DNA of 64,000 nt, from assembly GCA_020444545.1 (NCBI GenBank), contig JAHLKT010000003.1, positions 558,001 through 622,000 on the forward strand, written 5' to 3'. The stretch is from Desulfarculaceae bacterium. Its GTDB lineage: Bacteria; Desulfobacterota; Desulfarculia; Desulfarculales; Desulfarculaceae. Positions 1 through 64,000 of this stretch are shown piece after piece (within the stretch, counting starts at the first letter, position 1; each line of letters opens with the position of its first letter). The notes below the pieces were generated by a model. It had not been told where the DNA came from, searched no databases, and was given only the letters and a program-made list of their open reading frames with translations. Made by a program: the position numbers and the translations under genes.

Positions 1-356
1 AGTTCGTTATTTTCCTTGGCCACGCCCTCGGGATGGCCCGCTTCCGGGACACGAGCGGCCAAGGACTTGCCTTGGTCAGAAAGCACCACCACCGCGTGGG
101 TGAGCGGCTTGCCCCGGTCGGCCGCATCCTTGAAAAGCTTGGCCAAGCCCTGGCTTAGGGCCGTGAGGTTCTTTTCCTCATTGGGAGACTGGAGATGCTT
201 CTCGGCCTGGGCCAGGTCGGCGTTGACCATCTTGACGAACTCCACCGCCTTGGGGTTGGCGGGCTCATCCCCGGAGCAGGCCGTCAACAGCAGCAAGCCT
301 CCCAGGCAAAACAGGCCCAGGCTGGGAAGCAACCACCGCAAGCTAAAAAAGGTCAT
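1..356 (-). CDS. Putative lipoprotein, 3' end cut by window edge
   Basis: An open frame runs leftward from an ATG at 354-356 to the window edge without a stop, about 118 codons. The N-terminus has an Arg, a hydrophobic stretch and a lipobox ending LLTAC with Cys27, followed by SGDEPANPKAVEFV, so it is probably a lipid-anchored envelope protein. The remainder is charged and helical-looking, and I recognise no family. It is divergent from the DUF1566 gene at 461. Its C-terminus lies outside the window. Confidence 0.7.
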   Translation of the reverse strand, partial: MTFFSLRWLLPSLGLFCLGGLLLLTACSGDEPANPKAVEFVKMVNADLAQAEKHLQSPNEEKNLTALSQGLAKLFKDAADRGKPLTHAVVVLSDQGKSLAARVPEAGHPEGVAKENNE

Positions 357-460
357 GGGTCTCCATCCCCCGCCAGTCCGCGACAGGCGGGTGTTAATAT
401 GGATGCTAAGACATTGTAGACTATCGCGTACCATAAATACAGGTTATTCCAGGCAGAGGC

Positions 461-1321
461 ATGATCGAACGCGACGAAAACAGGTTCAAAATTGTACAGG
501 GGCGGGTGCGCGACCGGACCACGGGCCTGGAGTGGAGCCCATCGGCCGATCCGGCGGGGTGGCCGCTGTTTTGGGACGAGGCCCGCGAGTTCGTGGCCGG
601 ACTGAACCAAGAGAGCTACCTGGGCGCGGCCGACTGGCGGCTGCCCAACCGCAGGGAGCTGTTTTCACTCATGGACTACGCCCAGGCCAACCCGGCCCTG
701 CCGCCGGGGCACCCCTTTGGCGAGGTGGAGCTGGCCTGGTATTGGAGCGCCACGCCCTATGCGGGCAACCCGGCCTATGCCTGGTACGCGCACACCGAGG
801 GCGGACGCATGTTTTACGGCGACAAGGGGCGGAGCTATTACGCCTGGCCGGTGCGCGGGGTCAGCCACACCCTGGCCGCCACCGGCGCGCCGGGAGAGGC
901 CCTCACCGGCCGGGCCTGGCCCGCGCCCCGCTGGGAGGCGCGCGGCGAGGCGGTGCGCGACCGGCTCACCGGGCTCACCTGGACTCGGGAGGCGGACCTG
1001 GCCCCGGGGGCGGTGAGCTGGTTCGAGGCAAAGGCGGTGATCGCGCGGCTCAACACCCAAGGCCACGCCGGGCAAAGCGGCTGGCGGCTGCCCACCATCC
1101 AGGAGCTGGAGTCCCTGGTGGACGCGGGGCGGGCCTTCCCTGCCCTGGCCCCGGACGCGCCCTTCACGGGCGTGCAGGCGCAGTACTGGTCGGCCACCAG
1201 CAGCGGCTTCGACCCGGCGTGGGCCATGGCCCTGTATTTGGACAAGGGCGGGATTGGCGTGGGCATGAAGCAGGACCCGCACTACGCGGTGTGGGCGGTG
1301 CGGGGGAGATCCTCGCCCTGA
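461..1321 (+). CDS. DUF1566 (Lcl C-terminal) domain protein, two repeats
   Basis: The 286-residue protein has two copies of the DUF1566/Lcl C-terminal fold. Each begins VRDRxTGLxW (residues about 15 and 168), continues with a WRLPxxxEL segment (DWRLPNRRELFSL and GWRLPTIQELESL), has YWSAT, and ends near YAWPVRG or YAVWAVRG. The domain is common in exported or surface proteins of Deltaproteobacteria, but its biochemical role is not established. There is no signal peptide, so this copy may be cytoplasmic. The start ATG has a GCAGAGG ribosome site. The next gene on the same strand begins about 70 bases downstream. Confidence 0.85.
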   Translation: MIERDENRFKIVQGRVRDRTTGLEWSPSADPAGWPLFWDEAREFVAGLNQESYLGAADWRLPNRRELFSLMDYAQANPALPPGHPFGEVELAWYWSATPYAGNPAYAWYAHTEGGRMFYGDKGRSYYAWPVRGVSHTLAATGAPGEALTGRAWPAPRWEARGEAVRDRLTGLTWTREADLAPGAVSWFEAKAVIARLNTQGHAGQSGWRLPTIQELESLVDAGRAFPALAPDAPFTGVQAQYWSATSSGFDPAWAMALYLDKGGIGVGMKQDPHYAVWAVRGRSSP

Positions 1322-1394
1322 CCGGCCTTGCCTCCGCGCGGCCCAGAAGGCACAATAAGGCAATTCCCCATTTACCTACAATCAGAGGGTGATC

Positions 1395-2486
1395 ATGAAA
1401 TTTCTGCGTTTCGCATTGTTGCTGGCGGCCTGCGCCGCCCTTTTGGCGGCCCCGGCGGCGGCCTGCACCGGCATCACCGTAAAGGCCAAGAACGGGGCGG
1501 TGGTGCACGCCCGCACCCTGGAGTTCGGGGTGAACCTCCAGTCCCAGGTGCTCATGGTGCCGCGCGGCTATGCCCTGACCACCACGGCGCCGGGCAAAAA
1601 GCCGGGCATCAAGTGGAAGACCAAGTACGCGGTGCTGGGCATGGACGCCTTCGGCCTCACCGCCATCTGCGACGGCCTGAACGAGAAGGGCCTGGCCGCG
1701 GGCCTGTTCTACTTCCCCGGCTGCGCGGGCTACCAGAAGCCGGGCCCGGCGGAGTATGGCAAGAGCCTGACGCCCCTGGAGCTGCCCCTGTGGGTGCTGG
1801 GCAACTTCGCCACGGTGGCCGAGGTCAAGGCCGGCCTGGCCAAGGTGATGGTTTGGGGCGCCCCCCTGCCCCAGCTGGGCCCCGACCCCCTGCCCCTGCA
1901 CTACATCGTCACCGACAAGACGGGCGACAGCGTGGTGATCGAGTACGTGGACGGCAAGCTGAACCTGTACGACAACCCCCTGGGGGTGATCACCAACTCG
2001 CCGCCCTTTGACTGGCACATGACCAACCTGCGCAATTACGTGAACCTCTCGGCCAACAACGTGCCCAAGCTCAAGCTGACGGGCATCACCCTGTACCCCA
2101 CGGGCCAGGGTTCGGGCATGGCCGGGCTGCCCGGCGACGTGACTCCGCCCTCGCGCCTGGTGCGGGCGGTGGCCTTCTCCCAGGCCGCCCTGCCCGCGGC
2201 CGACGGCCAAGGCGCAGTGTTGAGCGCCCTGCGCCTGTTGAACTCCTTCTTTATCTCCAAGGGCATGGCCCGTTCCTACGGCAAGGGCGGCAAGGTGAGC
2301 TACGACATCACCGAGTGGATGGCGGCCAGCGACCTGAAGAACCTGAAGTTCCACTTCGCCACCTACCAGAACCTGACCCCCAAGATGGTGGACATGAAAA
2401 AGCTGGACCTGGGCGGCACCAAGCTCCAGCACATTTCCATCCAGGGCGGCCCGCTGTTCACCGACGTGACCGGAGAGGCCAAGTAA
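1395..2486 (+). CDS. Linear amide C-N hydrolase, choloylglycine hydrolase/penicillin V acylase family (exported)
   Basis: A signal peptide (MKFLRFALLLAACAALLAAP) is followed directly by Cys24 in AACTGITVKAKNG. That is the position of the N-terminal nucleophile exposed by processing in this Ntn-hydrolase family. Other family marks are RTLEFG, NEKGLAAGLFYFPG and TNSPPFDWH. The family cleaves amide bonds in bile salts, penicillin V or acyl-homoserine lactones, and the substrate cannot be told here. I chose the ATG at 1395; a GTG two codons upstream is possible. A strong terminator follows the stop codon. Confidence 0.85.
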   Translation: MKFLRFALLLAACAALLAAPAAACTGITVKAKNGAVVHARTLEFGVNLQSQVLMVPRGYALTTTAPGKKPGIKWKTKYAVLGMDAFGLTAICDGLNEKGLAAGLFYFPGCAGYQKPGPAEYGKSLTPLELPLWVLGNFATVAEVKAGLAKVMVWGAPLPQLGPDPLPLHYIVTDKTGDSVVIEYVDGKLNLYDNPLGVITNSPPFDWHMTNLRNYVNLSANNVPKLKLTGITLYPTGQGSGMAGLPGDVTPPSRLVRAVAFSQAALPAADGQGAVLSALRLLNSFFISKGMARSYGKGGKVSYDITEWMAASDLKNLKFHFATYQNLTPKMVDMKKLDLGGTKLQHISIQGGPLFTDVTGEAK

Positions 2487-2508
2487 GAAAAGCTACACAA
2501 GCAGCGAG

Positions 2509-2539
2509 GCGGCCGGGTGTATGCCCGGCCGCTTTTTTT
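2509..2539 (+). terminator. Intrinsic terminator after the amide hydrolase gene
   Basis: A perfect 9-bp stem (GCGGCCGGG at 2509-2517 with CCCGGCCGC at 2524-2532) and a six-base loop are followed by seven T. It sits 23 bases after the stop codon at 2486. Confidence 0.9.
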
Positions 2540-3058
2540 GGGGCGGGGTTTATCCCCGCCCGATGGCGTCCCGTGAGGATTTTGGGCGGGGATAAACTCC
2601 GCCCCTACACCGGAGGGGACTCGCAATGCCACCGGGTTAGAGAAGTCAGCCCTTGTTGGCCCCGATAGCTCTGCTATCGGGGCCGTGAGGCCTCTGGGCC
2701 GAGCGGCAAGAAATCCCGCGCAAGATTTCTTGTTGCCTCGCCGGAGCGAGGCAACCCCGACAGCAAGCTGTCGGGGCCAGCAGAAATAATTAGAAAAGCG
2801 GGTAAGGAAGAAGGAAAGGAGTCTTGCGGGCGGCCGGGGCGGGGGCGGGGTCGTCTGCTGGCGGGCAGGGATTGCCGCGTCGCGGCCAGGAGGCCGCTCC
2901 TCGCAATGACAAGGCTCTTTTACTTCCCTACTTCTTGGTTCCGGCCGGGGCTGCGGACAGGAGACGGTGGCCGGATTGGGAATTGTTGGGTTTCGGCGCG
3001 GGAGCGCCTCTAGCCAACCTACACGATCGCTGGATAGGTCTGGCCGGTGCGGGGCGCT
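2540..3058. repeat. Intergenic repeat cluster 1, including a head-to-head pair of double-hairpin elements
   Basis: There is no gene here. A GGGCGGGG...CCCCGCCC inverted pair lies at 2540-2608. Two copies of the double-hairpin repeat (type B) face away from each other: one on the minus strand at about 2659-2717 and one on the plus strand at 2727-2783, meeting at CAAGAAATC/GATTTCTTG. In the plus copy the hairpins are TTGCCTCGC/GCGAGGCAA and CCCCGACAGC/GCTGTCGGGG. A type C repeat (ATTGCCGCGTCGCGG ... CTCGCAATGACAA) is at 2855-2912. The same modules recur in other gaps of this window. Confidence 0.8.
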
Positions 3059-3811
3059 CTAGCTCAGGCGGCCCAGAGTCTGGGCGCGGAGGCGCTCCAC
3101 CGCGAGGTTGAGCAGGGGCTCCAGATTCACGATATCGCAGGCGTTATAGTCCAAGAGGGTGGCCAGGGCGTCGGGGTCGCCGGTCAGGTGGTCCTGCCAG
3201 AGCATGACGGCCATGTAGCCGTCCATGTCGCCCACGTGGTCGGGCCGAGCCAGGCCCAGGGCCTTTTCGATGCGCTTGAGACCGCCCTTGTGCCCCAGGC
3301 GCTTGAGCACCCAGCGCAGGTCGATGTGCACCGGCGGCACGATGAAGCGCGGGAATACGCTACGGAGCACCGGCACGTCGAAAGAGCTGCCCGCGAAGCT
3401 CACCACCACCTCGTAGCCCGCCAGGCACTGGGCCGCCTCGTTGAGGTTTTGGCCCGCCACGTACTGCACCACCACTTGCCCGTCGTAGACCCCCACCACG
3501 GTGATGCCCCCGAAGTCATTGGGGTCGCCGCCGGTCTCGATGTCCAGATAGGCCACCCGCGAAAACCGGGGCCAGAAGCGCCAATGCTCGGAGGTGGGGA
3601 TCAACTTGGCCAGCTCGGCCAGGCCGTCCGGGCGCGCAAGGGCGGCCAGGCTGCGCTCGACGATGGGCCGCCCCAGGCGATACACCGCCGGAGGGGCCAA
3701 GGCCTCGCCATGGGCCAGGAAGTCGTCCCAGTCGCGGAGCCCGGCCTTCCACAGGCCCAGCTCGCGCTTGGCTCCGACCGTGGGGATGTGCAGGAAGGTT
3801 TTGGTCAGCAT
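3059..3811 (-). CDS. Ribonuclease H-like (YprB/RNase_H_2-type) exonuclease domain protein
   Basis: The 250-residue protein has a DEDDy exonuclease pattern: YLDIETGG at about residue 90 (motif I), SFAGSSFDVPVL (motif II) and LLDYNACDIVNLEPLL (motif III, Y-x3-D). This matches the stand-alone RNase_H_2/YprB group of predicted 3'-5' nucleases, whose substrate is unknown. The first 85 residues resemble the lead segment of YprB-like proteins (HIPTVGAKRELGLWKAG). It lies 6 bases downstream of ruvB on the same strand, so co-transcription and a repair role are plausible. Confidence 0.8.
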   Translation of the reverse strand: MLTKTFLHIPTVGAKRELGLWKAGLRDWDDFLAHGEALAPPAVYRLGRPIVERSLAALARPDGLAELAKLIPTSEHWRFWPRFSRVAYLDIETGGDPNDFGGITVVGVYDGQVVVQYVAGQNLNEAAQCLAGYEVVVSFAGSSFDVPVLRSVFPRFIVPPVHIDLRWVLKRLGHKGGLKRIEKALGLARPDHVGDMDGYMAVMLWQDHLTGDPDALATLLDYNACDIVNLEPLLNLAVERLRAQTLGRLS

Positions 3812-3817
3812 CGCGGC

Positions 3818-4861
3818 CTAGAAGAGCCGCTTTTGCGCGCCGGTGGAGGGCTTTTCGCCCAGGTGCTCATATGTGCGCGGCGTGGCCACGCGCCCGGCCG
3901 GGGTGCGTTTGAGGAGCCCCTGCTGGATGAGATAAGGCTCGTAGACTTCCTCGATGGTGTGGGCCTCCTCGCCCACCGCCGCGGCCAGGGTGCCCAGACC
4001 CACCGGCCCGCCGTCGAACTTCAGGGCGATGGTGGTGAGTAGCTCGCGGTCCAGGCGGTCCAGGCCGTGCTCGTCCACGCCCAGACGGCCCAGGGCGTAG
4101 TCGGCCATCTCGCGGTCCACCTTGCCGCCACCCTCCACCTGGGCAAAGTCCCTGACCCGCTTGAGCAGGCGGTTGGCCACGCGGGGAGTGGAGCGGGAGC
4201 GCCGGGCGATCTCGGCCGCGCCGCCGCCGTCCATCTCCAGGCCCAGGATGCGGGCCGAGCGGCTGACGATCTGGGCCAGCTCGTCCGGCGAGTAGAAGTC
4301 CACCCTGACCTGCACCCCGAAACGGTCGCGCAGCGGCGGGGTGAGGAGCCCCACCCGGGTGGTGGCCCCGACGAGGGTGAAGGGCGGCAGGTCCAACTTG
4401 ACGGTGCGGGCGCTGGGGCCCGAGCCGATCACCAGGTCCAGGTGGAAGTCCTCCATGGCCGGATAGAGCACCTCCTCCACCACGTGGTTGAGGCGGTGAA
4501 TCTCGTCCACGAACAGAACGTCCTTGGTTTCCAGGTTGGTGAGGATGGCGGCCAGGTCGCCGGCCCGTTCCAGGACCGGGCCGCTGGTGGCGGTGATGCC
4601 CACCTCCAGCTCCTCGGCCAGGATGTGGGCCAGGGTGGTCTTGCCCAGGCCGGGGTGGCCGTGCAGGAGCACGTGGTCCAGGGCCTCGCCCCGCTGGCGG
4701 GCGGCGGTGATGAACACCTGGAGGTTGGCCTTGGCCTCGGCCTGGCCGATGTATTCGCCCAGGGACGAGGGCCGCAGGCTGTCCAGCCCCTGGTCGTCGT
4801 CCAGGGCGGCGCCGTCAACCAGGCGGCCGTGCAGGTCCTCTGGGTTCACAACCTTACCCAA
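3818..4861 (-). CDS. ruvB: Holliday junction branch migration ATPase RuvB
   Basis: At 347 residues it has the usual RuvB length and domain order. Walker A is [14 protein letters not shown], Walker B/DExH is [11 protein letters not shown], sensor 1 is [21 protein letters not shown], the arginine finger region is [17 protein letters not shown], and the C-terminal winged helix ends PRTYEHLG. RuvB drives branch migration with RuvA and acts beside RuvC, neither of which is nearby. The first codon of the longest frame is TTG with no clear ribosome site, so the start is uncertain by a few codons. The DNA just upstream is AT-rich and belongs to an inserted-looking segment. Confidence 0.95.
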
Positions 4862-4958
4862 TGTCCGTGTTAAAAATCGAGGTGTGCGACTGTTTGATAA
4901 TATTGTCTCTCTTATCCATCTGTTGCCCCAGAAAAAATATGGGCTCTATTGCTCGAAC

Positions 4959-5414
4959 CTAATCGCATGAACAAAACTTATTTAACCCAATTTTCACCAA
5001 ATACACGGCAATAACTGTTGAAGGAAAGCCGCCCAGGCAGGTTGTCAGAATATCTCCCAAGCCAGCGATCAAGCTGACTTCATCCTCTGACGTTCTGCTC
5101 TTTGGTTTGTTACAGAAGTCCCATTTAACGCAAATTTCTCTATACAACAGATCTCGCACTCTATCAAAAGCCGTGCCCCCGATTACACGTAGATCTATTG
5201 CCCCTCTAATACCTCGGTCTGCTCCAAAATCACCGATTTCATCCCTTCTTCCCCAACCTACAAAATCCTGAGGAAGCACCTCCCTCAGGCCAAATATATC
5301 TTTTCCTCTGGAAAGACTCCTCAGAGCCTGTCGGCCAATGATCTCCAATAAAGCTGATGTATCAGCTAACAACAGCTCTTCAATCTCGTATCTTTCCTCT
5401 TGGCTAATCTCCAT
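4959..5414 (-). CDS. Hypothetical protein, low-GC orphan
   Basis: A 151-codon frame (MEISQEERYEIEELLLADT...) whose base composition is clearly more AT-rich than both neighbours. No signal peptide or membrane segment is obvious. The C-terminal half has a hydrophobic patch (FPSTVIAVYLVKIGLNKF) and ends CSCD. I do not recognise a family. It interrupts an otherwise high-GC minus-strand run between a small Cys-rich protein gene and ruvB, which suggests recent acquisition. The frame could also be a decayed gene, but its length and the ATG favour a real one. Confidence 0.55.
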   Translation of the reverse strand: MEISQEERYEIEELLLADTSALLEIIGRQALRSLSRGKDIFGLREVLPQDFVGWGRRDEIGDFGADRGIRGAIDLRVIGGTAFDRVRDLLYREICVKWDFCNKPKSRTSEDEVSLIAGLGDILTTCLGGFPSTVIAVYLVKIGLNKFCSCD

Positions 5415-5501
5415 CCTTACCCCCCAGATTTCTAATCAGGACGTAGTCCCGTTCTATAAACGAGTTACAGTTGTGCCTATAAGACCAACAAATTTGCCTA
5501 G

Positions 5502-5747
5502 CTACTCCACTTCGATCTTGGTGACGCGGGGCTCGCCCTCGCCCTCGGCGGGCTTTTCCATCTTGGTGATGTGCTCGTCGATCAGGGCGCGGATGCCCTT
5601 CATCACCTCGAGATGGGCGGTGTGGAAATGACCCATGGCCGGCGAGTCCTTGCGCCAGCGCCGGGCGGCCTCGCCCAGGGCGCACAAGGGGCATTCGCAC
5701 TTGGCCTGGTGTTGGGCCCCATCTTTTTCAGCCTGGGCCGAGCTCAT
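5502..5747 (-). CDS. Small cysteine-motif protein coupled to the ArsA-type ATPase
   Basis: The 81-residue protein has a CECPLC cluster at residues 18-23, followed by a mostly helical charged region (HTAHLEVMKGIRALIDEHI). Its ATG overlaps the TGA of the upstream ATPase gene (ATGA, 5744-5747) and GGAGGAGAG precedes it, so the two are translationally coupled. Three cysteines and nearby histidines could bind metal. I know no family for it. Because of the coupling, it may be a partner or regulator of the ATPase. Confidence 0.75.
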   Translation of the reverse strand: MSSAQAEKDGAQHQAKCECPLCALGEAARRWRKDSPAMGHFHTAHLEVMKGIRALIDEHITKMEKPAEGEGEPRVTKIEVE

Positions 5748-6934
5748 GACTCTCCTCCCGGTTGGCTAAAGTCTATCAAAAGATCGTCGTCTTGGAAGAG
5801 GGCTTTTGTGGGGTGGGCCAGGGCGAAGCTGTGGGGCAGGGAGAGGTGCTTGCGGAAAACCCCCACCTCGATCACCAGCTCGTCGCCCACCTTGTGCAGG
5901 TTCAGGCGCTTTTTGTCCACGCTGGGCAGGTGCAGGCGCACCCTGAGCTTGCCGTCGTTTTTCTCGAAAGCCAGGGGCTGGCGGTCGTAGAGATGGGCCG
6001 CCGGGTCGGCCTCGCCGTAGAGCTCACGGCCCAGCTCCAACAAGCGCTCCGCGCCCAGCACCTCGTGGCGCTTCTGCTCCACCGGCAGGATGGGCAGGGG
6101 CGCGAAGTACTCCTTGGCTTGCTCCAGATAAGGCGCCTGCATCTCGGCCAGCTCGCGGCCCAGGCCCTGGCCGCCGGGGGCCCAAACCCGGTTCATGATG
6201 ATCGCCTCCACGGCCAGGCCGTAGAGCGAGAAGTAGGTGTAGGCCCGCTGCGACTCCTTGAGCACCATCTTCTCGGGGTTGCACACCAGGCGCACCGTGG
6301 TGCTCTCGCGGTCGGTGAGGAGGCGGTCCACGCCCTCGAGCTTTTTAAACAGCGCCTCCAGGTTGGCGAAGTAGTCGTCTCCGGGCAGGGGCACGTCGGT
6401 AAGGCGGGCGGCGATGGGCCGGGCCACCTTGAGTATGCTGCGCTCCAGCTTGAAGACCTTCTTCATGTACCACTCCAGGGCCGAGGGCACCGAGACGAAG
6501 CGCATGGATTCGGCGGTGGGGGCGCAGTCCAGGATCATCAGGTCGTAGGCGTTGTCGCGCACGTACTGGTTGATGTAGAGCATGGCGCTGATCTCTTCCA
6601 TGCCCGGCAGCACCGCGATCTCCTCGGCCACCACCTCGTTCAAGCCGGTGCTGTTGAACAGGGCCGAGAGGTAGGAGTGCACCTGGTCCCAATACTGCTT
6701 GATGGCCACGTTGACGTTGATCTCCTGAATGGCCAGGCGGGGGGCCACCTCCACCGGCTCGCCGGTGAGATCCAACAGGCCGCCCTCCAGGTCAAAGGCG
6801 TCGGAGAGGCTGTGGGCCGGGTCCAGGGAGATGACCAGGGTTCTCTGGCCGCGCTCGGCGGCCAGGGCGGCGGTGGCCGCGGACATGGAGGTCTTGCCGC
6901 TGCCGCCCTTGCCGGCGAAAAGAATCAGGCGCAT
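5744..6934 (-). CDS. ArsA/GET3-family ATPase with C-terminal HSP20-like domain
   Basis: The 396-residue protein starts MRLILFAGKGGSGKTSMSAA, the deviant Walker A (KGGxGKT) of the ArsA/Get3 group. Switch I is SLDPAHSLSDAFD and switch II is MILDCAPTAESMRF. Residues about 325-390 (LRVRLHLPSVDKKRLNLHKV...) match the HSP20-like domain that follows the ATPase in many bacterial ArsA-like proteins. No arsenite permease or regulator gene is nearby, and the paired Cys motifs of true ArsA are not obvious. A chaperone or targeting role is therefore more likely than arsenic efflux. Confidence 0.88.
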   Translation of the reverse strand: MRLILFAGKGGSGKTSMSAATAALAAERGQRTLVISLDPAHSLSDAFDLEGGLLDLTGEPVEVAPRLAIQEINVNVAIKQYWDQVHSYLSALFNSTGLNEVVAEEIAVLPGMEEISAMLYINQYVRDNAYDLMILDCAPTAESMRFVSVPSALEWYMKKVFKLERSILKVARPIAARLTDVPLPGDDYFANLEALFKKLEGVDRLLTDRESTTVRLVCNPEKMVLKESQRAYTYFSLYGLAVEAIIMNRVWAPGGQGLGRELAEMQAPYLEQAKEYFAPLPILPVEQKRHEVLGAERLLELGRELYGEADPAAHLYDRQPLAFEKNDGKLRVRLHLPSVDKKRLNLHKVGDELVIEVGVFRKHLSLPHSFALAHPTKALFQDDDLLIDFSQPGGES

Positions 6935-7017
6935 GGCGGGTGTGGCTCCTTGGGTTGGGTAGGGGGCGGACCCTATTAAGGATACCCGGGCCGGGCGGCA
7001 AAGGCCAGGGGGCGGCG

Positions 7018-7046
7018 TTGTCTCGGGCCGGTGGGACGCTTAGTAT
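7018..7046 (+). promoter_or_regulatory. Candidate sigma-70 promoter for the small secreted protein gene
   Basis: TTGTCT at 7018-7023 and TAGTAT at 7041-7046 are separated by exactly 17 bases and lie 84 bases before the ATG at 7130. The following sequence is AT-rich in a GC-rich setting. Confidence 0.45.
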
Positions 7047-7129
7047 ATTAAAAAGATAGCCATTTAGGTCCGCGTCGCTTTTTCGTGGGCAGAGCCTGGC
7101 CAATCTCGCGCAAGAAAGGAACCTTGAGC

Positions 7130-7459
7130 ATGAGAACCATCATAACCCTGGCCCTGGCCGCGATTTTGCTGACTGCCTTGGCCCTGCCCGCCGCGGCCGG
7201 TTCCGGCCTTTACGTGCCGCCCTCCTGCCTCTCGCCCCAGGTAACTGTGACCTGCCAGCCCAGCTCGAACCAAAGCAACACTTCCGGCTCCGGCATGGTC
7301 AATATCCCTGCGAGCCCCGGGGTGATTAAGATGAACTGCACCATGCGCCTGAACAGCCAAAACCTGGGAATAGATTGGTCGTGGAACCCCCAGGTGACTA
7401 ACAGTGACGAGGGCATACAGTTCAAGGCAGACTGCAATACTCCCTATGTCAACGAATAA
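7130..7459 (+). CDS. Small secreted protein with cysteine pairs, unknown function
   Basis: The 109-residue product has a clear signal peptide (MRTIITLALAAILLTALALP, cleavage after AAA-G). The mature part of about 85 residues has cysteines in PPSCLSP, VTCQPS, MNCTMRL and ADCNTPY, suggesting two disulfides. It is rich in Ser, Asn and Gln. The ATG at 7130 is preceded by AAGAAAGGA; an upstream GTG frame extension has no such site. I recognise no family. It resembles the products at 26935 and 46802 only in size and export signal. Confidence 0.75.
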   Translation: MRTIITLALAAILLTALALPAAAGSGLYVPPSCLSPQVTVTCQPSSNQSNTSGSGMVNIPASPGVIKMNCTMRLNSQNLGIDWSWNPQVTNSDEGIQFKADCNTPYVNE

Positions 7460-7549
7460 GCCGCTCCTTGAGCGAGGGCTAGTCCCCTCCCTTTAAGCGG
7501 CGGTCCAGATCCAATAGGATGCGCGCCGCCGGGGAGGGGGCGCCGAGGC

Positions 7550-8815
7550 TTAGTTGGGCTCCAGTGAAGCGAACTGGTGCTCGTAATAGTCGCGGGCCAG
7601 GCCCTGCTTTTCGACCACATCGGAGCGGATGCGCCCGTAGTCGTCGCCCAGGGCCCCCACCACGTGGGCGTCCAGATGGCGATCGTCGGCCATGCCGGCC
7701 ATGATGTGCATGATCTTTTCCTGAGGCAGACCCTCGCGGTAGGGGCGGTCTTCGGCCAGAGCGGTGAACACGTCGGCCACGGCCAGGATGCGCGCCCCCC
7801 GGTCCAGGCCCCCGGCCTCGCAGTGGAAGGGATAGCCCGAGCCGTCCAGGCGCTCGTGGTGGAAGGAAGCCCACTCGGCGATGTTCTGCATGCCCCGGAT
7901 GCTGTTGATCACCTCATAGGTGTGGTAGGTGTGTGAGCGCATCACCGCCATCTCCTGATCGTCCAGCTTGCCCGGCTTGTCCAGGATGCGGTTGGGGATG
8001 GCCATCTTGCCGATGTCGTGCAGATTGCCCGCGATCTCCATGAGGTGGGTCTCACGGTTGGTGAAGCCGTAGAGCCCGGCGATGTGCTTGGCCGCCGCGG
8101 CCACCCCGGAGGAGTGGGTGGCGGTGAAGCGGGAGCGGAAGTCGATGATGTTGCGGAAGAGCTGGGCGATGTCCAAGACATCCTCCAGCCCGGTGTCCAC
8201 CCGTTTGAAGGGGCCGCGGTTGAGTAGCAGGGAGTACATGCGCGGGGCGGCCAGGTCCAGCCAGAACTCCTCGCGCCGGGCGGTTTGCATGAACAGCTCC
8301 ACCACCTCGGGGTGGATGACCCCGCCCCCGAGGGCCTTGATCTCCCGCATGATGCGTTCGTGCTGGTGCAGGATGTAGCGCTTGCGGTCCACCCGGCGCT
8401 CCACCTGGTCGGCCAGGTTGAGCATCTGGGAGTCGAAGACCACCGGGTCCTCGATGGACAAATCCCAGTCAGCCCAGTTGCGATGGTGGTAGCGCACCAG
8501 CTGGGCCTCGTCCCTGAGCCAGGGAAAGCTCTCGAAGAGTATCTGGCCCCGGATGCAGTGGCTCTCCACATCCTCGGCCTGGAAGCTGTGCAGGGCCGCC
8601 TTTTCCTCCACCGAGGCCGCGCCGATGTCGTGCAACAGCGCGGCGGTAAAGGCGATTTCCATGCGGGCGCTGGCCAGGCCGGCGGTGCGGCCCATCTCCC
8701 AGACGATGAAGGCGGTGCGTAGCTGGTGCTGGGCCAGCTCGGGGTCGGCCAGGTCCATGGCATTGGACAAGGAAAGGATGACGTTTCCCAGGTTCACCGA
8801 AAACTGACGTTGCAT
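7550..8815 (-). CDS. HD-GYP domain protein, probable cyclic-di-GMP phosphodiesterase
   Basis: The 421-residue protein has two HD modules. The N-terminal one has ALLHDIGAAS at about residue 80. The C-terminal HD-GYP domain has NLHDIGKMAIPNRIL, SFHHERLDGSGYPF and ILAVADVFTALAEDRPYR. The intact HD and GYP motifs support c-di-GMP or cyclic dinucleotide hydrolysis. No receiver or transmembrane domain is seen. I set the start at the ATG at 8813-8815, preceded by GGGAG, rather than 28 codons upstream. A GGDEF protein at 34241-35593 could supply the substrate. Confidence 0.88.
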   Translation of the reverse strand: MQRQFSVNLGNVILSLSNAMDLADPELAQHQLRTAFIVWEMGRTAGLASARMEIAFTAALLHDIGAASVEEKAALHSFQAEDVESHCIRGQILFESFPWLRDEAQLVRYHHRNWADWDLSIEDPVVFDSQMLNLADQVERRVDRKRYILHQHERIMREIKALGGGVIHPEVVELFMQTARREEFWLDLAAPRMYSLLLNRGPFKRVDTGLEDVLDIAQLFRNIIDFRSRFTATHSSGVAAAAKHIAGLYGFTNRETHLMEIAGNLHDIGKMAIPNRILDKPGKLDDQEMAVMRSHTYHTYEVINSIRGMQNIAEWASFHHERLDGSGYPFHCEAGGLDRGARILAVADVFTALAEDRPYREGLPQEKIMHIMAGMADDRHLDAHVVGALGDDYGRIRSDVVEKQGLARDYYEHQFASLEPN

Positions 8816-9110
8816 GACATCTCCCAAACAAACCCGGCCGCGCGCGTCCGGCGGAGGAGCGCGGGGGGTTTCGTCTCTCCTGGCAGGTAGGGAGATCAAG
8901 ACGGTGCGGACCCGGTGGGACCAAAAACAGACCTCGCTGGTCTATTTTGGCATTGCTATACTTTAATAATACATAACTTGTCGGCCATGGTGCGCAACCA
9001 AATAATAATACTGACTCACCGGGACGGAGCTCCCGCCGGGAACAGCTTCAATTGACCTTCCCCCGGCTTTCGTGCCATCCTGAGCGCGGCTGCCCAAAGC
9101 CGGGAGAAGC

Positions 9111-10484
9111 ATGTTCAACCGCTACAACAGCGCCGACGACTGGGACAAGCACCTCGACAAGCTGCACCTCAAGGGCCGCGTCTTGGAGGTCTGGAGCGAC
9201 GCTCGCGACTGGGTGACGCACGACCTGTTGGAGACCGACACCCTCTACGAGCTGGCGGTCATCGGGGTGGTGTTCGCGGCCGCCTGGCTTTTGGCCCGCT
9301 GGTCGCGGGCGCGCCTGGCCAAGCGCTGGGCCGCCCGCATGGAGCCGGGCAAGCGCGGCGCCCAGTGGTACGCCGACTTCCTGCGCCTATTAGGCCCGGT
9401 CTATTTCATCGTCCTGTTGTGGCCCATCTACGTCGCTACTTCCCTGCTGGGTATAGACAACGACCTGATGACCCTGTGCGCCAACGCCATGGGCGCCTGG
9501 GTGGTCATCCGGCTGGTTACCTCTGCGGTGTTCAAGCCCTTCTGGGCCAAGGTGTTCGCCGCGGCCATCTGGGCGGTGGCCGCCTTGCAGATCTTCGGCC
9601 TGCTGGGCCTGGCCATCCATCTGCTGGACCAGGTGAGCTTCACCGTAGGCAACCTGCGCCTGAGCCTCTTGTCCCTCTTGGAATCGTTCTTGATGTTCGC
9701 CATCCTCATGCGCCTGGGCATCCGCCTGGGCGGCTACGTGGAAGACCGCATGGCGGCCAGCGGCGACCTGGAACCCTCCACCCGCACCCTCATCGGCCTT
9801 TTGCTGAAAACGCTGTTGATCATCGTGGTGGGCATCATCTCCCTGGAGATCATCGGGGTGGAGATGGACATGCTCACCTTCTTCTCCGGGGCCCTGGGCT
9901 TCGGCCTGGGCATCGGGCTGCGCACCGTGTTCAGCAACCTGATCAGCGGCATCATCATCATGACGGACAAGTCCATCCGGCCCGGCGACGTGATCTGGAT
10001 CGGCGACGTGTTCGGCAAGGTGACCAGCCTCCGGGCCCGCTACGCCTCGGTGGTGACCCGCGACGGCCAGGAGTTCCTCATCCCCAACGAGGACCTGATC
10101 TCTCGCCAGGTGATCAACTGCTCCTACTCCTCCAAGGAGGTGCGCCTCAAGGTGCCGGTGGGCATCGCCTACGGCAGCGACGTGGACCTGGCCATGGCCC
10201 TGTGCGAAAAGGCCGCCGCCGGGGTGCCGCGCATCGTGGACCACCCCGCCCCGGCCACCCGCCTTATGGGCCTGGGCGACTCATCCATCGAGTTGGAGCT
10301 GCGCTTCTGGATAGCCGACCCGGAGAACGGCACGGCCAACGTGAAGACCCAGGTGCTCCGGCGGGTGCTTAGCCTGTTCCAGGAGGGCGGAGTGGAGATA
10401 CCCTTCCCGCAGCGCGACGTGCGCATCCGCCGCGACAAGCCGCAGCAAGCGGACGAGGACGAGGGCGAAAAGCCGGTAGAGTAG
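9111..10484 (+). CDS. MscS-family mechanosensitive ion channel
   Basis: The 457-residue protein has several N-terminal membrane helices (about residues 43-65, 85-105, 115-160, 165-185, 220-245). They are followed by the MscS pore and vestibule region: FFSGALGFGLGIGLRTVFSN, then GIIIMTDKSIRPGDVIWIGD and VVTRDGQEFLIPNEDLIS. It is a pressure-relief channel of the inner membrane. The last 20 residues are acidic and charged (QQADEDEGEKPVE). The ATG follows GGGAGAAGC. It stands alone, divergent from the HD-GYP gene across a 295-base gap in which I see no further gene. Confidence 0.92.
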   Translation: MFNRYNSADDWDKHLDKLHLKGRVLEVWSDARDWVTHDLLETDTLYELAVIGVVFAAAWLLARWSRARLAKRWAARMEPGKRGAQWYADFLRLLGPVYFIVLLWPIYVATSLLGIDNDLMTLCANAMGAWVVIRLVTSAVFKPFWAKVFAAAIWAVAALQIFGLLGLAIHLLDQVSFTVGNLRLSLLSLLESFLMFAILMRLGIRLGGYVEDRMAASGDLEPSTRTLIGLLLKTLLIIVVGIISLEIIGVEMDMLTFFSGALGFGLGIGLRTVFSNLISGIIIMTDKSIRPGDVIWIGDVFGKVTSLRARYASVVTRDGQEFLIPNEDLISRQVINCSYSSKEVRLKVPVGIAYGSDVDLAMALCEKAAAGVPRIVDHPAPATRLMGLGDSSIELELRFWIADPENGTANVKTQVLRRVLSLFQEGGVEIPFPQRDVRIRRDKPQQADEDEGEKPVE

Positions 10485-10499
10485 GCGCGGCCGGTCCAA

Positions 10500-11098
10500 T
10501 CCCCACCTCGCGAAACCAAACCTTGTCATTGCGAGCGTAGCGAAGCAATCTCTGCTCGAAGCAGGCGACCGGGGGCGGATCGTGCGGCCCGCTGGATGCC
10601 GACGCCCCGCCAAACCTCTTGTCGCTACGCGACCCAGACAGCGAGCTGTCTGGGCCACCCTGCCATCCCTTTCTCCAACCTCTTAAGCGGAACAAGATTT
10701 CTTGTCGCGCCGCCAGAAGCGGCACGACCCCGACAGCAAGCTGTCGGGGCCAACAGACAGAAGCGAAAGAGCACGTAAGGGAAAGAGCTTGGGGTTGGTG
10801 GCGCGGCTCCGGACGATCTCAAGGGAAGATCGCCACGTCGCGGCGGGAGGATCGCCTTTTTCATGGCCGCCGCTTTGGCCGCCGCTCCTCGCGATGACGG
10901 CTTTTGCTGTGTGGTGCTGGGGAGGGGCGGCAAGGTCGTTGCGGGCGCGGGCGCTCTCGGGCGGGGGTGAACCCCGCCCCTACATTTGGCTTTTTTCCTT
11001 ACCAGCTTTTCCTTTTTTCCAGCCCACCTGCTGGCGAACAGAGATTGCCGCGTCGCGGCCAAGAGGCCGCTCCTCGCAATGACAAAACTTTGTGGCGG
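10500..11098. repeat. Intergenic repeat cluster 2 (types A, B and C)
   Basis: No gene is seen between mscS and the DUF1330 gene. A type A composite repeat at 10521-10659 starts CCTTGTCATTGCGAG and, 92 bases on, has CCTCTTG with two hairpins (TCGCTACGCGA, then CCCAGACAGC/GCTGTCTGGG). A type B double hairpin is at 10696-10756 with CCCCGACAGC/GCTGTCGGGG. A diverged type C copy is at about 10832-10898. A GGGCGGGG/CCCCGCCC palindrome is at about 10961-10981, and a type C copy at 11028-11085 ends CTCGCAATGACAA. The outer ends therefore form inverted copies of TTGTCATTGCGAG. Confidence 0.8.
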
Positions 11099-11101
11099 GG
11101 C

Positions 11102-11416
11102 CTAGAGGGTCTTTTCGCAGCGGATCAAGAGAGACTTGGTGATGGCCGCCTCGCGGTGGGGCAGGGCCTCTTTGTAGGCGGGATCGGCCAGCATATCCTG
11201 AAAGGCCTGCCAGGAGGGGTACTCCACCAAGAACACCAGGTCCGCGTCGAACTCGCCGATGATCGCCTGGCGGGGCTCCCCGCCCGCGACTAGGCGGCCG
11301 CCGTACTTGGCCAGCACCGGCCCGGCCAGCTTCATATAGCGGCGGTAGCTCTCCGGCCCGCTCTCGGGCTTGAACCACAGGGCGTTGAGCATCAGGAAGG
11401 GCTTGTCGTCCGGCAT
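11102..11416 (-). CDS. DUF1330 domain protein
   Basis: The 104-residue protein (MPDDKPFLMLNALWFKPESG...) fits the DUF1330 fold, a small dimeric ferredoxin-like alpha/beta protein. Family marks are GGRLVAGGEP, FLVEYPSWQAFQDMLADPAY and the tail ITKSLLIRC. Catalytic activity is not established for the family. It starts 8 bases after the stop of the deaminase gene and is probably the last gene of that operon. Confidence 0.8.
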   Translation of the reverse strand: MPDDKPFLMLNALWFKPESGPESYRRYMKLAGPVLAKYGGRLVAGGEPRQAIIGEFDADLVFLVEYPSWQAFQDMLADPAYKEALPHREAAITKSLLIRCEKTL

Positions 11417-11424
11417 GGGCACCT

Positions 11425-12738
11425 CTATCGCCCGGCGGCCACCTTGGCGGCCAGCTCGCGCACTCGGGCCATGGTCTCGGCCAGGTCCAGGGTGGTGAGG
11501 GCGCGGTCCTTGACCAGCACCTCGCCGTCCACCACGGTGTGCTTCACCTCGCCCCCGCTGGCCGCGTAGGTGAGGTGGGAGGGCACGTCGTAGAGCGGGG
11601 TAAGGCGCGGGGCGCCCAGGTCCAGGACCGCGAGGTCGCAGGCAAAGCCCGGCTCCAGGCGGCCCACCCGGCCGGTCATGCCCAGCGCGGCGGCCGAGCC
11701 CGCCAATGCCAGGTCCACCGCCTGCCCGGCCGGCAGGGCGGCGGGGTCGCCGGTCTTCAGCTTGGCCAGGCGGGCGGCCAGGCCGATCTCCCCGAACAGG
11801 TCCAGGTTGTTGTTGGAGGCCGCGCCGTCGGTGCCCAGGCCCACCACGCAGTCGGCCTCCAGCATGGCCGGGAGGTCGGCCCAGCCCGAGCCCAGCTTGG
11901 CGTTGGAGCCGGGGCAGGCGATCACCGCCACCCCGCGCTGGGCCATAAGTTCGGCCTCGCCCTCGGCCAGCCACACGCAGTGCACCGCCGCGTCCAGGCG
12001 CTGCAACAGGCCCAGCTCGTCCAGCCAGGCCACCGGCGAGGCCCCGTGGGTCATGGCCGCGTCGGCCACCTCGGACGCCGTCTCGGCCAGATGGGTGTAG
12101 AGGCGCACCCCCAGCTCTTGGGCCAGGGCGGAGGCCTCGCCCAGGGTGCGCGGCGAGCAGGTGTAGGAGCTGTGGGCAAAGACGGCCGGGGTGATCAGCC
12201 GGTGCGCCCCCTGCCACTGCTCCACGAACTCGCGGCACACCGCCAGGCCCTGGGCCGGGTCGGGCACCCCGGGGGCCGGGAAGTCGATGAGGCCCTGGGC
12301 CACCTCGGCCCGCATACCCATCGAGGCGAAGGCCCGCGCCGCGCCCGAGGCGCAGAAGTAGGAGTCGGCCACGGTGGTGGTGCCGCTGAGCAGCATCTCG
12401 GCGGCGGCCAGGCGGGAGCAAAGTTCGGTCATCTCCTCGGTGACCCACTGAGCCTCGGCCGGGAACATATGCTGGTTCAGCCACACATCCAGGGGCAGGT
12501 CGTCGGCCAGGCCCCGGAAGAGCACCATGGCCGCATGGCAATGGGCGTTGATCAGGCCGGGCATGATCAGGCCGCCGCCCGCGTCCAGCTCCTCGGCCCC
12601 GGGCGAAGGCGGGGCATCGGCCGCGCCGCCCGCGAAAGTGATCACCCCGTCCTCGGCCAGCACCACGCCCGAAGGCCAGAACATCCCAGGACCGGCCCAG
12701 AGGGGGCCGCCGCTGACCCGCAAGGCCCGTGCGCTCAT
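11425..12738 (-). CDS. mtaD: Amidohydrolase, MTA/SAH deaminase family (second paralogue)
   Basis: The 437-residue protein has the metal ligands of the cytosine-deaminase-like amidohydrolases: NAHCHAAMVLFRGLADDLPL (HxH), YTHLAETASE, a His in AAVHCVWLAEGE, and the Asp in GTDGAASNNNLDLFGEIG. This set is typical of 5-methylthioadenosine/S-adenosylhomocysteine deaminases, which convert MTA or SAH to the inosine form. The ATG overlaps the upstream paralogue's TGA (ATGA). The second glycine-rich motif reads GAASNNNLD where the paralogue has GCASNNDLD, so specificity may differ. Confidence 0.85.
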   Translation of the reverse strand: MSARALRVSGGPLWAGPGMFWPSGVVLAEDGVITFAGGAADAPPSPGAEELDAGGGLIMPGLINAHCHAAMVLFRGLADDLPLDVWLNQHMFPAEAQWVTEEMTELCSRLAAAEMLLSGTTTVADSYFCASGAARAFASMGMRAEVAQGLIDFPAPGVPDPAQGLAVCREFVEQWQGAHRLITPAVFAHSSYTCSPRTLGEASALAQELGVRLYTHLAETASEVADAAMTHGASPVAWLDELGLLQRLDAAVHCVWLAEGEAELMAQRGVAVIACPGSNAKLGSGWADLPAMLEADCVVGLGTDGAASNNNLDLFGEIGLAARLAKLKTGDPAALPAGQAVDLALAGSAAALGMTGRVGRLEPGFACDLAVLDLGAPRLTPLYDVPSHLTYAASGGEVKHTVVDGEVLVKDRALTTLDLAETMARVRELAAKVAAGR

Positions 12739-14045
12739 AGCGGCACGCACCCGTTGAGCCGGGCCGCCTGCTCCTTGGCCTTGGCCAGCACCTCGGCCTG
12801 GTCCAGGGTCTCCAGCTTGCGCCCGGCCATGAGCACCTTGCCGTGACACACGGTGTGCAGCACGTCGCCGCCCCGCGCGGCATAGACCAGGTGGCTCAGG
12901 GGGTTGTACATGGGGGTGAGATGGGGCTGGTCAATGTCGATGACGATGACATCGGCCAAAGCGCCGGGCGTGAGTACCCCCAGCTCGCCGGGCTTGCCAA
13001 AGGCCGCCCCGCCCAGGCGGGTGGCCAGGGCGGCCACGTCGGAGGCCGGGGCCACGGTGGGGTCGTGGCGGAAGGCCTTGGCCAGCTTGGCGCAGGAGTC
13101 CATCTCGCCGAAAAGGTCCAGGTCGTTGTTGGAAGCGCAGCCGTCGGTGCCCAGGCCCACCTTGACCCCGGCGGCCAGCATCTCGGGCAAGGGCATGGCC
13201 CCGTTGGCCAGCTTCATGTTGGATTCGGGGCAGTGGGCCACCCGCGCCCCGGCCTCGGCCAGGGCCTCGATCTCTCCTTGCTCCAGGTCCACCCCGTGGT
13301 CGATCCACAGGCGGCCGTTGACCAGGCCCAGCTCCGAGAGCACCGCCAGGGGGCGCGCCCCCCATTTTTCCATCACCTGGGCGGTCTCGTTCTCGTTCTC
13401 GGCCAGGTGCATGACCAGGGAGGCCCCGGTGTCCGCGCTGAGGCGTCCGGCCCGCTCCATGAGGGGCCGCGAGCAGGTGTAGAGGGCGTGGGGCATCACT
13501 GCGAAGTTCACCGTGGGGTGATCGGCATAGGCGGCCAGGAGCTCCTCGGTGAGGGCGAAGCCGTTGTCCAGCTCGCCGTAGGAGGGACTGGGGAAGTCGT
13601 AGAGCACCTCGCCCGCCACGGCGCGCAGGCCAGCCGCCACGGCGGCCTTGGCCACCTCGGCCGCGAAGAGATACATGTCGCAAAAGCTGGTGGTGCCCGA
13701 GCGGATCATCTCCACGCAGGCCAGGAGGCTGCCCCAATACACCGCCTTTGGCGTGAGGCCGCGCTCGGCCGGGAAGATATGCTCGGTGAGCCACTTGTCC
13801 AGGGGCAAATCGTCGGCCAGGCCGCGCATCAGGGTCATGGCCGAGTGGGTGTGGCCGTTGATCAGGCCTGGCATGATCAGCCCGCCTTGGGCGTCGAGGG
13901 TGCGGCCCGCGCAGGCGGGCGCTTCCGAGGCCGGGCCGAGGTAGGCGATGCGGCCGCCCTGGGCGCAGAGGGCGCCGTCGGGGATGACCGTGCCGCTCTC
14001 GTCCATGGTCAGGATGGTTCCGTTGGTGATGCAGAGTTGATCCAA
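12735..14045 (-). CDS. mtaD: Amidohydrolase, MTA/SAH deaminase family (first paralogue)
   Basis: The 436-residue protein is parallel to the downstream paralogue. NGHTHSAMTLMRGLADDLPL gives the first metal pair, VMHLAENENE the third His, and GTDGCASNNDLDLFGEMDSC the catalytic Asp region. The chosen start is a TTG at 14043-14045 with AAGGAG six bases upstream; a TTG 13 codons earlier lacks a site. Purine nucleoside phosphorylase is encoded 3 kb away. A salvage path of MTA or SAH deamination followed by phosphorolysis is plausible but inferred. Confidence 0.87.
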   Translation of the reverse strand: MDQLCITNGTILTMDESGTVIPDGALCAQGGRIAYLGPASEAPACAGRTLDAQGGLIMPGLINGHTHSAMTLMRGLADDLPLDKWLTEHIFPAERGLTPKAVYWGSLLACVEMIRSGTTSFCDMYLFAAEVAKAAVAAGLRAVAGEVLYDFPSPSYGELDNGFALTEELLAAYADHPTVNFAVMPHALYTCSRPLMERAGRLSADTGASLVMHLAENENETAQVMEKWGARPLAVLSELGLVNGRLWIDHGVDLEQGEIEALAEAGARVAHCPESNMKLANGAMPLPEMLAAGVKVGLGTDGCASNNDLDLFGEMDSCAKLAKAFRHDPTVAPASDVAALATRLGGAAFGKPGELGVLTPGALADVIVIDIDQPHLTPMYNPLSHLVYAARGGDVLHTVCHGKVLMAGRKLETLDQAEVLAKAKEQAARLNGCVPL

Positions 14046-14099
14046 GCCGGGCTCCTTGGCGCGGGGTGGGTGGCGGTTGGTCAAACTAAATTAGCACAG

Positions 14100-14485
14100 G
14101 CGGGGGAATGGGGCGAGGGGCGGGGGCGCTCCTCGCGATGACAACCATCGAATTAATACAGAGCCTTGTCACTGCAAGCGCAGCGAAGCAATCCCTGCTC
14201 GCAGCAAAAGCTTCTGCTGCACCGACGCCGTAGGTTGGTGGCGCGGCCGCCCGCCGGACCTCTTGTCGCGCCGCCAAGGCGACGCGACCCAGACAGCGAG
14301 CTGTCTGGGCCACCCGGGCATTCATTATTCCCAGCCTCTTTTCCGGTTCCGGAGCCGCCCTCTGGCGGGCAGAGATTGCCGCGTCGCGGCTGCGCCGCTC
14401 CTCGCAATGACATCTGGTTTTTTTGATGGCTTTTGGTTGGCCCCGACAAAAGAGCTATCGGGGCCAACAGGAATAATAAAGGCAG
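14100..14485. repeat. Intergenic repeat cluster 3 (types A, B remnant and C)
   Basis: A type A composite repeat at 14164-14314 begins CCTTGTCACTGCAAG and 93 bases later has CCTCTTG with a longer first hairpin (GTCGCG...CGCGAC) and CCCAGACAGC/GCTGTCTGGG. A type C repeat at 14361-14412 ends CTCGCAATGACA. A degenerate type B remnant at 14436-14470 (CCCCGACA...GCTATCGGGG) has one arm of each colour, as if recombined. There is no gene in this gap. Confidence 0.78.
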
Positions 14486-14492
14486 GTTTGGC

Positions 14493-15410
14493 TTAGGAGG
14501 CCGCTGCCCGGGCCAGGGAGGCTTGGTCATCCACCGGCCACCACAGCAGGGAGGCGCGGCCCATGCCCTTGGCGCGCACTCGGCCGGCGGAGGTGTGAGG
14601 CTCCAGGGCCTCGGCCACCACCCGCTCCACCCGGGGGCCGCTCAGGCCGAAGATGGCCAAGTAGGCTCGGAAATAGGCGGTCACTTCCTCGCTGGGCAGG
14701 TCCAGGGACACCGGCCAGGCCAGAGGGCGGAGGCGGGGCTCGCGGCCCAGGGCGGCGAGGTAGCCCGAGGCCAGCTCCAGATGACCCGGGCCGCCGGAGC
14801 CCAAGGCGCTGGGGGTCAGCAGGCGCCCAATGATCTCGCTCCGAAAGGGGAACACATCCGGGCCGCTGCCCAGGATCAGGGCGCAGGCCCCGGCGCTCCA
14901 GGCCTCCAGGCGCAGCACGCCGTGGGGGCTCAGGGCCTGGGGGAAGAAGGCGGCGGCCACCAGGTCGTAGGGCTCCAGGGCGTGGTGCTCCTGCCAGTCG
15001 GCGCAGGCGCAGGAGGGGGCCGGGGCGGCCTGGGCCAGGGCCGAGGCCTTGAGGCGGGTCAGCATGGCAGGGGAGTCGTCCAGGGCCGTTACCCGCGCGC
15101 CGCCCTCGGACAGGGCCAGGGACAACGAGCCCGCCCCGCAGCCCACGTCCAGGGCCGAGGCCCCGGGCCAGAGCAAGCCCTCGGCGGCCAAACAGGAAGC
15201 AGCCGCTTGGCCGAACTCCGCGCCATGGCCGCTGAGCGGCTGCCACCACGAAGCCACCTGCTCGTAGAAGGCCCGCCAGCTCTGGGGGCTGGTCGCCTGG
15301 GAGCGCTGCCAGGGGCTGGCGGCGCGGGCCGCCTCCCAGCGCCGGGCCCAGTGGGCGGCTCCGCGCGGGCGCGGTGACGAGGCCGGGGAAAGGGCGTGCA
15401 GGGTGGCCAT
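14493..15410 (-). CDS. Class I SAM-dependent methyltransferase
   Basis: The 305-residue protein contains the SAM-binding motif SALDVGCGAGSLSLALSEGG at about residue 90, then the acidic motif II VTALDDSP. The post-motif YDLVAAAFFPQALSPHGV resembles Rossmann methyltransferases of unknown substrate. An N-terminal segment of about 75 residues (WARRWEAARAASPWQRS...) is seen in putative methyltransferases of sulfate reducers. The start ATG at 15408-15410 has GGGAGA upstream. A strong minus-strand terminator lies just 20-58 bases before the start codon, so expression may depend on read-through. Confidence 0.75.
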   Translation of the reverse strand: MATLHALSPASSPRPRGAAHWARRWEAARAASPWQRSQATSPQSWRAFYEQVASWWQPLSGHGAEFGQAAASCLAAEGLLWPGASALDVGCGAGSLSLALSEGGARVTALDDSPAMLTRLKASALAQAAPAPSCACADWQEHHALEPYDLVAAAFFPQALSPHGVLRLEAWSAGACALILGSGPDVFPFRSEIIGRLLTPSALGSGGPGHLELASGYLAALGREPRLRPLAWPVSLDLPSEEVTAYFRAYLAIFGLSGPRVERVVAEALEPHTSAGRVRAKGMGRASLLWWPVDDQASLARAAAS

Positions 15411-15429
15411 GGAGTTGTCTCCCAAAAAA

Positions 15430-15468
15430 CAAAAAAGGCCGCCTCCCCCGCGCGGGGGAAACGGCCTT
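15430..15468 (-). terminator. Strong intrinsic terminator just upstream of the methyltransferase gene
   Basis: On the minus strand AAGGCCG pairs with CGGCCTT, an inner CCCCC/GGGGG stem closes on a GCGC loop, and a run of T follows. The hairpin occupies 15435-15468, and the T-run ends about 20 bases before the ATG at 15410. No upstream minus-strand gene within 1.4 kb needs it, so it ends a leader or a small RNA. Confidence 0.8.
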
Positions 15469-15586
15469 CGTGGCGTTATTTCGTTGCGGCCAGGGGCGCC
15501 CTGGGGCGCGGCGGTCCGCTATGTAGTCATCACGCTAAAAACTCAAATCACGCCTCGGCCTTCCTGGCCGGGGACTGCTAATAGTT
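15431..15586 (-). ncRNA. Candidate terminator-ended leader or small RNA
   Basis: The minus strand has TTGACA at 15610-15615 and a weak TACTCA 17 bases further on (15587-15592). About 155 bases of structured, non-coding sequence follow, ending in the terminator at 15430-15468. Local hairpins include CGGCC/GGCCG and CCAGGG/CCCTGG. I could not match it to 6S, SRP, tmRNA or a known riboswitch consensus. It could be an attenuator of the methyltransferase gene or an independent small RNA. The call rests on promoter-terminator geometry only. Confidence 0.35.
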
Positions 15587-15700
15587 TGAGTACCCGGATC
15601 GGCGGCGGTTGTCAAGAGATTAGGCGGCCCGGCCCAGGCGGCCAAACTGGACAAAAGCGGAATTACTGAACATACTGAACAGACCCAAGGATGGATACAC

Positions 15701-16378
15701 ATGCGTCTGCTCGGAAAACATACGCTCTGGCTGGCCCTGGCCTTGGCGCTCCTGGCCTGGCCGGGCAGCGCCTCGGCGGACCTGTTCACCATCGACCGCT
15801 ACAGCGACTCCACGGTGCTGGTGAGCCAGACCTTCTACAGCATGCCCGACGTCAACGCCCTGAACTGGGACGACGCGGCCTATGCCAATGAGGTGAGCCA
15901 CGGCGGCTGGGGCGACATCCCCGGCGCGGAGTGGATATCCGAGCTGTCCGGCGCCAACGGACCGGCGGCCTCCTACCGGGTGTTTCACCTGGAGATCAGC
16001 CTGCCCGCCAACGCCCAGTTGCTCACCGGCCGCCTGGACTACATGGTGGACGACTACCTCTGGTTCTACGTGAACCAGGACCTGGCCGCCGAGAACACGG
16101 TCTACGGCAACTGGAACACCATGGGCAGCATCGACTTCAGCTCCAGCCTGGCCGCGGGCATGAGCAGCGTGGTGCTGGACCTGGTGGTGAAGAATTCCGG
16201 CAGCAAGGGCAGCAACCCCTTGGGCGTCACCTTCCACGCCGCCCTGGGCGGAGAGACCACGCCGGGCGGCGGCGGGGCCGCCACCCCCGAGCCGGCCACC
16301 CTGCTCCTGGTGGGATCGTGCCTGGCCGGTCTGGCCGGTGGGCGCTGGAGGATGCGCCGCCAGCGGCGCAAGGCCTAG
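15701..16378 (+). CDS. PEP-CTERM sorting-signal protein
   Basis: The 225-residue protein has a signal peptide (MRLLGKHTLWLALALALLAW...GSASA). The mature domain is rich in Gly, Ser and Asn with VDDYLWFYVNQDLAA, reminiscent of a beta-sandwich. The C-terminus is a complete PEP-CTERM tripartite signal: ATPEPATLLLVGSCLAGLAG, then a basic RMRRQRRKA tail. Such proteins are cut and sorted by an exosortase in organisms that make exopolysaccharide. No exosortase is in this window. The ATG is preceded by AAGGATG. Confidence 0.9.
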   Translation: MRLLGKHTLWLALALALLAWPGSASADLFTIDRYSDSTVLVSQTFYSMPDVNALNWDDAAYANEVSHGGWGDIPGAEWISELSGANGPAASYRVFHLEISLPANAQLLTGRLDYMVDDYLWFYVNQDLAAENTVYGNWNTMGSIDFSSSLAAGMSSVVLDLVVKNSGSKGSNPLGVTFHAALGGETTPGGGGAATPEPATLLLVGSCLAGLAGGRWRMRRQRRKA

Positions 16379-16439
16379 TCCATGGCCCGATCCGGAGATT
16401 CATGCCCCAATAAAACTTGAGCCGAGGAGCGCTTTACAC

Positions 16440-16860
16440 TACCCTGGCCATGCTCCAGGCCTACTTCACGGTATGCGAAAACAGGGAAGGGATTTCTTGT
16501 TGCCTCGCTGGAGCGAGGCAACCCCGATAGCAGAGCTATCGGGGTCAGCAGAAAATTTAGCTTTACCTGCCCTACCCGTTTTCATGGCCGCCATCCTGGC
16601 GAACAGAGATTGCCGCGTCGCGCCTGCGGCGCTCCTCGCAATGACAACTTTCAATTTTAATTAGAGCCTTGTCATTGCGAGCGCAGCGAAGCAATCTCTG
16701 CCCGCAGGAAAAAGCCGCGCCTGAAGCCTGCCGCCGGAGGGAATCGCGGCCGCCCGCCTAACCTCTTGTCGCGCCGCCGGAGCGACGCGACCCAGACAGC
16801 AAGCTGTCTGGGCCACCCAGGGAATTACCTTTCCCCACCCTGCCCTTTTTCCCCACCCTT
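16440..16860. repeat. Intergenic repeat cluster 4 (types B, C and A)
   Basis: A type B double hairpin at 16491-16552 has TTGCCTCGC/GCGAGGCAA then CCCCGATAGC/GCTATCGGGG. A type C copy is at 16594-16647. A type A composite at 16667-16817 starts CCTTGTCATTGCGAG, with CCTCTTG 93 bases later and CCCAGACAGC/GCTGTCTGGG. The gap between the PEP-CTERM gene and purine nucleoside phosphorylase (16379-16892) holds no gene. Confidence 0.8.
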
Positions 16861-16892
16861 TTTGCCGGCAAAGTGGGATAAACGGAGCAGGC

Positions 16893-17717
16893 CTAGAGTT
16901 CCTCCAGCACCCCGGTGATCAGCTTGGCCATGTCCGCGCCCGCGCGCCCCGCGTTGGCGATGACCAACTCCAGGGGGGCGGGCTGCATGTCGTCGGGGTC
17001 GTTGACGTTGCTGATGGCATTGAGGCCCATGACCCTGAGGCCCATGTGGCGCGCGGCGATCACCTCCAGGACCATGGACATGCCCACCGAGTCGGCCCCC
17101 AGGGCGCACAGCATCTTGGTCTCGGCCGGGGTCTCCATGCTGGGGCCCTTGAGGCCGATGTAGACGCCGGAGTAGAGCGGGATGCCCTTGGCGGCGGCCA
17201 CGCTGCGGGCCAGGGCCAGGAGCTGGGGATCGTAGGTCTGGCTCATGTCCGGGAAGCGCTCGCCCCAGGCGTCCACGTTGGGGCCGATGAGGGGGTTGTC
17301 GCCGGTTAGGTTGATGTGGTCCCGAACCAGCATGACCCGGCCCGATTCCATGGTGGTGTCCAGGCCGCCGGCGGCGGAGCAGAAGATGAACACCTCCACC
17401 CCCAATAGGGCCAGGACCCGCACCGGCAGGGTCACCTCCTGGGCGCTGTAGCCTTCGTATAAATGAAAGCGCCCGGCCAGAGCGGCCACCGGCTGCCCGG
17501 CCAAGGTGCCCAGGATCAAGTGCCCCGCGTGGCTGGCCACGGTGGAGACCGGGAAGCCGGGGATCTCATCGTAGGGGATATTCACCGCGTTCTGGATGGC
17601 CGCGCCCAGGTCGGAGAGGCCGGTGCCCAGGGTGAGGCCCACGCGGGGCTTGAAACCGGCGGGCAGGCGGCTTTGCAAATACTCCAGGGCTTTTTCTACC
17701 GTATCTTGGTGTGCCAT
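16893..17717 (-). CDS. punA: Purine-nucleoside phosphorylase, type I (trimeric)
   Basis: The 274-residue protein matches the PNP/MTAP superfamily: GLTLGTGLSDLG (phosphate loop), VASHAGHLILG, AGRFHLYEGYS, SAAGGLDTTMESGRVMLVRD, YIGLKGPSMETPAE, VGMSMVLEVIAARHMGLRVM and NAISNVND. The Glu and Asn expected for 6-oxopurine recognition (EVIAA and NAISN) are present, favouring guanosine or inosine. It would cleave inosine from adenosine-type deamination. The neighbouring MTA/SAH deaminases fit a purine salvage link. It ends about 80 bases from repeat cluster 4. Confidence 0.93.
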   Translation of the reverse strand: MAHQDTVEKALEYLQSRLPAGFKPRVGLTLGTGLSDLGAAIQNAVNIPYDEIPGFPVSTVASHAGHLILGTLAGQPVAALAGRFHLYEGYSAQEVTLPVRVLALLGVEVFIFCSAAGGLDTTMESGRVMLVRDHINLTGDNPLIGPNVDAWGERFPDMSQTYDPQLLALARSVAAAKGIPLYSGVYIGLKGPSMETPAETKMLCALGADSVGMSMVLEVIAARHMGLRVMGLNAISNVNDPDDMQPAPLELVIANAGRAGADMAKLITGVLEEL

Positions 17718-17881
17718 GCGGCCGATCCCCTATATGTTGCGGTTGGGAAAAAATTGCATTCATGCCTTCCGGCCACAGGAAAGCAGGAATTCCCGGCCCT
17801 GTCCATCGATTTTTTGGGCGGGGCAAGCCGCCGGAATGATTGCCCTAAACGCCGCAGGGCTTAAATGTCACCTTAAATTGG

Positions 17882-17910
17882 TTGACAGGGAATGAGGCGG
17901 TAACCATAGT
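17882..17910 (+). promoter_or_regulatory. Sigma-70-type promoter of the lytic transglycosylase gene
   Basis: TTGACA at 17882-17887 and CATAGT at 17905-17910 are spaced by 17 bases. The ATG follows at 17929, giving a very short leader. Confidence 0.6.
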
Positions 17911-17928
17911 TTCAGCCATAGGTGGACT

Positions 17929-18537
17929 ATGCAAAGCCTCACCAAACATATGTCCCGCCTGACCTTGGCCGTGCTCATGCTGGGCGCCGCGGGTTTGGCC
18001 GGGACGCTCTTTTATGAGCCCATGCACCACATGGCCGTGGTGGCCAGCGCCTCCAGCACGGTGCAGGACCCGGACGCCGCCGCCCGGCGCAGGGTGGTCT
18101 TGGTGTTGCCCCTGCACCAGCGCCAGCGCGCGGTGTGGCCCCTGGCCCGCAAGGCGGCCCGCCGCCACGGCCTGGAGCCCGCCCTGGTCATGGCGGTCAT
18201 CCAGACCGAGAGCCGCTTTTTCCCCATGGCCCGCAGCCAACGCGGCGCCCAGGGGCTGATGCAGATCAACCCAGTGACCGCCCGCCACCTGAAGCTCCAG
18301 CGCCCCCTGGACCCCAAGGCCAACCTGGAGGCCGGGGTGAAATACCTGGCCCGTCTGTACAACGAGTATCACGGCGATCTGGTGCTGACCCTGGCCGCCT
18401 ACAACGCCGGTCCGGCCAAGGTGGCCGCCGCCGGGGGCCTCCCCGACATCACCGAGACCCAGCAGTTCGTCAACACGGTCCTGGAGCACCTGACCCACTT
18501 CCGGGTGCTCTATTCCCAGGTCGCCAGCTCCAGCTAA
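17929..18537 (+). CDS. Lytic transglycosylase, SLT domain
   Basis: The 202-residue protein has an N-terminal hydrophobic anchor or signal (LTLAVLMLGAAGLAGTLFY) and then an SLT fold. The catalytic Glu is in VMAVIQTESRFFPMA, followed by SQRGAQGLMQINPVTA (GLMQ motif), NLEAGVKYLARL and LTLAAYNAGPAKV. It cleaves peptidoglycan glycan strands in the periplasm. The length is that of the short MltC/EmtA-like stand-alone enzymes of Deltaproteobacteria. GGTGGA precedes the ATG. Confidence 0.92.
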   Translation: MQSLTKHMSRLTLAVLMLGAAGLAGTLFYEPMHHMAVVASASSTVQDPDAAARRRVVLVLPLHQRQRAVWPLARKAARRHGLEPALVMAVIQTESRFFPMARSQRGAQGLMQINPVTARHLKLQRPLDPKANLEAGVKYLARLYNEYHGDLVLTLAAYNAGPAKVAAAGGLPDITETQQFVNTVLEHLTHFRVLYSQVASSS

Positions 18538-18540
18538 TTC

Positions 18541-18796
18541 AAGCCTGAAAATTCCACCAAGACCCTGCGTCCGGCTTCGCCAAGCCGCGCCATGCCGCGC
18601 CGCCGGCGGCGCTCGCGCCTCGACGTAGCAATCCAGCTACGCCTGCGGCTCTCGCTTGCCCGGCGATCTTGCCTGACACGCCTTGGCTGTGCCGGTGCCG
18701 GAGACGGGCCCCAGCTTTCAGACGAATCAATCTGTTTGGAAAATGATGTCGGCCGGTGGGCGCTCGCCGCACGGCCTTGGTGGAATCTCCAGGCTG
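18541..18796. mobile_element. MITE-like element, 256 bp with 24-bp terminal inverted repeats
   Basis: The left end (18541-18564) AAGCCTGAAAATTCCACCAA... and the reverse complement of the right end (18773-18796) CAGCCTGGAGATTCCACCAA... agree at 20 of 24 positions. The interior is non-coding and GC-rich, with an internal CGTAGC...GCTACG palindrome. No transposase frame fits inside. No target duplication is evident. It starts 3 bases after the stop of the transglycosylase gene. Confidence 0.6.
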
Positions 18797-18940
18797 GCCC
18801 TGTTTGCGGGACCGCCTCGGCTGAATCCGCGCCTAGCGGCCGCGCGGAGAAACACCACCACCCGGGGTCCGGCCGGGGAGATGCCCGCGAGGAGCGGGAG
18901 GCGGCGGACGCCGGGTGGCTGCGCGGACCGGTGGTCCGGC

Positions 18941-19033
18941 TTACTTGCGGCGCTGGTGGCGCGTCTTTTTCAGAAGCTTGCGGTGCTTATGCTTACGAAT
19001 CTTCTTGCGCCGCTTCTTGCTGACACTACCCAT
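18941..19033 (-). CDS. AURKAIP1/COX24-domain mini-protein (30 residues, ribosome-associated type)
   Basis: The ATG at 19031-19033 opens a 30-codon frame ending TAA: MGSVSKKRRKKIRKHKH..., with the tail KLLKKTRHQRRK. This extremely basic pattern matches the bacterial AURKAIP1/COX24 domain proteins, relatives of mitochondrial small-subunit protein mS38. A good ribosome site (AAGGTGAG) sits upstream. It probably binds the small ribosomal subunit, but direct evidence in bacteria is limited. Confidence 0.88.
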   Translation of the reverse strand: MGSVSKKRRKKIRKHKHRKLLKKTRHQRRK

Positions 19034-19150
19034 GAACTCACCTTAACTTGGTGCTTGTAAAAGCTAATTTAAGTTTCCGGCAATTCGGAAACTGATTTAT
19101 ACCGGACATCAGGCGCGGCGGCAAGGGGAAATCGGGCCCCGGGGCGGCTT

Positions 19151-19588
19151 TCAGGGCAGGCTGGTGATGTGGCTAAGCTCCACCTCGCCGCCCTCGTTGA
19201 GCGCGCGGTAGCAGTCGCGGCAGGTCTGGAGGCCGGACTCGTCGGTGAGGGGCAAAAGCTGAATGAACAGCTGGAAGCCCACGGGCATCTCGGCCAGGGG
19301 CGCGGCGGCGATGAGCACCGGGGCCGAGCCCGGGTTGGCCAGGTCGGTGGCGATGAGGACGGGCTCCTCGGCTTGGTCCGGGGCTCCGGCCAGGGCGTGG
19401 GGCAAAAACGAGCCCTGCTCGTAGCTCCACAGGGCGCGGTCCAGAAGCTCGGCCTGGGCCTGGTCCGCGGCCAGGAGCAGCACCTTGCGGCCCGCCTGGT
19501 GGTGATAGGCGGCCAGGCGGGCGGCGGCCTGTTCCAGACTGGCCCGCGCCTGGCGCAGGTTTATGTATTCTGCCTTCACGCGGCTCAT
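19151..19588 (-). CDS. holC: DNA polymerase III chi subunit (HolC)
   Basis: The 145-residue protein fits HolC: an N-terminal beta strand and helix, then AAYHHQAGRKVLLLAADQAQ, ELLDRALWSYEQGSFLPHAL, and the later PVLIATDLANPGSAPVLI. Chi links the clamp loader to SSB at the replication fork. The usual partner psi (HolD) is absent, as is common outside gammaproteobacteria. It is upstream of the mini-protein gene on the same strand, 118 bases away, and divergent from the J-domain operon. Confidence 0.85.
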   Translation of the reverse strand: MSRVKAEYINLRQARASLEQAAARLAAYHHQAGRKVLLLAADQAQAELLDRALWSYEQGSFLPHALAGAPDQAEEPVLIATDLANPGSAPVLIAAAPLAEMPVGFQLFIQLLPLTDESGLQTCRDCYRALNEGGEVELSHITSLP

Positions 19589-19694
19589 GACACCTCCGAG
19601 CGGCTAGATTAGCACACCCCGGGGCGTGGCCCAACCGCGTGGTGGCCAAATGGCCTAAAACGGCGTGGTAACGGGGGATTCGGGCGGGGCTTCC

Positions 19695-19723
19695 TTGACA
19701 GGCCCTGGGGCCGTGCCTATATT
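19695..19723 (+). promoter_or_regulatory. Consensus sigma-70 promoter of the J-domain/TPM/LemA operon
   Basis: A perfect -35 TTGACA (19695-19700), a 17-base spacer and TATATT (19718-19723). It precedes the ATG at 19829 by about 100 bases. The leader contains a GGCCGG/CCGGCC hairpin. No CIRCE-like element is visible, so heat-shock control by HrcA is not indicated. Confidence 0.75.
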
Positions 19724-19828
19724 AAAAATTGTCGAGCCGGCCCAGGGGGGTTGGCCGGCCTGGTATTATTATGTCCTGATTTCAATGCCGCCCCGGGCGG
19801 CTTACCCAGCGAGCGGCGACAAGGATAC

Positions 19829-20794
19829 ATGGCCAAGGATTATTACAAAGTTTTAGGGGTGGAAAAGAGCGCCTCGGCCGACGAGATAAAGAAGGCCTAC
19901 CGCAAACTGGCGCTGAAGTATCACCCGGACCGCAACAAGGGCGACAAAGAGGCCGAGGACAAGTTCAAGGAGATCAACGAGGCCTACGCCGTCCTGAGCG
20001 ACGCCAAGAAGAAGCAGGAGTACGACACCTACGGGGCCTCGGGCTTCAAGCAGCGCTACAGCCAGGAAGACATCTACCGGGGCAGCGACATCTCCGACAT
20101 CCTGCGCGGCATGGGCCTGGGCGGCGACGTGTTCAGCCAGTTCTTCGGCGGGGGCGGCGGCCGGGGCGGCTACCGCACCTACACCTTCCATGGCGGCGGC
20201 CCCCAGGCGGGGCCGGGCATGGGCGGCTTCGATTTCAACCAGGCCTATGGCGGCATGGGCGGGGCCCCGGCCCGGGGCAACGACCTGATCTACGAGCTGC
20301 CGGTGAGCCTGGAAGAGGTCTTCCACGGCGGGGACAAAATGGTCTCCTACCGCGTGGGCGACAAAACCGAGCGGGTGAGCGTCAAGGTGCCCCCGGGCAT
20401 CGAGGACGGCAAGAAGCTACGCCTGGCGGGCAAGGGCGAACCCGGCCCTCCGGGAGCCCCGGCCGGCGACCTGCTCATCAAAATCAATGTTCTGGGCCAC
20501 TCCCTGTTCAAGCGCGAGGGCGCGGACCTGGAGATCACCAAGACGGTGCCCTTCAGCCAGGCGGCCCTGGGGGCCAGCCTGGAGGTGGAAACCCCCAGCG
20601 GCAAGACCCTGAAGGTTAAGCTGCCCAAGGGCACCCAGCCCGGCGCGCGCCTGCGCCTCAAGGGCCAGGGCCTGCCCCGCTTCAAGGGCTCGGGCAACGG
20701 CGATCTGTTCGTGCGGGTGGCCCTGGAGGTTCCCCAGCGCCTGAGCAAGGAACAGAAGGAGCTTCTGGAAAAGCTTTCCGAGGAGGGTCTGTGA
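19829..20794 (+). CDS. DnaJ/CbpA-type J-domain co-chaperone (no zinc finger)
   Basis: In this 321-residue protein, residues 1-68 form a J domain ([23 protein letters not shown] in [10 protein letters not shown]). A glycine-rich linker follows ([20 protein letters not shown]), then the DnaJ C-terminal substrate domains ([19 protein letters not shown] and [19 protein letters not shown]). The CxxCxGxG zinc repeats of DnaJ are absent, so it is CbpA-like. It would stimulate DnaK ATPase. The ATG at 19829 has AAGGA just upstream. The next gene's GTG overlaps its TGA. Confidence 0.9.
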
Positions 20795-21612
20795 TCCCCC
20801 GCCCGCGCTCCGGCGCCATTTTGACCGCCCTGCTGCTGGTGCTGCTGCTGGCCCTGCCGGCCTGGGCCGCCCTGGACTATCCGCGCCCCAGCGGGCCGAA
20901 CGGCCGCCCCGCCGCGGTGGGCGACTACGCCAAGATCATCCCCGCCAACATCAAGCAGGCCATGGAGAGCCTCTCCGCCGAGCTGTTGCAAAAGACCGGG
21001 GCCTCCCTGGTGGTGGCCACGGTGCCCTCGCTGAACGGCGAGAGCATCGAGCAGGCTGCGGTGCAGCTGTTCCAGAAATGGGGCATCGGCAAAAAGGGCG
21101 AGGACAAGGGCGTGCTGTTTTTGGTGGCCCCCAAGGAGCGCAAGATGCGCATCGAGGTGGGCTACGGCCTGGAGGGCACCCTCACCGACGCCACCAGCGG
21201 GGCCATCCGCGACCAGTACATGCTGCCCTACTTCAAGAAGGGCGACATGGGCAAGGGCCTGTTGGCCGGGGCGGCGGCCGCCGCTTCGGTGGTGGCCCAG
21301 GCCGCCGGGGTCAAGCTCACCGGCGTGCCCGAAGTCAAAATCAAGACCCGCTCCCGGGGCTTCGGCATCGGCGGGCTGTTCATCGTGCTCATCGCCTTCT
21401 GGGTGCTCATGCGCGTCTTCGGACGCCGGGGGGGCAAGGGAGGCCGGGGCGGAGGCTCGGGCGTTCTGCCCGCCATATTGCTGGGCTCCATGATGGGCGG
21501 CTCCATGGGCGGCGGCATGAGCCGGGGCGGCGGTTTCGGCGGCTTCGGCGGGGGTTTCGGCGGCTTCGGCGGCGGCATGAGCGGCGGCGGCGGGGCTTCC
21601 GGCGGTTGGTAA
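20791..21612 (+). CDS. TPM-domain (YgcG family) exported/membrane protein
   Basis: A signal peptide ([15 protein letters not shown]) leads a TPM domain (about residues 35-165: [63 protein letters not shown]). A membrane helix follows ([19 protein letters not shown]), then a tail of Gly-rich repeats (GGFGGFGGG). The family is found with LemA, and a LemA gene lies two genes on. The start is a GTG overlapping the preceding stop (GTGA), indicating coupling. Its role is unclear, possibly membrane stress or phosphatase-like. Confidence 0.87.
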
Positions 21613-21628
21613 AGAAAAGGATTTAAGC

Positions 21629-22360
21629 ATGGCTAGAAAGCCGCCCGAGCGGCCCGAAGACATTTCCGCCGAGCTGGTGCAGGACCTGATCACCGCCCTA
21701 GGCACCGACCTGGAGGCCGTGTGCCTGTTCGGCTCGGCCGCGGCCGGGCGCTACGTGAAGGGGCGCTCGGACATGAACCTGTTGGTCATGGTCAGCGAGG
21801 GCGCGTCCCGCGTGACCAGCCGGTTGCTGCCCTTCTTCAGCAAGTGGTCGCCCGCCGGGGTGGCCCCGCCCCTGGTGATGAGCCGGGATTACCTGGAAGC
21901 CAGCCGGGACGTGTTCCCCATCGAGTTTCTGGTCATGGAGGCCAGCCACAAGGTCCTGCACGGGGAAGACCCCCTGGCCGGGCTGGACCTGGAGCACAAG
22001 CATCTGCGCCTCCAGCTGGAGCGCGAGCTAAAGGGCAAGGTGACCACCCTGCGCACCCGGCTGTTGGCCTCGGGCGGCGACGCCCGCGCCCTCACCGAGC
22101 TGAGCCGCGAGGCCCTGCCCGCCTTCGTGGCCTTTTTCCAGGCCTACCTCTACCTGACCACCAACGCCTTCCCCGGCGAGCCCGGCGAGGTCCTGGACGC
22201 CATGGGCGGGGCGGGCCTGAAGGTGAGCGCCTTCTCCAGCCTGGCCCAGGTGCGCTCCGGGCAGCTGAAGCCCAGCCCGCCGGAGCTGGTGGCCTTGTGG
22301 GAAGAGGGCATCGACGAACTGGACGAGATAAGCCGCCGGGTGGACCGCCTGGAGGTTTAG
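21629..22360 (+). CDS. Nucleotidyltransferase-fold protein with altered active site
   Basis: The 243-residue protein has the signature region CLFGSAAAGRYVKGRSDMNL at about residue 33. Active minimal nucleotidyltransferases have GSxxxGxxxxxSDxDLLV. Here the second carboxylate is Asn (SDMNLLV), so catalysis may be lost or changed. The C-terminal half is helical (LTELSREALPAFVAFFQAYL...). It lies between the TPM and LemA genes with 16- and 43-base gaps. I do not know its role; a nucleotide- or RNA-binding regulator is a guess. Confidence 0.75.
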   Translation: MARKPPERPEDISAELVQDLITALGTDLEAVCLFGSAAAGRYVKGRSDMNLLVMVSEGASRVTSRLLPFFSKWSPAGVAPPLVMSRDYLEASRDVFPIEFLVMEASHKVLHGEDPLAGLDLEHKHLRLQLERELKGKVTTLRTRLLASGGDARALTELSREALPAFVAFFQAYLYLTTNAFPGEPGEVLDAMGGAGLKVSAFSSLAQVRSGQLKPSPPELVALWEEGIDELDEISRRVDRLEV

Positions 22361-22403
22361 ACAACGTATTTAGCGGCCGCCGGAGGCCGCGAGGAGAGAC
22401 CAA

Positions 22404-22967
22404 ATGGGCCGCGGAGCCAAATGGGCCATAGGCATCGGCATTGTCGCCCTGCTTCTGTTCCTGCTGCTGGTCAGCCCCTACAACAGCCTGGTGAACCTGG
22501 ACGAGTCGGTGAACCAGGCCAAGAGCAACATCGAAGTGACCTTGCAGCGCCGCCTTGACCTGATCCCCAACCTGGTGGAGACGGTCAAGGGCTACGCCTC
22601 CCATGAACGCGAGACCCTGGAGGCGGTGACCAAGGCCCGCCAGCAGGTGGCCGCCGCCCCCAGCGTGGAGGGCAAGCTCATGGCCAACCAGGGGCTCACC
22701 AGCGCCCTGGGCCGCCTGATGGTGGTGGTGGAGCGCTACCCGGACTTGAAGGCCAACGCCAACTTCCGGGCCTTGCAAGACCAGCTGGAAGGCACCGAGA
22801 ACCGCATCGCCGTGGCCCGCACCCGCTACAACCAGGCGGTGATGTCCTACAACACCGCCATCCGGCGCTTCCCCACCTTGATTTTGGCCCGCCTGCTGGG
22901 TTACACCCCCAAGCAGGGCTACGAGGCCGCGCCCGAGGCCCAGAAGGCCCCCAAGGTGAAGTTCTAG
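22404..22967 (+). CDS. LemA family protein
   Basis: The 187-residue protein has one N-terminal membrane helix (WAIGIGIVALLLFLLLVSPY) and then the LemA coiled helical domain: YNSLVNLDESVNQAKSNIEV, QRRLDLIPNLVETVKGYASH, RYPDLKANANFRALQDQLEG and RYNQAVMSYNTAIRRFPTLI. LemA proteins are membrane-anchored with a cytoplasmic or periplasmic helical bundle of unknown function and are often paired with TPM proteins, as here. GGAGAGA precedes the ATG. Confidence 0.93.
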   Translation: MGRGAKWAIGIGIVALLLFLLLVSPYNSLVNLDESVNQAKSNIEVTLQRRLDLIPNLVETVKGYASHERETLEAVTKARQQVAAAPSVEGKLMANQGLTSALGRLMVVVERYPDLKANANFRALQDQLEGTENRIAVARTRYNQAVMSYNTAIRRFPTLILARLLGYTPKQGYEAAPEAQKAPKVKF

Positions 22968-23007
22968 GAGTACGCCCCGCCCATAACCCCCGCGAGAGGA
23001 GGCTGCG

Positions 23008-23697
23008 ATGGTTGATGAATGGACCATGCTCTGGCGCATCCTCATCGCCGCGGGCCTGGGCCTGCTCATAGGCCTGGACCGCGAGCTGCACGGCCGGGCG
23101 GCGGGCCTACGCACCTGCCTGTTGGTGGCCATGAGCGGGGCCCTGCTGATGAGCCTTTCGATGCACCTGGCCCATCTGTTTGCCGGGCCGGCCGAGGGCT
23201 CGGTGGTGCGCCTTGACCCCGGCCGCCTGCCCTCCTACGCCATCGCGGGCATGGGCTTCTTGGGCGCCGGGGCCATCATCCAGGGGCGGCTGCGTTCCCG
23301 GGGGGTGACCACCGGCGCGGCCATGTGGGCCTGCACCGGCATCGGCCTGGGGGTGGGTGCCGGGCTCTACATCCCCGCCCTGGGGGCCACGGCCATCACC
23401 CTGGTGGCCCTGAAAATCTTCCGCGACATCGCCTCGCACATCAGACGTGAGCAAAACGTAATGCTGCGCATGGAGCTGAGCGACCCCGCGGCCGAGGACC
23501 CGGTGCGAGCCCTGCTCAAGGAGCACAAGGCGCGTGTACTCTTCGCGGGCCGCGACCGCTGCCCGGCCGACAACACGGTGGTGATCAGCCTTTCCCTGAG
23601 CATTCGCGCCGGCAAGGGCTGGCGCGAAATGCTGCACGAGATGGAGAGCATCCCGGGGGTGGGCTGCTACACCTGGGAGCAGGCCGAAGTGCCCTAG
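23008..23697 (+). CDS. MgtC/SapB family membrane protein
   Basis: The 229-residue protein has MgtC-type helices: ILIAAGLGLLIGLDRELHGR, LRTCLLVAMSGALLM, GMGFLGAGAIIQ, RGVTTGAAMWACTGIGLGVG and ALGATAITLVALKIF. The RE..G..AGLRT and GAGxI..GLTTAA-like motifs are conserved. A cytoplasmic C-terminal domain follows. Family members affect magnesium homeostasis or membrane potential. It lies 40 bases after the LemA gene with AGAGGAGG before the ATG, so it is probably in the same transcript. Confidence 0.9.
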   Translation: MVDEWTMLWRILIAAGLGLLIGLDRELHGRAAGLRTCLLVAMSGALLMSLSMHLAHLFAGPAEGSVVRLDPGRLPSYAIAGMGFLGAGAIIQGRLRSRGVTTGAAMWACTGIGLGVGAGLYIPALGATAITLVALKIFRDIASHIRREQNVMLRMELSDPAAEDPVRALLKEHKARVLFAGRDRCPADNTVVISLSLSIRAGKGWREMLHEMESIPGVGCYTWEQAEVP

Positions 23698-23742
23698 GGC
23701 AACTCCGCCCACATCATTTGGACCCGACTCGAGGAGTGAAAC

Positions 23743-24042
23743 ATGTCCCTGGTTTATGTAGTGGCCAAGATCACCGGAACCGACGAGACCAAAGACAAGC
23801 TGGCCGAGGCATTGGCCGGGGTGGTGCCCACGGTGCGCCAGGAAGAGGGCTGCCTGCGCTACGACCTGCACCGGAGCGCCAAGGGCGAGCCGGTGTTTTT
23901 GTTCTACGAGATTTGGCAGAGCAAGGAGGCCCTGGCCGCCCACGCCAAGGCGCCCCACATGGCCGCCATGCAGGGCCAGATCAAGGAGCTGGTGGCCGGG
24001 CCCAGCGAGATCACCCTGTGGGAGGCCGTGGAGGTCGCCTAG
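23743..24042 (+). CDS. Antibiotic biosynthesis monooxygenase (ABM) domain protein
   Basis: The 99-residue protein is a single ABM ferredoxin-like domain: MSLVYVVAKITGTDE, VVPTVRQEEGCLRYDLHRS, FLFYEIWQSKEALAAHAKA and PHMAAMQGQIKELV. Relatives are YgiN-like quinol monooxygenases or small detoxifying enzymes. It is the last gene of the plus-strand run from 19829, followed by repeat cluster 5. GAGGAG precedes the ATG. Confidence 0.88.
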   Translation: MSLVYVVAKITGTDETKDKLAEALAGVVPTVRQEEGCLRYDLHRSAKGEPVFLFYEIWQSKEALAAHAKAPHMAAMQGQIKELVAGPSEITLWEAVEVA

Positions 24043-24044
24043 AG

Positions 24045-24545
24045 GCGGGGGTTCGATTCGGCGAGCAGGGGCGGGGGTGAAACCCCGCCCTTAGCTTTTT
24101 TGGGGGCACCTTGCCAAACACCCCCCTGTTAAGGGGCGAGGGAGTCTGCTGGCGAACCGAGATTGCCGCGTCGCGGCCAAAAGGCCGCTCCTCGCAATGA
24201 CAACCAATTTGCAGAAATACAAACCTTGTCATTGCGAGCGGAGCGAAGCAATCTCTGCGCGGAGCAGGCGGCGGGGTGCGGGTGATGCGGTGGGTTGGGG
24301 GCGGAGCCGCCCGCCGGACCTCTTGTCGCTTCGCGACCCAGACAGCAAGCTGTCTGGGCCACCCAGTGTCCTTTCTAGCTCCCCGCCATTTCTTTAACCG
24401 CGAACCAGCGACCCGGCAGGAAGCATTTCTTGCCGCGCGGGCGGAGCCGCGCGGCCCCGATAGCAGAGCTATCGGGGGCAACAGGAGGAGATTGGCTTGT
24501 TGGGTTTCGCTTTGCACTACCCAACCCGCACTTTGCTTTTTCACC
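24045..24545. repeat. Intergenic repeat cluster 5 (types C, A and B)
   Basis: A GGGCGGGG/CCCCGCCC palindrome is at about 24068-24090. A type C copy is at 24147-24203. A type A composite is at 24224-24363 (CCTTGTCATTGCGAG, 93 bases to CCTCTTGTCGCTTCGCGA, then CCCAGACAGC/GCTGTCTGGG). A type B copy is at 24425-24484 (CCGCGCGG/CCGCGCGG hairpin, then CCCCGATAGC/GCTATCGGGG). No gene is seen between 24043 and 24609. Confidence 0.8.
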
Positions 24546-24609
24546 AACCTCTTTCGGCTCCCCTCCCTTGCGCCTGGCAAAGCGGGGCGCGATGGTCTAA
24601 TAAATAGGC

Positions 24610-25284
24610 ATGAGCCCCGGGGAACATAAGGCGCTTTGCGAGGCGGCCAAGGACTTGCGCTATTTGCTGGCGCGGGGCTACCCCCGCGAGCTGGGCCTGA
24701 AGATGGCGGGAGACCGCTGGGGCCTGGTGGCCGAGGCGCGCGAGGTGCTCCGGCGCGGGGCCTTCGCGCCCCGGGAGGCCGCCGCGCGGCGGGGCAAGCT
24801 TTTGCCCCTGAGCGCGGCCCGGGGCCAGGCGGTGGGGGTGGACGGGCACAACGTGCTCATCACCCTGGAGAGCGCCCTCACCGGCGCGCTGTTGGTGGCG
24901 GCGGACGACGGGGTGATCCGCGACATCGGCCAGCGGGGCCGCCACTACGGCCCCGGGCCGGAGACCGAGCTGGCCGCCGGGATGATGATCAACGCCCTGG
25001 CCGCCATCGGAGCCGCCGAGGCGCTGATCCTCTTGGACGCGCCGCTGAGCAAGAGCGGCGAGCTGGCCGGGGGCTTGCGGGCCATGCTGGCCTCGGCCGG
25101 GCTGCCCGGCGAGGCCCGCGCGGTGAGCGGGCCGGACCGCGCCCTGGCCGGTTTCGCGGGCATCGTGGTCAGCGGGGACGGCGCGGTGATCGACGCGGCG
25201 GCAAAGCCCCTGGACCTGGCCGGGGCCATCATCCGGGGCCTGGAGCCCGCCCCGCAACTTACCAGCCTGGAGGAGACAGCATGA
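24610..25284 (+). CDS. DUF434/DUF5616 protein
   Basis: The 224-residue protein begins with the DUF434 segment (AAKDLRYLLARGYPRELGLK, VAEAREVLRRGAF). A DUF5616-like domain follows with VGVDGHNVLITLESAL, ADDGVIRDIGQRGRHYG, AEALILLDAPLSKSGEL and AGIVVSGDGAVID. The Asp-containing VDGHN and LLDAPLSKS motifs look like a metal or nucleotide site of a PIN/Toprim-like fold. That is inference. The stop overlaps the ATG of the PP-loop gene (ATGA), a tight link. Confidence 0.82.
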   Translation: MSPGEHKALCEAAKDLRYLLARGYPRELGLKMAGDRWGLVAEAREVLRRGAFAPREAAARRGKLLPLSAARGQAVGVDGHNVLITLESALTGALLVAADDGVIRDIGQRGRHYGPGPETELAAGMMINALAAIGAAEALILLDAPLSKSGELAGGLRAMLASAGLPGEARAVSGPDRALAGFAGIVVSGDGAVIDAAAKPLDLAGAIIRGLEPAPQLTSLEETA

Positions 25285-26261
25285 GCCAGCCCCGAACCGC
25301 CAAGGCCCTGGGAATCTTTTCCGGAGGCCTGGACTCCATCTTGGCCTGCAAGGTCTTGGAGCGCGCCGGGGTTCAGGTGACCGCGCTCACCTTTGCCTCG
25401 CCCTTTTTCGGGGCCGAGGCCGCCCGGCGCTCGGCGGCCCACGCGAAGCTCGCCCACCGGGTGGAGCCCCTGGGCGAGGACTACATGGCCATGGTCAAGG
25501 CGCCGCCGCACGGGCGGGGCTCCAACATGAACCCCTGCATCGACTGCCACGCCTTCATGTTCCGCCTGGCCGGGAAGATCATGGAGGCCGAGGGCTTTGA
25601 CTTTCTCTTTTCCGGCGAGGTGTTGGGCCAGCGACCCATGAGCCAGAACAAGCAGGCCCTGGGCCAGGTGGCCAAGCTCTCGGGCTATGCCGAACGCATC
25701 CTCAGGCCGCTTTCGGCCCACAACCTGCCCATCACCGTCATGGAAGAGGAGGGCCTGGTGGAGCGGGACCAGCTCCTGGGCCTAAGCGGGCGCAGCCGCA
25801 AGCCCCAGATCGCCCTGGCCGTGGAGCTGGGCATCAGCGACTATCCCGCCCCGGCGGGAGGCTGCCTCCTCACCGAGCCGGGCTTCAGCAACCGCCTGCG
25901 CGATCTCTGGGAGCACGCGCCCGAGGCCGGGACCGGCCTGGTGGAGCTCTTGAAACACGGGCGGCACCTGCGCCTGAGCCAGCGGGCCAAGCTCATCGTG
26001 GGGCGCAACCAGGGCGACAACCAGGCCCTGGAAAAGCTGGCCCCGCCCGAGGCCATCAAGCTAATCTGCCTGGACGCTCCCGGCCCCCTGGGCCTGTACT
26101 TCGGGCCCCTGGACAGCCCCGAGCTGGAGCTGGCCGCCGGGCTGGTGGCCGGCTACGGCAAGGCCAAGCCGGGCCAGGAATCGCGCGTGAGCCTTTCGGG
26201 CGGCGCGGTGCTGACGGTGCCCGCGCGCTCCAAGCGGGAGGCCGCGCCCTTGCTGCTGTGA
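25281..26261 (+). CDS. PP-loop ATPase, MnmA/ThiI-like putative tRNA or sulfur-transfer enzyme
   Basis: The 326-residue protein has an N-terminal PP-loop ([20 protein letters not shown]) that activates a substrate with ATP, then [18 protein letters not shown] with a CxxC pair, [13 protein letters not shown], and [13 protein letters not shown] with a further Cys. This layout is that of proteins annotated as thiouridylase/ThiI-like in Deltaproteobacteria. A second, uncharacterised domain occupies residues about 200-326. Translational coupling to the DUF434 protein suggests a shared task. Confidence 0.82.
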
Positions 26262-26329
26262 GAGCCCGCCCTCACTCGGGCGTTTCAAGAGCAGTTGTCC
26301 AATCCGGTCCCCGCGCGCGCATAACGACC

Positions 26330-26785
26330 ATGGAAATCAAAAAAATCACGGAGAACAAAAAGCAGTTCTTGGATTTGCTGCTCTTGGCGGACGAGCAGGA
26401 AAGCATGATCGATGAATATCTGTATAGGGGGGAAATGTTCGCCCTTTACGACGGCGATTTAAAAAGCATCTGCGTGGTGACCCGCGAAGAAGATGATGTA
26501 TTTGAATTAAAAAGTTTGGCGACATATGAAAAATATCAGGGGCAGGGCTATGGCGGCAGACTGATAAATTTTATTTGCGAGTATTACCGGGACAAAGGCA
26601 AGACCATGCTTGTCGGCACTGGGGCGGGCACCTGGGCGGTTGGTTTTTATGAGCAGTTCGGTTTCGTGGCATCTCATAAAGTCAAAAATTTCTTCATTGA
26701 TAATTATGACCACGCTATGTACGAAAACGGAATTCAACTAGTCGACATGATTTATTTGAAAAAGGACCTCCCCAAAAGGGGATGA
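26330..26785 (+). CDS. GNAT-family N-acetyltransferase, low-GC
   Basis: The 151-residue protein has the acetyl-CoA motif in [20 protein letters not shown] (Q/RxxGxG/A) and the final GNAT strand region [19 protein letters not shown]. Codon use is distinctly AT-rich compared with the genes on both sides. The ATG at 26330 is used; the frame upstream is GC-rich and unlikely to be coding. The substrate is unknown. It looks like a horizontally acquired single gene at the end of the DUF434/PP-loop pair. Confidence 0.82.
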
Positions 26786-26934
26786 TGCGGGGCTCGGCCA
26801 TGGCCGCCCGGTACGAGCCCGAAATTTTCAGCGGGGGCAATCACTGCCCAACGAAACCCGGGGTGGACTATGAGGCCCCGCGGCTCTATGCTTTGGCCCA
26901 TTCACCACGCACAACTCACAACCGGAGATCATCA

Positions 26935-27303
26935 ATGCGCAAGAACCCCAAGCTCATCCTCATCATCACCTTGGCGCTGGCCCTGCTGGCCGTGGCCGCC
27001 CTGCCCTCCCTGGCCCAGACCAGCGGCAAGCTAAACCTGGAGTGCAGCGAGTTCACGTGGGAGGTGCAGGGCGACAACTGCCTGGTGAAGACCATCCTGG
27101 ACAAGCAGGAGATGGGCTCCCTCACCCTGACCCCGGACAACCCCATCCAGCAGGTCAACTACAAGCACGGCAATTGCGGCCTCAACGGCACCTTCAAGCT
27201 CTGGGCCAAGAAGACCTGGGGCCAGGGCAAGCTGGACATGAACCTGACCATCACCCAGGGCAGCTCCACCTACGGCCACCAGGGCACCGTGGCCACCTGG
27301 TAG
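26935..27303 (+). CDS. Small secreted protein with cysteines, unknown function
   Basis: The 122-residue product has a signal peptide (MRKNPKLILIITLALALLAV..., cleavage near SLAQ-T). The mature part has cysteines in LECSEFTW, GDNCLVKT and HGNCGLNG, with many Thr, Gln and Lys and a predicted beta-rich pattern (LTLTPDN, LDMNLTITQGSS). GGAGA precedes the ATG. I recognise no family. A bidirectional terminator follows. Confidence 0.8.
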   Translation: MRKNPKLILIITLALALLAVAALPSLAQTSGKLNLECSEFTWEVQGDNCLVKTILDKQEMGSLTLTPDNPIQQVNYKHGNCGLNGTFKLWAKKTWGQGKLDMNLTITQGSSTYGHQGTVATW

Positions 27304-27329
27304 GTTTGGGCCCCCGACCACGCGCAAAA

Positions 27330-27364
27330 AAGCGCCGCCCTTGCCGGGGCGGCGCTTGGTTTTT
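27330..27364. terminator. Bidirectional intrinsic terminator between convergent genes
   Basis: An 11-bp stem (AAGCGCCGCCC at 27330-27340 with GGGCGGCGCTT at 27347-27357) has TTTTT following on the plus strand and a run of T following on the minus strand. It lies between the stops of the secreted protein gene (27303) and the histidine phosphatase gene (27382). Confidence 0.9.
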
Positions 27365-27381
27365 GCAGACAACCCGTTCGG

Positions 27382-28029
27382 CTAGTCGATGACCTGCTGA
27401 TTCAGGCCGCGCACCAGGGGGATGCCGTCCTCGAACACGTCGATGGTGTTGAGGCAGCCGTACTCCTGGTCCAGGCGGAAGATGCGATCCAGGGGCATGC
27501 CCAGGATCTTGGCCAAAAACACCCGGTTGACCCCGCCGTGGCTGATGACGCACACCTCGCGGCCCTGGTTCTCGCCGATGATCTCCTGGAACACCGGAAT
27601 GATGCGCTCGGCCAGGTCGCCGAGGGTCTCGCCGCCCTCGATGCGGTAGCCCGCGATGTCCTTCCAGCGGGCCTCCAGCTCCTCGGGGTATTGCTTCTGG
27701 ATCTGCTTGATGCTCATGCCCTCCCACTCGCCCAGGTTCAGCTCCCTGAGGTTGGGGCGCACCGTGGGCTTGCGGCGGGGGTCCTGGGAGCGGCCCACCG
27801 CCTCGGCCACCAGCAGGGAGCGCTGGAGGTCCGAGCAATAGACCGCGTCCAGCTTGAACTCGGACATGTAGCGGGCGATGTTCTTGAGCTGGGTGTTGCC
27901 GGTCCGGGTCAGGGCCACGTCGCTGTGACCGTAGAAGACGCCGTCTTGGCCGCCGCGCACCTCGGGATGGCGCCAGAGGTAGATGCGGGTGAAGACTTCG
28001 CGGCGGAAAAGGTTGCGGGCCTGGGACAT
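27382..28029 (-). CDS. Histidine phosphatase (phosphoglycerate mutase-like) family protein
   Basis: The 215-residue protein has the catalytic region YLWRHPEVRGGQDGVFYGHS, with RHP in place of the usual RHG. LDAVYCSDLQRSLLVAE, LRELNLGEWEGMSIKQI and the second His in VCVISHGGVNRVFLA are also present. This pattern fits alpha-ribazole phosphatase/SixA-like members. Cobalamin genes are absent nearby, so the substrate is open. It is divergent from the DUF1573 gene. Confidence 0.88.
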   Translation of the reverse strand: MSQARNLFRREVFTRIYLWRHPEVRGGQDGVFYGHSDVALTRTGNTQLKNIARYMSEFKLDAVYCSDLQRSLLVAEAVGRSQDPRRKPTVRPNLRELNLGEWEGMSIKQIQKQYPEELEARWKDIAGYRIEGGETLGDLAERIIPVFQEIIGENQGREVCVISHGGVNRVFLAKILGMPLDRIFRLDQEYGCLNTIDVFEDGIPLVRGLNQQVID

Positions 28030-28143
28030 GCTTCTCGCTCTCCGGAGTGGGCCGGGCCGGTGGACGCCCCCCGGCCCCTGTGATATCCTCGCGGAAGGTT
28101 ACCACGTTTCAGCCTGTCGGCACCACGTCTCCGAGGAATAGCC

Positions 28144-29124
28144 ATGGCACGATCCTTCGCAATCGCCGCTTGCCTTCTGCTCGCCCTGATCTTGGGCGTA
28201 ACGCCCGCCGCGGCCCTGAAGGGCCCCAAAATCGTATTCGACAAGGAAGAGCTGAACTTCACCAACGTGCACGAGGGCAAGGAGCTCACGGCCGTGTTCA
28301 GCTTCACCAACCAGGGCGACCAGAACCTGATCATCGAGAAGGTCATACCCTCCTGCGGCTGCACCGCCTCGCAGTGGGACAAGGTGACCGAGCCCGGCAA
28401 GAAGGGCAAGGTAACCCTGATATTGGACACCACCGGGCTCAACGGCGCCTTCCGCAAGAGCGCCTCGGTGGCCACCAACGACCCGGCCAAGCCGGTGGTG
28501 ACCATCTTCATCACCGGGGACACGGTGGGGCGCATCGCCATCGACGAGGGCCGCCGCATCGACCTCAAGGGCTGCCTGGGCACCGAGATAAAGACCACCG
28601 TCACCCTGCGCGACCCCAACGGCAAGCCCCTGGTGATCTCCAAGGTGGAAAACCCCATGAAGGACTACATGACCGTGAGCCTGGACCCCCAGCCCGGCGG
28701 CAAGGCCGTAAAGCTGCATTTGGAGGCCAAGGCCAAGGAGGCCATGGAGTTCGCGGGGCCCCTGTTCCTGTCCATTCCCGGCGCGGCCCCGGTGAGCGTG
28801 TGGGTGCTGGCCCAGATTCAGGGCCCCTTCACGGTGCGCCCGCATGAGGTGGTCTTCGGCACCATGGACAAGGCCGCGCCCACCCCGCCCCGGCGCTCCA
28901 TCCTGGTGAAAAAGGCCTGTGTGGAAAAGCTGGAGATCGACAGCCTGATCTACAACAAGGAGCTGTTCAAGGTGGAGGAGCACTGGGAGAAGCCCGGCGA
29001 GGAGCTCTTGCTGGTGATCACCCCGATACTCAAGAACATGTGGCCCGGGCCCTTCGAGCACCCGCTGGCCATCCAGACCAAGGACAGCGCCTTTACGGTT
29101 AACCTTACGGGCCAGATCCGCTAG
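28144..29124 (+). CDS. DUF1573 exported protein
   Basis: A signal peptide (IAACLLLALILGVTPAAA) is followed by a DUF1573 Ig-like domain: KIVFDKEELNFTNVHEGKEL, FSFTNQGDQNLIIEKVIPSC, GCTASQWD and RKSASVATNDP. The SCGC motif is characteristic. The C-terminal half (residues about 150-326) is a second beta-rich region with CVEKLEIDS. It is likely periplasmic, role unknown. GAGGAATAG precedes the ATG. Confidence 0.88.
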   Translation: MARSFAIAACLLLALILGVTPAAALKGPKIVFDKEELNFTNVHEGKELTAVFSFTNQGDQNLIIEKVIPSCGCTASQWDKVTEPGKKGKVTLILDTTGLNGAFRKSASVATNDPAKPVVTIFITGDTVGRIAIDEGRRIDLKGCLGTEIKTTVTLRDPNGKPLVISKVENPMKDYMTVSLDPQPGGKAVKLHLEAKAKEAMEFAGPLFLSIPGAAPVSVWVLAQIQGPFTVRPHEVVFGTMDKAAPTPPRRSILVKKACVEKLEIDSLIYNKELFKVEEHWEKPGEELLLVITPILKNMWPGPFEHPLAIQTKDSAFTVNLTGQIR

Positions 29125-29148
29125 CCTGAGCAACGCCAAAAAGCAACG

Positions 29149-29181
29149 CCGCCGGTCCCCAGGGGCCGGCGGATTTTATTT
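29149..29181 (+). terminator. Intrinsic terminator after the DUF1573 gene
   Basis: CCGCCGG (29149-29155) pairs with CCGGCGG (29166-29172), with CCCC/GGGG inside, then ATTTTATTT. It starts 25 bases after the stop. Confidence 0.7.
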
Positions 29182-29230
29182 GGCGCGCGGCAGGACCGCC
29201 GCTGGCGAGGCGTTGGCTTTTTGATTCCTT

Positions 29231-29764
29231 TTATTCCCTACTCTTTTTTTGCAGCAGGCTCACCGCGCTCATGGCCAGGAACGCGCTGGCCCCGTTGGTG
29301 ATCACGTCGCGGGTGTCGAACATGCGCTGGGGATGGAAGTGCTGGGCCACCTCGTCGGCCAGGCCCACCAAGACGCAGAAGGCGGCGGCCGCGATGAAGC
29401 GCCCCGCCCCGCCGCGCCGGCCCCCGACGGCCAGCCAGGCCAGGACGCCCAGCACGCCGTAGAGCAAGAGGTGGCTGCGCTCGATGAGGAGCGGCTGCCA
29501 CCAGGCCAGGAGCCCCAAGCCCGCCAGGCACAACAGAGCGCCGATGCCCCGCCCGGCCCGCTCGGGCGGCGAGAGCTTGGCCAGCCGCCAGATGACCCAG
29601 GCCGCGAAGCCCAGGCCCCAGGCGGCCAGGAAGGCCAAAGCCCAACGGCCGCGCGAGCCCTCGAACCAGGGACCCACCGCGCGGCCGTAGTACATGCACA
29701 AAAAGATGAACCCCACCCAGGCCAGGCACAGGGCGCGGCTCAGGGCGGGGCGAAGGATAGGCAA
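29231..29764 (-). CDS. VanZ-like family membrane protein
   Basis: The 177-residue protein has four or five membrane helices (LCLAWVGFIFLCMYYGRAVG, WALAFLAAWGLGFAAWVIW, LLCLAGLGLLAWW, LLLYGVLGVLAWLAVG). It has the VanZ signature HLLLYGVLG and LADEVAQHFHPQRMFDTRDV with ITN. The function is unknown outside teicoplanin resistance. The frame opens with TTG directly after the rpe stop, so the start is uncertain. It ends the def-fmt-rsmB-rpe operon. Confidence 0.82.
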   Translation of the reverse strand: MPILRPALSRALCLAWVGFIFLCMYYGRAVGPWFEGSRGRWALAFLAAWGLGFAAWVIWRLAKLSPPERAGRGIGALLCLAGLGLLAWWQPLLIERSHLLLYGVLGVLAWLAVGGRRGGAGRFIAAAAFCVLVGLADEVAQHFHPQRMFDTRDVITNGASAFLAMSAVSLLQKKSRE

Positions 29765-30436
29765 CTAGTTCGCCTCGCCGGCCTCGGCCTTGGCGCGCAG
29801 CTCGGCCACGCCCGCGGCGTAGCCCCCGGGATGCCCGAAAAGGTAGGAGCCGGAAACGAAGCAGCGGGCCCCGGCCTGGTACATGTCGCCCACCGTGCCC
29901 GCGTCGATGCCGCCGTCCACCTGGATGAGCACATTGAGCTCCATGCCCGCGATCATCTCGTTGAGCACCGCGACCTTTTCCACCATCTCGGGGATGAAGG
30001 CCTGGCCGCTGAAGCCGGGGTTCACGCTCATGACCAGCACGTAGTCCAGATGCTCCAGCACCCAGGAGATGGCCTCGGGCGGGGTGTGGGGGTTCAGGGC
30101 CACCCCGGCCTTGGCCCCCAGCTCGCGGATGCGGTTCAGCGTCCGGTTGAGGTGGGGGCAGGCCTCCACGTGCACGCAGACCCAGTCGGCCCCGGCCTTG
30201 ACGAAGTCGTCGATGAAATCGTCGGGGTTGCTGATCATCAGGTGGCAGTCCAGGGGCAGCTCGGTGACCGGCCGCAGCGCCTTGACCACCGGCGGGCCGA
30301 TGGTCAGGTTGGGCACGAAATGGCCGTCCATCACGTCCACGTGAATCCAGTCGGCCCCGGCGGCCTCCACGGCGGCCACCTCCTCGCCCAATCGGGCGAA
30401 GTCGCTGGAAAGGATGGAGGGTGCTATTTTGATCAT
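29765..30436 (-). CDS. rpe: Ribulose-phosphate 3-epimerase
   Basis: The 223-residue TIM barrel contains KIAPSILSSDFARLGEEVAA, DWIHVDVMDGHFVPNLTIGP, LDCHLMISNPDDFI, HVEACPHLNR, VLVMSVNPGFSGQAFIPEMV and IQVDGGIDAGT. All metal-binding and catalytic positions (HVDVMDGHF, HLMI, VDGGI) are present. It interconverts ribulose-5-phosphate and xylulose-5-phosphate. The ATG at 30434-30436 is internal to a longer frame that includes a perfect inverted repeat, which is not coding. Confidence 0.95.
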   Translation of the reverse strand: MIKIAPSILSSDFARLGEEVAAVEAAGADWIHVDVMDGHFVPNLTIGPPVVKALRPVTELPLDCHLMISNPDDFIDDFVKAGADWVCVHVEACPHLNRTLNRIRELGAKAGVALNPHTPPEAISWVLEHLDYVLVMSVNPGFSGQAFIPEMVEKVAVLNEMIAGMELNVLIQVDGGIDAGTVGDMYQAGARCFVSGSYLFGHPGGYAAGVAELRAKAEAGEAN

Positions 30437-30455
30437 GGGTCGGCTCCGTTTATTG

Positions 30456-30493
30456 CCGGGGAAACCCTTTTTCGAGAAAAAGGGTTTCCCCGG
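30456..30493. repeat. Perfect 17-bp inverted repeat with tetraloop in the rsmB-rpe gap
   Basis: CCGGGGAAACCCTTTTT (30456-30472), loop CGAG, then the exact complement to 30493. It lies 20 bases upstream of the rpe ATG, within the same operon. It is not a classical terminator because no T-run follows the stem on the minus strand. It could stabilise or punctuate the mRNA or be a small mobile palindrome. The rest of the gap to 30574 holds nothing recognisable. Confidence 0.85.
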
Positions 30494-30574
30494 ACCCCTT
30501 CCCAAAAAGCTTTCAGCAAAGCTTCCGCGCTGGCCCGGCTGGGAGCCGCGCGGCGCGCGGAACCTTTGCGGGGT

Positions 30575-31906
30575 TTAGTCTCCTCTGACCAATCGCGCCG
30601 CGAAGAAGGCGTCGGCCTGGTCCTTGGGCGGGAAGGTGCGGAAAAAGCCGTCCTTCCCTATGTGGGCCATGAGCGCCGCGCTCAGATCCCGGGGCCATTC
30701 TAGGCGCAACTCCGGACGCTGGGCAACCAGCGCCTCCACCACGCCCTGGTTCTCGGCCCGGGTGACGGTGCAGGTGCAATACAAGAGCGCGCCGCCGGGC
30801 TTGAGCAGGTCCGCCGCCTTGGAGGCCAGCTCCAGCTGGAGCCCAGCCATGCGGGCGGGGTCGTCCGGGCCGCGCCGCCAGCGCACGTCCGGCCGCCGGC
30901 CCACCACCCCCAGGCCGGTGCAGGGCGCGTCCACCAAGACGCGGTCCAACACCCCGGTGACCCCCACCAGATCGCGGGCGTCACCCTGGCGCACCTCCAC
31001 GCCCTTGACTCCCAGGCGGGTCAGGTTGGCCTGGAGCGCGGTGATGCGCCCCGGGCTGGGGTCCACGGCCAACAGCCGCCCTTGGCCCGCCATCAGCGAG
31101 GCAAGGTGGCCGGTCTTGCCGCCCGCTCCGGCGCAGAGGTCGGCCACGTCCATGCCCGGCTTCACGCCCAGCAGATGGCACATGGCCTGGGCCGCCGCGT
31201 CCTGCACCGAGAAAAGGCCCTGCTTGAAGCCGGGCAGGGTGGCGGCCGGGGCGGCGGGTTTGGAGAGCATCAGGGCTTCGTGGACCAGGGTGTGAGTCTG
31301 AACCTGCTCGGCCTTGGACCCCAGGCGCTTGGCCAGCTCGGCGCGGGTGATCTTGTCCAGGTTGACCCGCAGGGTGAGCGGCGGCTGCTCCTGGTTGGAG
31401 GCCAGCCAGGCCTCCACCTGCTTGCGGGGCCACTGCTCCAGAAGCTCGCGCACCAGCCACACGGGGTGAGAGTATTCCACCGCCAGGCGGGGGGCCGGGT
31501 CCTTGCCCTCCGGCGGCAGGGGCACCTCGCGCCAACCGGCGGTGAGCTGGCGCAGCACCGCGTTGACCAGCTTGCGCCCCCGGCGGGCCGGGGTGGCCTT
31601 GGCCAGCTCCACCGCGCTATCCACCACCGCGTGGTCCGGGGTGGACATGAGGGCGGCCTCGGCCGCGCCCAGGCGCAGCACGGCCAGCACCGGACGGTCC
31701 AGCTTGGAGGGCGGCCGGTCCAGATAGGCGGAGAGAAGATGGTCCAGGTATTCGCGGTTGCGCAGCACGTTGAAGACCAGGCTGGAGGCAAAGGCGCGCT
31801 CCCGGGCCGGGACCTTGGAAAGGCGGCGGCCCATGATGGTTTCCAGATGGGCCGGGCCCTCTTCCAGGTCGCGGAGGACGTGAAAGGCTATGCGGCGCGG
31901 GTCCAT
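30575..31906 (-). CDS. rsmB: 16S rRNA (cytosine967-C5)-methyltransferase RsmB
   Basis: The 443-residue protein has an N-terminal NusB-like RNA-binding domain (ERAFASSLVFNVLRNREYLD, HAVVDSAVELAKATPARRGR, LVNAVLRQL). The SAM-dependent domain follows: FSVQDAAAQAMCHLLG, DLCAGAGGKTGHLA, DPSPGRI. The catalytic Cys is in VDAPCTGLGVVGRRPDVRWR and the second Cys in LLYCTCTVTRAENQGVVEAL. It modifies C967 of 16S rRNA. The ATG overlaps the fmt stop (TGATG). Confidence 0.95.
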   Translation of the reverse strand: MDPRRIAFHVLRDLEEGPAHLETIMGRRLSKVPARERAFASSLVFNVLRNREYLDHLLSAYLDRPPSKLDRPVLAVLRLGAAEAALMSTPDHAVVDSAVELAKATPARRGRKLVNAVLRQLTAGWREVPLPPEGKDPAPRLAVEYSHPVWLVRELLEQWPRKQVEAWLASNQEQPPLTLRVNLDKITRAELAKRLGSKAEQVQTHTLVHEALMLSKPAAPAATLPGFKQGLFSVQDAAAQAMCHLLGVKPGMDVADLCAGAGGKTGHLASLMAGQGRLLAVDPSPGRITALQANLTRLGVKGVEVRQGDARDLVGVTGVLDRVLVDAPCTGLGVVGRRPDVRWRRGPDDPARMAGLQLELASKAADLLKPGGALLYCTCTVTRAENQGVVEALVAQRPELRLEWPRDLSAALMAHIGKDGFFRTFPPKDQADAFFAARLVRGD

Positions 31907-32850
31907 CAGTTGCCCAGCCGATCGCCGGGGCCGGGGCCCGCCCCGCGCAGGAAGTCGGCGGCCGCCATGCGGCGTTTGCCCGCCGCCTGCACCTCGCCCA
32001 GGGCCAGGGCTCCGGCCCCGCAGGCCACTGCCAGCATCCCCTCGGCCCCCTCGGGCGCGGCCAGCACGGTGCCCGGCGCTTGGCCTTGGCTGCCGGGCAG
32101 GAGCGCGGTGGGCGCGAAGAGCTTGAGCGCGGCCCCGTCGATGGTGGTGTGGGCCCCGGGCCAGGGGTCCAGGCCGCGCACCCGACGGTCCAGCTCCTCG
32201 GCGGGGAGCGACCAGTCCATGAGCCCGTCGGCTTTGTTGAGCATGGGGGCCCAGGTGGCGGCCTCGTGGTCCTGGGGCTGGCGGGGGGCGGCGTCGGCCG
32301 CGACGGCCTCCAGGGTGGGCAAAAGAAGCTGCGCCCCCATCTCGGCCAGGCGTTGGGCCAGGGACCCGGCGGTCTCCTGGGCGCCCAGGGGGGTGTCCTT
32401 CTGGAAGATGATGTCGCCGGTGTCCAGGCCTTGGTCCATGTACATACTGGTCACGCCGGTTCGCTCCAGGCCGCGAATGATGGCCCAGTTGATGGGCGCG
32501 GCCCCGCGCAACTGGGGGAGCAGGCTGTAGTGGATGTTCACCGCGCCCTGGGGGGCGGCGGCGAGCACCTCGGGAGGCAGGAGCTGGCCGTAGGCCAGGA
32601 CCACCAAAAGATCCGGCGCGGCCGAGGCCAAAAGCGGCAGGGCCTCGGCCACCTTTTCGGGCTGGGCCACCGCGATGCCCAGCTCATCGGCCAGGGCGGC
32701 CAGGGGCTGGCGAATGAGCTTGCGGCCCCGCCCCGCCCGGCGGTCGGGCTGGGTGAGGCACAGCACCACCTCATGGGCCGTGGCCGCCGCCCTCAGGGCC
32801 GGACAGGCGATGTCCGGGGTGCCCATGAAGGCAAGGCGCAGCCGCCTCAC
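31906..32850 (-). CDS. fmt: Methionyl-tRNA formyltransferase
   Basis: The 314-residue protein starts LRLAFMGTPDIACPALRA. It has QPDRRAGRGRKLIRQPLAAL, LLVVLAYGQLLPPEVL and the catalytic segment INIHYS-like VNIHYSLLPQLRGAAPINWA with GVTSMYMDQGLDTGDI. The C-terminal tRNA-binding domain is present (residues about 205-314). It formylates initiator Met-tRNA. The start is a GTG overlapping the def stop (GTGA). Confidence 0.95.
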   Translation of the reverse strand: MRRLRLAFMGTPDIACPALRAAATAHEVVLCLTQPDRRAGRGRKLIRQPLAALADELGIAVAQPEKVAEALPLLASAAPDLLVVLAYGQLLPPEVLAAAPQGAVNIHYSLLPQLRGAAPINWAIIRGLERTGVTSMYMDQGLDTGDIIFQKDTPLGAQETAGSLAQRLAEMGAQLLLPTLEAVAADAAPRQPQDHEAATWAPMLNKADGLMDWSLPAEELDRRVRGLDPWPGAHTTIDGAALKLFAPTALLPGSQGQAPGTVLAAPEGAEGMLAVACGAGALALGEVQAAGKRRMAAADFLRGAGPGPGDRLGN

Positions 32851-33359
32851 TCGCCGTCCCGTTTCAGCTGCTTGGCCCGGCGCTTCTTATACAAGGAGCG
32901 CTTGAGGGGGCTGATGCGGTCGATGAACAAGCGTCCCTCCAGGTGGTCCAGCTCGTGCTGGAGACAAACCGCCATGAGGCCGTCGCCCTCCACCCGCACG
33001 GGACGGCCCTCGCCGTCCAGGGCCTCCACCACCACCCGCTCGTAGCGGGTGACGTCGGCGGTGAACTCGGGCACCGAGAGGCAGCCCTCCTCGAATACCA
33101 GGGCGCCCTCGGCCTCCACGATGCGCGGGTTGACCAGCACCATGGGCTGGGGGTCCTCCTCGCGGGACGAGCAGTCGATCACCACCATGCGCAGGTCGCT
33201 GCCCACCTGGGGCGCGGCCAGGCCCACCCCCGGGGCGTCGTACATCGTCTCCAGCATATCGGCGGCCAGTTGCCGCAAATCGTCGTCCACCACCTCCACC
33301 TGGCGGCAGGCCCGGGAGAGGCAGGGGTCGGGAAAAGTCTTTATGGGTAGCAAAGCCAT
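32847..33359 (-). CDS. def: Peptide deformylase
   Basis: The 170-residue protein has the three deformylase motifs: GVGLAAPQVG (motif 1), EEGCLSVPEF (motif 2, Cys ligand) and LQHELDHLEGRLFIDRI (motif 3, HExxH). It removes the formyl group from nascent proteins. It is the first gene of the operon def-fmt-rsmB-rpe-vanZ. The ATG is at 33357-33359. Confidence 0.96.
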   Translation of the reverse strand: MALLPIKTFPDPCLSRACRQVEVVDDDLRQLAADMLETMYDAPGVGLAAPQVGSDLRMVVIDCSSREEDPQPMVLVNPRIVEAEGALVFEEGCLSVPEFTADVTRYERVVVEALDGEGRPVRVEGDGLMAVCLQHELDHLEGRLFIDRISPLKRSLYKKRRAKQLKRDGE

Positions 33360-33390
33360 GTTGAAATCCCGTCAAAGTTTTCGAGCCATA

Positions 33391-33396
33391 AGTATA
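33391..33396 (-). promoter_or_regulatory. -10 element of the def operon promoter
   Basis: TATACT on the minus strand in an AT-rich pocket 32 bases before the def ATG. The -35 region is a T-rich stretch without a good TTGACA match, so only the -10 is assigned. Confidence 0.45.
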
Positions 33397-33485
33397 ACCT
33401 GGGGCCGTGCATTAAAAAAGCTTTGGCTCGCGGGGCGCATGGGACCTAGGCTGAAAAGGAAGGATCTGAACCGGGAGGCGGCATT

Positions 33486-34244
33486 TTGAGCTTTTGGTCC
33501 GGCGCGCCCCGTTCCCCCGCCTTGGTCGCGGCGGGGGGCTATGAGGTGGAAATCAACTTCGGGCTGAGCCCGGAGCGCCAAGAGGAGCTGCGCCCCGAGC
33601 TAAGAACCATGCTGCACGCCGCCTTCATCGACCACCCGGATTACGATCAAGAGCACCTTCCCCAGTTTTTGGGCGCGGACCTATACCTGCGCCTGAGCCG
33701 CCAGGGCGAGCCGGCGGGCATCTTCTGCTCCGAGCTGCTGGAGGTGGGGGGCGAACCGGTGCTGCATTTGATCCTGGGCCTGAGCCCGCCGGAGCTGCAC
33801 GGCGGCGGCCAGCTGCAACCCACGGCCATGGGGCTGACCCTGGAATTGACGGCCCAGGCTTTCGGCACGGCCGAGTTTTTGGTGGGCTTGCGCACCGCCA
33901 ATCCCCGGGTGGTGTCCTGGCTGTGGCGCTGCCCCTGGGTGCGCTTTTATCCTCGCCGCGACTGGGGCAAGAGCGACCCCCAAGAGCAGCGGCTGCGGCG
34001 GAGCTTCTGCGATCAGGTATTTGGGGAGGACCACTGCTCCCTGGACGGGCGCACCTTCCGGGGCATCTACCCGGTGCATCCCTGGGGCGGGGCGGTGCCC
34101 TGGCACCACGACGAGCGGGTCAACGCCTTTTGCCGGGAGCACATCAGCGATCACGGCTCCGAGGCGATCCTGTTCCTGGGCCCCACCCTGCCCGCCGTGG
34201 CCGGGCTGCCCCGCCGGGCCGCCTGGCCGAAGCCTAAGGCCTAA
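33486..34244 (+). CDS. Hypothetical protein (possible GNAT-like fold)
   Basis: The 252-residue protein starts at a TTG with GGGAGG seven bases before it. The middle part (YLRLSRQGEPAGIFCSELLE, LHLILGLSPPEL, LELTAQAFGTAEFLVGLRTA, NPRVVSWLWR) resembles the core strands of acetyltransferases. No clear acetyl-CoA loop is seen. The C-terminus is rich in Pro, Trp and His (HPWGGAVPWHHDERVNAF). I do not recognise a family. Its stop overlaps that of the convergent cyclase gene (34241-34244). Confidence 0.7.
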   Translation: MSFWSGAPRSPALVAAGGYEVEINFGLSPERQEELRPELRTMLHAAFIDHPDYDQEHLPQFLGADLYLRLSRQGEPAGIFCSELLEVGGEPVLHLILGLSPPELHGGGQLQPTAMGLTLELTAQAFGTAEFLVGLRTANPRVVSWLWRCPWVRFYPRRDWGKSDPQEQRLRRSFCDQVFGEDHCSLDGRTFRGIYPVHPWGGAVPWHHDERVNAFCREHISDHGSEAILFLGPTLPAVAGLPRRAAWPKPKA

Positions 34245-35593
34245 GCGGCGCGCACCTGGTTGCGGCCCGCCTCCTTGGCCTGGTACAGGGCCTGGTCGGC
34301 CTGACTCACCAGGTCATTGGGGCTGTCCACGGAGACCTCCGGGGTAGAGGCCACCCCGGCGCTGAGGGTGATCCGTATTTCCTGCTCCCCGTCCTTGAGC
34401 GCGCTCTCGGCCAGGCGGCGGCGCAGGCGCTCGGCCACCTGCTGGCAATCGTTGCGCGAGGCCGCCGGCAGGATGGCCAGGAACTCCTCGCCGCCGTAGC
34501 GCACCAGCACGTCGCCCTCGCGCAGCACGGCGCGGGCCAGCTTGGCCAGGTGCACCAGCACCCGGTCGCCCACCAGGTGGCCATAGGTGTCGTTGACGCT
34601 CTTGAAGTGGTCCAGGTCCAGCATCACCACCCCCAGGGGCGAGTTGTCGCGCACCGCACGGCCGAACTCCTCGCTCAGGCGCGACAGGCCGAAGCGGCGG
34701 TTGTAGACCCCGGTGAGGGGGTCCAGGGCGGCCAGGCGTTGCAGCCGCTCGTGGGCCAGGGCGTTGTTGAGGGCCAGGGCCAGGGCCGAGACCAGCAGCT
34801 CCAGGCCGCGCAGGGCCTCCTCGCCGAAGGGCTCACCCCCGGCCAGCACCACCACCCCGATGGGCACCGACTTGTACATCACCGGCTCCACCAGCACCTC
34901 GCGGGGGCGGAAATCGGCCAGCACCCCGCAGATCACCAGGTCTGGCGAGATGCGCACCAGGTGGCGCTCGCCGCTGCGCAGAGCGGCGCGCACCTGGTCG
35001 CTCTGGTCCAGGCTCGTCGCATCCTTCAGGCCGTGGGAGGCGGCCACCTCGAGCTGACCGTCGCTCTCCACCAACAGGGCCCCGCCGCTGGCCTTGGTGT
35101 GGGTCATCAGCTGCCGCAGGGCGTCGCCGGTGAGGGAGTCCAGCTCCAGGCGGTTGGCCAGCAGGCGGCTGAACTCGCGCATCGCGCCCTCGCTCTGGTG
35201 GGCCGTGGCCAGGGCGGCCACCAGGTTGTTGAAGGCCTGGGCGCTCTCGCCGATCTCGTCGCTGGAGTCGATGGGGATGTAGCAGTCCTCGGGAGCGCAC
35301 TCCTCCAGGCCGTCGCCGGCGGCCATGTGCTCGAGATTGCCCTCCACCACCCGCATGCGCTCGGCCAACAGCCTGAGGCGCTTGCCCACCACGTCGCGGG
35401 CCAGGGCGATGTTGGCCGCGCCCACCAGGAAGCCGGCCCCCATGCAGGCGGCGAAGAACCCGGGGGTGAGCACCAATTGGGACGGCACCCCCATGAGGAC
35501 CACGAAGAAGGGGAAGGCCACGCCCATGGCCAGGCCCAGGCCGATCATCCACAGGGCGAGGTCGTTGAATACTTTTCGGGTTATGCGAAACAT
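34241..35593 (-). CDS. Diguanylate cyclase with membrane, HAMP-like, GAF-like and GGDEF domains
   Basis: The 450-residue protein has two N-terminal membrane helices (ALWMIGLGLAMGVAFPFFVV, TPGFFAACMGAGFLVGAANI), a HAMP-like segment (DSSDEIGESAQAFNNLVAAL) and a GAF-like sensor (residues about 140-280). A GGDEF domain follows, with LDPLTGVYNRR, VMLDLDHFKSVNDTYGHLVG and RYGGEEFLAILP. The GGEEF active site is intact. The RxxD inhibitory site is not obvious. It makes cyclic-di-GMP at the inner membrane. Confidence 0.92.
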   Translation of the reverse strand: MFRITRKVFNDLALWMIGLGLAMGVAFPFFVVLMGVPSQLVLTPGFFAACMGAGFLVGAANIALARDVVGKRLRLLAERMRVVEGNLEHMAAGDGLEECAPEDCYIPIDSSDEIGESAQAFNNLVAALATAHQSEGAMREFSRLLANRLELDSLTGDALRQLMTHTKASGGALLVESDGQLEVAASHGLKDATSLDQSDQVRAALRSGERHLVRISPDLVICGVLADFRPREVLVEPVMYKSVPIGVVVLAGGEPFGEEALRGLELLVSALALALNNALAHERLQRLAALDPLTGVYNRRFGLSRLSEEFGRAVRDNSPLGVVMLDLDHFKSVNDTYGHLVGDRVLVHLAKLARAVLREGDVLVRYGGEEFLAILPAASRNDCQQVAERLRRRLAESALKDGEQEIRITLSAGVASTPEVSVDSPNDLVSQADQALYQAKEAGRNQVRAA

Positions 35594-35808
35594 GGAGCGG
35601 CTCCCGGATAGAGAGAAACAAAGGGGGCAGGCCTCTGCCGAACCGCTGAAGGCTTTTAGGTCAGGTTGTTATTAGCACGCATCGGAGGAAAGGTCAGCAC
35701 TTTTAGCCCTGGCTGGCCGACAAATTTCCACGATATTCTATTAATTTAGCATGAGCTGTAGGTGTTTCGGCGAGTTTTTGCCGGCGCGGCCGTCCCCGGG
35801 GAAGCGGC

Positions 35809-36936
35809 TTAGCCCAGGGGGAGCGTCTGCTGCAAGGCCGGGGCCGGGGGCAAAAGGATGCGGGCGATGGTCCCGCCTCCCTCTCGGTTGGCCAGCTCGA
35901 TGCTGCCGCCGTGCTCCTCGATGATGCGCCGGGCCACGGGCAGGCCCAGGCCGGTGCCCCCGGACTTGGTGGTGAAGAAGGGGGTGAATATCTCTTCCAG
36001 ATGGGCCGGGTCCAGGCCGGGGCCGTCGTCGCGCACCTCCAGCTTGACCCCGTTGCCGTTGGCCATGAGGGCCACCTCCACCTTGGCCCCCTCGCCCGCG
36101 GCCTGCACCGCGTTGTTGATCAGGTTGATCAAGACCTGGCTCAAGCGGTCGTTGTCGGCCATGACCCGGGGCAGCTCCTCGTCCTTGTTCAGCGACAGCT
36201 CCACCCCGGCGGCCTCCAGCTTGGGGCCCATGAGCTCGGCCACGTGCTCCACCACCTGGCTGAGGTCGCTTTCGCGCCAGTTGTACTTGGCCGGCCGCGA
36301 GAGGTCGCCCAGCTCATTGAGGATCGTCTCCAGGCGCTCCACCTCTTTGGTGATGATCTTAACCTTGTCGCGGCCCTTGCCGCTGAGGCCGTCCTCGCGC
36401 TCCAGCTGGCGGGCGAAGCCGCCGATGAGGGTGAGCGGCGAGCGTATCTCGTGGCTCACCGTGGCCACCATCTCCCCCAGGATGGCCAGGCGCTGGCTCT
36501 GCTTGACCTTCTGCTCCAGGCCCGCTTCCTTGCTCAGGTCGCGGAAGATGGCGGTCATCAGGGGGCTGCCGGCCACCTCGGCCACCGAGAAGCTGATGGA
36601 GACCGGGAAGCGGGTGCCGTCGCGGCGCTCGGCCTCCAGCTCGGCGGTGTGGCCGATCATCTTGCCCCGCCGGGTGCGCACGTAGCGCTCCACGTAGTGG
36701 CGGTGGCGCTCGCGGTGCTCCGAGGGGATTAGGGGCGAGAGATCGCCGCCCAGGATCTCGGCCCGGTCGTAGCCGAACATCTTTTCGGCCGCCGGGTTGA
36801 GGTAGATCACCTCGTGGTTCTCATTGATGGTCACCACCCCCAGCTCGGCGGTTTCCACGATGGTGCGAAACTTCTCCAGCTCCTGGGCCGCTTCGGCCAG
36901 GTGTTCGCGGCAGTTGTCATCGCCCGGGGGTAGCAT
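35809..36936 (-). CDS. PAS-domain sensor histidine kinase (orphan)
   Basis: The 375-residue soluble kinase has a PAS domain at about residues 20-140 (TAELGVVTINENHEVIYLNP, AAEKMFGYDRAEILGG). The H-box is MVATVSHEIRSPLTLIGGFA, the N-box VLINLINNAVQAAG, G1 is VRDDGPGLDP, and F/G2 are FTPFFTTKSGGTGLGLPVAR. No response regulator gene is adjacent, so its partner is unknown. A 385-base structured leader region lies upstream. AGGAAGG precedes the ATG. Confidence 0.93.
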   Translation of the reverse strand: MLPPGDDNCREHLAEAAQELEKFRTIVETAELGVVTINENHEVIYLNPAAEKMFGYDRAEILGGDLSPLIPSEHRERHRHYVERYVRTRRGKMIGHTAELEAERRDGTRFPVSISFSVAEVAGSPLMTAIFRDLSKEAGLEQKVKQSQRLAILGEMVATVSHEIRSPLTLIGGFARQLEREDGLSGKGRDKVKIITKEVERLETILNELGDLSRPAKYNWRESDLSQVVEHVAELMGPKLEAAGVELSLNKDEELPRVMADNDRLSQVLINLINNAVQAAGEGAKVEVALMANGNGVKLEVRDDGPGLDPAHLEEIFTPFFTTKSGGTGLGLPVARRIIEEHGGSIELANREGGGTIARILLPPAPALQQTLPLG

Positions 36937-37045
36937 GGGCCTTCCTGTGATGGGGGTGTTCTATTTTTTGTAGCAGATGGGGCCGAGCGGGGCAAGAGCT
37001 GCTGTTGGGGCGGGTTCGGAGGGCGAAAAAAGGCTTCTGGGGCCC

Positions 37046-37080
37046 AAAAAGGATCAGGGCCGGGTTTTAAACCGGCCCTG
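37046..37080 (-). terminator. Intrinsic terminator within the histidine kinase upstream region
   Basis: CAGGGCCGG (37055-37063) pairs perfectly with CCGGCCCTG (37072-37080). On the minus strand the stem is followed by ATCCTTTTT. It ends about 110 bases before the kinase start codon. Confidence 0.75.
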
Positions 37081-37225
37081 AGCGGGGAGGGGGAAGGCCA
37101 GGGACCTTCCTGGGAGGGAACAACCACCCTGCAACTGTCCAGTGCACCCTGTCAGGAAGGCTTGCGGAACAATCACGGGGTGGAGAGAGGGCGAGAGACA
37201 TAGTCTGACAGTGCATTCTATGTTA
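37046..37225 (-). ncRNA. Candidate about 180-nt structured RNA or attenuated leader
   Basis: The minus strand has TTGACA at 37255-37260, an 18-base spacer and TACGCT at 37231-37236, then about 180 bases up to the terminator at 37046-37080. Stems inside include ACATAG/CTATGT, CCTTCCTG/CAGGAAGG and TGCACTG/CAGTTGCA. TTGTTCC and TGCACTG each occur twice. No reading frame is convincing. The size recalls 6S RNA, but I could not fold it into the 6S shape. An attenuator of the kinase gene is equally possible. Confidence 0.35.
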
Positions 37226-37321
37226 GATGCAGCGTAGCAAGGTGGATTTTAGCGTGTCAAGGGAAAAAGACCATATATTGTGGAATTATTTTTACGACCT
37301 ACCAAATATTGCCATGTCACC

Positions 37322-37957
37322 TCATGAATCAAGCTCATTAATTCTTTGCAAAAGCCGGGTCGACTCGCGGGTCAGTGCACTCTCGCCCCCCAACCAGAAG
37401 TGATCGCCCCCTGGGGTGAGCATCAAGGTGCTCCGTGCACCCATGGCCTGGTCAAAGGCCTTGAGCTTGGCCGTGTCGCCGTACTCGTCGGCGTCGCCGC
37501 ACATGATCAAAAGCGGCCCCGCGCCCTGGGGCCAGGGGGGCAGATCGCCCAGGGTGTAGGGCGGGCTGACCCACACCCCGCCGCTCAGGCCCTCCACCCG
37601 CTCCGCGGCCCGGGCCCCGGTGAGGCAGCCGAAGGAGTAGCCCATGAGCGCCAGGGGGCCGGGCACCCGCTCCCGCAGCCAGGCCGCCGCCGCGATTACG
37701 TCCTCCTGCTCGCCCCGGCCCTCGTCGTGGCGGCCGGTGGAGCGGCCCACGCCCCGGAAGTTGACGCGCAATGCGGCCCAGCCCGCCTTTTCGGCCCCCT
37801 GCACCAGGGCCAGCACCACGTTGTTGTGCATGGAGCCGCCATACAGGGGATGGGGGTGCAGCACCAGGGCCGCGCCCCGGGGCGCATCGGGCAGGGAAAG
37901 ACCGCCTTCCAGGGAGACCTGCTGGTTCACCTCGATGAATACTCGCTCTTCGCTCAT
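37322..37957 (-). CDS. Alpha/beta hydrolase
   Basis: The 211-residue protein fits the dienelactone-hydrolase/YuaR-like group: VLHPHPLYGGSMHNNVVLAL, ALRVNFRGVGRSTGRHDEGR, the nucleophile elbow LALMGYSFGCLTGARAAE (GYSFG), an acid in LLIMCGDADEYGD and a terminal His in TPGGDHFWLGG. The substrate is unknown. The ATG at 37955-37957 with GGAGAGAGC upstream is preferred over the longer GC-rich frame. It lies 64 bases after glutamate decarboxylase on the same strand. Confidence 0.88.
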   Translation of the reverse strand: MSEERVFIEVNQQVSLEGGLSLPDAPRGAALVLHPHPLYGGSMHNNVVLALVQGAEKAGWAALRVNFRGVGRSTGRHDEGRGEQEDVIAAAAWLRERVPGPLALMGYSFGCLTGARAAERVEGLSGGVWVSPPYTLGDLPPWPQGAGPLLIMCGDADEYGDTAKLKAFDQAMGARSTLMLTPGGDHFWLGGESALTRESTRLLQRINELDS

Positions 37958-38021
37958 GCTCTCTCCTCCCGGGGGGCGCGCCCGGCCCGATGTCGGCGCG
38001 GGCGGCCCAGGGGGCCGGGGA

Positions 38022-39440
38022 TCATTTGGCCGGGGCCGCGCCCACACCGGAATGGGAGAAGCCGGCGCCTTCCGCCGCGCTCATGGGCTCCTGCACCGGG
38101 TGCTTGGCAAAATAATCCAGGCAGCGCTGGATGTCGTCCAACAGCTGGCAGGCCAGGTCGCGGCTGACCCCGTGGCGGATCATGGCGCGGCACACCACCA
38201 GGTCCTGGCGGTTGGCGGGCATGGAGTAGGCGGGCACCTGCCAGCCCCGGCCGCGCAGCTTGTCCGAGAGGTCGTAGAGGCTGAAGCCCGGCTCCGTGCC
38301 CGGCTTGATGCTCCAAAGCAGGGCCGGGATGCCGCCCTCGCCGTTGTAGAGCACCTGGAAGGGCCCCAGCTTCTCGATCTCCCGGCCCAAAAACACCGCC
38401 GTGTCATAGCAGGCCTGCTGCACCTTGCGGTAGCCCTCCCGGCCCAGGCGCAGGAAGTTGTAGTACTGGGCCACGATCTGGCCGCCGGGGCGGGAGAAGT
38501 TCAGGGCAAAGGTGGGAATGTTGCTGCCCAGGTAATTGACCCAGAAGATAAGGTCCTCGGGCAGCTCCTTGCGGTCGCGCCACACCGCCCAGCCCACTCC
38601 CAGGGGGGCCAGGCCGAACTTGTGGCCCGAGGCGTTGATGGATTTCACCCTGGGCAGGCGGAAGTCCCATTCCAGTTGGGGCTGGCAAAAGGGGGCCAAG
38701 AAGCCGCCGCTGGCCGCGTCCACGTGGATGGGGATGTCCCAGCCCTTGTCGGCCTGGAGTTGGTCCAAAGCCTGGCCGATGCCCTTGATGTCCTCGTACT
38801 GGCCGGTGTAGGTCACCCCCAGGGTGGAGACCACCCCGATGGTGTTCTCGTCGCAGTACTGGGCCACCACCTCGGGGGTCATGATCAGGCGCTCGCCCTC
38901 CATGGGCACCTCGCGGTGCTCCACCTCCCAGTAGCGGGTGAACTTGTGCCAGCAGATCTGCACCGGGCCGGTGACCAGGTTGGGCCGGTCCGTGGGCTTG
39001 CCCGCCGCCTTCATGCGCTCGCGCCAGCGCCACTTCAGGGCCATGCCCCCCAGCATGGCCGCCTCGCTGGAGCCGGTGGTGGAGCAACCCACCGTGTTTT
39101 CCGCCTCGGGCGAGTTCCAGAGGTCGGCCAGCATGGCCACGCAGCGGGCCTCCAGCTCGGCGGTCTGGGGATACTCGTCCTTGTCGATCATGTTCTTGTC
39201 CACGCACTCGTCCATGAGCTTGTGGATCTCCGGGTCCACCCAGGTGGAGCAGAAGGTGGCCAGGTTCTGGCGGGCGTTGCCGTCGAGCATCAGCTCGTCG
39301 TGCACCGCCTGATAGGCGCTGCGCGGGCGGTTCTCGTTGACCGGGAACTTGTACTTGGGCATGGCCACCGACAGGTCGTTGGAGGCGTAGATGTCGTCCA
39401 GCAGGTTTTCCCGGATCTTTTCCTTGGCGTGCAGAGGCAT
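38022..39440 (-). CDS. gadB: Glutamate decarboxylase (PLP-dependent)
   Basis: The 472-residue protein is collinear with GadA/GadB. The N-terminal region has [20 protein letters not shown]. The PLP and substrate sites include [35 protein letters not shown] and the PLP lysine in [18 protein letters not shown]. Also present are [20 protein letters not shown] and a C-terminal tail with FSHSG. It converts glutamate to GABA, consuming a proton. No antiporter gene is adjacent, so acid resistance by exchange is not shown. Confidence 0.94.
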
Positions 39441-39535
39441 GGCGGCTCCTTTTTGGACGAAGCCCCCGGCGCGAGATGGCCGGTGGTCTCCGTGGGTCCA
39501 TGAGTCATAAGGCTAGCACAAAGGCGGGGCCCTTC

Positions 39536-39570
39536 AAAAACGCCCCCGCGCCAAGAGGGGCGCGGGGGCG
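39536..39570 (-). terminator. Terminator after the CoA-transferase gene
   Basis: CGCCCCCGCGCC (39541-39552) pairs with GGCGCGGGGGCG (39559-39570). On the minus strand it is followed by TTTTT at 39540-39536. It starts 24 bases after the stop at 39595. Confidence 0.85.
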
Positions 39571-39594
39571 GCGAAGCAGCGGGATCGGAAGCGG

Positions 39595-41097
39595 CTAGAC
39601 CTTGTGGAGGCGCATGTCTCCGGTCTGCATGAAGCGCTGGTGCATGTCGAACACCTTCCCCAGCAAATGGGGCTCATGGCCGCCGGTCTCGCGGCAGGCC
39701 CGCTGGTAGTAGTCCCAGAGCAGGTCGCGGTACTCGGGGTGGGCGCAGCGGGTGATCACCGCCTCGGCCACCTGGCGGGGAGTGAGGTTGCGCGTGTCCA
39801 CCAGACCGTACTCGGTGATGATCACGTCCACCGAGTGCTCGGAGTGGTCCACGTGGCTGACCATGGGCACGATGGCGCTGATGGCCCCGTTCTTGGCCGT
39901 GGAGGGGGTGACCATGAAGCTTATGGCCCCGTTGCGCTCGAAGTCGCCCGAGCCGCCCACCCCGTTCATCATCTGGCTGCCCATTACGTGGGTGGAGTTG
40001 ACCTGGCCGTAGATGTCGATCTCCAGGGCGGTGTTGACCGCCAGGACCCCCAGGCGGGCGATGACCTCGGGCGCGTTAGAAATCTCCACCGAGCGCAAGA
40101 CGATCTTTTCCTTGTAGCGGTAGATCTCTTGGAAGAAGCGGTCGCGGGCCTTGGCGCTGAGCGTCAGGGCCGAGCCCGAGGCGGCGCGCACCTTGCCCAG
40201 GTCGATCAAATCCAGCACCGTGTCTTGCAGCACCTCGGAGTAGATGCTCACCGAGGAGAAGAAGTCGTCATCGATGAAGCCGCTGAGCACCGCGTTGGCC
40301 ACGTCGCCCACCCCGGACTGCCAGGGCAGGTCCTTGGGCAGGCGGCCCTTCCTCATCTCGTGGCGCACGAAGTCCAGAAGCTGCTCGGCGATGGACAGCG
40401 ACACCTCGTCGGGCTCGGAGAAGATGGCGCAGGTGTCGGCCTCCTGGCTGTAGACCACCGCCACCACCCGCTCCGGGTCCACCTCCATGAAGGGCTTGCC
40501 GATGCGGTCGCCCGCCCGGTAGATGGGGATGGGCATGCGCCAGGGCGGGTCCTCGGGCATGAAGATGTCGTGGATGCCCTCCAGCTCGGGCGGGTCCACG
40601 TTGCTCACCTCCAGGATGATCTTGTCGGCCATCTTGAGGTAGGCCGGGGTGTGGCCCACGCTGAGGGTGGGGATGAGGTTGCCCCGGCTGGTAACCGCGG
40701 CCACCTCCACCACGGCCACGTCCACCCGGCCCATGCGGCCGGCGCGCACCGCGGCCGAAAGGCCCGAGAGGTGGTCGTCCTTGAAGAGAATCTCGTTGTT
40801 GTTGATGGCCTTGCGCATGGAGCGGTCGGACATGTAGGGCCGCCGCCAGCCCACCAGGCCCGCCCGGGCCATGGCGCCGTCCACCGCGTCGCCGGTGGAA
40901 GCCCCGGCGTAGATGTTCACCTTGAGCTTCTCGCCGGCCTCGGCCCGCTTGATCAGCTCGGCGGGGATGAGCTTGGGGTATCCGGCGGTGAAGCCGGAGA
41001 TGCACAGGTTGTTGCCGTCGCTTATATGGGACGCCGCCTCGGCCGGGGTGCAAATCTTGTCCCGCAGGGGGGCGTAACGTATTCGTTGTTCGGGCAC
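39595..41097 (-). CDS. Acetyl-CoA hydrolase/transferase family CoA-transferase (succinate/propionate type)
   Basis: The 500-residue protein matches the Cat1/ScpC group: SDGNNLCISGFTAGYPKLIP, VNIYAGASTGDAVDGAMARA, VAAVTSRGNLIPTLSVGHTP, a glutamate-loop region EISNAPEVIARLGVLAVNTA, GSQMMNGVGGSGDFERNGAI and ITEYGLVDTRNLTP. It moves CoA between acetate, propionate or succinate partners. The start is set at the GTG at 41095-41097 with GGAG upstream; a GTG six codons earlier lacks a site. Glutamate decarboxylase follows after the terminator. Confidence 0.9.
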   Translation of the reverse strand: MPEQRIRYAPLRDKICTPAEAASHISDGNNLCISGFTAGYPKLIPAELIKRAEAGEKLKVNIYAGASTGDAVDGAMARAGLVGWRRPYMSDRSMRKAINNNEILFKDDHLSGLSAAVRAGRMGRVDVAVVEVAAVTSRGNLIPTLSVGHTPAYLKMADKIILEVSNVDPPELEGIHDIFMPEDPPWRMPIPIYRAGDRIGKPFMEVDPERVVAVVYSQEADTCAIFSEPDEVSLSIAEQLLDFVRHEMRKGRLPKDLPWQSGVGDVANAVLSGFIDDDFFSSVSIYSEVLQDTVLDLIDLGKVRAASGSALTLSAKARDRFFQEIYRYKEKIVLRSVEISNAPEVIARLGVLAVNTALEIDIYGQVNSTHVMGSQMMNGVGGSGDFERNGAISFMVTPSTAKNGAISAIVPMVSHVDHSEHSVDVIITEYGLVDTRNLTPRQVAEAVITRCAHPEYRDLLWDYYQRACRETGGHEPHLLGKVFDMHQRFMQTGDMRLHKV

Positions 41098-41290
41098 GAT
41101 GTCTCCATTAATCACAGATGTTTGTTCCTAATGAGTGAAGCACATTCATAATAAAAGCTAGCACAGGTTGGCCTTCCCGGCGATGGGGTGTTGCCCTCAA
41201 TCGGGGCGGGGGATTGACGGCCTCGGGCCCGGGCGCTTAACATCGGGACTGTCTGTCGAAGGTCCACCTACCTCCCGCCAGAGGGGACAC

Positions 41291-41890
41291 ATGAACCAAA
41301 GCAGAGAAAACGCGCTGGGCGGCGACTTCAACCGCGCGGTGTACGACGCGGTTCCCGCCCCCATCATGGTGGTGGACCAAGATGTGCTGATCATCGATCA
41401 CAATCTGGCCGGCGGGGACCTGCTCTCCAGCCAGGGCGGCGGCAACGGCCAGCGGGCCGGCGAGGCCCTGGGCTGCCTGCACGCCGGCGAGACCGACCAG
41501 GGCTGCGGCCGCTCGCCTTCCTGCCCTCAGTGCGTGGTGCGCGGCTCGGTGGAGCGCTGCTTCGCCCAGGGCACGGTGACCCGCCAAAAGGCGCGCCTGG
41601 GCCTGCAAAGCGGCGGGGAAACAGTGCCCGCTTATCTGCTGGTCACCGCCGCGCCCCTGGTCTACCGGGGCCGCGACCTGGCCCTACTTATTCTGGAAGA
41701 TATCGGAGAGCTGGTGGAGCTCAGGAGCCTCTTGCCCATCTGCGCCCGCTGCAAAAAGGTGCGCGACCAGGCCGAGGTGTGGCACAACCTGGACCGCTAC
41801 CTGGCCAAGAAGATGGACGTGGACTTCACCCACAGCCTGTGCCCGGACTGCGCGGCCGAGCTTTATCCCCGCTACATGAAAAAGGACTGA
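41291..41890 (+). CDS. PAS-like sensor protein with C-terminal zinc-type cysteine cluster
   Basis: The 199-residue protein has a PAS-like domain (FNRAVYDAVPAPIMVVDQDV...LLILEDI) containing cysteines in LGCLHAGETDQGCGRSPSCP and QCVVRG, which may bind a cofactor. It ends in the widespread module LLPICARCKKVRDQAEVW...FTHSLCPDCAAELYPRYM with two CxxC pairs. This tail follows PAS or receiver domains in many sulfate reducers and may bind zinc. There is no output kinase domain. GAGGGG precedes the ATG. Confidence 0.82.
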   Translation: MNQSRENALGGDFNRAVYDAVPAPIMVVDQDVLIIDHNLAGGDLLSSQGGGNGQRAGEALGCLHAGETDQGCGRSPSCPQCVVRGSVERCFAQGTVTRQKARLGLQSGGETVPAYLLVTAAPLVYRGRDLALLILEDIGELVELRSLLPICARCKKVRDQAEVWHNLDRYLAKKMDVDFTHSLCPDCAAELYPRYMKKD

Positions 41891-41995
41891 GCCGCCCCGC
41901 CCCCTTTTCCCCCCGCTTTGCTTCGGATTGCCCCCCCGCCCCGGGGTTGGTACCCTTAGCCCCCGCACGCACGCCGCAGCCATGAGGAAAACAAC

Positions 41996-43285
41996 ATGTA
42001 CTGGCAAAAAGATATTGAATTGATGCCCCGCGAGGAGCTGGAGCGCCTGCAACTGGAACGGCTGCAAGCCACCATCCGCCAGGCCCGCCGCTCGCCCCAC
42101 TACGCCAAGGCCCTGGCCGGAATAAAGGCCCGCGACCTGACCAGCCTGCGTGAGGTGCGCTCGCTGCCCTTCACCGTGAAGCAGGATCTGCGCGACGGCT
42201 TCCCCTACGGCCTGGTGGCCGCGCCGCTCAAGCAGGCGGTGCGTCTGCACGCCAGCAGCGGCACCACCGGCAACCCCACCGCCATCCTGCACTCCAAGAG
42301 CGACCTCCGGGAGTGGGCCAACCTCTTGGCCCGGGGCCTGTACATGACCGGGCTGCGCTCAGGCGACGTGTTGCAGAACCTCACCGGCTACGGCCTGTTC
42401 TCCGGCGGCCTGGGCATGCACTACGGGGCCGAGCGCCTGGGAGCCCTGGTGATCCCGGCGGGCACGGGCAACAGCCGCCGCCAGATCGCCCTGATGAAGC
42501 AGTTCCACACCACGGCCATGCACATCATCCCCTCCTACGCCTTCCGCCTGGCCGCCGCCTTTGCCGAGCAAGGCATGGACCCGCGCGAGGACACCCAGCT
42601 CCGCATCGCCATCATCGGGGCCGAGCCCCACAGCGAGCAGGCCCGGGGGCGCATCGAGGAGCTGTTCGGGGTGAAGGCCTATAACAACTACGGCCTCAGC
42701 GAGCTCAACGGCCCGGGCGTGGCCATGGAGTGCCCGGAGCAGAACGGCCTGCACCTCTGGGAGGACGCCTTCCTCCTGGAGGTGGTGGACCCCGAAAGCC
42801 TGGAGCCGGTGCCCGAGGGGCAGGTGGGCGAGCTGGTGCTCACCACCCTGCGCCGCAAGGCCATGCCCCTGATCCGCTACCGCACCCGCGACCTGGCCGC
42901 CGTGCTGCCCGGCCCCTGCCCCTGCGGCCGCACCCACCGGCGCATCAGCCGCATCGCGGGGCGCAGCGACGACATGTTCATCATCAAGGGCGTGAACGTC
43001 TATCCCATGCAGGTGGAGGCGGTGCTCATGGGCTTTGTTGAGGCGGGCAACAACTATGTGATCGTTTTGGAGGGCGACGAGTCCGGGGCGCGCATGACCC
43101 TCCGGGTGGAGCTGTCCGCCGAGGCGGGCGGCATGGGGGCCGATCAGCGCGAGGCCCTGGGGCGGCGCATCGCCGGACGCCTGCGCGACGAGATCTTGGT
43201 CACACCCCGGGTGGAGCCGGTCGATCCGGGCAGCCTGCCCAAGGCCGAGGGCAAGGCCCAGCGGGTGCAGGATTTGCGCGTCTAG
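41996..43285 (+). CDS. paaK: Phenylacetate-CoA ligase (PaaK-type adenylate-forming enzyme)
   Basis: The 429-residue protein has the AMP-binding loop ASSGTTGNPTAIL, YGLFSGGLGMHYGAERLGAL, IIGAEPHSEQARGRIEELFG, YNNYGLSELNGPGVAMEC, RYRTRDLAAVLPGPCPCGRT and the hinge RIAGRSDDMFIIKGVNVYPM, the standard PaaK set. It activates phenylacetate or a related aryl acid. In anaerobes this enzyme feeds aromatic degradation, but other such genes are not nearby. GAGGA precedes the ATG. Confidence 0.93.
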   Translation: MYWQKDIELMPREELERLQLERLQATIRQARRSPHYAKALAGIKARDLTSLREVRSLPFTVKQDLRDGFPYGLVAAPLKQAVRLHASSGTTGNPTAILHSKSDLREWANLLARGLYMTGLRSGDVLQNLTGYGLFSGGLGMHYGAERLGALVIPAGTGNSRRQIALMKQFHTTAMHIIPSYAFRLAAAFAEQGMDPREDTQLRIAIIGAEPHSEQARGRIEELFGVKAYNNYGLSELNGPGVAMECPEQNGLHLWEDAFLLEVVDPESLEPVPEGQVGELVLTTLRRKAMPLIRYRTRDLAAVLPGPCPCGRTHRRISRIAGRSDDMFIIKGVNVYPMQVEAVLMGFVEAGNNYVIVLEGDESGARMTLRVELSAEAGGMGADQREALGRRIAGRLRDEILVTPRVEPVDPGSLPKAEGKAQRVQDLRV

Positions 43286-43289
43286 GCGG

Positions 43290-43705
43290 GGGCGGGTTCT
43301 TGCCGCCCGGCGGGAGCCGGACGGCGCCTGATAGCAGAGCTATCGGGGGCAGCAGGGAATAAGCAAGAGCAAGGTTGTCATCGCGAGGAGCGGCGGCCCA
43401 AGAGTTGGTAATGAAAAAGGCGACGATCCCGCCGCGACGTGGCGATCTTCCCTAGAGATGGTCCTGGACCGGGTTCGCAGGCCATGCCTGCTTGGTTTTG
43501 GAGGTGGAGACGAGACCAAGGAAGATTGCCACGGGACGCCGCACGCAACCTCCCCTTTTCAACAACCGCTTGGGGCGGCGGCCCTCGCAATGACCCTCTA
43601 TCTCTTTATGGACTTGCCACAACAGCAGCCGGCACGGCCCAGAGCGGCCACCCGGAGATTCACTTTTCCCAACCATCTTCTTTTTCGCGGACAACCAGGC
43701 GGGTC
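43290..43705. repeat. Intergenic repeat cluster 6 (types B and C)
   Basis: A type B double hairpin is at 43296-43355 (CCGCCCGGC/GCCGGaCGG, then CTGATAGC/GCTATCGGG). A type C-like copy on the minus strand begins TTGTCATCGCGAGGAGCGG at 43375 and runs to about 43450. Another diverged copy lies at about 43520-43600, ending CTCGCAATGACC. No gene is seen between paaK and the GH13 gene. Confidence 0.75.
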
Positions 43706-43711
43706 TCTTCC

Positions 43712-45610
43712 TTAGCCCTGCTTGATCTCGCGCAGGGGGCGCAGCCAGGCCACGCGGTAGGGGCGAAGCTCCAACTCGAGCTTGCCGCCCAGGGTGGCCA
43801 CCTCGTCGCCGCCCACCAGGTCGCGCCAGCGCTCCACCCCGGCCACCTCCTTGGGCAGGGGCAGCTCCAAATGCACCGCCTGGCCCGAGAGGTTGATCAG
43901 GGCCAGGAGATGCTCCGCGCCGTCCGGGGAGGTGCGCAACAGGGCCAGCACCGGGCGCGGGGCCGCGAGCACCTGCTGGCGGCCCTGGGGATGGAAGGCG
44001 GGCTGGGCCACCCGGAGAAGGCGCAGATGGCGCATCCTTCGGCCCAAGAGGTTTATCTTGGTGCCCGGGTGGTCCCACTCCCGCTCCAGCCGCCTCAGGT
44101 CCACCGTGGCCCGGTTCACGTCGCGCTTGTGATGGGTGCGCTCGTAGGTGGTCATGTCGTTTTCCGAGCCCACGGCCCCGTGCAGATACACTCCGGGCAC
44201 CCCCTTGAGCGAGAGGGGCACCGCCCGCGAGGCCACGTAGCGCTCCACGTTGCGCTCCATGTCGCCGTCGGGCCCGTTGAGGGCGCTCCACCAGGTGCTG
44301 TTGATCTCGTAGGGCTCCTCGCCCCGGCCCTCCACCGTCTTGTAGGAGATGAGCGCGCCGTTGGCCTTGGCGCTCTCTTCGATGAACTCCAGCTCCTCTG
44401 GCGGGAGTATCTCCTTCACGCCCATCAGCCCGATGCCGTCGTGGGTGTCCAGGATGTTGAAGAAGTAGGCGTCATCGCTGGGCGGCTCCAGATCGGCGGC
44501 CCAGGCGGCCAGGTAGGAGGCGTCGCCCCGGTAGATGGCGTGCAAGACCAGCGGCGGCAGGGCGAAGTTGTAGACCATGTGGGCCTCGTCGCTGCCGTTG
44601 CCGAAATAGGACACGTTGTCCGCGTGGGGTACGTTGGTCTCGGTGATGAGCGCCACGCCGGGCGCGGCCAGTTCCACCACCGCCCGGAGCAGTTTGACGA
44701 TGGCGTGGGTCTGGGGCAGATGCACGCACTCGGTGCCCGGCTCGGCCCAGATGTAGGTGACCGCGTCCAGGCGCAAGAGGTCCGCGCCTTGGCGGATGTA
44801 GAACAACAGCGCGTCCACCACCTCCAGGAGCACCGGGGGATGGCGGTAGTTCAGGTCGATCTGGTCGGCGCTGAAGGTGGTCCACACCCAGCGGGTGCCG
44901 TTGATGGTCGTAAAGGGCGTCAGGATGTCGCTGACCCGGGGGCGGAAGATCTTGGAGCGCTGGTCCGGGGTCAGCTCGTCGGGCGAGTCGTAGGAAATGA
45001 AGAACTTCTGCACGTCGGGACGCCCGGCCAGGAAGTCCTGGAACACCCGGCTGCGGGCCGAGAGGTGGTTGAGCACCCCGTCGAACATCAGGCGGTAGCG
45101 GCCGGCCAGGCGGTGGATATCGTCCCAGGAGCCCAGGCGCGGGTCCACCTCCTTGAAGTCCACCACCGAGAAGCCCCGGTCCGAGGAATAAGGGAAAAAG
45201 GGCAGGATGTGCAGGATGTCCGGCGCCTCCATGTACTTGTCCGCCGCCGCGGCCAGGGTGGCCAGGGGGGTGCCATCCCCGCCGGTGATCATGTCGCCGT
45301 AGGTGATGAGGATCATGTCGCCCTGGCTGAACATGGGCCGGGCCAGCCGCCCCGGCTCCAGAGCGCGCAACGCCTCGGGCTTGTAGGCGTGGTGCACCTG
45401 GATGACGCGCTCCAGCTGGGGCAGAAGCTTGGCCGCCGTGTCGGGGCCGTAGAGAAAGCCCAGCAGCGAGAGGAAGTGCTCCCGGTGCTCCGCGCCGATC
45501 TCCAGGCGGGGGCGGGTGTAGTCGGGATCGGCGTCGTAGTGAACCTTGGGGGGCACCGGGTCGTGCGGCATGAAGCGCGGCCTCCGTGAGCGGGGAAGGT
45601 TTGGCCTCAT
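43712..45610 (-). CDS. GH13_18-type sugar phosphorylase (sucrose/glucosylglycerate phosphorylase family)
   Basis: The 632-residue (beta/alpha)8 protein has the GH13 regions: the nucleophile Asp in ADLLRLDAVTYIWAEPGTEC, the acid/base Glu in VALITETNVPHADNVSYFGN and the transition-state Asp in YFFNILDTHDGIGLMGVKE. FSVVDFKEVDPRLGSWDDI and GTRWVWTTFSADQIDLNYRH are typical of GH13_18 phosphorylases. Substrate choice among sucrose, glucosylglycerate and related glucosides cannot be settled. The start is the ATG at 45608-45610 with GGGGAG; a later ATG at 45571 is also possible. Confidence 0.9.
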   Translation of the reverse strand: MRPNLPRSRRPRFMPHDPVPPKVHYDADPDYTRPRLEIGAEHREHFLSLLGFLYGPDTAAKLLPQLERVIQVHHAYKPEALRALEPGRLARPMFSQGDMILITYGDMITGGDGTPLATLAAAADKYMEAPDILHILPFFPYSSDRGFSVVDFKEVDPRLGSWDDIHRLAGRYRLMFDGVLNHLSARSRVFQDFLAGRPDVQKFFISYDSPDELTPDQRSKIFRPRVSDILTPFTTINGTRWVWTTFSADQIDLNYRHPPVLLEVVDALLFYIRQGADLLRLDAVTYIWAEPGTECVHLPQTHAIVKLLRAVVELAAPGVALITETNVPHADNVSYFGNGSDEAHMVYNFALPPLVLHAIYRGDASYLAAWAADLEPPSDDAYFFNILDTHDGIGLMGVKEILPPEELEFIEESAKANGALISYKTVEGRGEEPYEINSTWWSALNGPDGDMERNVERYVASRAVPLSLKGVPGVYLHGAVGSENDMTTYERTHHKRDVNRATVDLRRLEREWDHPGTKINLLGRRMRHLRLLRVAQPAFHPQGRQQVLAAPRPVLALLRTSPDGAEHLLALINLSGQAVHLELPLPKEVAGVERWRDLVGGDEVATLGGKLELELRPYRVAWLRPLREIKQG

Positions 45611-45688
45611 TTTTCCACTCCCCGCGCCGGGGGGCAAGGCCGGGTGTTGTATAATCGGTCATTAACCCACCTTAGGGGGGAAAAAACC

Positions 45689-46750
45689 ATGCGCCGATTC
45701 TCCGTTCCCGCCGCCATCTTGCTGATGCTGCTCTGCTCCGCTCCCGCCCTGGCCGGATGGGGCCAGGACCTGAACCAGGGCAACGCCGCCTATCGCCAGG
45801 GCAAGGCCAACGCGGCCATTACCGCCTGGGAGCGGGCCGTGGCCGACCCGGCCATGCCCGCCAAGGACAAGGCCAACACCTACTACAACCTGGGGGTGCT
45901 CTATCTGCGCCTGCCGGGCAGCGTGAGCCAACGCACGGCCTACGAGAAAAAGGCCATTGTGGCCTTCGGCCGGGCCGGAGCCCTGGACCCGGGCATGGCC
46001 AAGGCCTGGAACAATCGGGGCAACGTTTATCGCACTCGGGGCAGCCTGAGCGCCGCGCGGAACGACTACACCCGGGCCATCAAGGCCGACCCCCGCTACG
46101 CCCCGGCCTGGCGCAACCGCAGCATCATCTACGAAAAGCGCGGCAAGCTGCTCCAGGCCATCAGCGACACCCGGGCCTATTTGCGTCTCAAGCCCGGCGA
46201 CAGCCGCGGGAAACAGCGCCTGGCCAGCCTCGAAAAGAAGCTCGCCGAGCAGCAAGCCAAGGCGCCCAAGGCCCTCAGGCTGGCCCAGGCGGGGCACAAG
46301 GCCATGCAAAAGCGGCAGTACAAACAGGCCCTGGACTACATCCACCAGGCCCTGGTGCTGGACGCGCTGAGCGATGCGGCCACGGCGCGGGTCTACGCCA
46401 ACCAGGGCACCTGCTGGTATCAACTGGGGCATTTTCAGAAGGCGGCCCAGAGCTACGGCCGGGCGGTGGGCAAGGACCCGGGCTTTGCCGGGGCCTATCG
46501 TGATCGGGGCATCGCCCTGTTGCGCCTCAAGGACTATCGCACCGCCTCGGCCAACTTCAGCGCGGCGATCAACCGCGACCCCAAGCTGGCCAGCGCCTGG
46601 TATCACCGGGGCCTGGCCCGCTGGAGCCTGGGTGACAACGCCCGCGCGGCCAGCGACCTGACCCGCTACTTGCAAATGCAGCCGGGCGACCAGAAGGCCC
46701 GGCAAATACTGGCCAAGGTGAAGGCGGGGCAGAAGGCGGATTACAGATAG
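45689..46750 (+). CDS. Exported tetratricopeptide repeat protein
   Basis: The 353-residue protein has a signal peptide (VPAAILLMLLCSAPALAGWG). About seven TPR units follow, for example GNAAYRQGKANAAITAWERA, AWNNRGNVYRTRGSLSAARN, AWRNRSIIYEKRGKLLQAIS, YANQGTCWYQLGHFQKAAQS and AYRDRGIALLRLKDYRTASA. It probably works as a periplasmic scaffold; partners are unknown. A TATAAT at 45650-45655 lies 34 bases before the ATG, although no matching -35 is clear. Confidence 0.9.
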   Translation: MRRFSVPAAILLMLLCSAPALAGWGQDLNQGNAAYRQGKANAAITAWERAVADPAMPAKDKANTYYNLGVLYLRLPGSVSQRTAYEKKAIVAFGRAGALDPGMAKAWNNRGNVYRTRGSLSAARNDYTRAIKADPRYAPAWRNRSIIYEKRGKLLQAISDTRAYLRLKPGDSRGKQRLASLEKKLAEQQAKAPKALRLAQAGHKAMQKRQYKQALDYIHQALVLDALSDAATARVYANQGTCWYQLGHFQKAAQSYGRAVGKDPGFAGAYRDRGIALLRLKDYRTASANFSAAINRDPKLASAWYHRGLARWSLGDNARAASDLTRYLQMQPGDQKARQILAKVKAGQKADYR

Positions 46751-46801
46751 GCGTGGTTATCGGGGCGGCGGGGAATTTTTCTAGGCAGGCCGGGCAGCGT
46801 T

Positions 46802-47167
46802 CTATTGCTTCGTCTCAAAAGGGGTTTCCATGCGGCGCTCGCCAAGGGTAACCACCGGGCTGCCCTCGGTCTTATGCAGGTTCATGGAAACGCTTGTCGA
46901 CGTCGAGCTGCCCGAGAAATCGGCAAGGCACTGGCCCTGGGCGCCCTTGAAACTGAAGGACACGTAAACGGAATCACCCGAGGCCCCGCCGCTGGAGGTG
47001 TGCTGGTCGTAGAGAGAGGACTCCGACGAGCTGAGAGTCAGGGTCTGGCCGGACCGGGAGTTAAGGCAGAAGTTGGCGAGCTTGTCGCCCAGCTCATCGG
47101 CCACCGCCGGAGCGGCCGTTGCCAGGGCCAGGGCCAGAAGGGCTATCGTGGTCACCGCTTTACGCAT
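46802..47167 (-). CDS. Small secreted protein with one cysteine pair, unknown function
   Basis: The 121-residue product has a signal peptide (MRKAVTTIALLALALATAAP, cleavage after AVA-D). The mature protein is Ser-rich with cysteines in ANFCLNSRSG and GQCLADFSG, probably one disulfide, and a beta pattern (GDSVYVSFSFKG, TSVSMNLHKT). I recognise no family. It is convergent with the TPR gene and backs onto repeat cluster 7. Confidence 0.75.
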   Translation of the reverse strand: MRKAVTTIALLALALATAAPAVADELGDKLANFCLNSRSGQTLTLSSSESSLYDQHTSSGGASGDSVYVSFSFKGAQGQCLADFSGSSTSTSVSMNLHKTEGSPVVTLGERRMETPFETKQ

Positions 47168-47284
47168 TGTTTTCCTCTTGTGGTGTAGGGCGAAGACATC
47201 TTTGTATTATGCGGCAGGAGCGGTTCCGAAAGTAGGGCGGGCTATTGCTGGATGGCGCTTGGAGGAAGTGGGGGACTGGCGGGT

Positions 47285-47520
47285 GCCGGACCGCTCTCGG
47301 GCGGGGGTGAACCCCGCCCCAACATTTTGAGAAAACAAGAAGGTTGCCATTGCGAGGAGCGGCCTCCTGGCCGCGACGCGGCAATCTCTGTTCGCAGCGG
47401 GCGGTGGCGGATATTTCTAGAAAGGGCGGTCACCAGGGAAGATTGCCACGGAGCGCCGCGAGGCAGGGCATGACGGTTTAGGGGCGCAGAGGGCGGCGCT
47501 CCTCGCAATGACCGGCTGTT
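47285..47520. repeat. Intergenic repeat cluster 7 (type C copies and a GC palindrome)
   Basis: A GGGCGGGG/CCCCGCCC palindrome is at about 47299-47320. A type C copy in the minus orientation is at 47344-47398 (TTGCCATTGCGAGGAGCGG ... GGCAATCTCTGTTCGC). A diverged copy at about 47440-47512 ends CTCGCAATGACC. The gap continues to 47619 as AT-rich sequence with no feature I can name. Confidence 0.7.
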
Positions 47521-47619
47521 CCTTTATTTGCCCTAGTTTCGGGGCAGGCGTCACTACTATAGACTTTGGCCAGTAGGATTATAGAACTGGGAAGTTATCT
47601 TACTAAAACATCATTTTTA

Positions 47620-48705
47620 TTATCCGTTTGTTTTTGTCTCTATCATAAAGCCACCTGAGTTCTCGATATCCTCCTGAATTTCGTCAAATTTTAATGCAAT
47701 ATCTTCTTTTATGTTTTGAATTGCACTCATACATAATAAGTTTTCGACACTAGGGTTATTCAACAACAACAGGCAAGAAATCTGCGATAGGTTGTGAGCC
47801 GTCAAGCTAGCCGGGCACGCTAGCCCAACGACTGAAGGTCCAAGTAGAAATGAACCACTATCTCTTTCTAAAAGGCCCAAATCAGCATAATCACTAACAT
47901 GTCCAGCATGTATTTTGGAATTGCTCCAATTGTATAAAGGCCTCATCTCCTCCAACTCTACATAGGTTTCAATTTTTCGGAAAGTTGCGTTGGGAATTAC
48001 ATTCTCTGCCCATCCATATGGCCTTTCGCAGAAACTCTTACCATATTGCGAGACGAGTTCCTGTATTTTAACTCTGAAATATGGCAGCAATTCCCTTTCA
48101 ATAATTTCATTATCTGCTCCTAGTATGTACCTATTGACCAATTTAAGATGCCGGTAGCTGGACACATGATTATGAATTAAATACCTGCTGGCAAGCTCTT
48201 CGTCATTTTCAAACAGGAAAGAAGCTGTCGTAGCCATCTCATAAAGTGTTCTCCACCGAGCCATAGCACCGTCTGCATAGCCAGCACTTAATAGGGTAAA
48301 GATTTCGTTAGAAACAAGGCATGATCTAGCAAGGAGAGCTGCTAGTGCATAAAATTTATTATCATTTTTTACTTTATCGTTTTGGCAGTGCTGTTCGGTG
48401 GAAATTGTGAATATTTGGATGCTTATCTCAATGAGTTGCTCCAAACATAACAGTGCATCGCCCCATACAATCCAAACGCTTTCCTCAATTTCTAATCTAT
48501 CAGTAACCTGCCATTTACTCGGGTCATTCCTAGTAATAGCAATGCGATCGCAAATCTCCTTCGACAATGTGGCGGAAATTGCATCCCATTCTTTAGAGGG
48601 TACAACCAATTCTTGTGGTTCATCACCATTCGGGTACTCGTATTCTTGATATACCTTTTTTATTAGATCGAAGATCTTTAATCCTTTTTCATCTTGCTCC
48701 TTCAC
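47620..48705 (-). CDS. DUF5677-like hypothetical protein, low-GC
   Basis: The 361-residue protein is markedly AT-rich. The central part (LAALLARSCLVSNEIFTLLS, AGYADGAMARWRTLYEMATT, ASFLFENDEELASRYLIHNH) and the later SNSKIHAGHVSDYADLG match the DUF5677 pattern, a HEPN-like helical family of unknown function seen in variable islands. The start is a GTG only 3 bases after the stop of the fusion gene, so it may be read from that transcript. Composition and placement suggest transfer. Confidence 0.75.
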   Translation of the reverse strand: MKEQDEKGLKIFDLIKKVYQEYEYPNGDEPQELVVPSKEWDAISATLSKEICDRIAITRNDPSKWQVTDRLEIEESVWIVWGDALLCLEQLIEISIQIFTISTEQHCQNDKVKNDNKFYALAALLARSCLVSNEIFTLLSAGYADGAMARWRTLYEMATTASFLFENDEELASRYLIHNHVSSYRHLKLVNRYILGADNEIIERELLPYFRVKIQELVSQYGKSFCERPYGWAENVIPNATFRKIETYVELEEMRPLYNWSNSKIHAGHVSDYADLGLLERDSGSFLLGPSVVGLACPASLTAHNLSQISCLLLLNNPSVENLLCMSAIQNIKEDIALKFDEIQEDIENSGGFMIETKTNG

Positions 48706-48708
48706 TAC

Positions 48709-50604
48709 CTACCGCTCCGACTCCACCAGCTCGCCCTGGTGATCCTCGGGCGGGCCGTCGAACCAGTGCTCCACCCGCCACACGCCGGGCTCGATGACCT
48801 GGCGGTAGTAGGGGCCCAGCTTGCCGAAGACCGACAGCATGGCCTTGTTGGAGCCGAAGCTAACGGCCCAGAAGCCGGGCACGCCCTTCTTCTTGGCATA
48901 GGCGGTCAGGTGGTTTTGCAAGACCGTGCCCAGGCCGGTGCCCTGGAAGCGCTCGTTGACCGTGTAGGCCACCTCGGCCAGGCCGGTGGGGTCGCCCAGG
49001 CTGTAGCGCCCCACGCCCACGATCTTCTCCCGGCCGATGGGTCCGGTGGTGGCCACCAGGGCCATCTGCTCGCTGTAGTCCAGGTTCACCAGGTCTTGCG
49101 CCGTGGCGTGGGGCAGGGCCCGGACGGGCCGGAAGTAGCGGTTAAAGATCGTCTCGTCGGAGTGGGAGTAGAACAGCTCCTGCATGAGCAGTTCGTCGGT
49201 GGGCTTCACCGGGCGGATGTGCACCTTGCGCCCGCCCTTGAGCCGCGCCTCGGCCTCGGCCCACTCGGGGTATAGATCCACCTCGGAGATGTGCAGCACC
49301 TGGTCCGGGTAGATGTAGGCGTCGGCCTTGGCCTGGCCGAGCAGGTCGGCCCGGTGCTTGGGGTGGGCGATGTTGATCAACGCCAGGGCCCGCTCGCGGA
49401 TGGAGCGGCCGTGTAGATAGGCCACGCCGTACTCGGTGACCACGTAGTCCACGTCGCCCCGGGTGGCGATGACCCCCGCGCCCTCGGCCAGGTGGTGCAC
49501 GATGCGGCTGGTCTTGGCATCCTTGGTGGTGCTGGGCAACACCAGGATGGAGCGGCCGCCGTTGCTCATGGCCGCGCCCCGGATGAAGTCCAGCCGCCCG
49601 CCGATGCCCGAGTAGAAATGGTAGCCCGCCGACTCGGAGGACACCTGGCCCGAGAGGTCCACCTGCAAGGCGCTGCCCACGGAGACCATGTTGTCGTTCT
49701 TGGCGATCTCCAGGGGGTTGTAGACCTGGTCGCTGGGCAGGAAGAGGAAGTTGGGGTTCAGGTTCACGTAGTCGTACATGGCCCGGGTGCCGATGCAGAA
49801 GGAGCAGACCACCCTGCCGGGCAGGTGGTTCTTCTTGCGCCCGTTGATCACCCCGTTGTCGATGAGCGGCATCATCTCGTCGGAGACCACCTCGGTGTGC
49901 AGGCCCAGGTCTTTTTTGTCCGCCAACAGGGGCAGCATGGCGTAGGGGATGTGGCCGTAGCCGATGTGCAGGCAGTCGCCGTCCTCGATGAGCCCGGCGG
50001 CGTGCTGCGCGATCTTGAGGCCCACCTCGTCAGGCGGGGGATAGGGGAACTCCCTTAGCTCCTCGTCCAGCTCCACGAACACGTCGATGTCGCTGACCCG
50101 GAGGTAGGTGTTGCCCATGGTGCGGGGCATGTTGCGGTTCACCTGGGCGATCACCGTGGTGGCGCTCTCGGCCGCGGCGCGAGCCACGTCCACCCCGATG
50201 CCCAGGCTCACGAAGCCGTGGCTGTCCGGCGGGCTCACCTGTATCAGGGCCACGTCCAGCTCCACCTGGCCGGAGCGGAACAGGCCGGGGATCTGGTGCA
50301 TGAACACCGGGGTGTAGTCGGCCCGGGCGTCGGCCACCGCCTGGCGGGTGGAGGGGCCGATGAAAAAGGCGTTGTGCCGGAAGCGACGGTCAAAGCGGCG
50401 GTCGGTGTACTCGGCCGCATCCATGGTCACGAAGTGGAGTAGCTGCACGTCGTGCAGCTCGTCGGCCCGGGCCATCAGGGCGGCCACCAGGCCCCGGGGC
50501 TCGGCGCAGGCGGTGCCCACGAAGACCCGCTGCCCCCGCCCCACCAGGCGCATGGCCCGCTTGGGGTCTTTCAATCGCTTGTCGTAAAGCTCCCGCCAGC
50601 TCAT
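48709..50604 (-). CDS. Acetyl-CoA hydrolase/transferase fused to a GNAT acetyltransferase domain
   Basis: In this 631-residue protein, residues about 1-430 form a 4-hydroxybutyrate-CoA-transferase-like protein: GTACAEPRGLVAALMARADE, VALIQVSPPDSHGFVSLGIG, HTEVVSDEMMPLIDNGVING, VCSFCIGTRAMYDYVNLNPN and VVTEYGVAYLHGRSIRERAL. Residues about 465-625 are a GNAT domain (VHIRPVKPTDELLMQELFYS, AYTVNERFQGTGLGTVLQNH). The fusion occurs in Deltaproteobacteria. The GNAT part may acetylate or sense CoA esters to control the transferase, which is inference. GAGGGG precedes the ATG. Confidence 0.92.
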   Translation of the reverse strand: MSWRELYDKRLKDPKRAMRLVGRGQRVFVGTACAEPRGLVAALMARADELHDVQLLHFVTMDAAEYTDRRFDRRFRHNAFFIGPSTRQAVADARADYTPVFMHQIPGLFRSGQVELDVALIQVSPPDSHGFVSLGIGVDVARAAAESATTVIAQVNRNMPRTMGNTYLRVSDIDVFVELDEELREFPYPPPDEVGLKIAQHAAGLIEDGDCLHIGYGHIPYAMLPLLADKKDLGLHTEVVSDEMMPLIDNGVINGRKKNHLPGRVVCSFCIGTRAMYDYVNLNPNFLFLPSDQVYNPLEIAKNDNMVSVGSALQVDLSGQVSSESAGYHFYSGIGGRLDFIRGAAMSNGGRSILVLPSTTKDAKTSRIVHHLAEGAGVIATRGDVDYVVTEYGVAYLHGRSIRERALALINIAHPKHRADLLGQAKADAYIYPDQVLHISEVDLYPEWAEAEARLKGGRKVHIRPVKPTDELLMQELFYSHSDETIFNRYFRPVRALPHATAQDLVNLDYSEQMALVATTGPIGREKIVGVGRYSLGDPTGLAEVAYTVNERFQGTGLGTVLQNHLTAYAKKKGVPGFWAVSFGSNKAMLSVFGKLGPYYRQVIEPGVWRVEHWFDGPPEDHQGELVESER

Positions 50605-50699
50605 TGGCCCCTCTCTCGGTGGGTGTACGGATATAAAAATAGCACGCGCCCCGGCCGGGCGTAAACGCCGCCCGCCAAGGGCCCGCGCGGCGGCGGGGC

Positions 50700-51143
50700 T
50701 TATTGGGGAGGACGCGGGGCCAGGCGGCTCTTGGGCAGCATCCGGCCGAAGACCAGGGCCGCGGCCAAGCCGTAGAAGAAGCCGCTCACCGTCCAGATGC
50801 CCACCACGCCCTTGGTCACCGGGAAGCAGGAGTAGATCATGATCATGGTTGGGATCACCCCCACCACCCAGTAGGCGAAGGCGAACTTGACGGCGTGGAT
50901 GAGGTAGCCGCCCGTTATGACGCTCTTGGTCTTTTGCCAGATCCAGGCCAGGGCCAGGCCCAGGAAGAAGGGGTAGAGGAAGATGAGCCACATCACCGGC
51001 GTGCTCCAGGGCCGGTACAGGGCGGTGTTGGCGTACTCCTGGTTCAGAGCCGGCGAGAGCCAGGAGGAGCCGAAGCTCTGGGCCATGAGCAGCACGCAGA
51101 TGATCGCCCCGGCCAGCAGCCCCGCTTTAAACAGCTCTTTCAT
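50700..51143 (-). CDS. Small integral membrane protein, unknown function
   Basis: The 147-residue protein has four predicted helices: KAGLLAGAIICVLLMAQSFG, WLIFLYPFFLGLALAWIWQK, AVKFAFAYWVVGVIPTMIMI and VGIWTVSGFFYGLAAALVFG. I recognise no catalytic motif or named family. GGGAGGG precedes the ATG at 51141-51143. It precedes the CoA-transferase/GNAT gene on the same strand with a 95-base gap, so co-transcription is possible. Confidence 0.8.
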   Translation of the reverse strand: MKELFKAGLLAGAIICVLLMAQSFGSSWLSPALNQEYANTALYRPWSTPVMWLIFLYPFFLGLALAWIWQKTKSVITGGYLIHAVKFAFAYWVVGVIPTMIMIYSCFPVTKGVVGIWTVSGFFYGLAAALVFGRMLPKSRLAPRPPQ

Positions 51144-51262
51144 GGGAAACCCTCCCTGCATGGTGCTGTTGTCATGATAGGACCGGGCGCGCCAGAGGGT
51201 CAAGCGACGACTCCGTTGCATGGACCGGCGGCGGCCGCCTGGCTGTGCCGGCCACCGTGATG

Positions 51263-51292
51263 CCGCCGGTCCGGATGGTCCCGGACCGGCGG
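51263..51292. repeat. 12-bp GC hairpin after the phage-tail-like module
   Basis: CCGCCGGTCCGG (51263-51274) pairs perfectly with CCGGACCGGCGG (51281-51292) around a six-base loop. There is no T-run on either strand, so it may be a Rho-assisted or processing hairpin at the 3' end of the minus-strand module that stops at 51330. Confidence 0.6.
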
Positions 51293-51329
51293 CGGGGGGA
51301 AGGGAGGAAAGGCGGGATAGCTGGCTAGG

Positions 51330-51518
51330 CTATTCCTTGAGGAGAGCGGTGAAGATGGCGATCAGGGCTTCCTGCCCTTGGCTCCAGGACTTGGCTTGTT
51401 TCAGCTCGGCCAGCACCGCCTCCAGGCTGGAGGGATCGCTGGCCAGCCACTTGCCGTCCTGCTTGCTGATCTTGGCCTTGGCCGCGGCGGCCTTTTTTTC
51501 GCTGCTCAGCTTGCTCAT
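51330..51518 (-). CDS. Small protein at the end of the tail-like module
   Basis: The 62-residue protein has a basic N-terminus and helical content (MSKLSSEKKAAAAKAKISKQ ... ALIAIFTALLKE). Its ATG overlaps the stop of the upstream gene (ATGA), so it belongs to the same operon. I recognise no family; small helical proteins are common beside phage tail fibre genes. Confidence 0.65.
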   Translation of the reverse strand: MSKLSSEKKAAAAKAKISKQDGKWLASDPSSLEAVLAELKQAKSWSQGQEALIAIFTALLKE

Positions 51519-51994
51519 TGGCTCACCGCCTTGATGATCACCGGCGTTGCCGCGTAGGCCACCTCGTCGGCCAGGCGCACCTCGATGAAACAGGGGGTCG
51601 CGGCGGCGATGGGGCTCAGCGCGCCCACCCCGCCCAGCAGGGCCACCACCTCGCTCTGGCCGCCCACGGTGAGCTCGATGCTGGCCGGCGGCTCGGGCGC
51701 GTCCACGCTCACGCTGACCACCGCCTGGTCCTGGCCGTCCGCCGCGATCTCGCTCTTGTCCGGTGAGAGCAGCACCAGCGTCTTGGCGCTCAGCTCGCCG
51801 CCCAGGTAGTTGTGGCTCTCCGGGCTCACGGCCAGGCCGTCCGCGTCCTGGCTGGCCCCGGTGGCCAGGGATAGCCCGGCGGCCTCCCAGGCCTCTTCCT
51901 GGGTGGGCGCGCTGCGCCCGGGGTCCGGGGCCGAGGCGGGGCAGAGACCCATGAGCCGGCCGGTGGCCGCGTCGAAGGCGTGCATGTAGGGCAT
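51515..51994 (-). CDS. Tail-module protein with Ig-like segment
   Basis: The 159-residue protein begins MPYMHAFDAATGRLMGLCPA, which resembles the short lead of phage tail-appendage proteins. Residues about 70-155 (LVLLSPDKSEIAADGQDQAV, VSVSVDAPEPPASIELTVGG) have the spacing of a bacterial Ig-like domain. The ATG at 51992-51994 follows AGGAGGA. It lies 11 bases from the upstream gene and overlaps the downstream one. Confidence 0.7.
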   Translation of the reverse strand: MPYMHAFDAATGRLMGLCPASAPDPGRSAPTQEEAWEAAGLSLATGASQDADGLAVSPESHNYLGGELSAKTLVLLSPDKSEIAADGQDQAVVSVSVDAPEPPASIELTVGGQSEVVALLGGVGALSPIAAATPCFIEVRLADEVAYAATPVIIKAVSQ

Positions 51995-52005
51995 GATGGC
52001 TCCTC

Positions 52006-52815
52006 CTATTGCCCGCGCAGGCCGCGGGGAAGTTGCAGGGCGAACCAGGCCAGCTTGAGGCTGGTGCAGTTGGCGATGTTGTAGTCCAGGTTGCCGCCGG
52101 CGTCGCTGAGGCTCATGGCCGAGCCGTCGCCGCGGTCGTAGCCGTTGTCGCGGGTCACGTAGATCAGGGGGTGGCCGGTGTGGCTGGAGCCGCCGGGGCG
52201 CAGCTCCAGGGCGGCCACGCCTCCGCTGCGGTCGTGGTCGGCGGTGAGTGCCAACAGCAGGCGGCCCAGGGCCGGCAGGTTGGCGTTGACGCTGGTCCAG
52301 CCGCTGCCCGGCGCTCCGTTGACCACCAACAGGGGCACGTTGGGCACCCACCAGCCGCCGCTGGTGAAAAACTCCAGCACCCCGCCCGAGCCGTCGGTGA
52401 GCAGGCAGCCCAGGCAGCGGGCGCTGCCGGAATACCAGCCGTTCTTGGCGCCGTCGAAAGCCGGGGCGCCGGCCTGCAGGCTGATCTCCGAGGCGCTCAG
52501 CTCGCTGCCCGTGGCCGGGGGCGTGGCCATGAGGTAGTACCAGGTGTCCGCGCTCAGGCCCCCCAGCCCGCCCAGGGTGATGGCCGTCTCGGCGCGGTAG
52601 AGCACCCCGCCCATCTCCAGTCCGCCTGGCTTGAGCAGCACGCTGGAGGCCGAGGCGTACTCGCAGCCCAGGCCCAGGAGCAGGCCGGGGCTGGCGTTCT
52701 TGTGAGTGCCGTCGCTGTTGTGCTCGGCCAGCACCAGCCGGTTGAGGGTGTCCTCCTTGGTGGGATGCCCGGCCCCCACCATCTCCTCGTCATAGGCAAT
52801 GCGCAGATCAGCCAC
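52006..52815 (-). CDS. Phage tail fibre/appendage-like protein
   Basis: The 269-residue protein has an N-terminal GAGHPTKEDTLNRLVLAEHN with SDGTHK, a motif common at the start of phage tail fibre proteins. The rest is Gly/Ser/Leu-rich and beta-like (WYYLMATPPATGSELSASEI, SLSDAGGNLDYNIANCTSLK). The start is a GTG with TAGGAGG upstream. It sits in the middle of a six-gene minus-strand module with short gaps. The exact structural role is not known. Confidence 0.72.
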   Translation of the reverse strand: MADLRIAYDEEMVGAGHPTKEDTLNRLVLAEHNSDGTHKNASPGLLLGLGCEYASASSVLLKPGGLEMGGVLYRAETAITLGGLGGLSADTWYYLMATPPATGSELSASEISLQAGAPAFDGAKNGWYSGSARCLGCLLTDGSGGVLEFFTSGGWWVPNVPLLVVNGAPGSGWTSVNANLPALGRLLLALTADHDRSGGVAALELRPGGSSHTGHPLIYVTRDNGYDRGDGSAMSLSDAGGNLDYNIANCTSLKLAWFALQLPRGLRGQ

Positions 52816-52824
52816 GTTATCCTC

Positions 52825-54030
52825 CTAGTAGTCGCCCCGGTCGCGCTCGCCGCCCGCCTGGCAAATGCCGCCGGCGCGCTGGCCGCCGTCGGCCCGGTGG
52901 GTCAGGGTCTTGTAGAATCCGGTGTCCAAAAGGGTGTAGGCCAGGGACCCGGTTCCCAGGTCCAGCTCCAGGCCCAGCACCCTGACGATCTGATTCTTGA
53001 GGGGCCGCCCCTGGGGGTCTTGCAGCCAGGAGAGGCTCATGAGGGCGGTGTCGCCTTTTTCCAGAGGCAGGTTGGCCAGCGAGCCCTCTTGGCAGGTGAT
53101 GACCCGGCGGGGCCGCCCCAACAGCGCCACCAAACGGGCGCAGATCGCGGCGGCCACCGGGGCCGAGCGCACCCAGCTCAGCTCCAGGGTCCGCTTGGCC
53201 AGGCCGTGCAGGCCCTGGGCCCGAAGGTCCTGCGAGGCCAGGCCGTCGTGCAGGGCCTCGTACTCGCCCGAAGCGAAGTTGTAGGCGAAGCGCGCCTCGG
53301 CCCGGTTGGCCATCTGGTCCCAGCGGGCGCTCACCGCCACGGAGCCCAGGTCGCCCTCCCGGAGCGAGGTGAGCAAGTCGCCCTCTTCCAGCGAACCGGC
53401 CCCCAGGTCCATGAACAGCTTCAGGCGGCCGTCGCCCCCCAACCACCAGGAACCCAGGAAGTCCCCCAGCAAGCCGGTGAGCAGGCCGCCCAGGGAAAGC
53501 TCCTTTGCCACCACCCCGGCGGCCGCGAAGCCCAGGGCCTCGGCCCGCGCCCGGGCCCGGGCCAGGGAGCCCAGGTCCAGCTCCTGGTCCCCGGCCCCGG
53601 CCAGGTCGCGCAGGAAATGGACAGCCAGGTCCACCGGGTTGGCCAGCGCCTCGCCGTCCGCCCCCGGCCGCCCCAGGCCCCGAACCCCGATGGGCTCGCG
53701 CTGGCGGGCGTCCGCCGCGAAGGTAGCGGTGGCGATGATCCCTTGCCCCGCATAGTCGTGGGCCAGGTTCAGGGAGTAGTCGCTTGGGTGGATGAGCCCG
53801 CCCTCGCCGTCGAACAAGGCGATGGGGTTGCCGCCGGTTGGCTGGGCCAGCTCATGCCCGGCCAGGGCGTAGACATGGGCCCCGGTGTCGAGGCACACCG
53901 CCTCCCACAGGCCGCCGTTGCCACCCAGGGTGAGGTCGCCATAGACCAGGGGCAGGCGCTGGCTGGGCCGCCGGGGCGCGGCGTAGTCCCAGGCCCGCTT
54001 CAGCTCGATGGTTGCGGTCAGCTCCAGCAT
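52825..54030 (-). CDS. Phage tail-associated protein (putative hub/baseplate)
   Basis: The 401-residue protein has PLVYGDLTLGGNGGLWEAVC near the start, IDP-like HPSDYSLNLAHDYAGQG, and a C-terminal VRVLGLELDLGTGSLAYTLL that resembles phage tip or hub proteins read together with siphovirus tail tips. There is no enzyme motif. Its ATG overlaps the stop of the upstream gene (GTGATG). The assignment rests on context and general pattern. Confidence 0.65.
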   Translation of the reverse strand: MLELTATIELKRAWDYAAPRRPSQRLPLVYGDLTLGGNGGLWEAVCLDTGAHVYALAGHELAQPTGGNPIALFDGEGGLIHPSDYSLNLAHDYAGQGIIATATFAADARQREPIGVRGLGRPGADGEALANPVDLAVHFLRDLAGAGDQELDLGSLARARARAEALGFAAAGVVAKELSLGGLLTGLLGDFLGSWWLGGDGRLKLFMDLGAGSLEEGDLLTSLREGDLGSVAVSARWDQMANRAEARFAYNFASGEYEALHDGLASQDLRAQGLHGLAKRTLELSWVRSAPVAAAICARLVALLGRPRRVITCQEGSLANLPLEKGDTALMSLSWLQDPQGRPLKNQIVRVLGLELDLGTGSLAYTLLDTGFYKTLTHRADGGQRAGGICQAGGERDRGDY

Positions 54031-54554
54031 CACAGCGCCTTGAGGGTGAGGGTGAGGGTCTGGTTTTCCAGGCGGTAGGCGGTCACCCGGCCCCGGAAGC
54101 GCCGCAGGTATTCCCGCGCCCGCACTCCGGGCCAGCCCACCGTGATCTCGCCCACCGCGCCCAACAGGTTCTCGCGGGCCTCCAGGCGGCTGAAGGCGCG
54201 TTGGTCGCCGCCGTTGGACAGGGTCACGGTGAGGCCGCCGGGCTCCTCCGAGCCCAGGCTGGCCAACAGCTCGCCGCCGCCCAGGGGGACCAGGGTCTCG
54301 CGCAGGCGGCCCAGGGAGAGCACCCTGCCCCCGCGCTCCAAAAGCTCCAGGCTGCCCAGCCCGGCCACCTGGCCGCCGTCGGCCAGGAACACGCCGTCGG
54401 CCCGGGCCGGGGCCACCAGGCCCAGCTCCTCGCGGGAGGGATGGTGCCCGGCGTAGGCCCTGAGCCCGAAGGCGTTGGCCAGCACCAGCAGCACCACCGG
54501 CTTGGTGCCCCGCTGGCGGCGGGCGCGGTGAAAGGCCTGGCTGACCTCAAACAT
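54030..54554 (-). CDS. Tail-module protein, unknown
   Basis: The 174-residue protein (FHRARRQRGTKPVVLLVLAN, GLRAYAGHHPSREELGLVAP) has a C-terminal beta-rich region (VGEITVGWPGVRAREYLRRF, RGRVTAYRLENQTLTLTLKA). Its ATG overlaps the 3' end of the upstream giant gene by 8 bases. I recognise no specific family. The pattern and coupling suggest a tail-tip structural component. Confidence 0.65.
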   Translation of the reverse strand: MFEVSQAFHRARRQRGTKPVVLLVLANAFGLRAYAGHHPSREELGLVAPARADGVFLADGGQVAGLGSLELLERGGRVLSLGRLRETLVPLGGGELLASLGSEEPGGLTVTLSNGGDQRAFSRLEARENLLGAVGEITVGWPGVRAREYLRRFRGRVTAYRLENQTLTLTLKAL

Positions 54555-57500
54555 CGGTGCGCACCACTTCCTCCAGGCGCAGGCCCAGCTCCCAGCGCCC
54601 GCCCGGCAGGCGGCGGCGGGTCAGCTCGGCGGTGGGCAGGCAATAGACGGTGCCCGCGGGGTCGTCGCTGAAGGGCGTGAAGAGGATGGGCCTGAGGCCG
54701 CCCCCGGCGTGGTCGTGGATGGCGGCCATCATGGCCTCGAACCCGGCGGCGTCTCCGGCCGAGAGGCGGGGGAAGCTCAGCTCGTAGAACGCGGCCAGGG
54801 CGGTGGCGTTGCCCGCCACCTTGCCCGCCTCGCTGGTGGTCAGGCGGCGCCCGGCGGCGCTGCCTTGCACATAGCCCGCCGCAAAGGTGCGCTCCGGCGC
54901 GAAGGAGCCGCCCAAATAAAACAGGCTGGCCTTCAGGACGCCCTCGGGGTTGTCCGGGTCGCGAAGCTCCAAGCGCCAGTATTTGTGGGCCTGGTCCAGA
55001 AAGCCCACCAGATGGGGCCGGGTGAGGTCCAGCGCCTGCGAGTGTTCGGGATTTTCCCAAGGCGACAAGCTTCGCTCCAGGGGATCGCCCAGCCAGGTCC
55101 CGCGCAGCTCCACCGCTCCCAGGCAACAGGCATGGGCCGCCGCGTGGCAGAGATTTAGGTAATCGCCCAGGACGAAGTCACCGTCAAAGGCCGCCGCCGT
55201 TCCCCAGGCCCAGGTGGTGGCGCTGCTGAGCTTGTAGCCGACTTGCATGAGGCTGGTCTGGGAGGACCAGCGAACCGCCAAGTCGTAGGATGTGCCGGCG
55301 GAATAAGTGAAAGCCACGCCCCCGTAAGTAGGCCCGCAATCGGTGTAGATTCCGGCGGGGGTGTACTCAAGCAAGCCGTATCGGGAGTCGTACACGCCGA
55401 CGATGGTGCGAAACCCCGAGGCTATATCCGCCCCGCCGAACCCCGGCACCCACCCCCGCAGCACCAGGGTGCCCTCGGCGCTCCAGTCCGGGGCCGCGTA
55501 CACCGCCCAGGCGGTGATGGCGTTGGGGTCGAAGCCGCTCTGGACGTAGGCCCAGCCGTTGGCCCCGCCGGGGGTCTTGCTTACCAGGCAGCCGGTGGCG
55601 GGCGGGGCGATGACTTGCTTGAGGGACACATCATCGTATTGGCCAAACGTGGTGGCCGCCCCGAGTACATAAAGAAATGCAGAGTTGCTAGCTGTCCCGG
55701 TCAGGTACGCACGGTTTAGAGTCCAAGCGCCACCGGAGCTAGTCCCGCCCAGGCCTCGGTTATAGGCAACAAAGTTCCCGCTGGCGGCAGACTTGAACCA
55801 CCAGGAGGCATAGACCAGCTTTCCGTTCATGTCGGCCAGTCCGGCCTGAGTGGCGGCGCCATTAGTCCCGGTGTTGGTGACGCCCAGAGACGCGCTCCCG
55901 CTGCCGCCTGTGCGCTCGTCGGCCTCGCTAGAGAGCGTCGAGCCAACGGCTGACCAGATAGATGGCGGGCTGCCGCTCTCCATGCCGCCGTTGGTCAACA
56001 GCTCGCTGCCCAGGGTCTCGCCGGTGCCCGCCGCGCCCAGCCAGGCCCAGGCGGTCTTGCCCGCCGAGTCGGTGAGCTTGATCACGTGGCTGCCCGCGTA
56101 GGGGCTCAGGTCCGCCGCGCTGCCCATGCCGGGCATCACGAACGCGGCGTCCTCCGCCAGGCTCGCCGCCAAGGCCCCGGCGGTCTGCGTCAGGGCGGCG
56201 GTGGGCGCGGGTTGCTCCGTGGAGAGCAGATTTTTAATTGGCTGGGGCAGGCTCCAGCGCACCGCGTCGGCCGCGCGGGAGTCCGGGGCGGAGGTGGTGG
56301 GGATGTAGGCGGTGGGCACCTTGCCCGCCTCTAGCTGGGCGCCCCAGAGGTAGAGGCCGCTGGTGCCGTCGCCGGATAACACACCGCCGCCATCTCCCGT
56401 TCCAACGTAAACCCTGAACCTGGGGGTGCTCCCGCCCGAGGCAATATCGTCGTTAACCCAGCAGCGATACCATCCACTGCCGATGAGCTCCATCCCGGCT
56501 CCGGCGTTGTCCTGGGTTCCCATCGCCCCGTTGGATAGGTCGAAATATGTTCCGGCAGCCCCCCCGTCCTTTCCCTGGATAAAGACGATGGCCCAGTCGT
56601 ATTCCTTCTTTTTTAGAAAAATCAGATAGGTATAGACCGTGTTGTCGGTCAGCCCGGATACCAGCTGCTCGACATAGTGCGTCCCGGCGTCCACGCTGGG
56701 CGCCAGAATATCGGCCGTGACGTTTCCGTCCGGCGCGGTAGCGGCATCTGCGCTGATGCTGGCGCGGGCCTTTAACCACGCAGCGTTGTCAAATGCCTCC
56801 GAGTAGATCAGCAGGTTGGTGGCCGCCGGCTGGATGGACAGCTTGCCGTCCTCAAAGCAGCTCTCGCCCGGCGCGGCGTATTTGATCAGACCGCCGTCCA
56901 TATAGGTGCGTCCCGTGGCGCGGGCGTTGCTCCCGGCCACGCCGCCGTTGTCCAGCAGCGCGGCGCCCGACGGGTCGAAGCTCCACAGCGGGGCGGCGGG
57001 CTCGGGGGTGTCGGTTCCCTTGAGGGTCGCGCTGGCCGCGTCGCTCAGGTTGTGGTCGCCCAGCACCACCGCCCGCGCCCGGGCGGGCTCGGCCAGCTCC
57101 ACCTGCACCCACTCCGCCGCGCAGCCGTTGGACCGCCAGCGGGTGTCGCGGTCGCGGTCGCACAGGGGCTGCTCGCCGTGGCGGCCCACGGCCAACAGCG
57201 ACCAGCGGTCGCCTTTGTAAAGATCCTGCCCCGCGCCCGGGGCCCACTTGACCATCACCCCGTCGGCCAGGGAGACGAAGGCGCTACTGGTGGGCACGCC
57301 CGAGGCCTCCCAGCCCGAGGCCGAGGCGCGTTGCCAGCGGAAGGTGGCCTGCCCGACGGCGCCGTCCGCGCCCTCGCCGTCGATCTCCACCACGAACACC
57401 TGGTCCTGGCGGCCGGTGTGGCTGCCCCCGGCGTAGCAGACCGCCGAGCCCAGGGCCTCGGGGGCCGGGGTGCCCACCGCGCCGGGCGCGGCCGAGGACA

Positions 57501-57558
57501 CCGTCAGGCCGCCGGGGCCATTGACCAGGTTTTCATACATGAACCGGCATTCGCTCAT
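54547..57558 (-). CDS. Large phage spike/fibre-like protein with carbohydrate-binding modules
   Basis: The 1003-residue protein appears modular. Residues about 140-200 resemble a discoidin-type binding module (DRDTRWRSNGCAAEWVQVEL, VVLGDHNLSD). Residues about 235-425 match a phage head-spike/fibre domain (NLLIYSEAFDNAAWLKARAS, LYLWGAQLEAGKVPTAYIPT). A middle stretch repeats ELLTNGGMESG-type jelly-roll features. The C-terminus (YWRLELRDPDNPEGVLKASL, FYLGGSFAPERTFAAGYVQG) looks like a tail-tip attachment domain. The segment at about 55.6-56.8 kb is less GC-rich than the ends. GGAGGAGG precedes the ATG. Confidence 0.75.
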   Translation of the reverse strand: MSECRFMYENLVNGPGGLTVSSAAPGAVGTPAPEALGSAVCYAGGSHTGRQDQVFVVEIDGEGADGAVGQATFRWQRASASGWEASGVPTSSAFVSLADGVMVKWAPGAGQDLYKGDRWSLLAVGRHGEQPLCDRDRDTRWRSNGCAAEWVQVELAEPARARAVVLGDHNLSDAASATLKGTDTPEPAAPLWSFDPSGAALLDNGGVAGSNARATGRTYMDGGLIKYAAPGESCFEDGKLSIQPAATNLLIYSEAFDNAAWLKARASISADAATAPDGNVTADILAPSVDAGTHYVEQLVSGLTDNTVYTYLIFLKKKEYDWAIVFIQGKDGGAAGTYFDLSNGAMGTQDNAGAGMELIGSGWYRCWVNDDIASGGSTPRFRVYVGTGDGGGVLSGDGTSGLYLWGAQLEAGKVPTAYIPTTSAPDSRAADAVRWSLPQPIKNLLSTEQPAPTAALTQTAGALAASLAEDAAFVMPGMGSAADLSPYAGSHVIKLTDSAGKTAWAWLGAAGTGETLGSELLTNGGMESGSPPSIWSAVGSTLSSEADERTGGSGSASLGVTNTGTNGAATQAGLADMNGKLVYASWWFKSAASGNFVAYNRGLGGTSSGGAWTLNRAYLTGTASNSAFLYVLGAATTFGQYDDVSLKQVIAPPATGCLVSKTPGGANGWAYVQSGFDPNAITAWAVYAAPDWSAEGTLVLRGWVPGFGGADIASGFRTIVGVYDSRYGLLEYTPAGIYTDCGPTYGGVAFTYSAGTSYDLAVRWSSQTSLMQVGYKLSSATTWAWGTAAAFDGDFVLGDYLNLCHAAAHACCLGAVELRGTWLGDPLERSLSPWENPEHSQALDLTRPHLVGFLDQAHKYWRLELRDPDNPEGVLKASLFYLGGSFAPERTFAAGYVQGSAAGRRLTTSEAGKVAGNATALAAFYELSFPRLSAGDAAGFEAMMAAIHDHAGGGLRPILFTPFSDDPAGTVYCLPTAELTRRRLPGGRWELGLRLEEVVRTDV

Positions 57559-57760
57559 GAGCTGCCTCCTCCGGCGGCCGGGGCCGCGTTGATTGTCCGT
57601 GAGCCTAGAGCCCCCACGCGGGGCGGCCCAGGAAAGCGGCGCACAAACTTGGCTCCCGGAGACCCTTTCCTCAGCCAAGGCCGGTTTGCCTCTTCGCGTT
57701 GACCACCACCCAGGGCGGCGCTAAGATTTAAGTTTGCTTGCCAAAACGAGGAGGCGACCC

Positions 57761-58012
57761 ATGGGGGCCACCCGAGCGGTGACCATTTTCAAGACCCCGG
57801 CCTGCGGGCGCTGCCGCGCGGCCAAGGAGTTCTTCGCGGCGCGGGGCTTCGCGGTGGAGGAGGTGGACGTGACCGCCTCCATCAGCGCCAAACGGCGCAT
57901 GGCCCGCCTGGCCCCCGGAGCGCGGGTGGTGCCGGTTATCGCCTTTGAGGAAGAGATCGAGGTGGGCTGGCGGCCCGATTACTGGAAGAAGCGCCTGGGA
58001 GAGAGCACATGA
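57761..58012 (+). CDS. Glutaredoxin family protein
   Basis: The 83-residue thioredoxin-fold protein has a CGRC active site (IFKTPACGRCRAAKEFFAAR), VVPVIAFEEEIEVGW with the cis-Pro, and no extra domain. It likely reduces disulfides or mixed thiols. GAGGAGG precedes the ATG. Its stop overlaps the pdxA ATG (ATGA), so the two are coupled. Confidence 0.87.
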   Translation: MGATRAVTIFKTPACGRCRAAKEFFAARGFAVEEVDVTASISAKRRMARLAPGARVVPVIAFEEEIEVGWRPDYWKKRLGEST

Positions 58013-58950
58013 CCCCGAGGATCGCGGTGACCCTAGGAGACCCGGCCGGGGTGGGGCCGGAGATCGTGGCCCGCCTGTGCCACGATATATCCATCCGGGA
58101 GCAGGCCGAGTTGGTGGTGGTGGGCCAGGAGGAACTGCTGGCCGCCGGAGCCCGCGCCTGCGGCCTGTCCCTGCCCGTGGTGGAGATCGTGGAGACCGGC
58201 GAGCCCGTGGAGATAACCCCGGGCCAACCCAGCGCGGCCAGCGGCCGTTTGGCCGGGGCATTCGTGGAACGGGCCCTGGAACTGGTGCAGAGCGGCCAGG
58301 CCGACGCCATGGCCACCGCGCCCATCAGCAAGGAGGCGCTCCAGGCGGCGGGCTACCCGGACACCGGGCACACCACCCTCCTGGCCCGCAAGACGGGCAC
58401 CGAGCGCCCGGTGATGATGCTGGCCGGAGACAAGCTCAAGGTGGTGCTGGTCACCATCCACAAGGCCTTGCGCGAGGTGCCGGGCCTCATCACCCGCAAG
58501 GCCATCCTGCACACCGCTCTGATCACCGACCAAGCCTTCCGCGAGCAGCTGGGGGTGCCCCTGCCCCGTTTGGCGGTGTGCGGCCTGAACCCCCACGCCG
58601 GGGAGGGCGGCATCTTCGGGGACGAGGAAAAGGCCATCATCGGCCCGGCGGTGGAGGAGCTCAAGGCGGCGGGGGTGGACGCCGTTGGCCCCCTGCCCCC
58701 GGACACCGTGTTCTGGCGGGCGGCCCAGGGCGAGTTCGACGTGGTGGTGTGCATGTATCACGACCAGGGGCTCATCCCGCTCAAGCTGTTGCACTTTGAC
58801 GACGGGGTGAACGTGAGCCTAGGCCTGCCCATCATCCGCACCAGCGTGGACCACGGCACGGCCTACGACCTGGCCGGCACCGGCAAGGCCAACCCGGCCT
58901 CCATGATCGCGGCGGTGAAGATGGCCGCCCGGATGGCGGGGGGTGAGTAA
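58009..58950 (+). CDS. pdxA: 4-hydroxythreonine-4-phosphate dehydrogenase
   Basis: The 313-residue protein has IAVTLGDPAGVGPEIVARLC, ATAPISKEALQAAGYPDTGH with the metal His, VMMLAGDKLKVVLVTIHKAL, VCGLNPHAGEGGIFGDEEKA and CMYHDQGLIPLKLLHFDDGV, with VSLGLPIIRTSVDHGTAYDL. All PdxA metal and NAD positions are visible. It acts in the DXP-dependent pyridoxal phosphate route. A low-GC gene follows 9 bases after the stop. Confidence 0.95.
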   Translation: MTPRIAVTLGDPAGVGPEIVARLCHDISIREQAELVVVGQEELLAAGARACGLSLPVVEIVETGEPVEITPGQPSAASGRLAGAFVERALELVQSGQADAMATAPISKEALQAAGYPDTGHTTLLARKTGTERPVMMLAGDKLKVVLVTIHKALREVPGLITRKAILHTALITDQAFREQLGVPLPRLAVCGLNPHAGEGGIFGDEEKAIIGPAVEELKAAGVDAVGPLPPDTVFWRAAQGEFDVVVCMYHDQGLIPLKLLHFDDGVNVSLGLPIIRTSVDHGTAYDLAGTGKANPASMIAAVKMAARMAGGE

Positions 58951-58959
58951 AGGATAAGG

Positions 58960-59466
58960 ATGGCTGGCAAGAGAGACCAGAGGAATGCGTGCGAACCGTT
59001 CGGGCTATTTAACTATGCAAAGTGCTTTCTTGATGCAGCCTGCTCTCTTTACAAGGAAATTGGTAGCACAAATCCGACACATACCGCCCCTATTTACTAT
59101 CTATCCTCTCATTCAATTGAATTAGTGGTTAAAGCCTATTTAATGGCCCATGGCCGCGATTTGAACGAGTTAAAAAAGAAACCCTATGGCCATGATTTGT
59201 GCAGACTATATTGCGAAGCATGTAATTATGGGCTACCCCGCCAACTTAGAAAAACAGGAAGCAAACCATATATGATTGCAGCAATCATTGAGCTTACAAA
59301 CAAATACTATCATGGCAAAGAATTTGAATATTTATTTACCGGCTTCAAGAGCTTACCGAAACTGGATGCACTAATTCAATGCGCAAAAGGCCTGTTAACT
59401 GCTGTTTACCCGGTTTGTTTGTCGCACATGAAAAGTACCAAGTTAAGTAGAGACACCTATGCTTAA
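58960..59466 (+). CDS. HEPN-like hypothetical protein, low-GC
   Basis: The 168-residue protein has AT-rich codon use unlike pdxA and uvrA on either side. Helical segments (FGLFNYAKCFLDAACSLYKE, YLSSHSIELVVKAYLMAHGR, KKPYGHDLCRLYCEACNYGL) recall HEPN-domain proteins (SxELxxKAYL and YGHDL). The RxxxxH ribonuclease motif is not clear. AAGGATAAGG precedes the ATG. The final codons overlap a second copy of the uvrA start, indicating that the gene arrived with a piece of another uvrA locus. Confidence 0.7.
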   Translation: MAGKRDQRNACEPFGLFNYAKCFLDAACSLYKEIGSTNPTHTAPIYYLSSHSIELVVKAYLMAHGRDLNELKKKPYGHDLCRLYCEACNYGLPRQLRKTGSKPYMIAAIIELTNKYYHGKEFEYLFTGFKSLPKLDALIQCAKGLLTAVYPVCLSHMKSTKLSRDTYA

Positions 59467-59486
59467 GAACATCACCATCCGAGGCG
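59459..59486 (+). pseudogene. Remnant second copy of the uvrA 5' end
   Basis: The 28 bases from 59459 agree with the true uvrA start at 59746-59773 at 26 positions (ATGCTTAAGAACATCACC... encoding MLKNITIRG versus MLKNITVRG). The two differences are codon-like (ATC/GTC, CGA/CGG), as between species. Sequence on both sides then diverges. It is too short to work and is read as a scar of recombination. Confidence 0.7.
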
Positions 59487-59494
59487 TTTTGCGG

Positions 59495-59660
59495 GAAAGG
59501 GAAGATTGCCACGGCGCGGCGGGAGGAGCCGCTTTATCTTTCCCAACCTTCTTGCCGCCGCGCCTCGCAATGACGACTGTTTCTGTATTGGCGGCTGGAT
59601 GGAACGCAGGCAAGGGACAGGGGACGCGGCGCGGGAGGAGCGCCGCCTAACCGGCTCTAA
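59495..59660. repeat. Intergenic repeat cluster 8 (diverged type C copy)
   Basis: AAGATTGCCACGGCGCGGCG at about 59503 to CTCGCAATGACGAC at about 59578 is a type C copy with an internal insertion. A GGCGCGG/CCGCGCC-like stretch continues to about 59650. It fills the gap between the uvrA scar and the uvrA promoter. Confidence 0.6.
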
Positions 59661-59665
59661 TCCTC

Positions 59666-59694
59666 TTGCAGCCACGCCGCCCAACGACTACTAT
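59666..59694 (+). promoter_or_regulatory. Candidate promoter of uvrA
   Basis: TTGCAG (59666-59671), a 17-base spacer and TACTAT (59689-59694) lie about 50 bases before the uvrA ATG at 59746. No convincing LexA box of the Escherichia or Bacillus type is visible nearby. Confidence 0.5.
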
Positions 59695-59745
59695 ACTATT
59701 GTATCGGTTTGATGGGGCCAGGGGGTTTACTCAGGAAAGCAGCGA

Positions 59746-62583
<2,838 letters not shown>

Positions 62584-62639
62584 CAGGGGGCGGCCGGGCG
62601 GTGCTTACTGGCGGGGATGTTTCGCTCGCCAGGGGGTCC

Positions 62640-63344
62640 ATGCTCGACTACAGCGTCTTCATACCGGTCTACAACGAAGAGGCCATCCTGGAAGGCAACA
62701 CCCGCCGCCTGGTGGATTACCTTCGCGGGCTGGGCCACCCCTTCGAGCTGATCATCGGCTCCAACGGCAGCGACGACAACACCGTGGCCATCGGCGAGGC
62801 CCTGGCCGGGGAGCTGCCCGAACTGGTGTTCTTCCACCTTTCCGCCAAAGGCCCGGGCTTCGCCTTTGCCCAGGCCATCCGGCTCTTCAAGGGCCGGGCC
62901 CTGATCACCATGGACATGGATTTGGCCGTGGACCTGGAATTCATGCCCCAGGCCCTGGAGCTTTTGGCCGAGAATCAGGTGGTGGTGGGCTCCAAGCGCC
63001 AGGGCCGCCAAGAGCGCAGCCTGACCCGCATCCTGGGCAGCGGCCTGTTCATCAGCGCGGCGCGGGTGCTTCTGGACCTTCCCTTTCAGGACTACTCCCT
63101 GGGGGCCAAGGGCTTCGCCCGGCCGGTATTGGAGCGCTTCGCCGGGGCGGTGGACGGCCACACCTCCTATATCACCAACCTCATGTTCTGCGCCCGGCGG
63201 GCCGGGCTGCCCATGGTGGAGCTGGCCGTGAGCTGCTCGGACAACCGGGCCAGCCGCTTCAACCTGGGCCACGAGGCGGCCTATCGCCTGGCCTGGGCCC
63301 TGCGTCTCTTCTGGCGCGGCCGCATCCTGGGCCGCTACCCCTAG
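62640..63344 (+). CDS. Family 2 glycosyltransferase (DPM1-like)
   Basis: The 234-residue protein has YSVFIPVYNEEAILEGNTRR, LIIGSNGSDDNTVAIGEALA, a DxD-type metal site in TMDMDLAVDLEFM, and GSKRQGRQERSLTRILGSGL, typical of polyprenyl-phosphate glycosyltransferases. No membrane anchor is seen. The ATG at 62640 with AGGGGG upstream is preferred over a TTG that overlaps the uvrA stop. Confidence 0.88.
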   Translation: MLDYSVFIPVYNEEAILEGNTRRLVDYLRGLGHPFELIIGSNGSDDNTVAIGEALAGELPELVFFHLSAKGPGFAFAQAIRLFKGRALITMDMDLAVDLEFMPQALELLAENQVVVGSKRQGRQERSLTRILGSGLFISAARVLLDLPFQDYSLGAKGFARPVLERFAGAVDGHTSYITNLMFCARRAGLPMVELAVSCSDNRASRFNLGHEAAYRLAWALRLFWRGRILGRYP

Positions 63345-63404
63345 TAGCTTTTCCTAAAAAACCGGCCGCCTGGTAAGATCAAGGGGCAAGGAGGCTGCCC
63401 CGAG

Positions 63405-63497
63405 ATGAAACAGGCCTGGTCCAAATATTGGTGGGTGCTGGTGGTGGCGGCGGTGCTGGCCGGCTGGTACAGCGGGGTGCTGCCCCTGCCGGTTTGA
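63405..63497 (+). CDS. 30-residue single-span membrane mini-protein
   Basis: An ATG at 63405 with a strong AAGGAGG (63388-63394) opens a 30-codon frame, MKQAWSKYWWVLVVAAVLAG then WYSGVLPLPV, ending TGA. It has a basic start and one hydrophobic span. The ribosome site and composition support translation, although no family is known. It follows the glycosyltransferase gene by 60 bases. Confidence 0.6.
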   Translation: MKQAWSKYWWVLVVAAVLAGWYSGVLPLPV

Positions 63498-63540
63498 GTA
63501 TCCTCGGTGTGCGGGCTCCCCGGCGGGGCGCCTCAATAAC

Positions 63541-63840
63541 CTACTCGAAGCTCTGGGAGGATCTGAATTCCTCTCCAATGGCCGGGGCCTGCTTGGGGTC
63601 CTGGGCCCGCTCCAGGGCCTTTTTCTTGGCCTGGTTGGCCTTTAGCTTGCGCAGATGCTCCTTGAGGCGGATCACCTCGGGGTGGTCGCCGCGGTAAATG
63701 ATGCTCAGGCCGTCCAGCTGCTTCTGGATGTCCTCCACGCTGTTGGGCTCGTTGGGCCCCGCGGCCAGGGCCGGGGCGGCCGCGGCCAGCAGGCCCAGGG
63801 CCATCAGACAGGCCAGAATATAGACGCGCGGGCCGGGCAA
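63541..63840 (-). CDS. Small exported protein, unknown function
   Basis: The 99-residue product starts at a TTG (63838-63840) with GGAGG five bases upstream; a longer TTG frame has no site. A signal peptide (VYILACLMALGLLAAAAPAL) ends near ALA-A. The mature part has GLSIIYRGDHPEVIRLKEHL and a Lys/Ala helix (KLKANQAKKKALERAQDPK), recalling fragments of chain-length determinant proteins, but it is too short for one. The last 160 bases of the window (63841-64000) hold no feature I can support. Confidence 0.7.
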   Translation of the reverse strand: MPGPRVYILACLMALGLLAAAAPALAAGPNEPNSVEDIQKQLDGLSIIYRGDHPEVIRLKEHLRKLKANQAKKKALERAQDPKQAPAIGEEFRSSQSFE

Positions 63841-64000
63841 GGCCGCCTCCGTTGGGGGGTTAACGCGCGGCAAACCGGCAACGCCGCGCCCTGGGTTTCA
63901 AACTAGCACGCCATGGCCCCCCGGGCCAGCCCGAGCTTTTAGCCGGGATTTCCCTTGTGGGCCCGCCGCCCATCTGTCAAGATTCAGCCTCATGGACCTA

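Follow-up and report, generated by a model that had tools for sequence, protein, structure and literature searches.

According to Nunvar (2010, PMC2817692), Di Nocera (2013, PMC3733652) and Quentin (2018, PMC6006769), a REPtron combines a single-copy Y1/HUH class-2 RAYT, with a Y---NP motif, and flanking cognate GT[AG]G REPs that form species-specific populations and inverted dimers. Two tags define REPs, and one of them is GTGG at the base of a GC-rich hairpin; the search rules of Quentin et al. accept one hairpin, or a hairpin, a bulge and a hairpin tip (PMC6006769). As described by Bertels and Rainey (2011, PMC3116915), REPINs are inverted REPs with their feet outside. In the E. coli TnpA-REP enzyme (PDB 4ER8; Corneloup 2021, PMC8266576), Q95 is one of the residues linked to the GTAG guide (PMC8266576; PMC6006769). 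The elements described here are very probably REPs, often paired as REPINs, that belong to two RAYT (TnpA-REP) systems in one genome, and they bear on how RAYTs recognise and spread REPs.

The window, the whole 64,000-nucleotide stretch that was analysed, corresponds to C3:558001-622000 of a 4.38 Mb genome in 11 contigs (G000). The host belongs to the Desulfarculaceae (Desulfobacterota) or is close to them, and the named relatives that matched its RAYTs came from Desulfarculus and Desulfarculaceae metagenome genomes. A first-pass annotation of the window had reported at least seven type B copies of a double-hairpin repeat. All seven positions were found again, one as a partial copy and one by regex match only. 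The copies in the window were:

2652..2714, minus strand, type B REP, left half of the focal inverted pair (a REPIN with the hairpin 2 ends outside), cmsearch 48.0 bits
2725..2784, plus strand, type B REP, right half of the focal inverted pair, separated from the left half by a 10 nt spacer, cmsearch 57 bits
10614..10662, plus strand, type A REP (ACCTCTTG..CCCAGACAGC..CCACCC), cmsearch 73.4 bits
10697..10757, plus strand, type B REP, cmsearch 53.9 bits
14258..14317, plus strand, type A REP with a long hairpin 1, cmsearch 59.8 bits
14439..14472, plus strand, partial type B copy with hairpin 2 and tail only and one arm degraded, repeat family D8
16492..16552, plus strand, type B REP, missing from the syntenic position in G008, a 90%-identical relative, cmsearch 49.6 bits and alignment
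16761..16820, plus strand, type A REP common to G008, cmsearch 61.1 bits and alignment
24318..24366, plus strand, type A REP, cmsearch 76.2 bits
24425..24485, plus strand, type B REP, cmsearch 45.6 bits
43294..43362, plus strand, degraded type B REP (hairpin 2 CCTGATAGC/GCTATCGGGG, one stem mismatch), regex match below the covariance model threshold

The genome as a whole contained about 80 copies of this two-hairpin element of approximately 50-60 nt. The genome-wide search that had been proposed in the first-pass annotation, carried out with a covariance model made from 11 short-hairpin copies, returned 77 copies at E<=1e-3 and 83 at E<=0.1. The exact hairpin 2 pattern of type B, CCCCGAYAGC, had 28 genome-wide matches and that of type A, CCCAGACAGC, had 17, while the reversed-pattern control for hairpin 2 had none.

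Read on the strand opposite to that chosen in the first-pass annotation, the layout is GGGTGG, hairpin 2, hairpin 1 and CAAGAG, an order shared across the RAYT relatives. The type A unit consists of the 5' foot GGGTGG, a strong 9-10 bp hairpin 2, hairpin 1 and then CAAGAGGT, while the type B unit has the foot CTG[TC]TG plus one nucleotide, a strong 9-10 bp hairpin 2, hairpin 1 and then CAAGAAAT. Since the GTGG foot is a REP-defining tag, this strand is the likely functional orientation, and the direction given earlier was probably its reverse. CTTG was considered as a 5' tag and rejected in favor of GGGTGG beside hairpin 2, which is the better match to a REP foot across phyla and reverses the orientation. 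The GTGG version of GT[AG]G directly at the GC-rich stem, found in type A and nearly all relatives, is the foot of described REPtrons, whereas type B has G[TC]TG instead. Other feet that depart from GT[AG]G were found at the second RAYT of G010 (GGTTAG) and in Blastopirellula marina (GGTTAG/GGTTGG). The hairpin 2 of Blastopirellula marina (CCCCGATAGC) is that of type B, though its RAYT is distant.

The two types were cleanly separated. The diagnostic ends, CCT...CACCC for type A and TTT...C[AG][AG]CA for type B, were linked to type in G000 (26/1/0/48, p=2.7e-19), with only a handful of chimeric A/B copies. Both types differ from the REPs of described REPtrons in that each unit adds a second hairpin and, distally, a conserved CAAGAG motif; the search rules of Quentin et al. 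do not include such a tandem-hairpin unit. The kind of system is known, but the tandem second hairpin with its distal motif and the second, G[TC]TG-footed pair appear to be new variants; neither was found described in the running text of open papers, which makes priority uncertain.

The first-pass annotation had pointed to compensatory changes between copies, and the base pairing of the two hairpins was compared with shuffled alignments. Among the 84 G000 copies, 98.0% of the base-pair cells contained a standard pair, compared with a shuffled mean of 85.7%. Changes on both sides of a pair numbered 144 against 44.9 expected, although these compensatory changes largely track subfamilies, so that the independent events are far fewer than the cells. 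The covariation score was 0.336 compared with 0.120 in the shuffles and was reached by none of 500 shuffles. The 150 copies from relatives gave similar values, with 97.9% paired cells and a covariation score of 0.447 versus 0.166. Under a tree-based null in the style of R-scape (a re-implementation of its idea, not R-scape itself), four column pairs covaried significantly in G000 and all four were annotated base pairs. For all genomes together there were nine significant pairs, of which six were base pairs and three joined positions within hairpin 1. The focal pair folded strongly, with a z of -7.9. The fold of one type B copy also contained a third basal helix, TTTCT pairing with AGAAA, but this was rejected as a general feature, being present in only 13 of 52 type B copies.

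Hairpin 1 occurs in a short form of 11 nt or a long form of about 22 nt. The perfectly paired examples given earlier, with arms that differ strongly between copies, were the best ones; in most long forms the middle is mismatched, and pairs 5-7 are formed in just 19-43 of 74 copies. In hairpin 2, the two main variable pairs were C-G in 53 copies, A-U in 22 and U-G in 2, and C-G in 47 and U-A in 35 with no wobble, respectively.

It had also been argued that paired substitutions mean that the structure is selected or copied as a folded strand. The REP/RAYT part of this claim is supported by the results given below, but the substitutions alone are no proof of selection, because founder-subfamily copying or hairpin template-switch repair would give an equal pattern. 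An origin of the paired changes in neutral template-switch repair followed by amplification of founder subfamilies, in which the elements would still be REPs, agrees with the near absence of wobble intermediates at the main variable hairpin 2 pairs, as if whole arms change together, and with the almost perfect separation of the types. It is nevertheless unlikely, since the pairs remained significant against the tree-based null (all four in G000 being base pairs) and the arms still pair in genomes and phyla whose sequences differ. The present data would fit either selection by the enzyme or conversion of the arms.

The first-pass annotation had suggested looking for a REP-associated Y1 HUH transposase gene. 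The genome has exactly two Y1_Tnp genes, both of them RAYTs:

C7:111386-111895, minus strand, RAYT-B, Y1_Tnp gene
C1:51199-51690, plus strand, RAYT-A, Y1_Tnp gene

Five type B copies, alternating in orientation, lie directly around RAYT-B, three on one side and two on the other. The only copies at RAYT-A are two of type A, immediately downstream. Thus, each gene is flanked by its own element type, and RAYT-A pairs with type A and RAYT-B with type B, the latter type being nearly confined to G000, the sole genome with RAYT-B, with one B-like copy in G008. The connection of the two types with different RAYTs, the GTGG foot on the opposite strand and the REPIN-like inverted pairs go beyond what had been proposed from the window. 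Both genes exceeded the cutoff of 80 of the NF047646 REP_Tyr_transpos equivalog, at 112 and 113.5 bits, and PF01797, used as a test for a RAYT-type Y1/HUH transposase, was also matched. PADLOC gave no match.

The AF2 model of RAYT-A (pLDDT 86.6) had 4er8 as its top PDB match (E 1.2e-9), the E. coli TnpA-REP (RAYT) bound to a REP hairpin. The HUH (DHVH) and YMHxNP motifs were invariant in all six aligned RAYTs. The likeness to the E. coli enzyme extends to the fold, the HUH and tyrosine positions and, in RAYT-A, the W-Q motif. Unlike that enzyme, both RAYTs have changes, by sequence comparison, at the equivalents of E100, H101 and R104, and the position of Q95 is a lysine in RAYT-B, which carries W-K in place of the W-Q of RAYT-A and most others. 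Among the TnpA-Y1 subclasses of Quentin, 2.6 has a YIH[QN]NP-like Y motif, a similar length and atypical secondary structures nearby, and 2.4 has a long REP with three basal G-C pairs, but the combination of DHVH, W[QK] and YMHxNP exactly matched no listed row when compared by the listed motifs.

The Y1 transposase family, the hairpin ends and a weak match to the IS200 profile could also suggest that the elements are not REPs but MITEs or the ends of an IS200/IS605-type insertion sequence. This reading is extremely improbable: 1) the IS200 scores, 30.2 and 34.9 bits, are both under the cutoff of 55, 2) each gene type is single-copy and the two genes are divergent, with no near-identical multicopy gene, and 3) the units are single REPs and inverted pairs, as in REPtrons.

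The same element was present at RAYTs in other genomes. Flanks were read for five close RAYT relatives (G005, two in G010, G012 and G015), and the two-hairpin unit lay beside all of them, with hairpin 2 versions of their own such as CCCGGACAAC. In a scan of GTDB genomes, RAYT relatives turned up in Desulfarculales, Planctomycetes and Verrucomicrobia. Nearly all that had readable flanks carried the unit, either on one side or on both, and their hairpin 2 sequences differed widely. A tandem-hairpin REP with a conserved distal CAAGAG at the RAYTs of several phyla would not be fully covered by the published REP search rules. Genomes with a RAYT contained 77, 51, 49, 38 and 4 copies, the genome with 4 being 54% complete, and those without a RAYT contained 0-25. 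The copy number was higher with a RAYT (Mann-Whitney p=0.0016, with no correction for phylogeny and with related and partly incomplete assemblies in the sample). RAYT-free relatives hold up to 25 copies (25 in G013), indicating that the presence of the element needs no resident RAYT; such copies may be remnants, or the RAYT may have been lost in an assembly gap.

These comparisons also bear on whether the hairpins are instead maintained for a role as structured RNA (as terminators, mRNA stabilisers or protein-binding RNAs), the link to RAYTs being incidental. The copies do occupy gaps between conserved genes, their stems covary and the focal pair has a strong fold, all of which such a role would account for. 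An RNA role does not predict that the unpaired ends are conserved and linked to type, or that the two-hairpin unit flanks RAYTs across phyla; the copies vary between relatives, and the window had no Rfam match at the gathering score. This explanation is accordingly considered highly unlikely, although the elements may, like the REPs of E. coli, have a secondary role as RNA. The REP/RAYT interpretation put forward in the first-pass annotation is preferred, given two RAYT genes with their own elements and the fold match.

Evidence of mobility came from the arrangement of the copies and from close relatives. In G005, G012 and G013, 35 of the 40 inverted pairs with feet outside had a gap of 54-64 nt, and the spacers of some pairs were homologous. 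This near-constant spacer, the partial homology between copies and the strong fold of the whole unit resemble REPINs, and the fixed-spacing inverted pair appears as the duplicated unit in these three genomes. It does so only loosely in G000, which, unlike REPINs, has an irregular pair spacing of 8-92 nt and many copies that are single or oppositely inverted.

In G008, a relative that is 90% identical over the test gene, the RAYT-B unit is absent. When G000:C7:109679-113549 was compared with G008 C24:62781-62870, the homologous flanks enclosed 89 bp in G008 versus 992 bp in G000. Nearly all of the type B copies tested were also missing from G008, while some type A copies were shared: about 3 of 10 type A, essentially no type B and one possible B-like copy. 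This distribution suggests, but only suggests, that the type B copies post-date the G000/G008 split. The focal site in G006 and G009 has no repeat at all, and in G004 this intergenic site holds a type A inverted pair (G004:C1:450863-452925, compared with 2652-2784 of the window). The left hairpin 2 of that pair has a TCT loop identical to the focal one and two paired substitutions. The two pairs were rejected as proven orthologues that had undergone an A-to-B conversion in place, since their hairpin 1 sequences were no closer to one another than to other G000 copies, and they may represent independent insertions at one site.

By analogy with the enzyme family, the element strand would fold when single, either as lagging-strand template or when extruded. 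The cognate Y1/HUH RAYT is predicted to bind the foot and hairpin 2, would cut the single strand with its single tyrosine and would copy the element or the inverted pair, or move it, into new intergenic sites; RAYT-A (contig C1) presumably serves type A and RAYT-B (C7) type B. The bases read and the strand processed are likewise inferred.

In the tree, RAYT-B forms a long branch within the clade of RAYT-A and its genus relatives. As part of the REP/RAYT interpretation, RAYT-B is very probably a sister of RAYT-A that diverges fast and whose guide-contact region changed along with the element foot. The foot change from GTGG to G[TC]TG coincides with the W-Q to W-K residue change. The coincidence need not be causal, because this is a single event and the second RAYT of G010 keeps W-Q with its unusual foot. 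A bolder and rather doubtful proposal is that a RAYT duplicate switched its guide-reading residue and the REP population followed, type B being derived from type A as both unpaired ends changed in concert and the hairpins underwent compensatory changes, partly in place on existing elements. The chimeric copies and the G004 type A pair at the focal site are the observations cited for change in place. If true, the genome would have preserved a natural case of a domesticated single-strand transposase switching its specificity. With two paralogous RAYTs in one genome and element types that differ at the foot, two hairpin 2 pairs and the distal end, the differences in enzyme and DNA are few enough for swap tests.

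Two other dispersed families were observed. A separate canonical GTAG-tagged REP family (GTAGGGGCGGGGTTTATCCCCGCCC) occupies about 40 places in the genome, often as inverted pairs about 45 bp apart, with window sites at 2537-2561(+), 2584-2608(-), 10959-10983(-) and 47299-47323(-); it apparently has no resident RAYT, because the genome has no third Y1 gene. The other, built on TTGTCATTGCGAG...GCAATCTC, lies at 2842-2912, 10517-10602, 11015-11085, 14346-14416, 16596-16649 and 24133-24203 of the window, among other sites, and also occurs at syntenic G008 sites.

Follow-up and report, generated by a model that had tools for sequence, protein, structure and literature searches.

What is encoded between an alpha/beta hydrolase gene and the PAS sensor kinase gene downstream of it in this Desulfarculaceae genome, and what might control it? 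The original prediction placed here a 180-nt structured RNA that could be a 6S-like RNA, a regulatory RNA or an attenuated leader of the kinase. We analyzed the locus within the window, i.e. the whole 64,000-nucleotide stretch (G000:C3:558001-622000) of the 4.38 Mb source genome (G000), and in related genomes. As judged by sequence comparison, the locus is almost certainly an undescribed, free-standing small RNA gene of Desulfarculaceae, kept through almost the whole family, and it likely belongs to the NrdR regulon, its product probably being a C-rich antisense regulator that operates independently of Hfq. The features are as follows.

37322 to 37957, minus strand: alpha/beta hydrolase, the upstream neighbor
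37299 to 37314, minus strand: candidate NrdR box 1, TGGCAATATTTGGTAG on the minus strand, 31 bp from box 2
37268 to 37283, minus strand: candidate NrdR box 2, CCACAATATATGGTCT on the minus strand, its center 15 bp upstream of the -35 element
37255 to 37260, minus strand: -35 element TTGACA
37231 to 37239, minus strand: extended -10 element TGCTACGCT
37231 to 37236, minus strand: -10 hexamer TACGCT, preceded by TGC, with an 18-bp spacer to TTGACA
37046 to 37224, minus strand: small RNA of about 179 nt, its start placed from the promoter and its end from the terminator
37211 to 37217, minus strand: conserved 5' motif AAUGCAC of the RNA, its UG and AC invariant in a 14-sequence alignment
37124 to 37183, minus strand: hairpin 1, with a 6-bp closing stem CCACCC/GGGUGG, internal loops and an apical stem
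37111 to 37123, minus strand: C-rich linker 1, single-stranded
37092 to 37110, minus strand: hairpin 2, GGAAGG...CCUUCC
37082 to 37091, minus strand: C-rich linker 2, core CCCUCCCCGC, nearly invariant and the most conserved single-stranded segment
37046 to 37081, minus strand: intrinsic terminator, a 10-bp stem (37054-37081) and a U-rich tail
36966 to 36995, minus strand: putative separate PAS kinase promoter, TTGCCC-N17-TACAAA, preceded by TGC, read by eye
35809 to 36936, minus strand: PAS-HisKA-HATPase sensor kinase, the downstream neighbor

Promoter, terminator and conserved structure

The promoter that had been proposed, TTGACA-N18-TACGCT, is present on the minus strand, with its -35 element kept in relatives. 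Recognizing that TTGACA is kept in 14 aligned relatives (TTGACT in one) and that the extended -10 element is mostly kept as well, we consider this promoter credible; a strict promoter scan returned no sigma-70 site at the sRNA locus, because TACGCT is a poor match to the -10 consensus. The terminator stem is perfect, as predicted, but its length is 10 bp and not 9, with an 8-nt loop (37054-37081), and TCCTTTTT comes after it on the minus strand. The proposal of a structured RNA of 180 nt was borne out by a fold of -66.3 kcal/mol (z = -3.45), with none of 200 shuffles folding as well, and both internal repeats, TTGTTCC and TGCACTG, do occur twice. The individual stems named in the original prediction did not hold up among the 8 same-genus sequences: ACATAG/CTATGT and TGCACTG/CAGTTGCA are each complete in just 2 of the 8, while CCTTCCTG/CAGGAAGG is complete in 2 and retains 5-7 of its 8 pairs in the rest. 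In addition, the minimum-energy fold does not contain this last stem, which competes with a better conserved GGAAGG/CCTTCC hairpin.

The conserved architecture, as predicted from the alignments, is a long hairpin, the short GGAAGG/CCUUCC hairpin and the terminator, with C-rich single strands between them. Among the 8 same-genus sequences, 98.0% of the cells across 38 pairs are paired and 7 pairs are changed on both sides, vs. 2.6 in shuffles and 0-2 in slid controls. With all 18 sequences, 94.8% of cells are paired and 26 of the 38 pairs are changed on both sides, vs. 9.3 in shuffles and 8-11 in slid controls, in an alignment that was fitted to the model and thus leans towards structure. Within this set, all 6 closing and all 9 middle pairs of hairpin 1 show two-sided changes, as exemplified by the closing stem, which reads CCACCC/GGGUGG in the source genome, CUGCUC/GAGCAG in G003, GCCCUG/CAGGGC in G013 and G016, and CGCCCC/GGGGCG in G015, G017 and G019. 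RNAalifold on a plain MAFFT alignment (n = 14) recovered hairpin 2 and the terminator only; in our opinion hairpin 1 is missing there because it misaligns between genera. The terminator says little by covariation, because its perfect stem hardly varies among homologs.

Distribution and gene order

At the DNA level, 15 of the 60 relatives searched gave a match, comprising 14 true loci and one 24-base, chance-sized match (G028). The first covariance model (R1) was built from 8 same-genus sequences, which match by construction; among 63 genomes of the class it matched 19, with 18 full-length matches, all in Desulfarculaceae (18 of the 20 family genomes), and E-values of 2.8e-15 to 2.1e-6 in the 10 family genomes outside the training set. 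The R1 match in G055 covered the terminator only (E 0.009). No clear sRNA match was found in G014 and G018, both 71% complete assemblies; a lax re-search gave nothing in G014 and only E 0.01-0.07 in G018. A second model, run with strict filters on 395 genomes of the phylum with 7 candidates scored per genome, yielded 10 family matches and 2 weak ones, and a lax search of 16 chosen genomes gave only weak matches outside the family. One distant phylum genome, G172, has two weak full-length matches (L104, E 4.5e-4; L165, E 4.1e-5), which are probably chance. By a 20-base pattern, the same RNA is present in named records of a Desulfarculus sp., of Desulfarculaceae and of more broadly labelled proteobacterial MAGs; the other records matching this pattern are unrelated chance matches.

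The order hydrolase - RNA - kinase is also conserved. An alpha/beta hydrolase lies upstream in 17 of 18 loci, and the PAS kinase lies downstream on the same strand in 15; the kinase is absent in G008 and G012, and in G015 its position falls off the end of a short contig. The RNA homolog of G012 (L072) is found at a different place without the usual neighbors, and the gene downstream of it we take to be a flagellar rod gene.

Paired upstream boxes and the NrdR regulon

Upstream of TTGACA, the alignment revealed two conserved AT-rich palindromes of 16 bp, which is the length of an NrdR box; by eye, each reads CAAYATNTDGT in the same direction, at a distance of 31-32 bp from the other. Positioned at 37268-37314, they fall just outside the 37046-37260 range of the original prediction. 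Of the 18 homologs, 17 have their pair at a spacing of 31 or 32 bp, and 17 have the center of box 2 at 13-15 bp before the -35 element, with G003 counted at 14 bp since its -35 is the TTGACA 6 bp before the one picked by the script (which gave 20). In G012 (L072), the best pair is not in the usual place and sits in AT-rich DNA; it was left out of the count.

The same boxes occur elsewhere in the family. An early search with a half-pattern gave 5 matches in 8 genomes vs. 5 in the control, 4 of the 5 being the sRNA promoters themselves. With the 31-bp pattern and at most 2 mismatches, there were 56 strand-wise matches (48 distinct places, as 8 palindromic places count twice) in all 20 family genomes vs. 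one with the reversed control; the 32-bp pattern gave 26 matches in 15 of the 20 vs. one in the control. Pairs precede nrdJ, the adenosylcobalamin-dependent reductase gene, in 8 genomes (G000 (L105), G001, G002, G005, G006, G007, G008 and G011) and nrdD in 4 (G006, G008, G010 and G014), both genes being named from best NCBIfam matches that lie under the curated cut-offs, with several of them fragments cut by the stretch. Pairs are also found before a higA-like gene in 8 family genomes, with glnS next in 6 of 8 loci. The pattern also matched at several other places unrelated to these genes, perhaps by chance. The nrdR gene itself was found in the source genome (G000:C6:197863-198300, E 1.3e-53) and in 19 of the 20 family genomes, the miss being a 70% complete assembly. 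In the accessible parts of two published accounts, NrdR boxes are paired palindromes with a common spacer of 15-16 bp, or about three turns from center to center (PMC12051234, PMC9110341). Given that the sites before nrdJ and nrdD have this three-turn spacing, we identified them as NrdR boxes, and the sRNA promoter very likely belongs to the NrdR regulon, on the strength of the boxes that it shares with them.

A matrix built only from 12 ribonucleotide reductase (RNR) pairs (24 boxes) detects a pair ahead of the RNA in all 18 homologs, at 18.0 to 31.3 bits, and in each of them 0 of 200 shuffles reached the real value; this test is partly circular, as the search pattern behind the RNR sites came from the sRNA promoters. 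What is independent is where the pattern falls, namely on reductase genes, with the spacing known from publications, and in numbers far above control. The sRNA pair of the source genome is the weakest of all at 18.0 bits, compared to 26-39 bits for the RNR training pairs, whose scores are biased upward because those pairs made the matrix.

It is conceivable, yet unlikely, that some other factor binds the sRNA sites in place of NrdR, e.g. the HigA-like XRE protein encoded beside glnS. XRE proteins often bind ACAA...TTGT-type operators, and the higA-like gene carries sites of its own in 8 family genomes. However, an XRE factor would not account well for the sites before both nrdJ and nrdD, and recJ, nor for a spacing of 31-32 bp, which is that of NrdR. 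The loci with pairs at HigA-family antitoxin-like genes are L100, L101, L107-L109, L117, L086, L097 and L145.

Returning to NrdR as the preferred factor, we noticed NrdR-like pairs at recJ in 5 genomes (L129, L131, L132, L133 and L151), where two of the five genes were scanned and pass and the other three are named by resemblance; these pairs suggest that NrdR may also control DNA repair in Desulfarculaceae. A mutM gene, which passes, adjoins a weak NrdR-like pair in G002 and G003 (L110 and L111).

What kind of RNA the locus encodes

Among the classes proposed originally, a regulatory RNA is the one supported, by the conserved promoter, the terminator, the covarying structure, the synteny and the lack of a conserved reading frame. 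An own promoter and terminator with no conserved frame, as expected of a trans-acting sRNA, were found at the level of sequence.

We consider it quite unlikely that the RNA is an attenuated or riboswitch-like leader, in which read-through past the terminator would set the expression of the PAS kinase. Its placement directly upstream of the kinase on the same strand (15 of 18 loci) fits such a role, but four observations argue against it: 1) in 11 of 13 readable loci the terminator is followed, ahead of the kinase start, by a promoter-like site, TTGNCY-N17/18-TGCTA, which is weaker in G002 and G009 (all read by eye), so that the kinase would have a promoter of its own; 2) the terminator stem is perfect and nearly invariant; 3) no known riboswitch matched; 4) in G008 and G012 the RNA persists with no kinase beside it. 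No riboswitch, 6S or other credible family at the sRNA locus came out of the Rfam comparison, for which the whole window was scanned at the gathering threshold and a 394-base segment at E-values up to 10.

A small coding gene, in which a conserved AUG at +9 would start a short peptide, is very improbable. An AUG or GUG does occupy this place in 16 of 18 homologs, but the ensuing frames run from 5 to 57 codons with unrelated content, the other two homologs have none, and there is almost no leader to hold a ribosome site. The original statement that the gap contains no frame is thus nearly right: none is conserved, although two can be read here, of which one of 49 codons, starting with ATG, passes through the RNA, and one of 98 codons, starting with GTG, overlaps with it. 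A divergent 6S RNA, alike in length (~180 nt) and in being an independent gene, is hardly tenable, as all 20 family genomes carry the actual 6S gene (RF00013) at another place (17 of them over the Rfam cut-off; in the source genome at G000:C7:28396-28580), the sRNA ends are not paired with each other, and the architecture differs.

Proposed regulation and mode of action

From the computed features, namely conservation, covarying structure, promoter and terminator sequences, shared boxes, the nrdR gene and no Hfq found, we infer that the RNA is made, that NrdR binds at its promoter and that the RNA pairs with mRNA. In the proposed scheme, the sRNA gene would have a sigma-70-type promoter and a terminator of its own; an NrdR tetramer with dATP and ATP would hold the boxes, which lie near -50 and -81 and share a helix face; the amount of RNA would be coupled to the dNTP pool alongside expression of the ribonucleotide reductase genes; and the RNA would act in trans, its exposed C-rich segments pairing with G-rich ribosome-binding regions without Hfq or CsrA.

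As for the sign of NrdR control at the sRNA promoter, repression is slightly favored over activation, because it is the usual role of NrdR; activation is possible because the boxes lie upstream of the core promoter. In the nrdD promoter of G008, one box lies inside a promoter-like spacer (by eye). In the accessible text of the respective papers, NrdR loaded with dATP and ATP binds DNA and represses reductase genes (PMC9110341), and NrdR activates topA in Pseudomonas aeruginosa (PMC4409342).

Judging from its C-rich linkers, the RNA may pair with G-rich ribosome sites, and we give an antisense mode of action a little better than an even chance. A target search covered 206 crudely called genes in 304 kb of the source genome and gave no convincing mRNA target of the sRNA: nrdJ, higA, glnS and the kinase paired with the RNA no better than the 206 background genes, and the hydrolase mRNA ranked in the top 1.9% for linker 1 only. 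An enrichment of the C-rich linkers at Shine-Dalgarno zones, in test genes chosen for having such a site, was reproduced by shuffled linkers and is thus a composition effect; the exception was the apex of hairpin 1, which is paired. Pairing of the CCTTCC of the RNA with a complementary AGGAAGG site of the kinase was likewise discarded, as relatives do not share that site. None of the 20 family genomes yielded Hfq, in a search whose controls were positive in 5 of 14, and CsrA was not found in the source genome; a role linked to Hfq or CsrA was set aside given that the source genome yielded neither gene.

Relation to known systems

NrdR is described as a near-universal and rather narrow repressor of reductase genes. 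We lean toward the view that this family-wide sRNA is a core member of the NrdR regulon, providing a post-transcriptional arm that would retune translation, without Hfq, as the pool of DNA precursors changes. If true, NrdR would control more than reductase and repair genes and would gain such an arm; an sRNA kept across several genera would offer a new way to ask what cells adjust at low or high dNTPs, and a defined sRNA family would be added to a sulfate-reducer group without Hfq. A literature search on Desulfarculus and small RNA found no described sRNA for this group.

Among C-rich sRNAs, mycobacterial B11/6C and RepG of Helicobacter reportedly come from bacteria without Hfq and are said to be structured RNAs whose C-rich segments are exposed and can reach G-rich ribosome-binding sites, as proposed here. 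They differ in regulator and host and have no sequence or Rfam match to our sRNA, whose C-rich segments are linkers between hairpins. The 6S RNA (RF00013) is alike in size and as a stand-alone gene.

The sRNA locus shares with the NrdR regulon the two 16-bp palindromes 31-32 bp apart, common to nrdJ and nrdD, and the presence of nrdR; in contrast, the members named in the accessible parts of the cited papers are protein genes, i.e. reductases, often nrdR, and topA (PMC9110341, PMC4409342), whereas the putative member here is a non-coding RNA with boxes wholly upstream of the -35 element. HrrF of Haemophilus influenzae, as described in the accessible part of its report, is a Fur-regulated, iron-controlled RNA of ~97 nt that affects nrdB (PMC4144887). 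It resembles our sRNA in having its regulator's sites upstream, in being limited to one family and in a stability independent of Hfq (same part of PMC4144887); it differs in Fur/iron control, in length and in lineage, and no nrd target is predicted for the Desulfarculaceae sRNA. We found no NrdR-controlled sRNA in literature drawn largely from outside the subscription journals, including the accessible parts of PMC12051234, PMC3848588 and PMC4144887.

Within the window, the sRNA pair (18.0 bits) ranks second, behind a 19.0-bit pair at 17696-17742. The gene whose start this other pair overlaps encodes a purine-nucleoside phosphorylase (16893-17717, minus strand); the pair may be fortuitous or may point to an extension of the regulon to nucleoside salvage.
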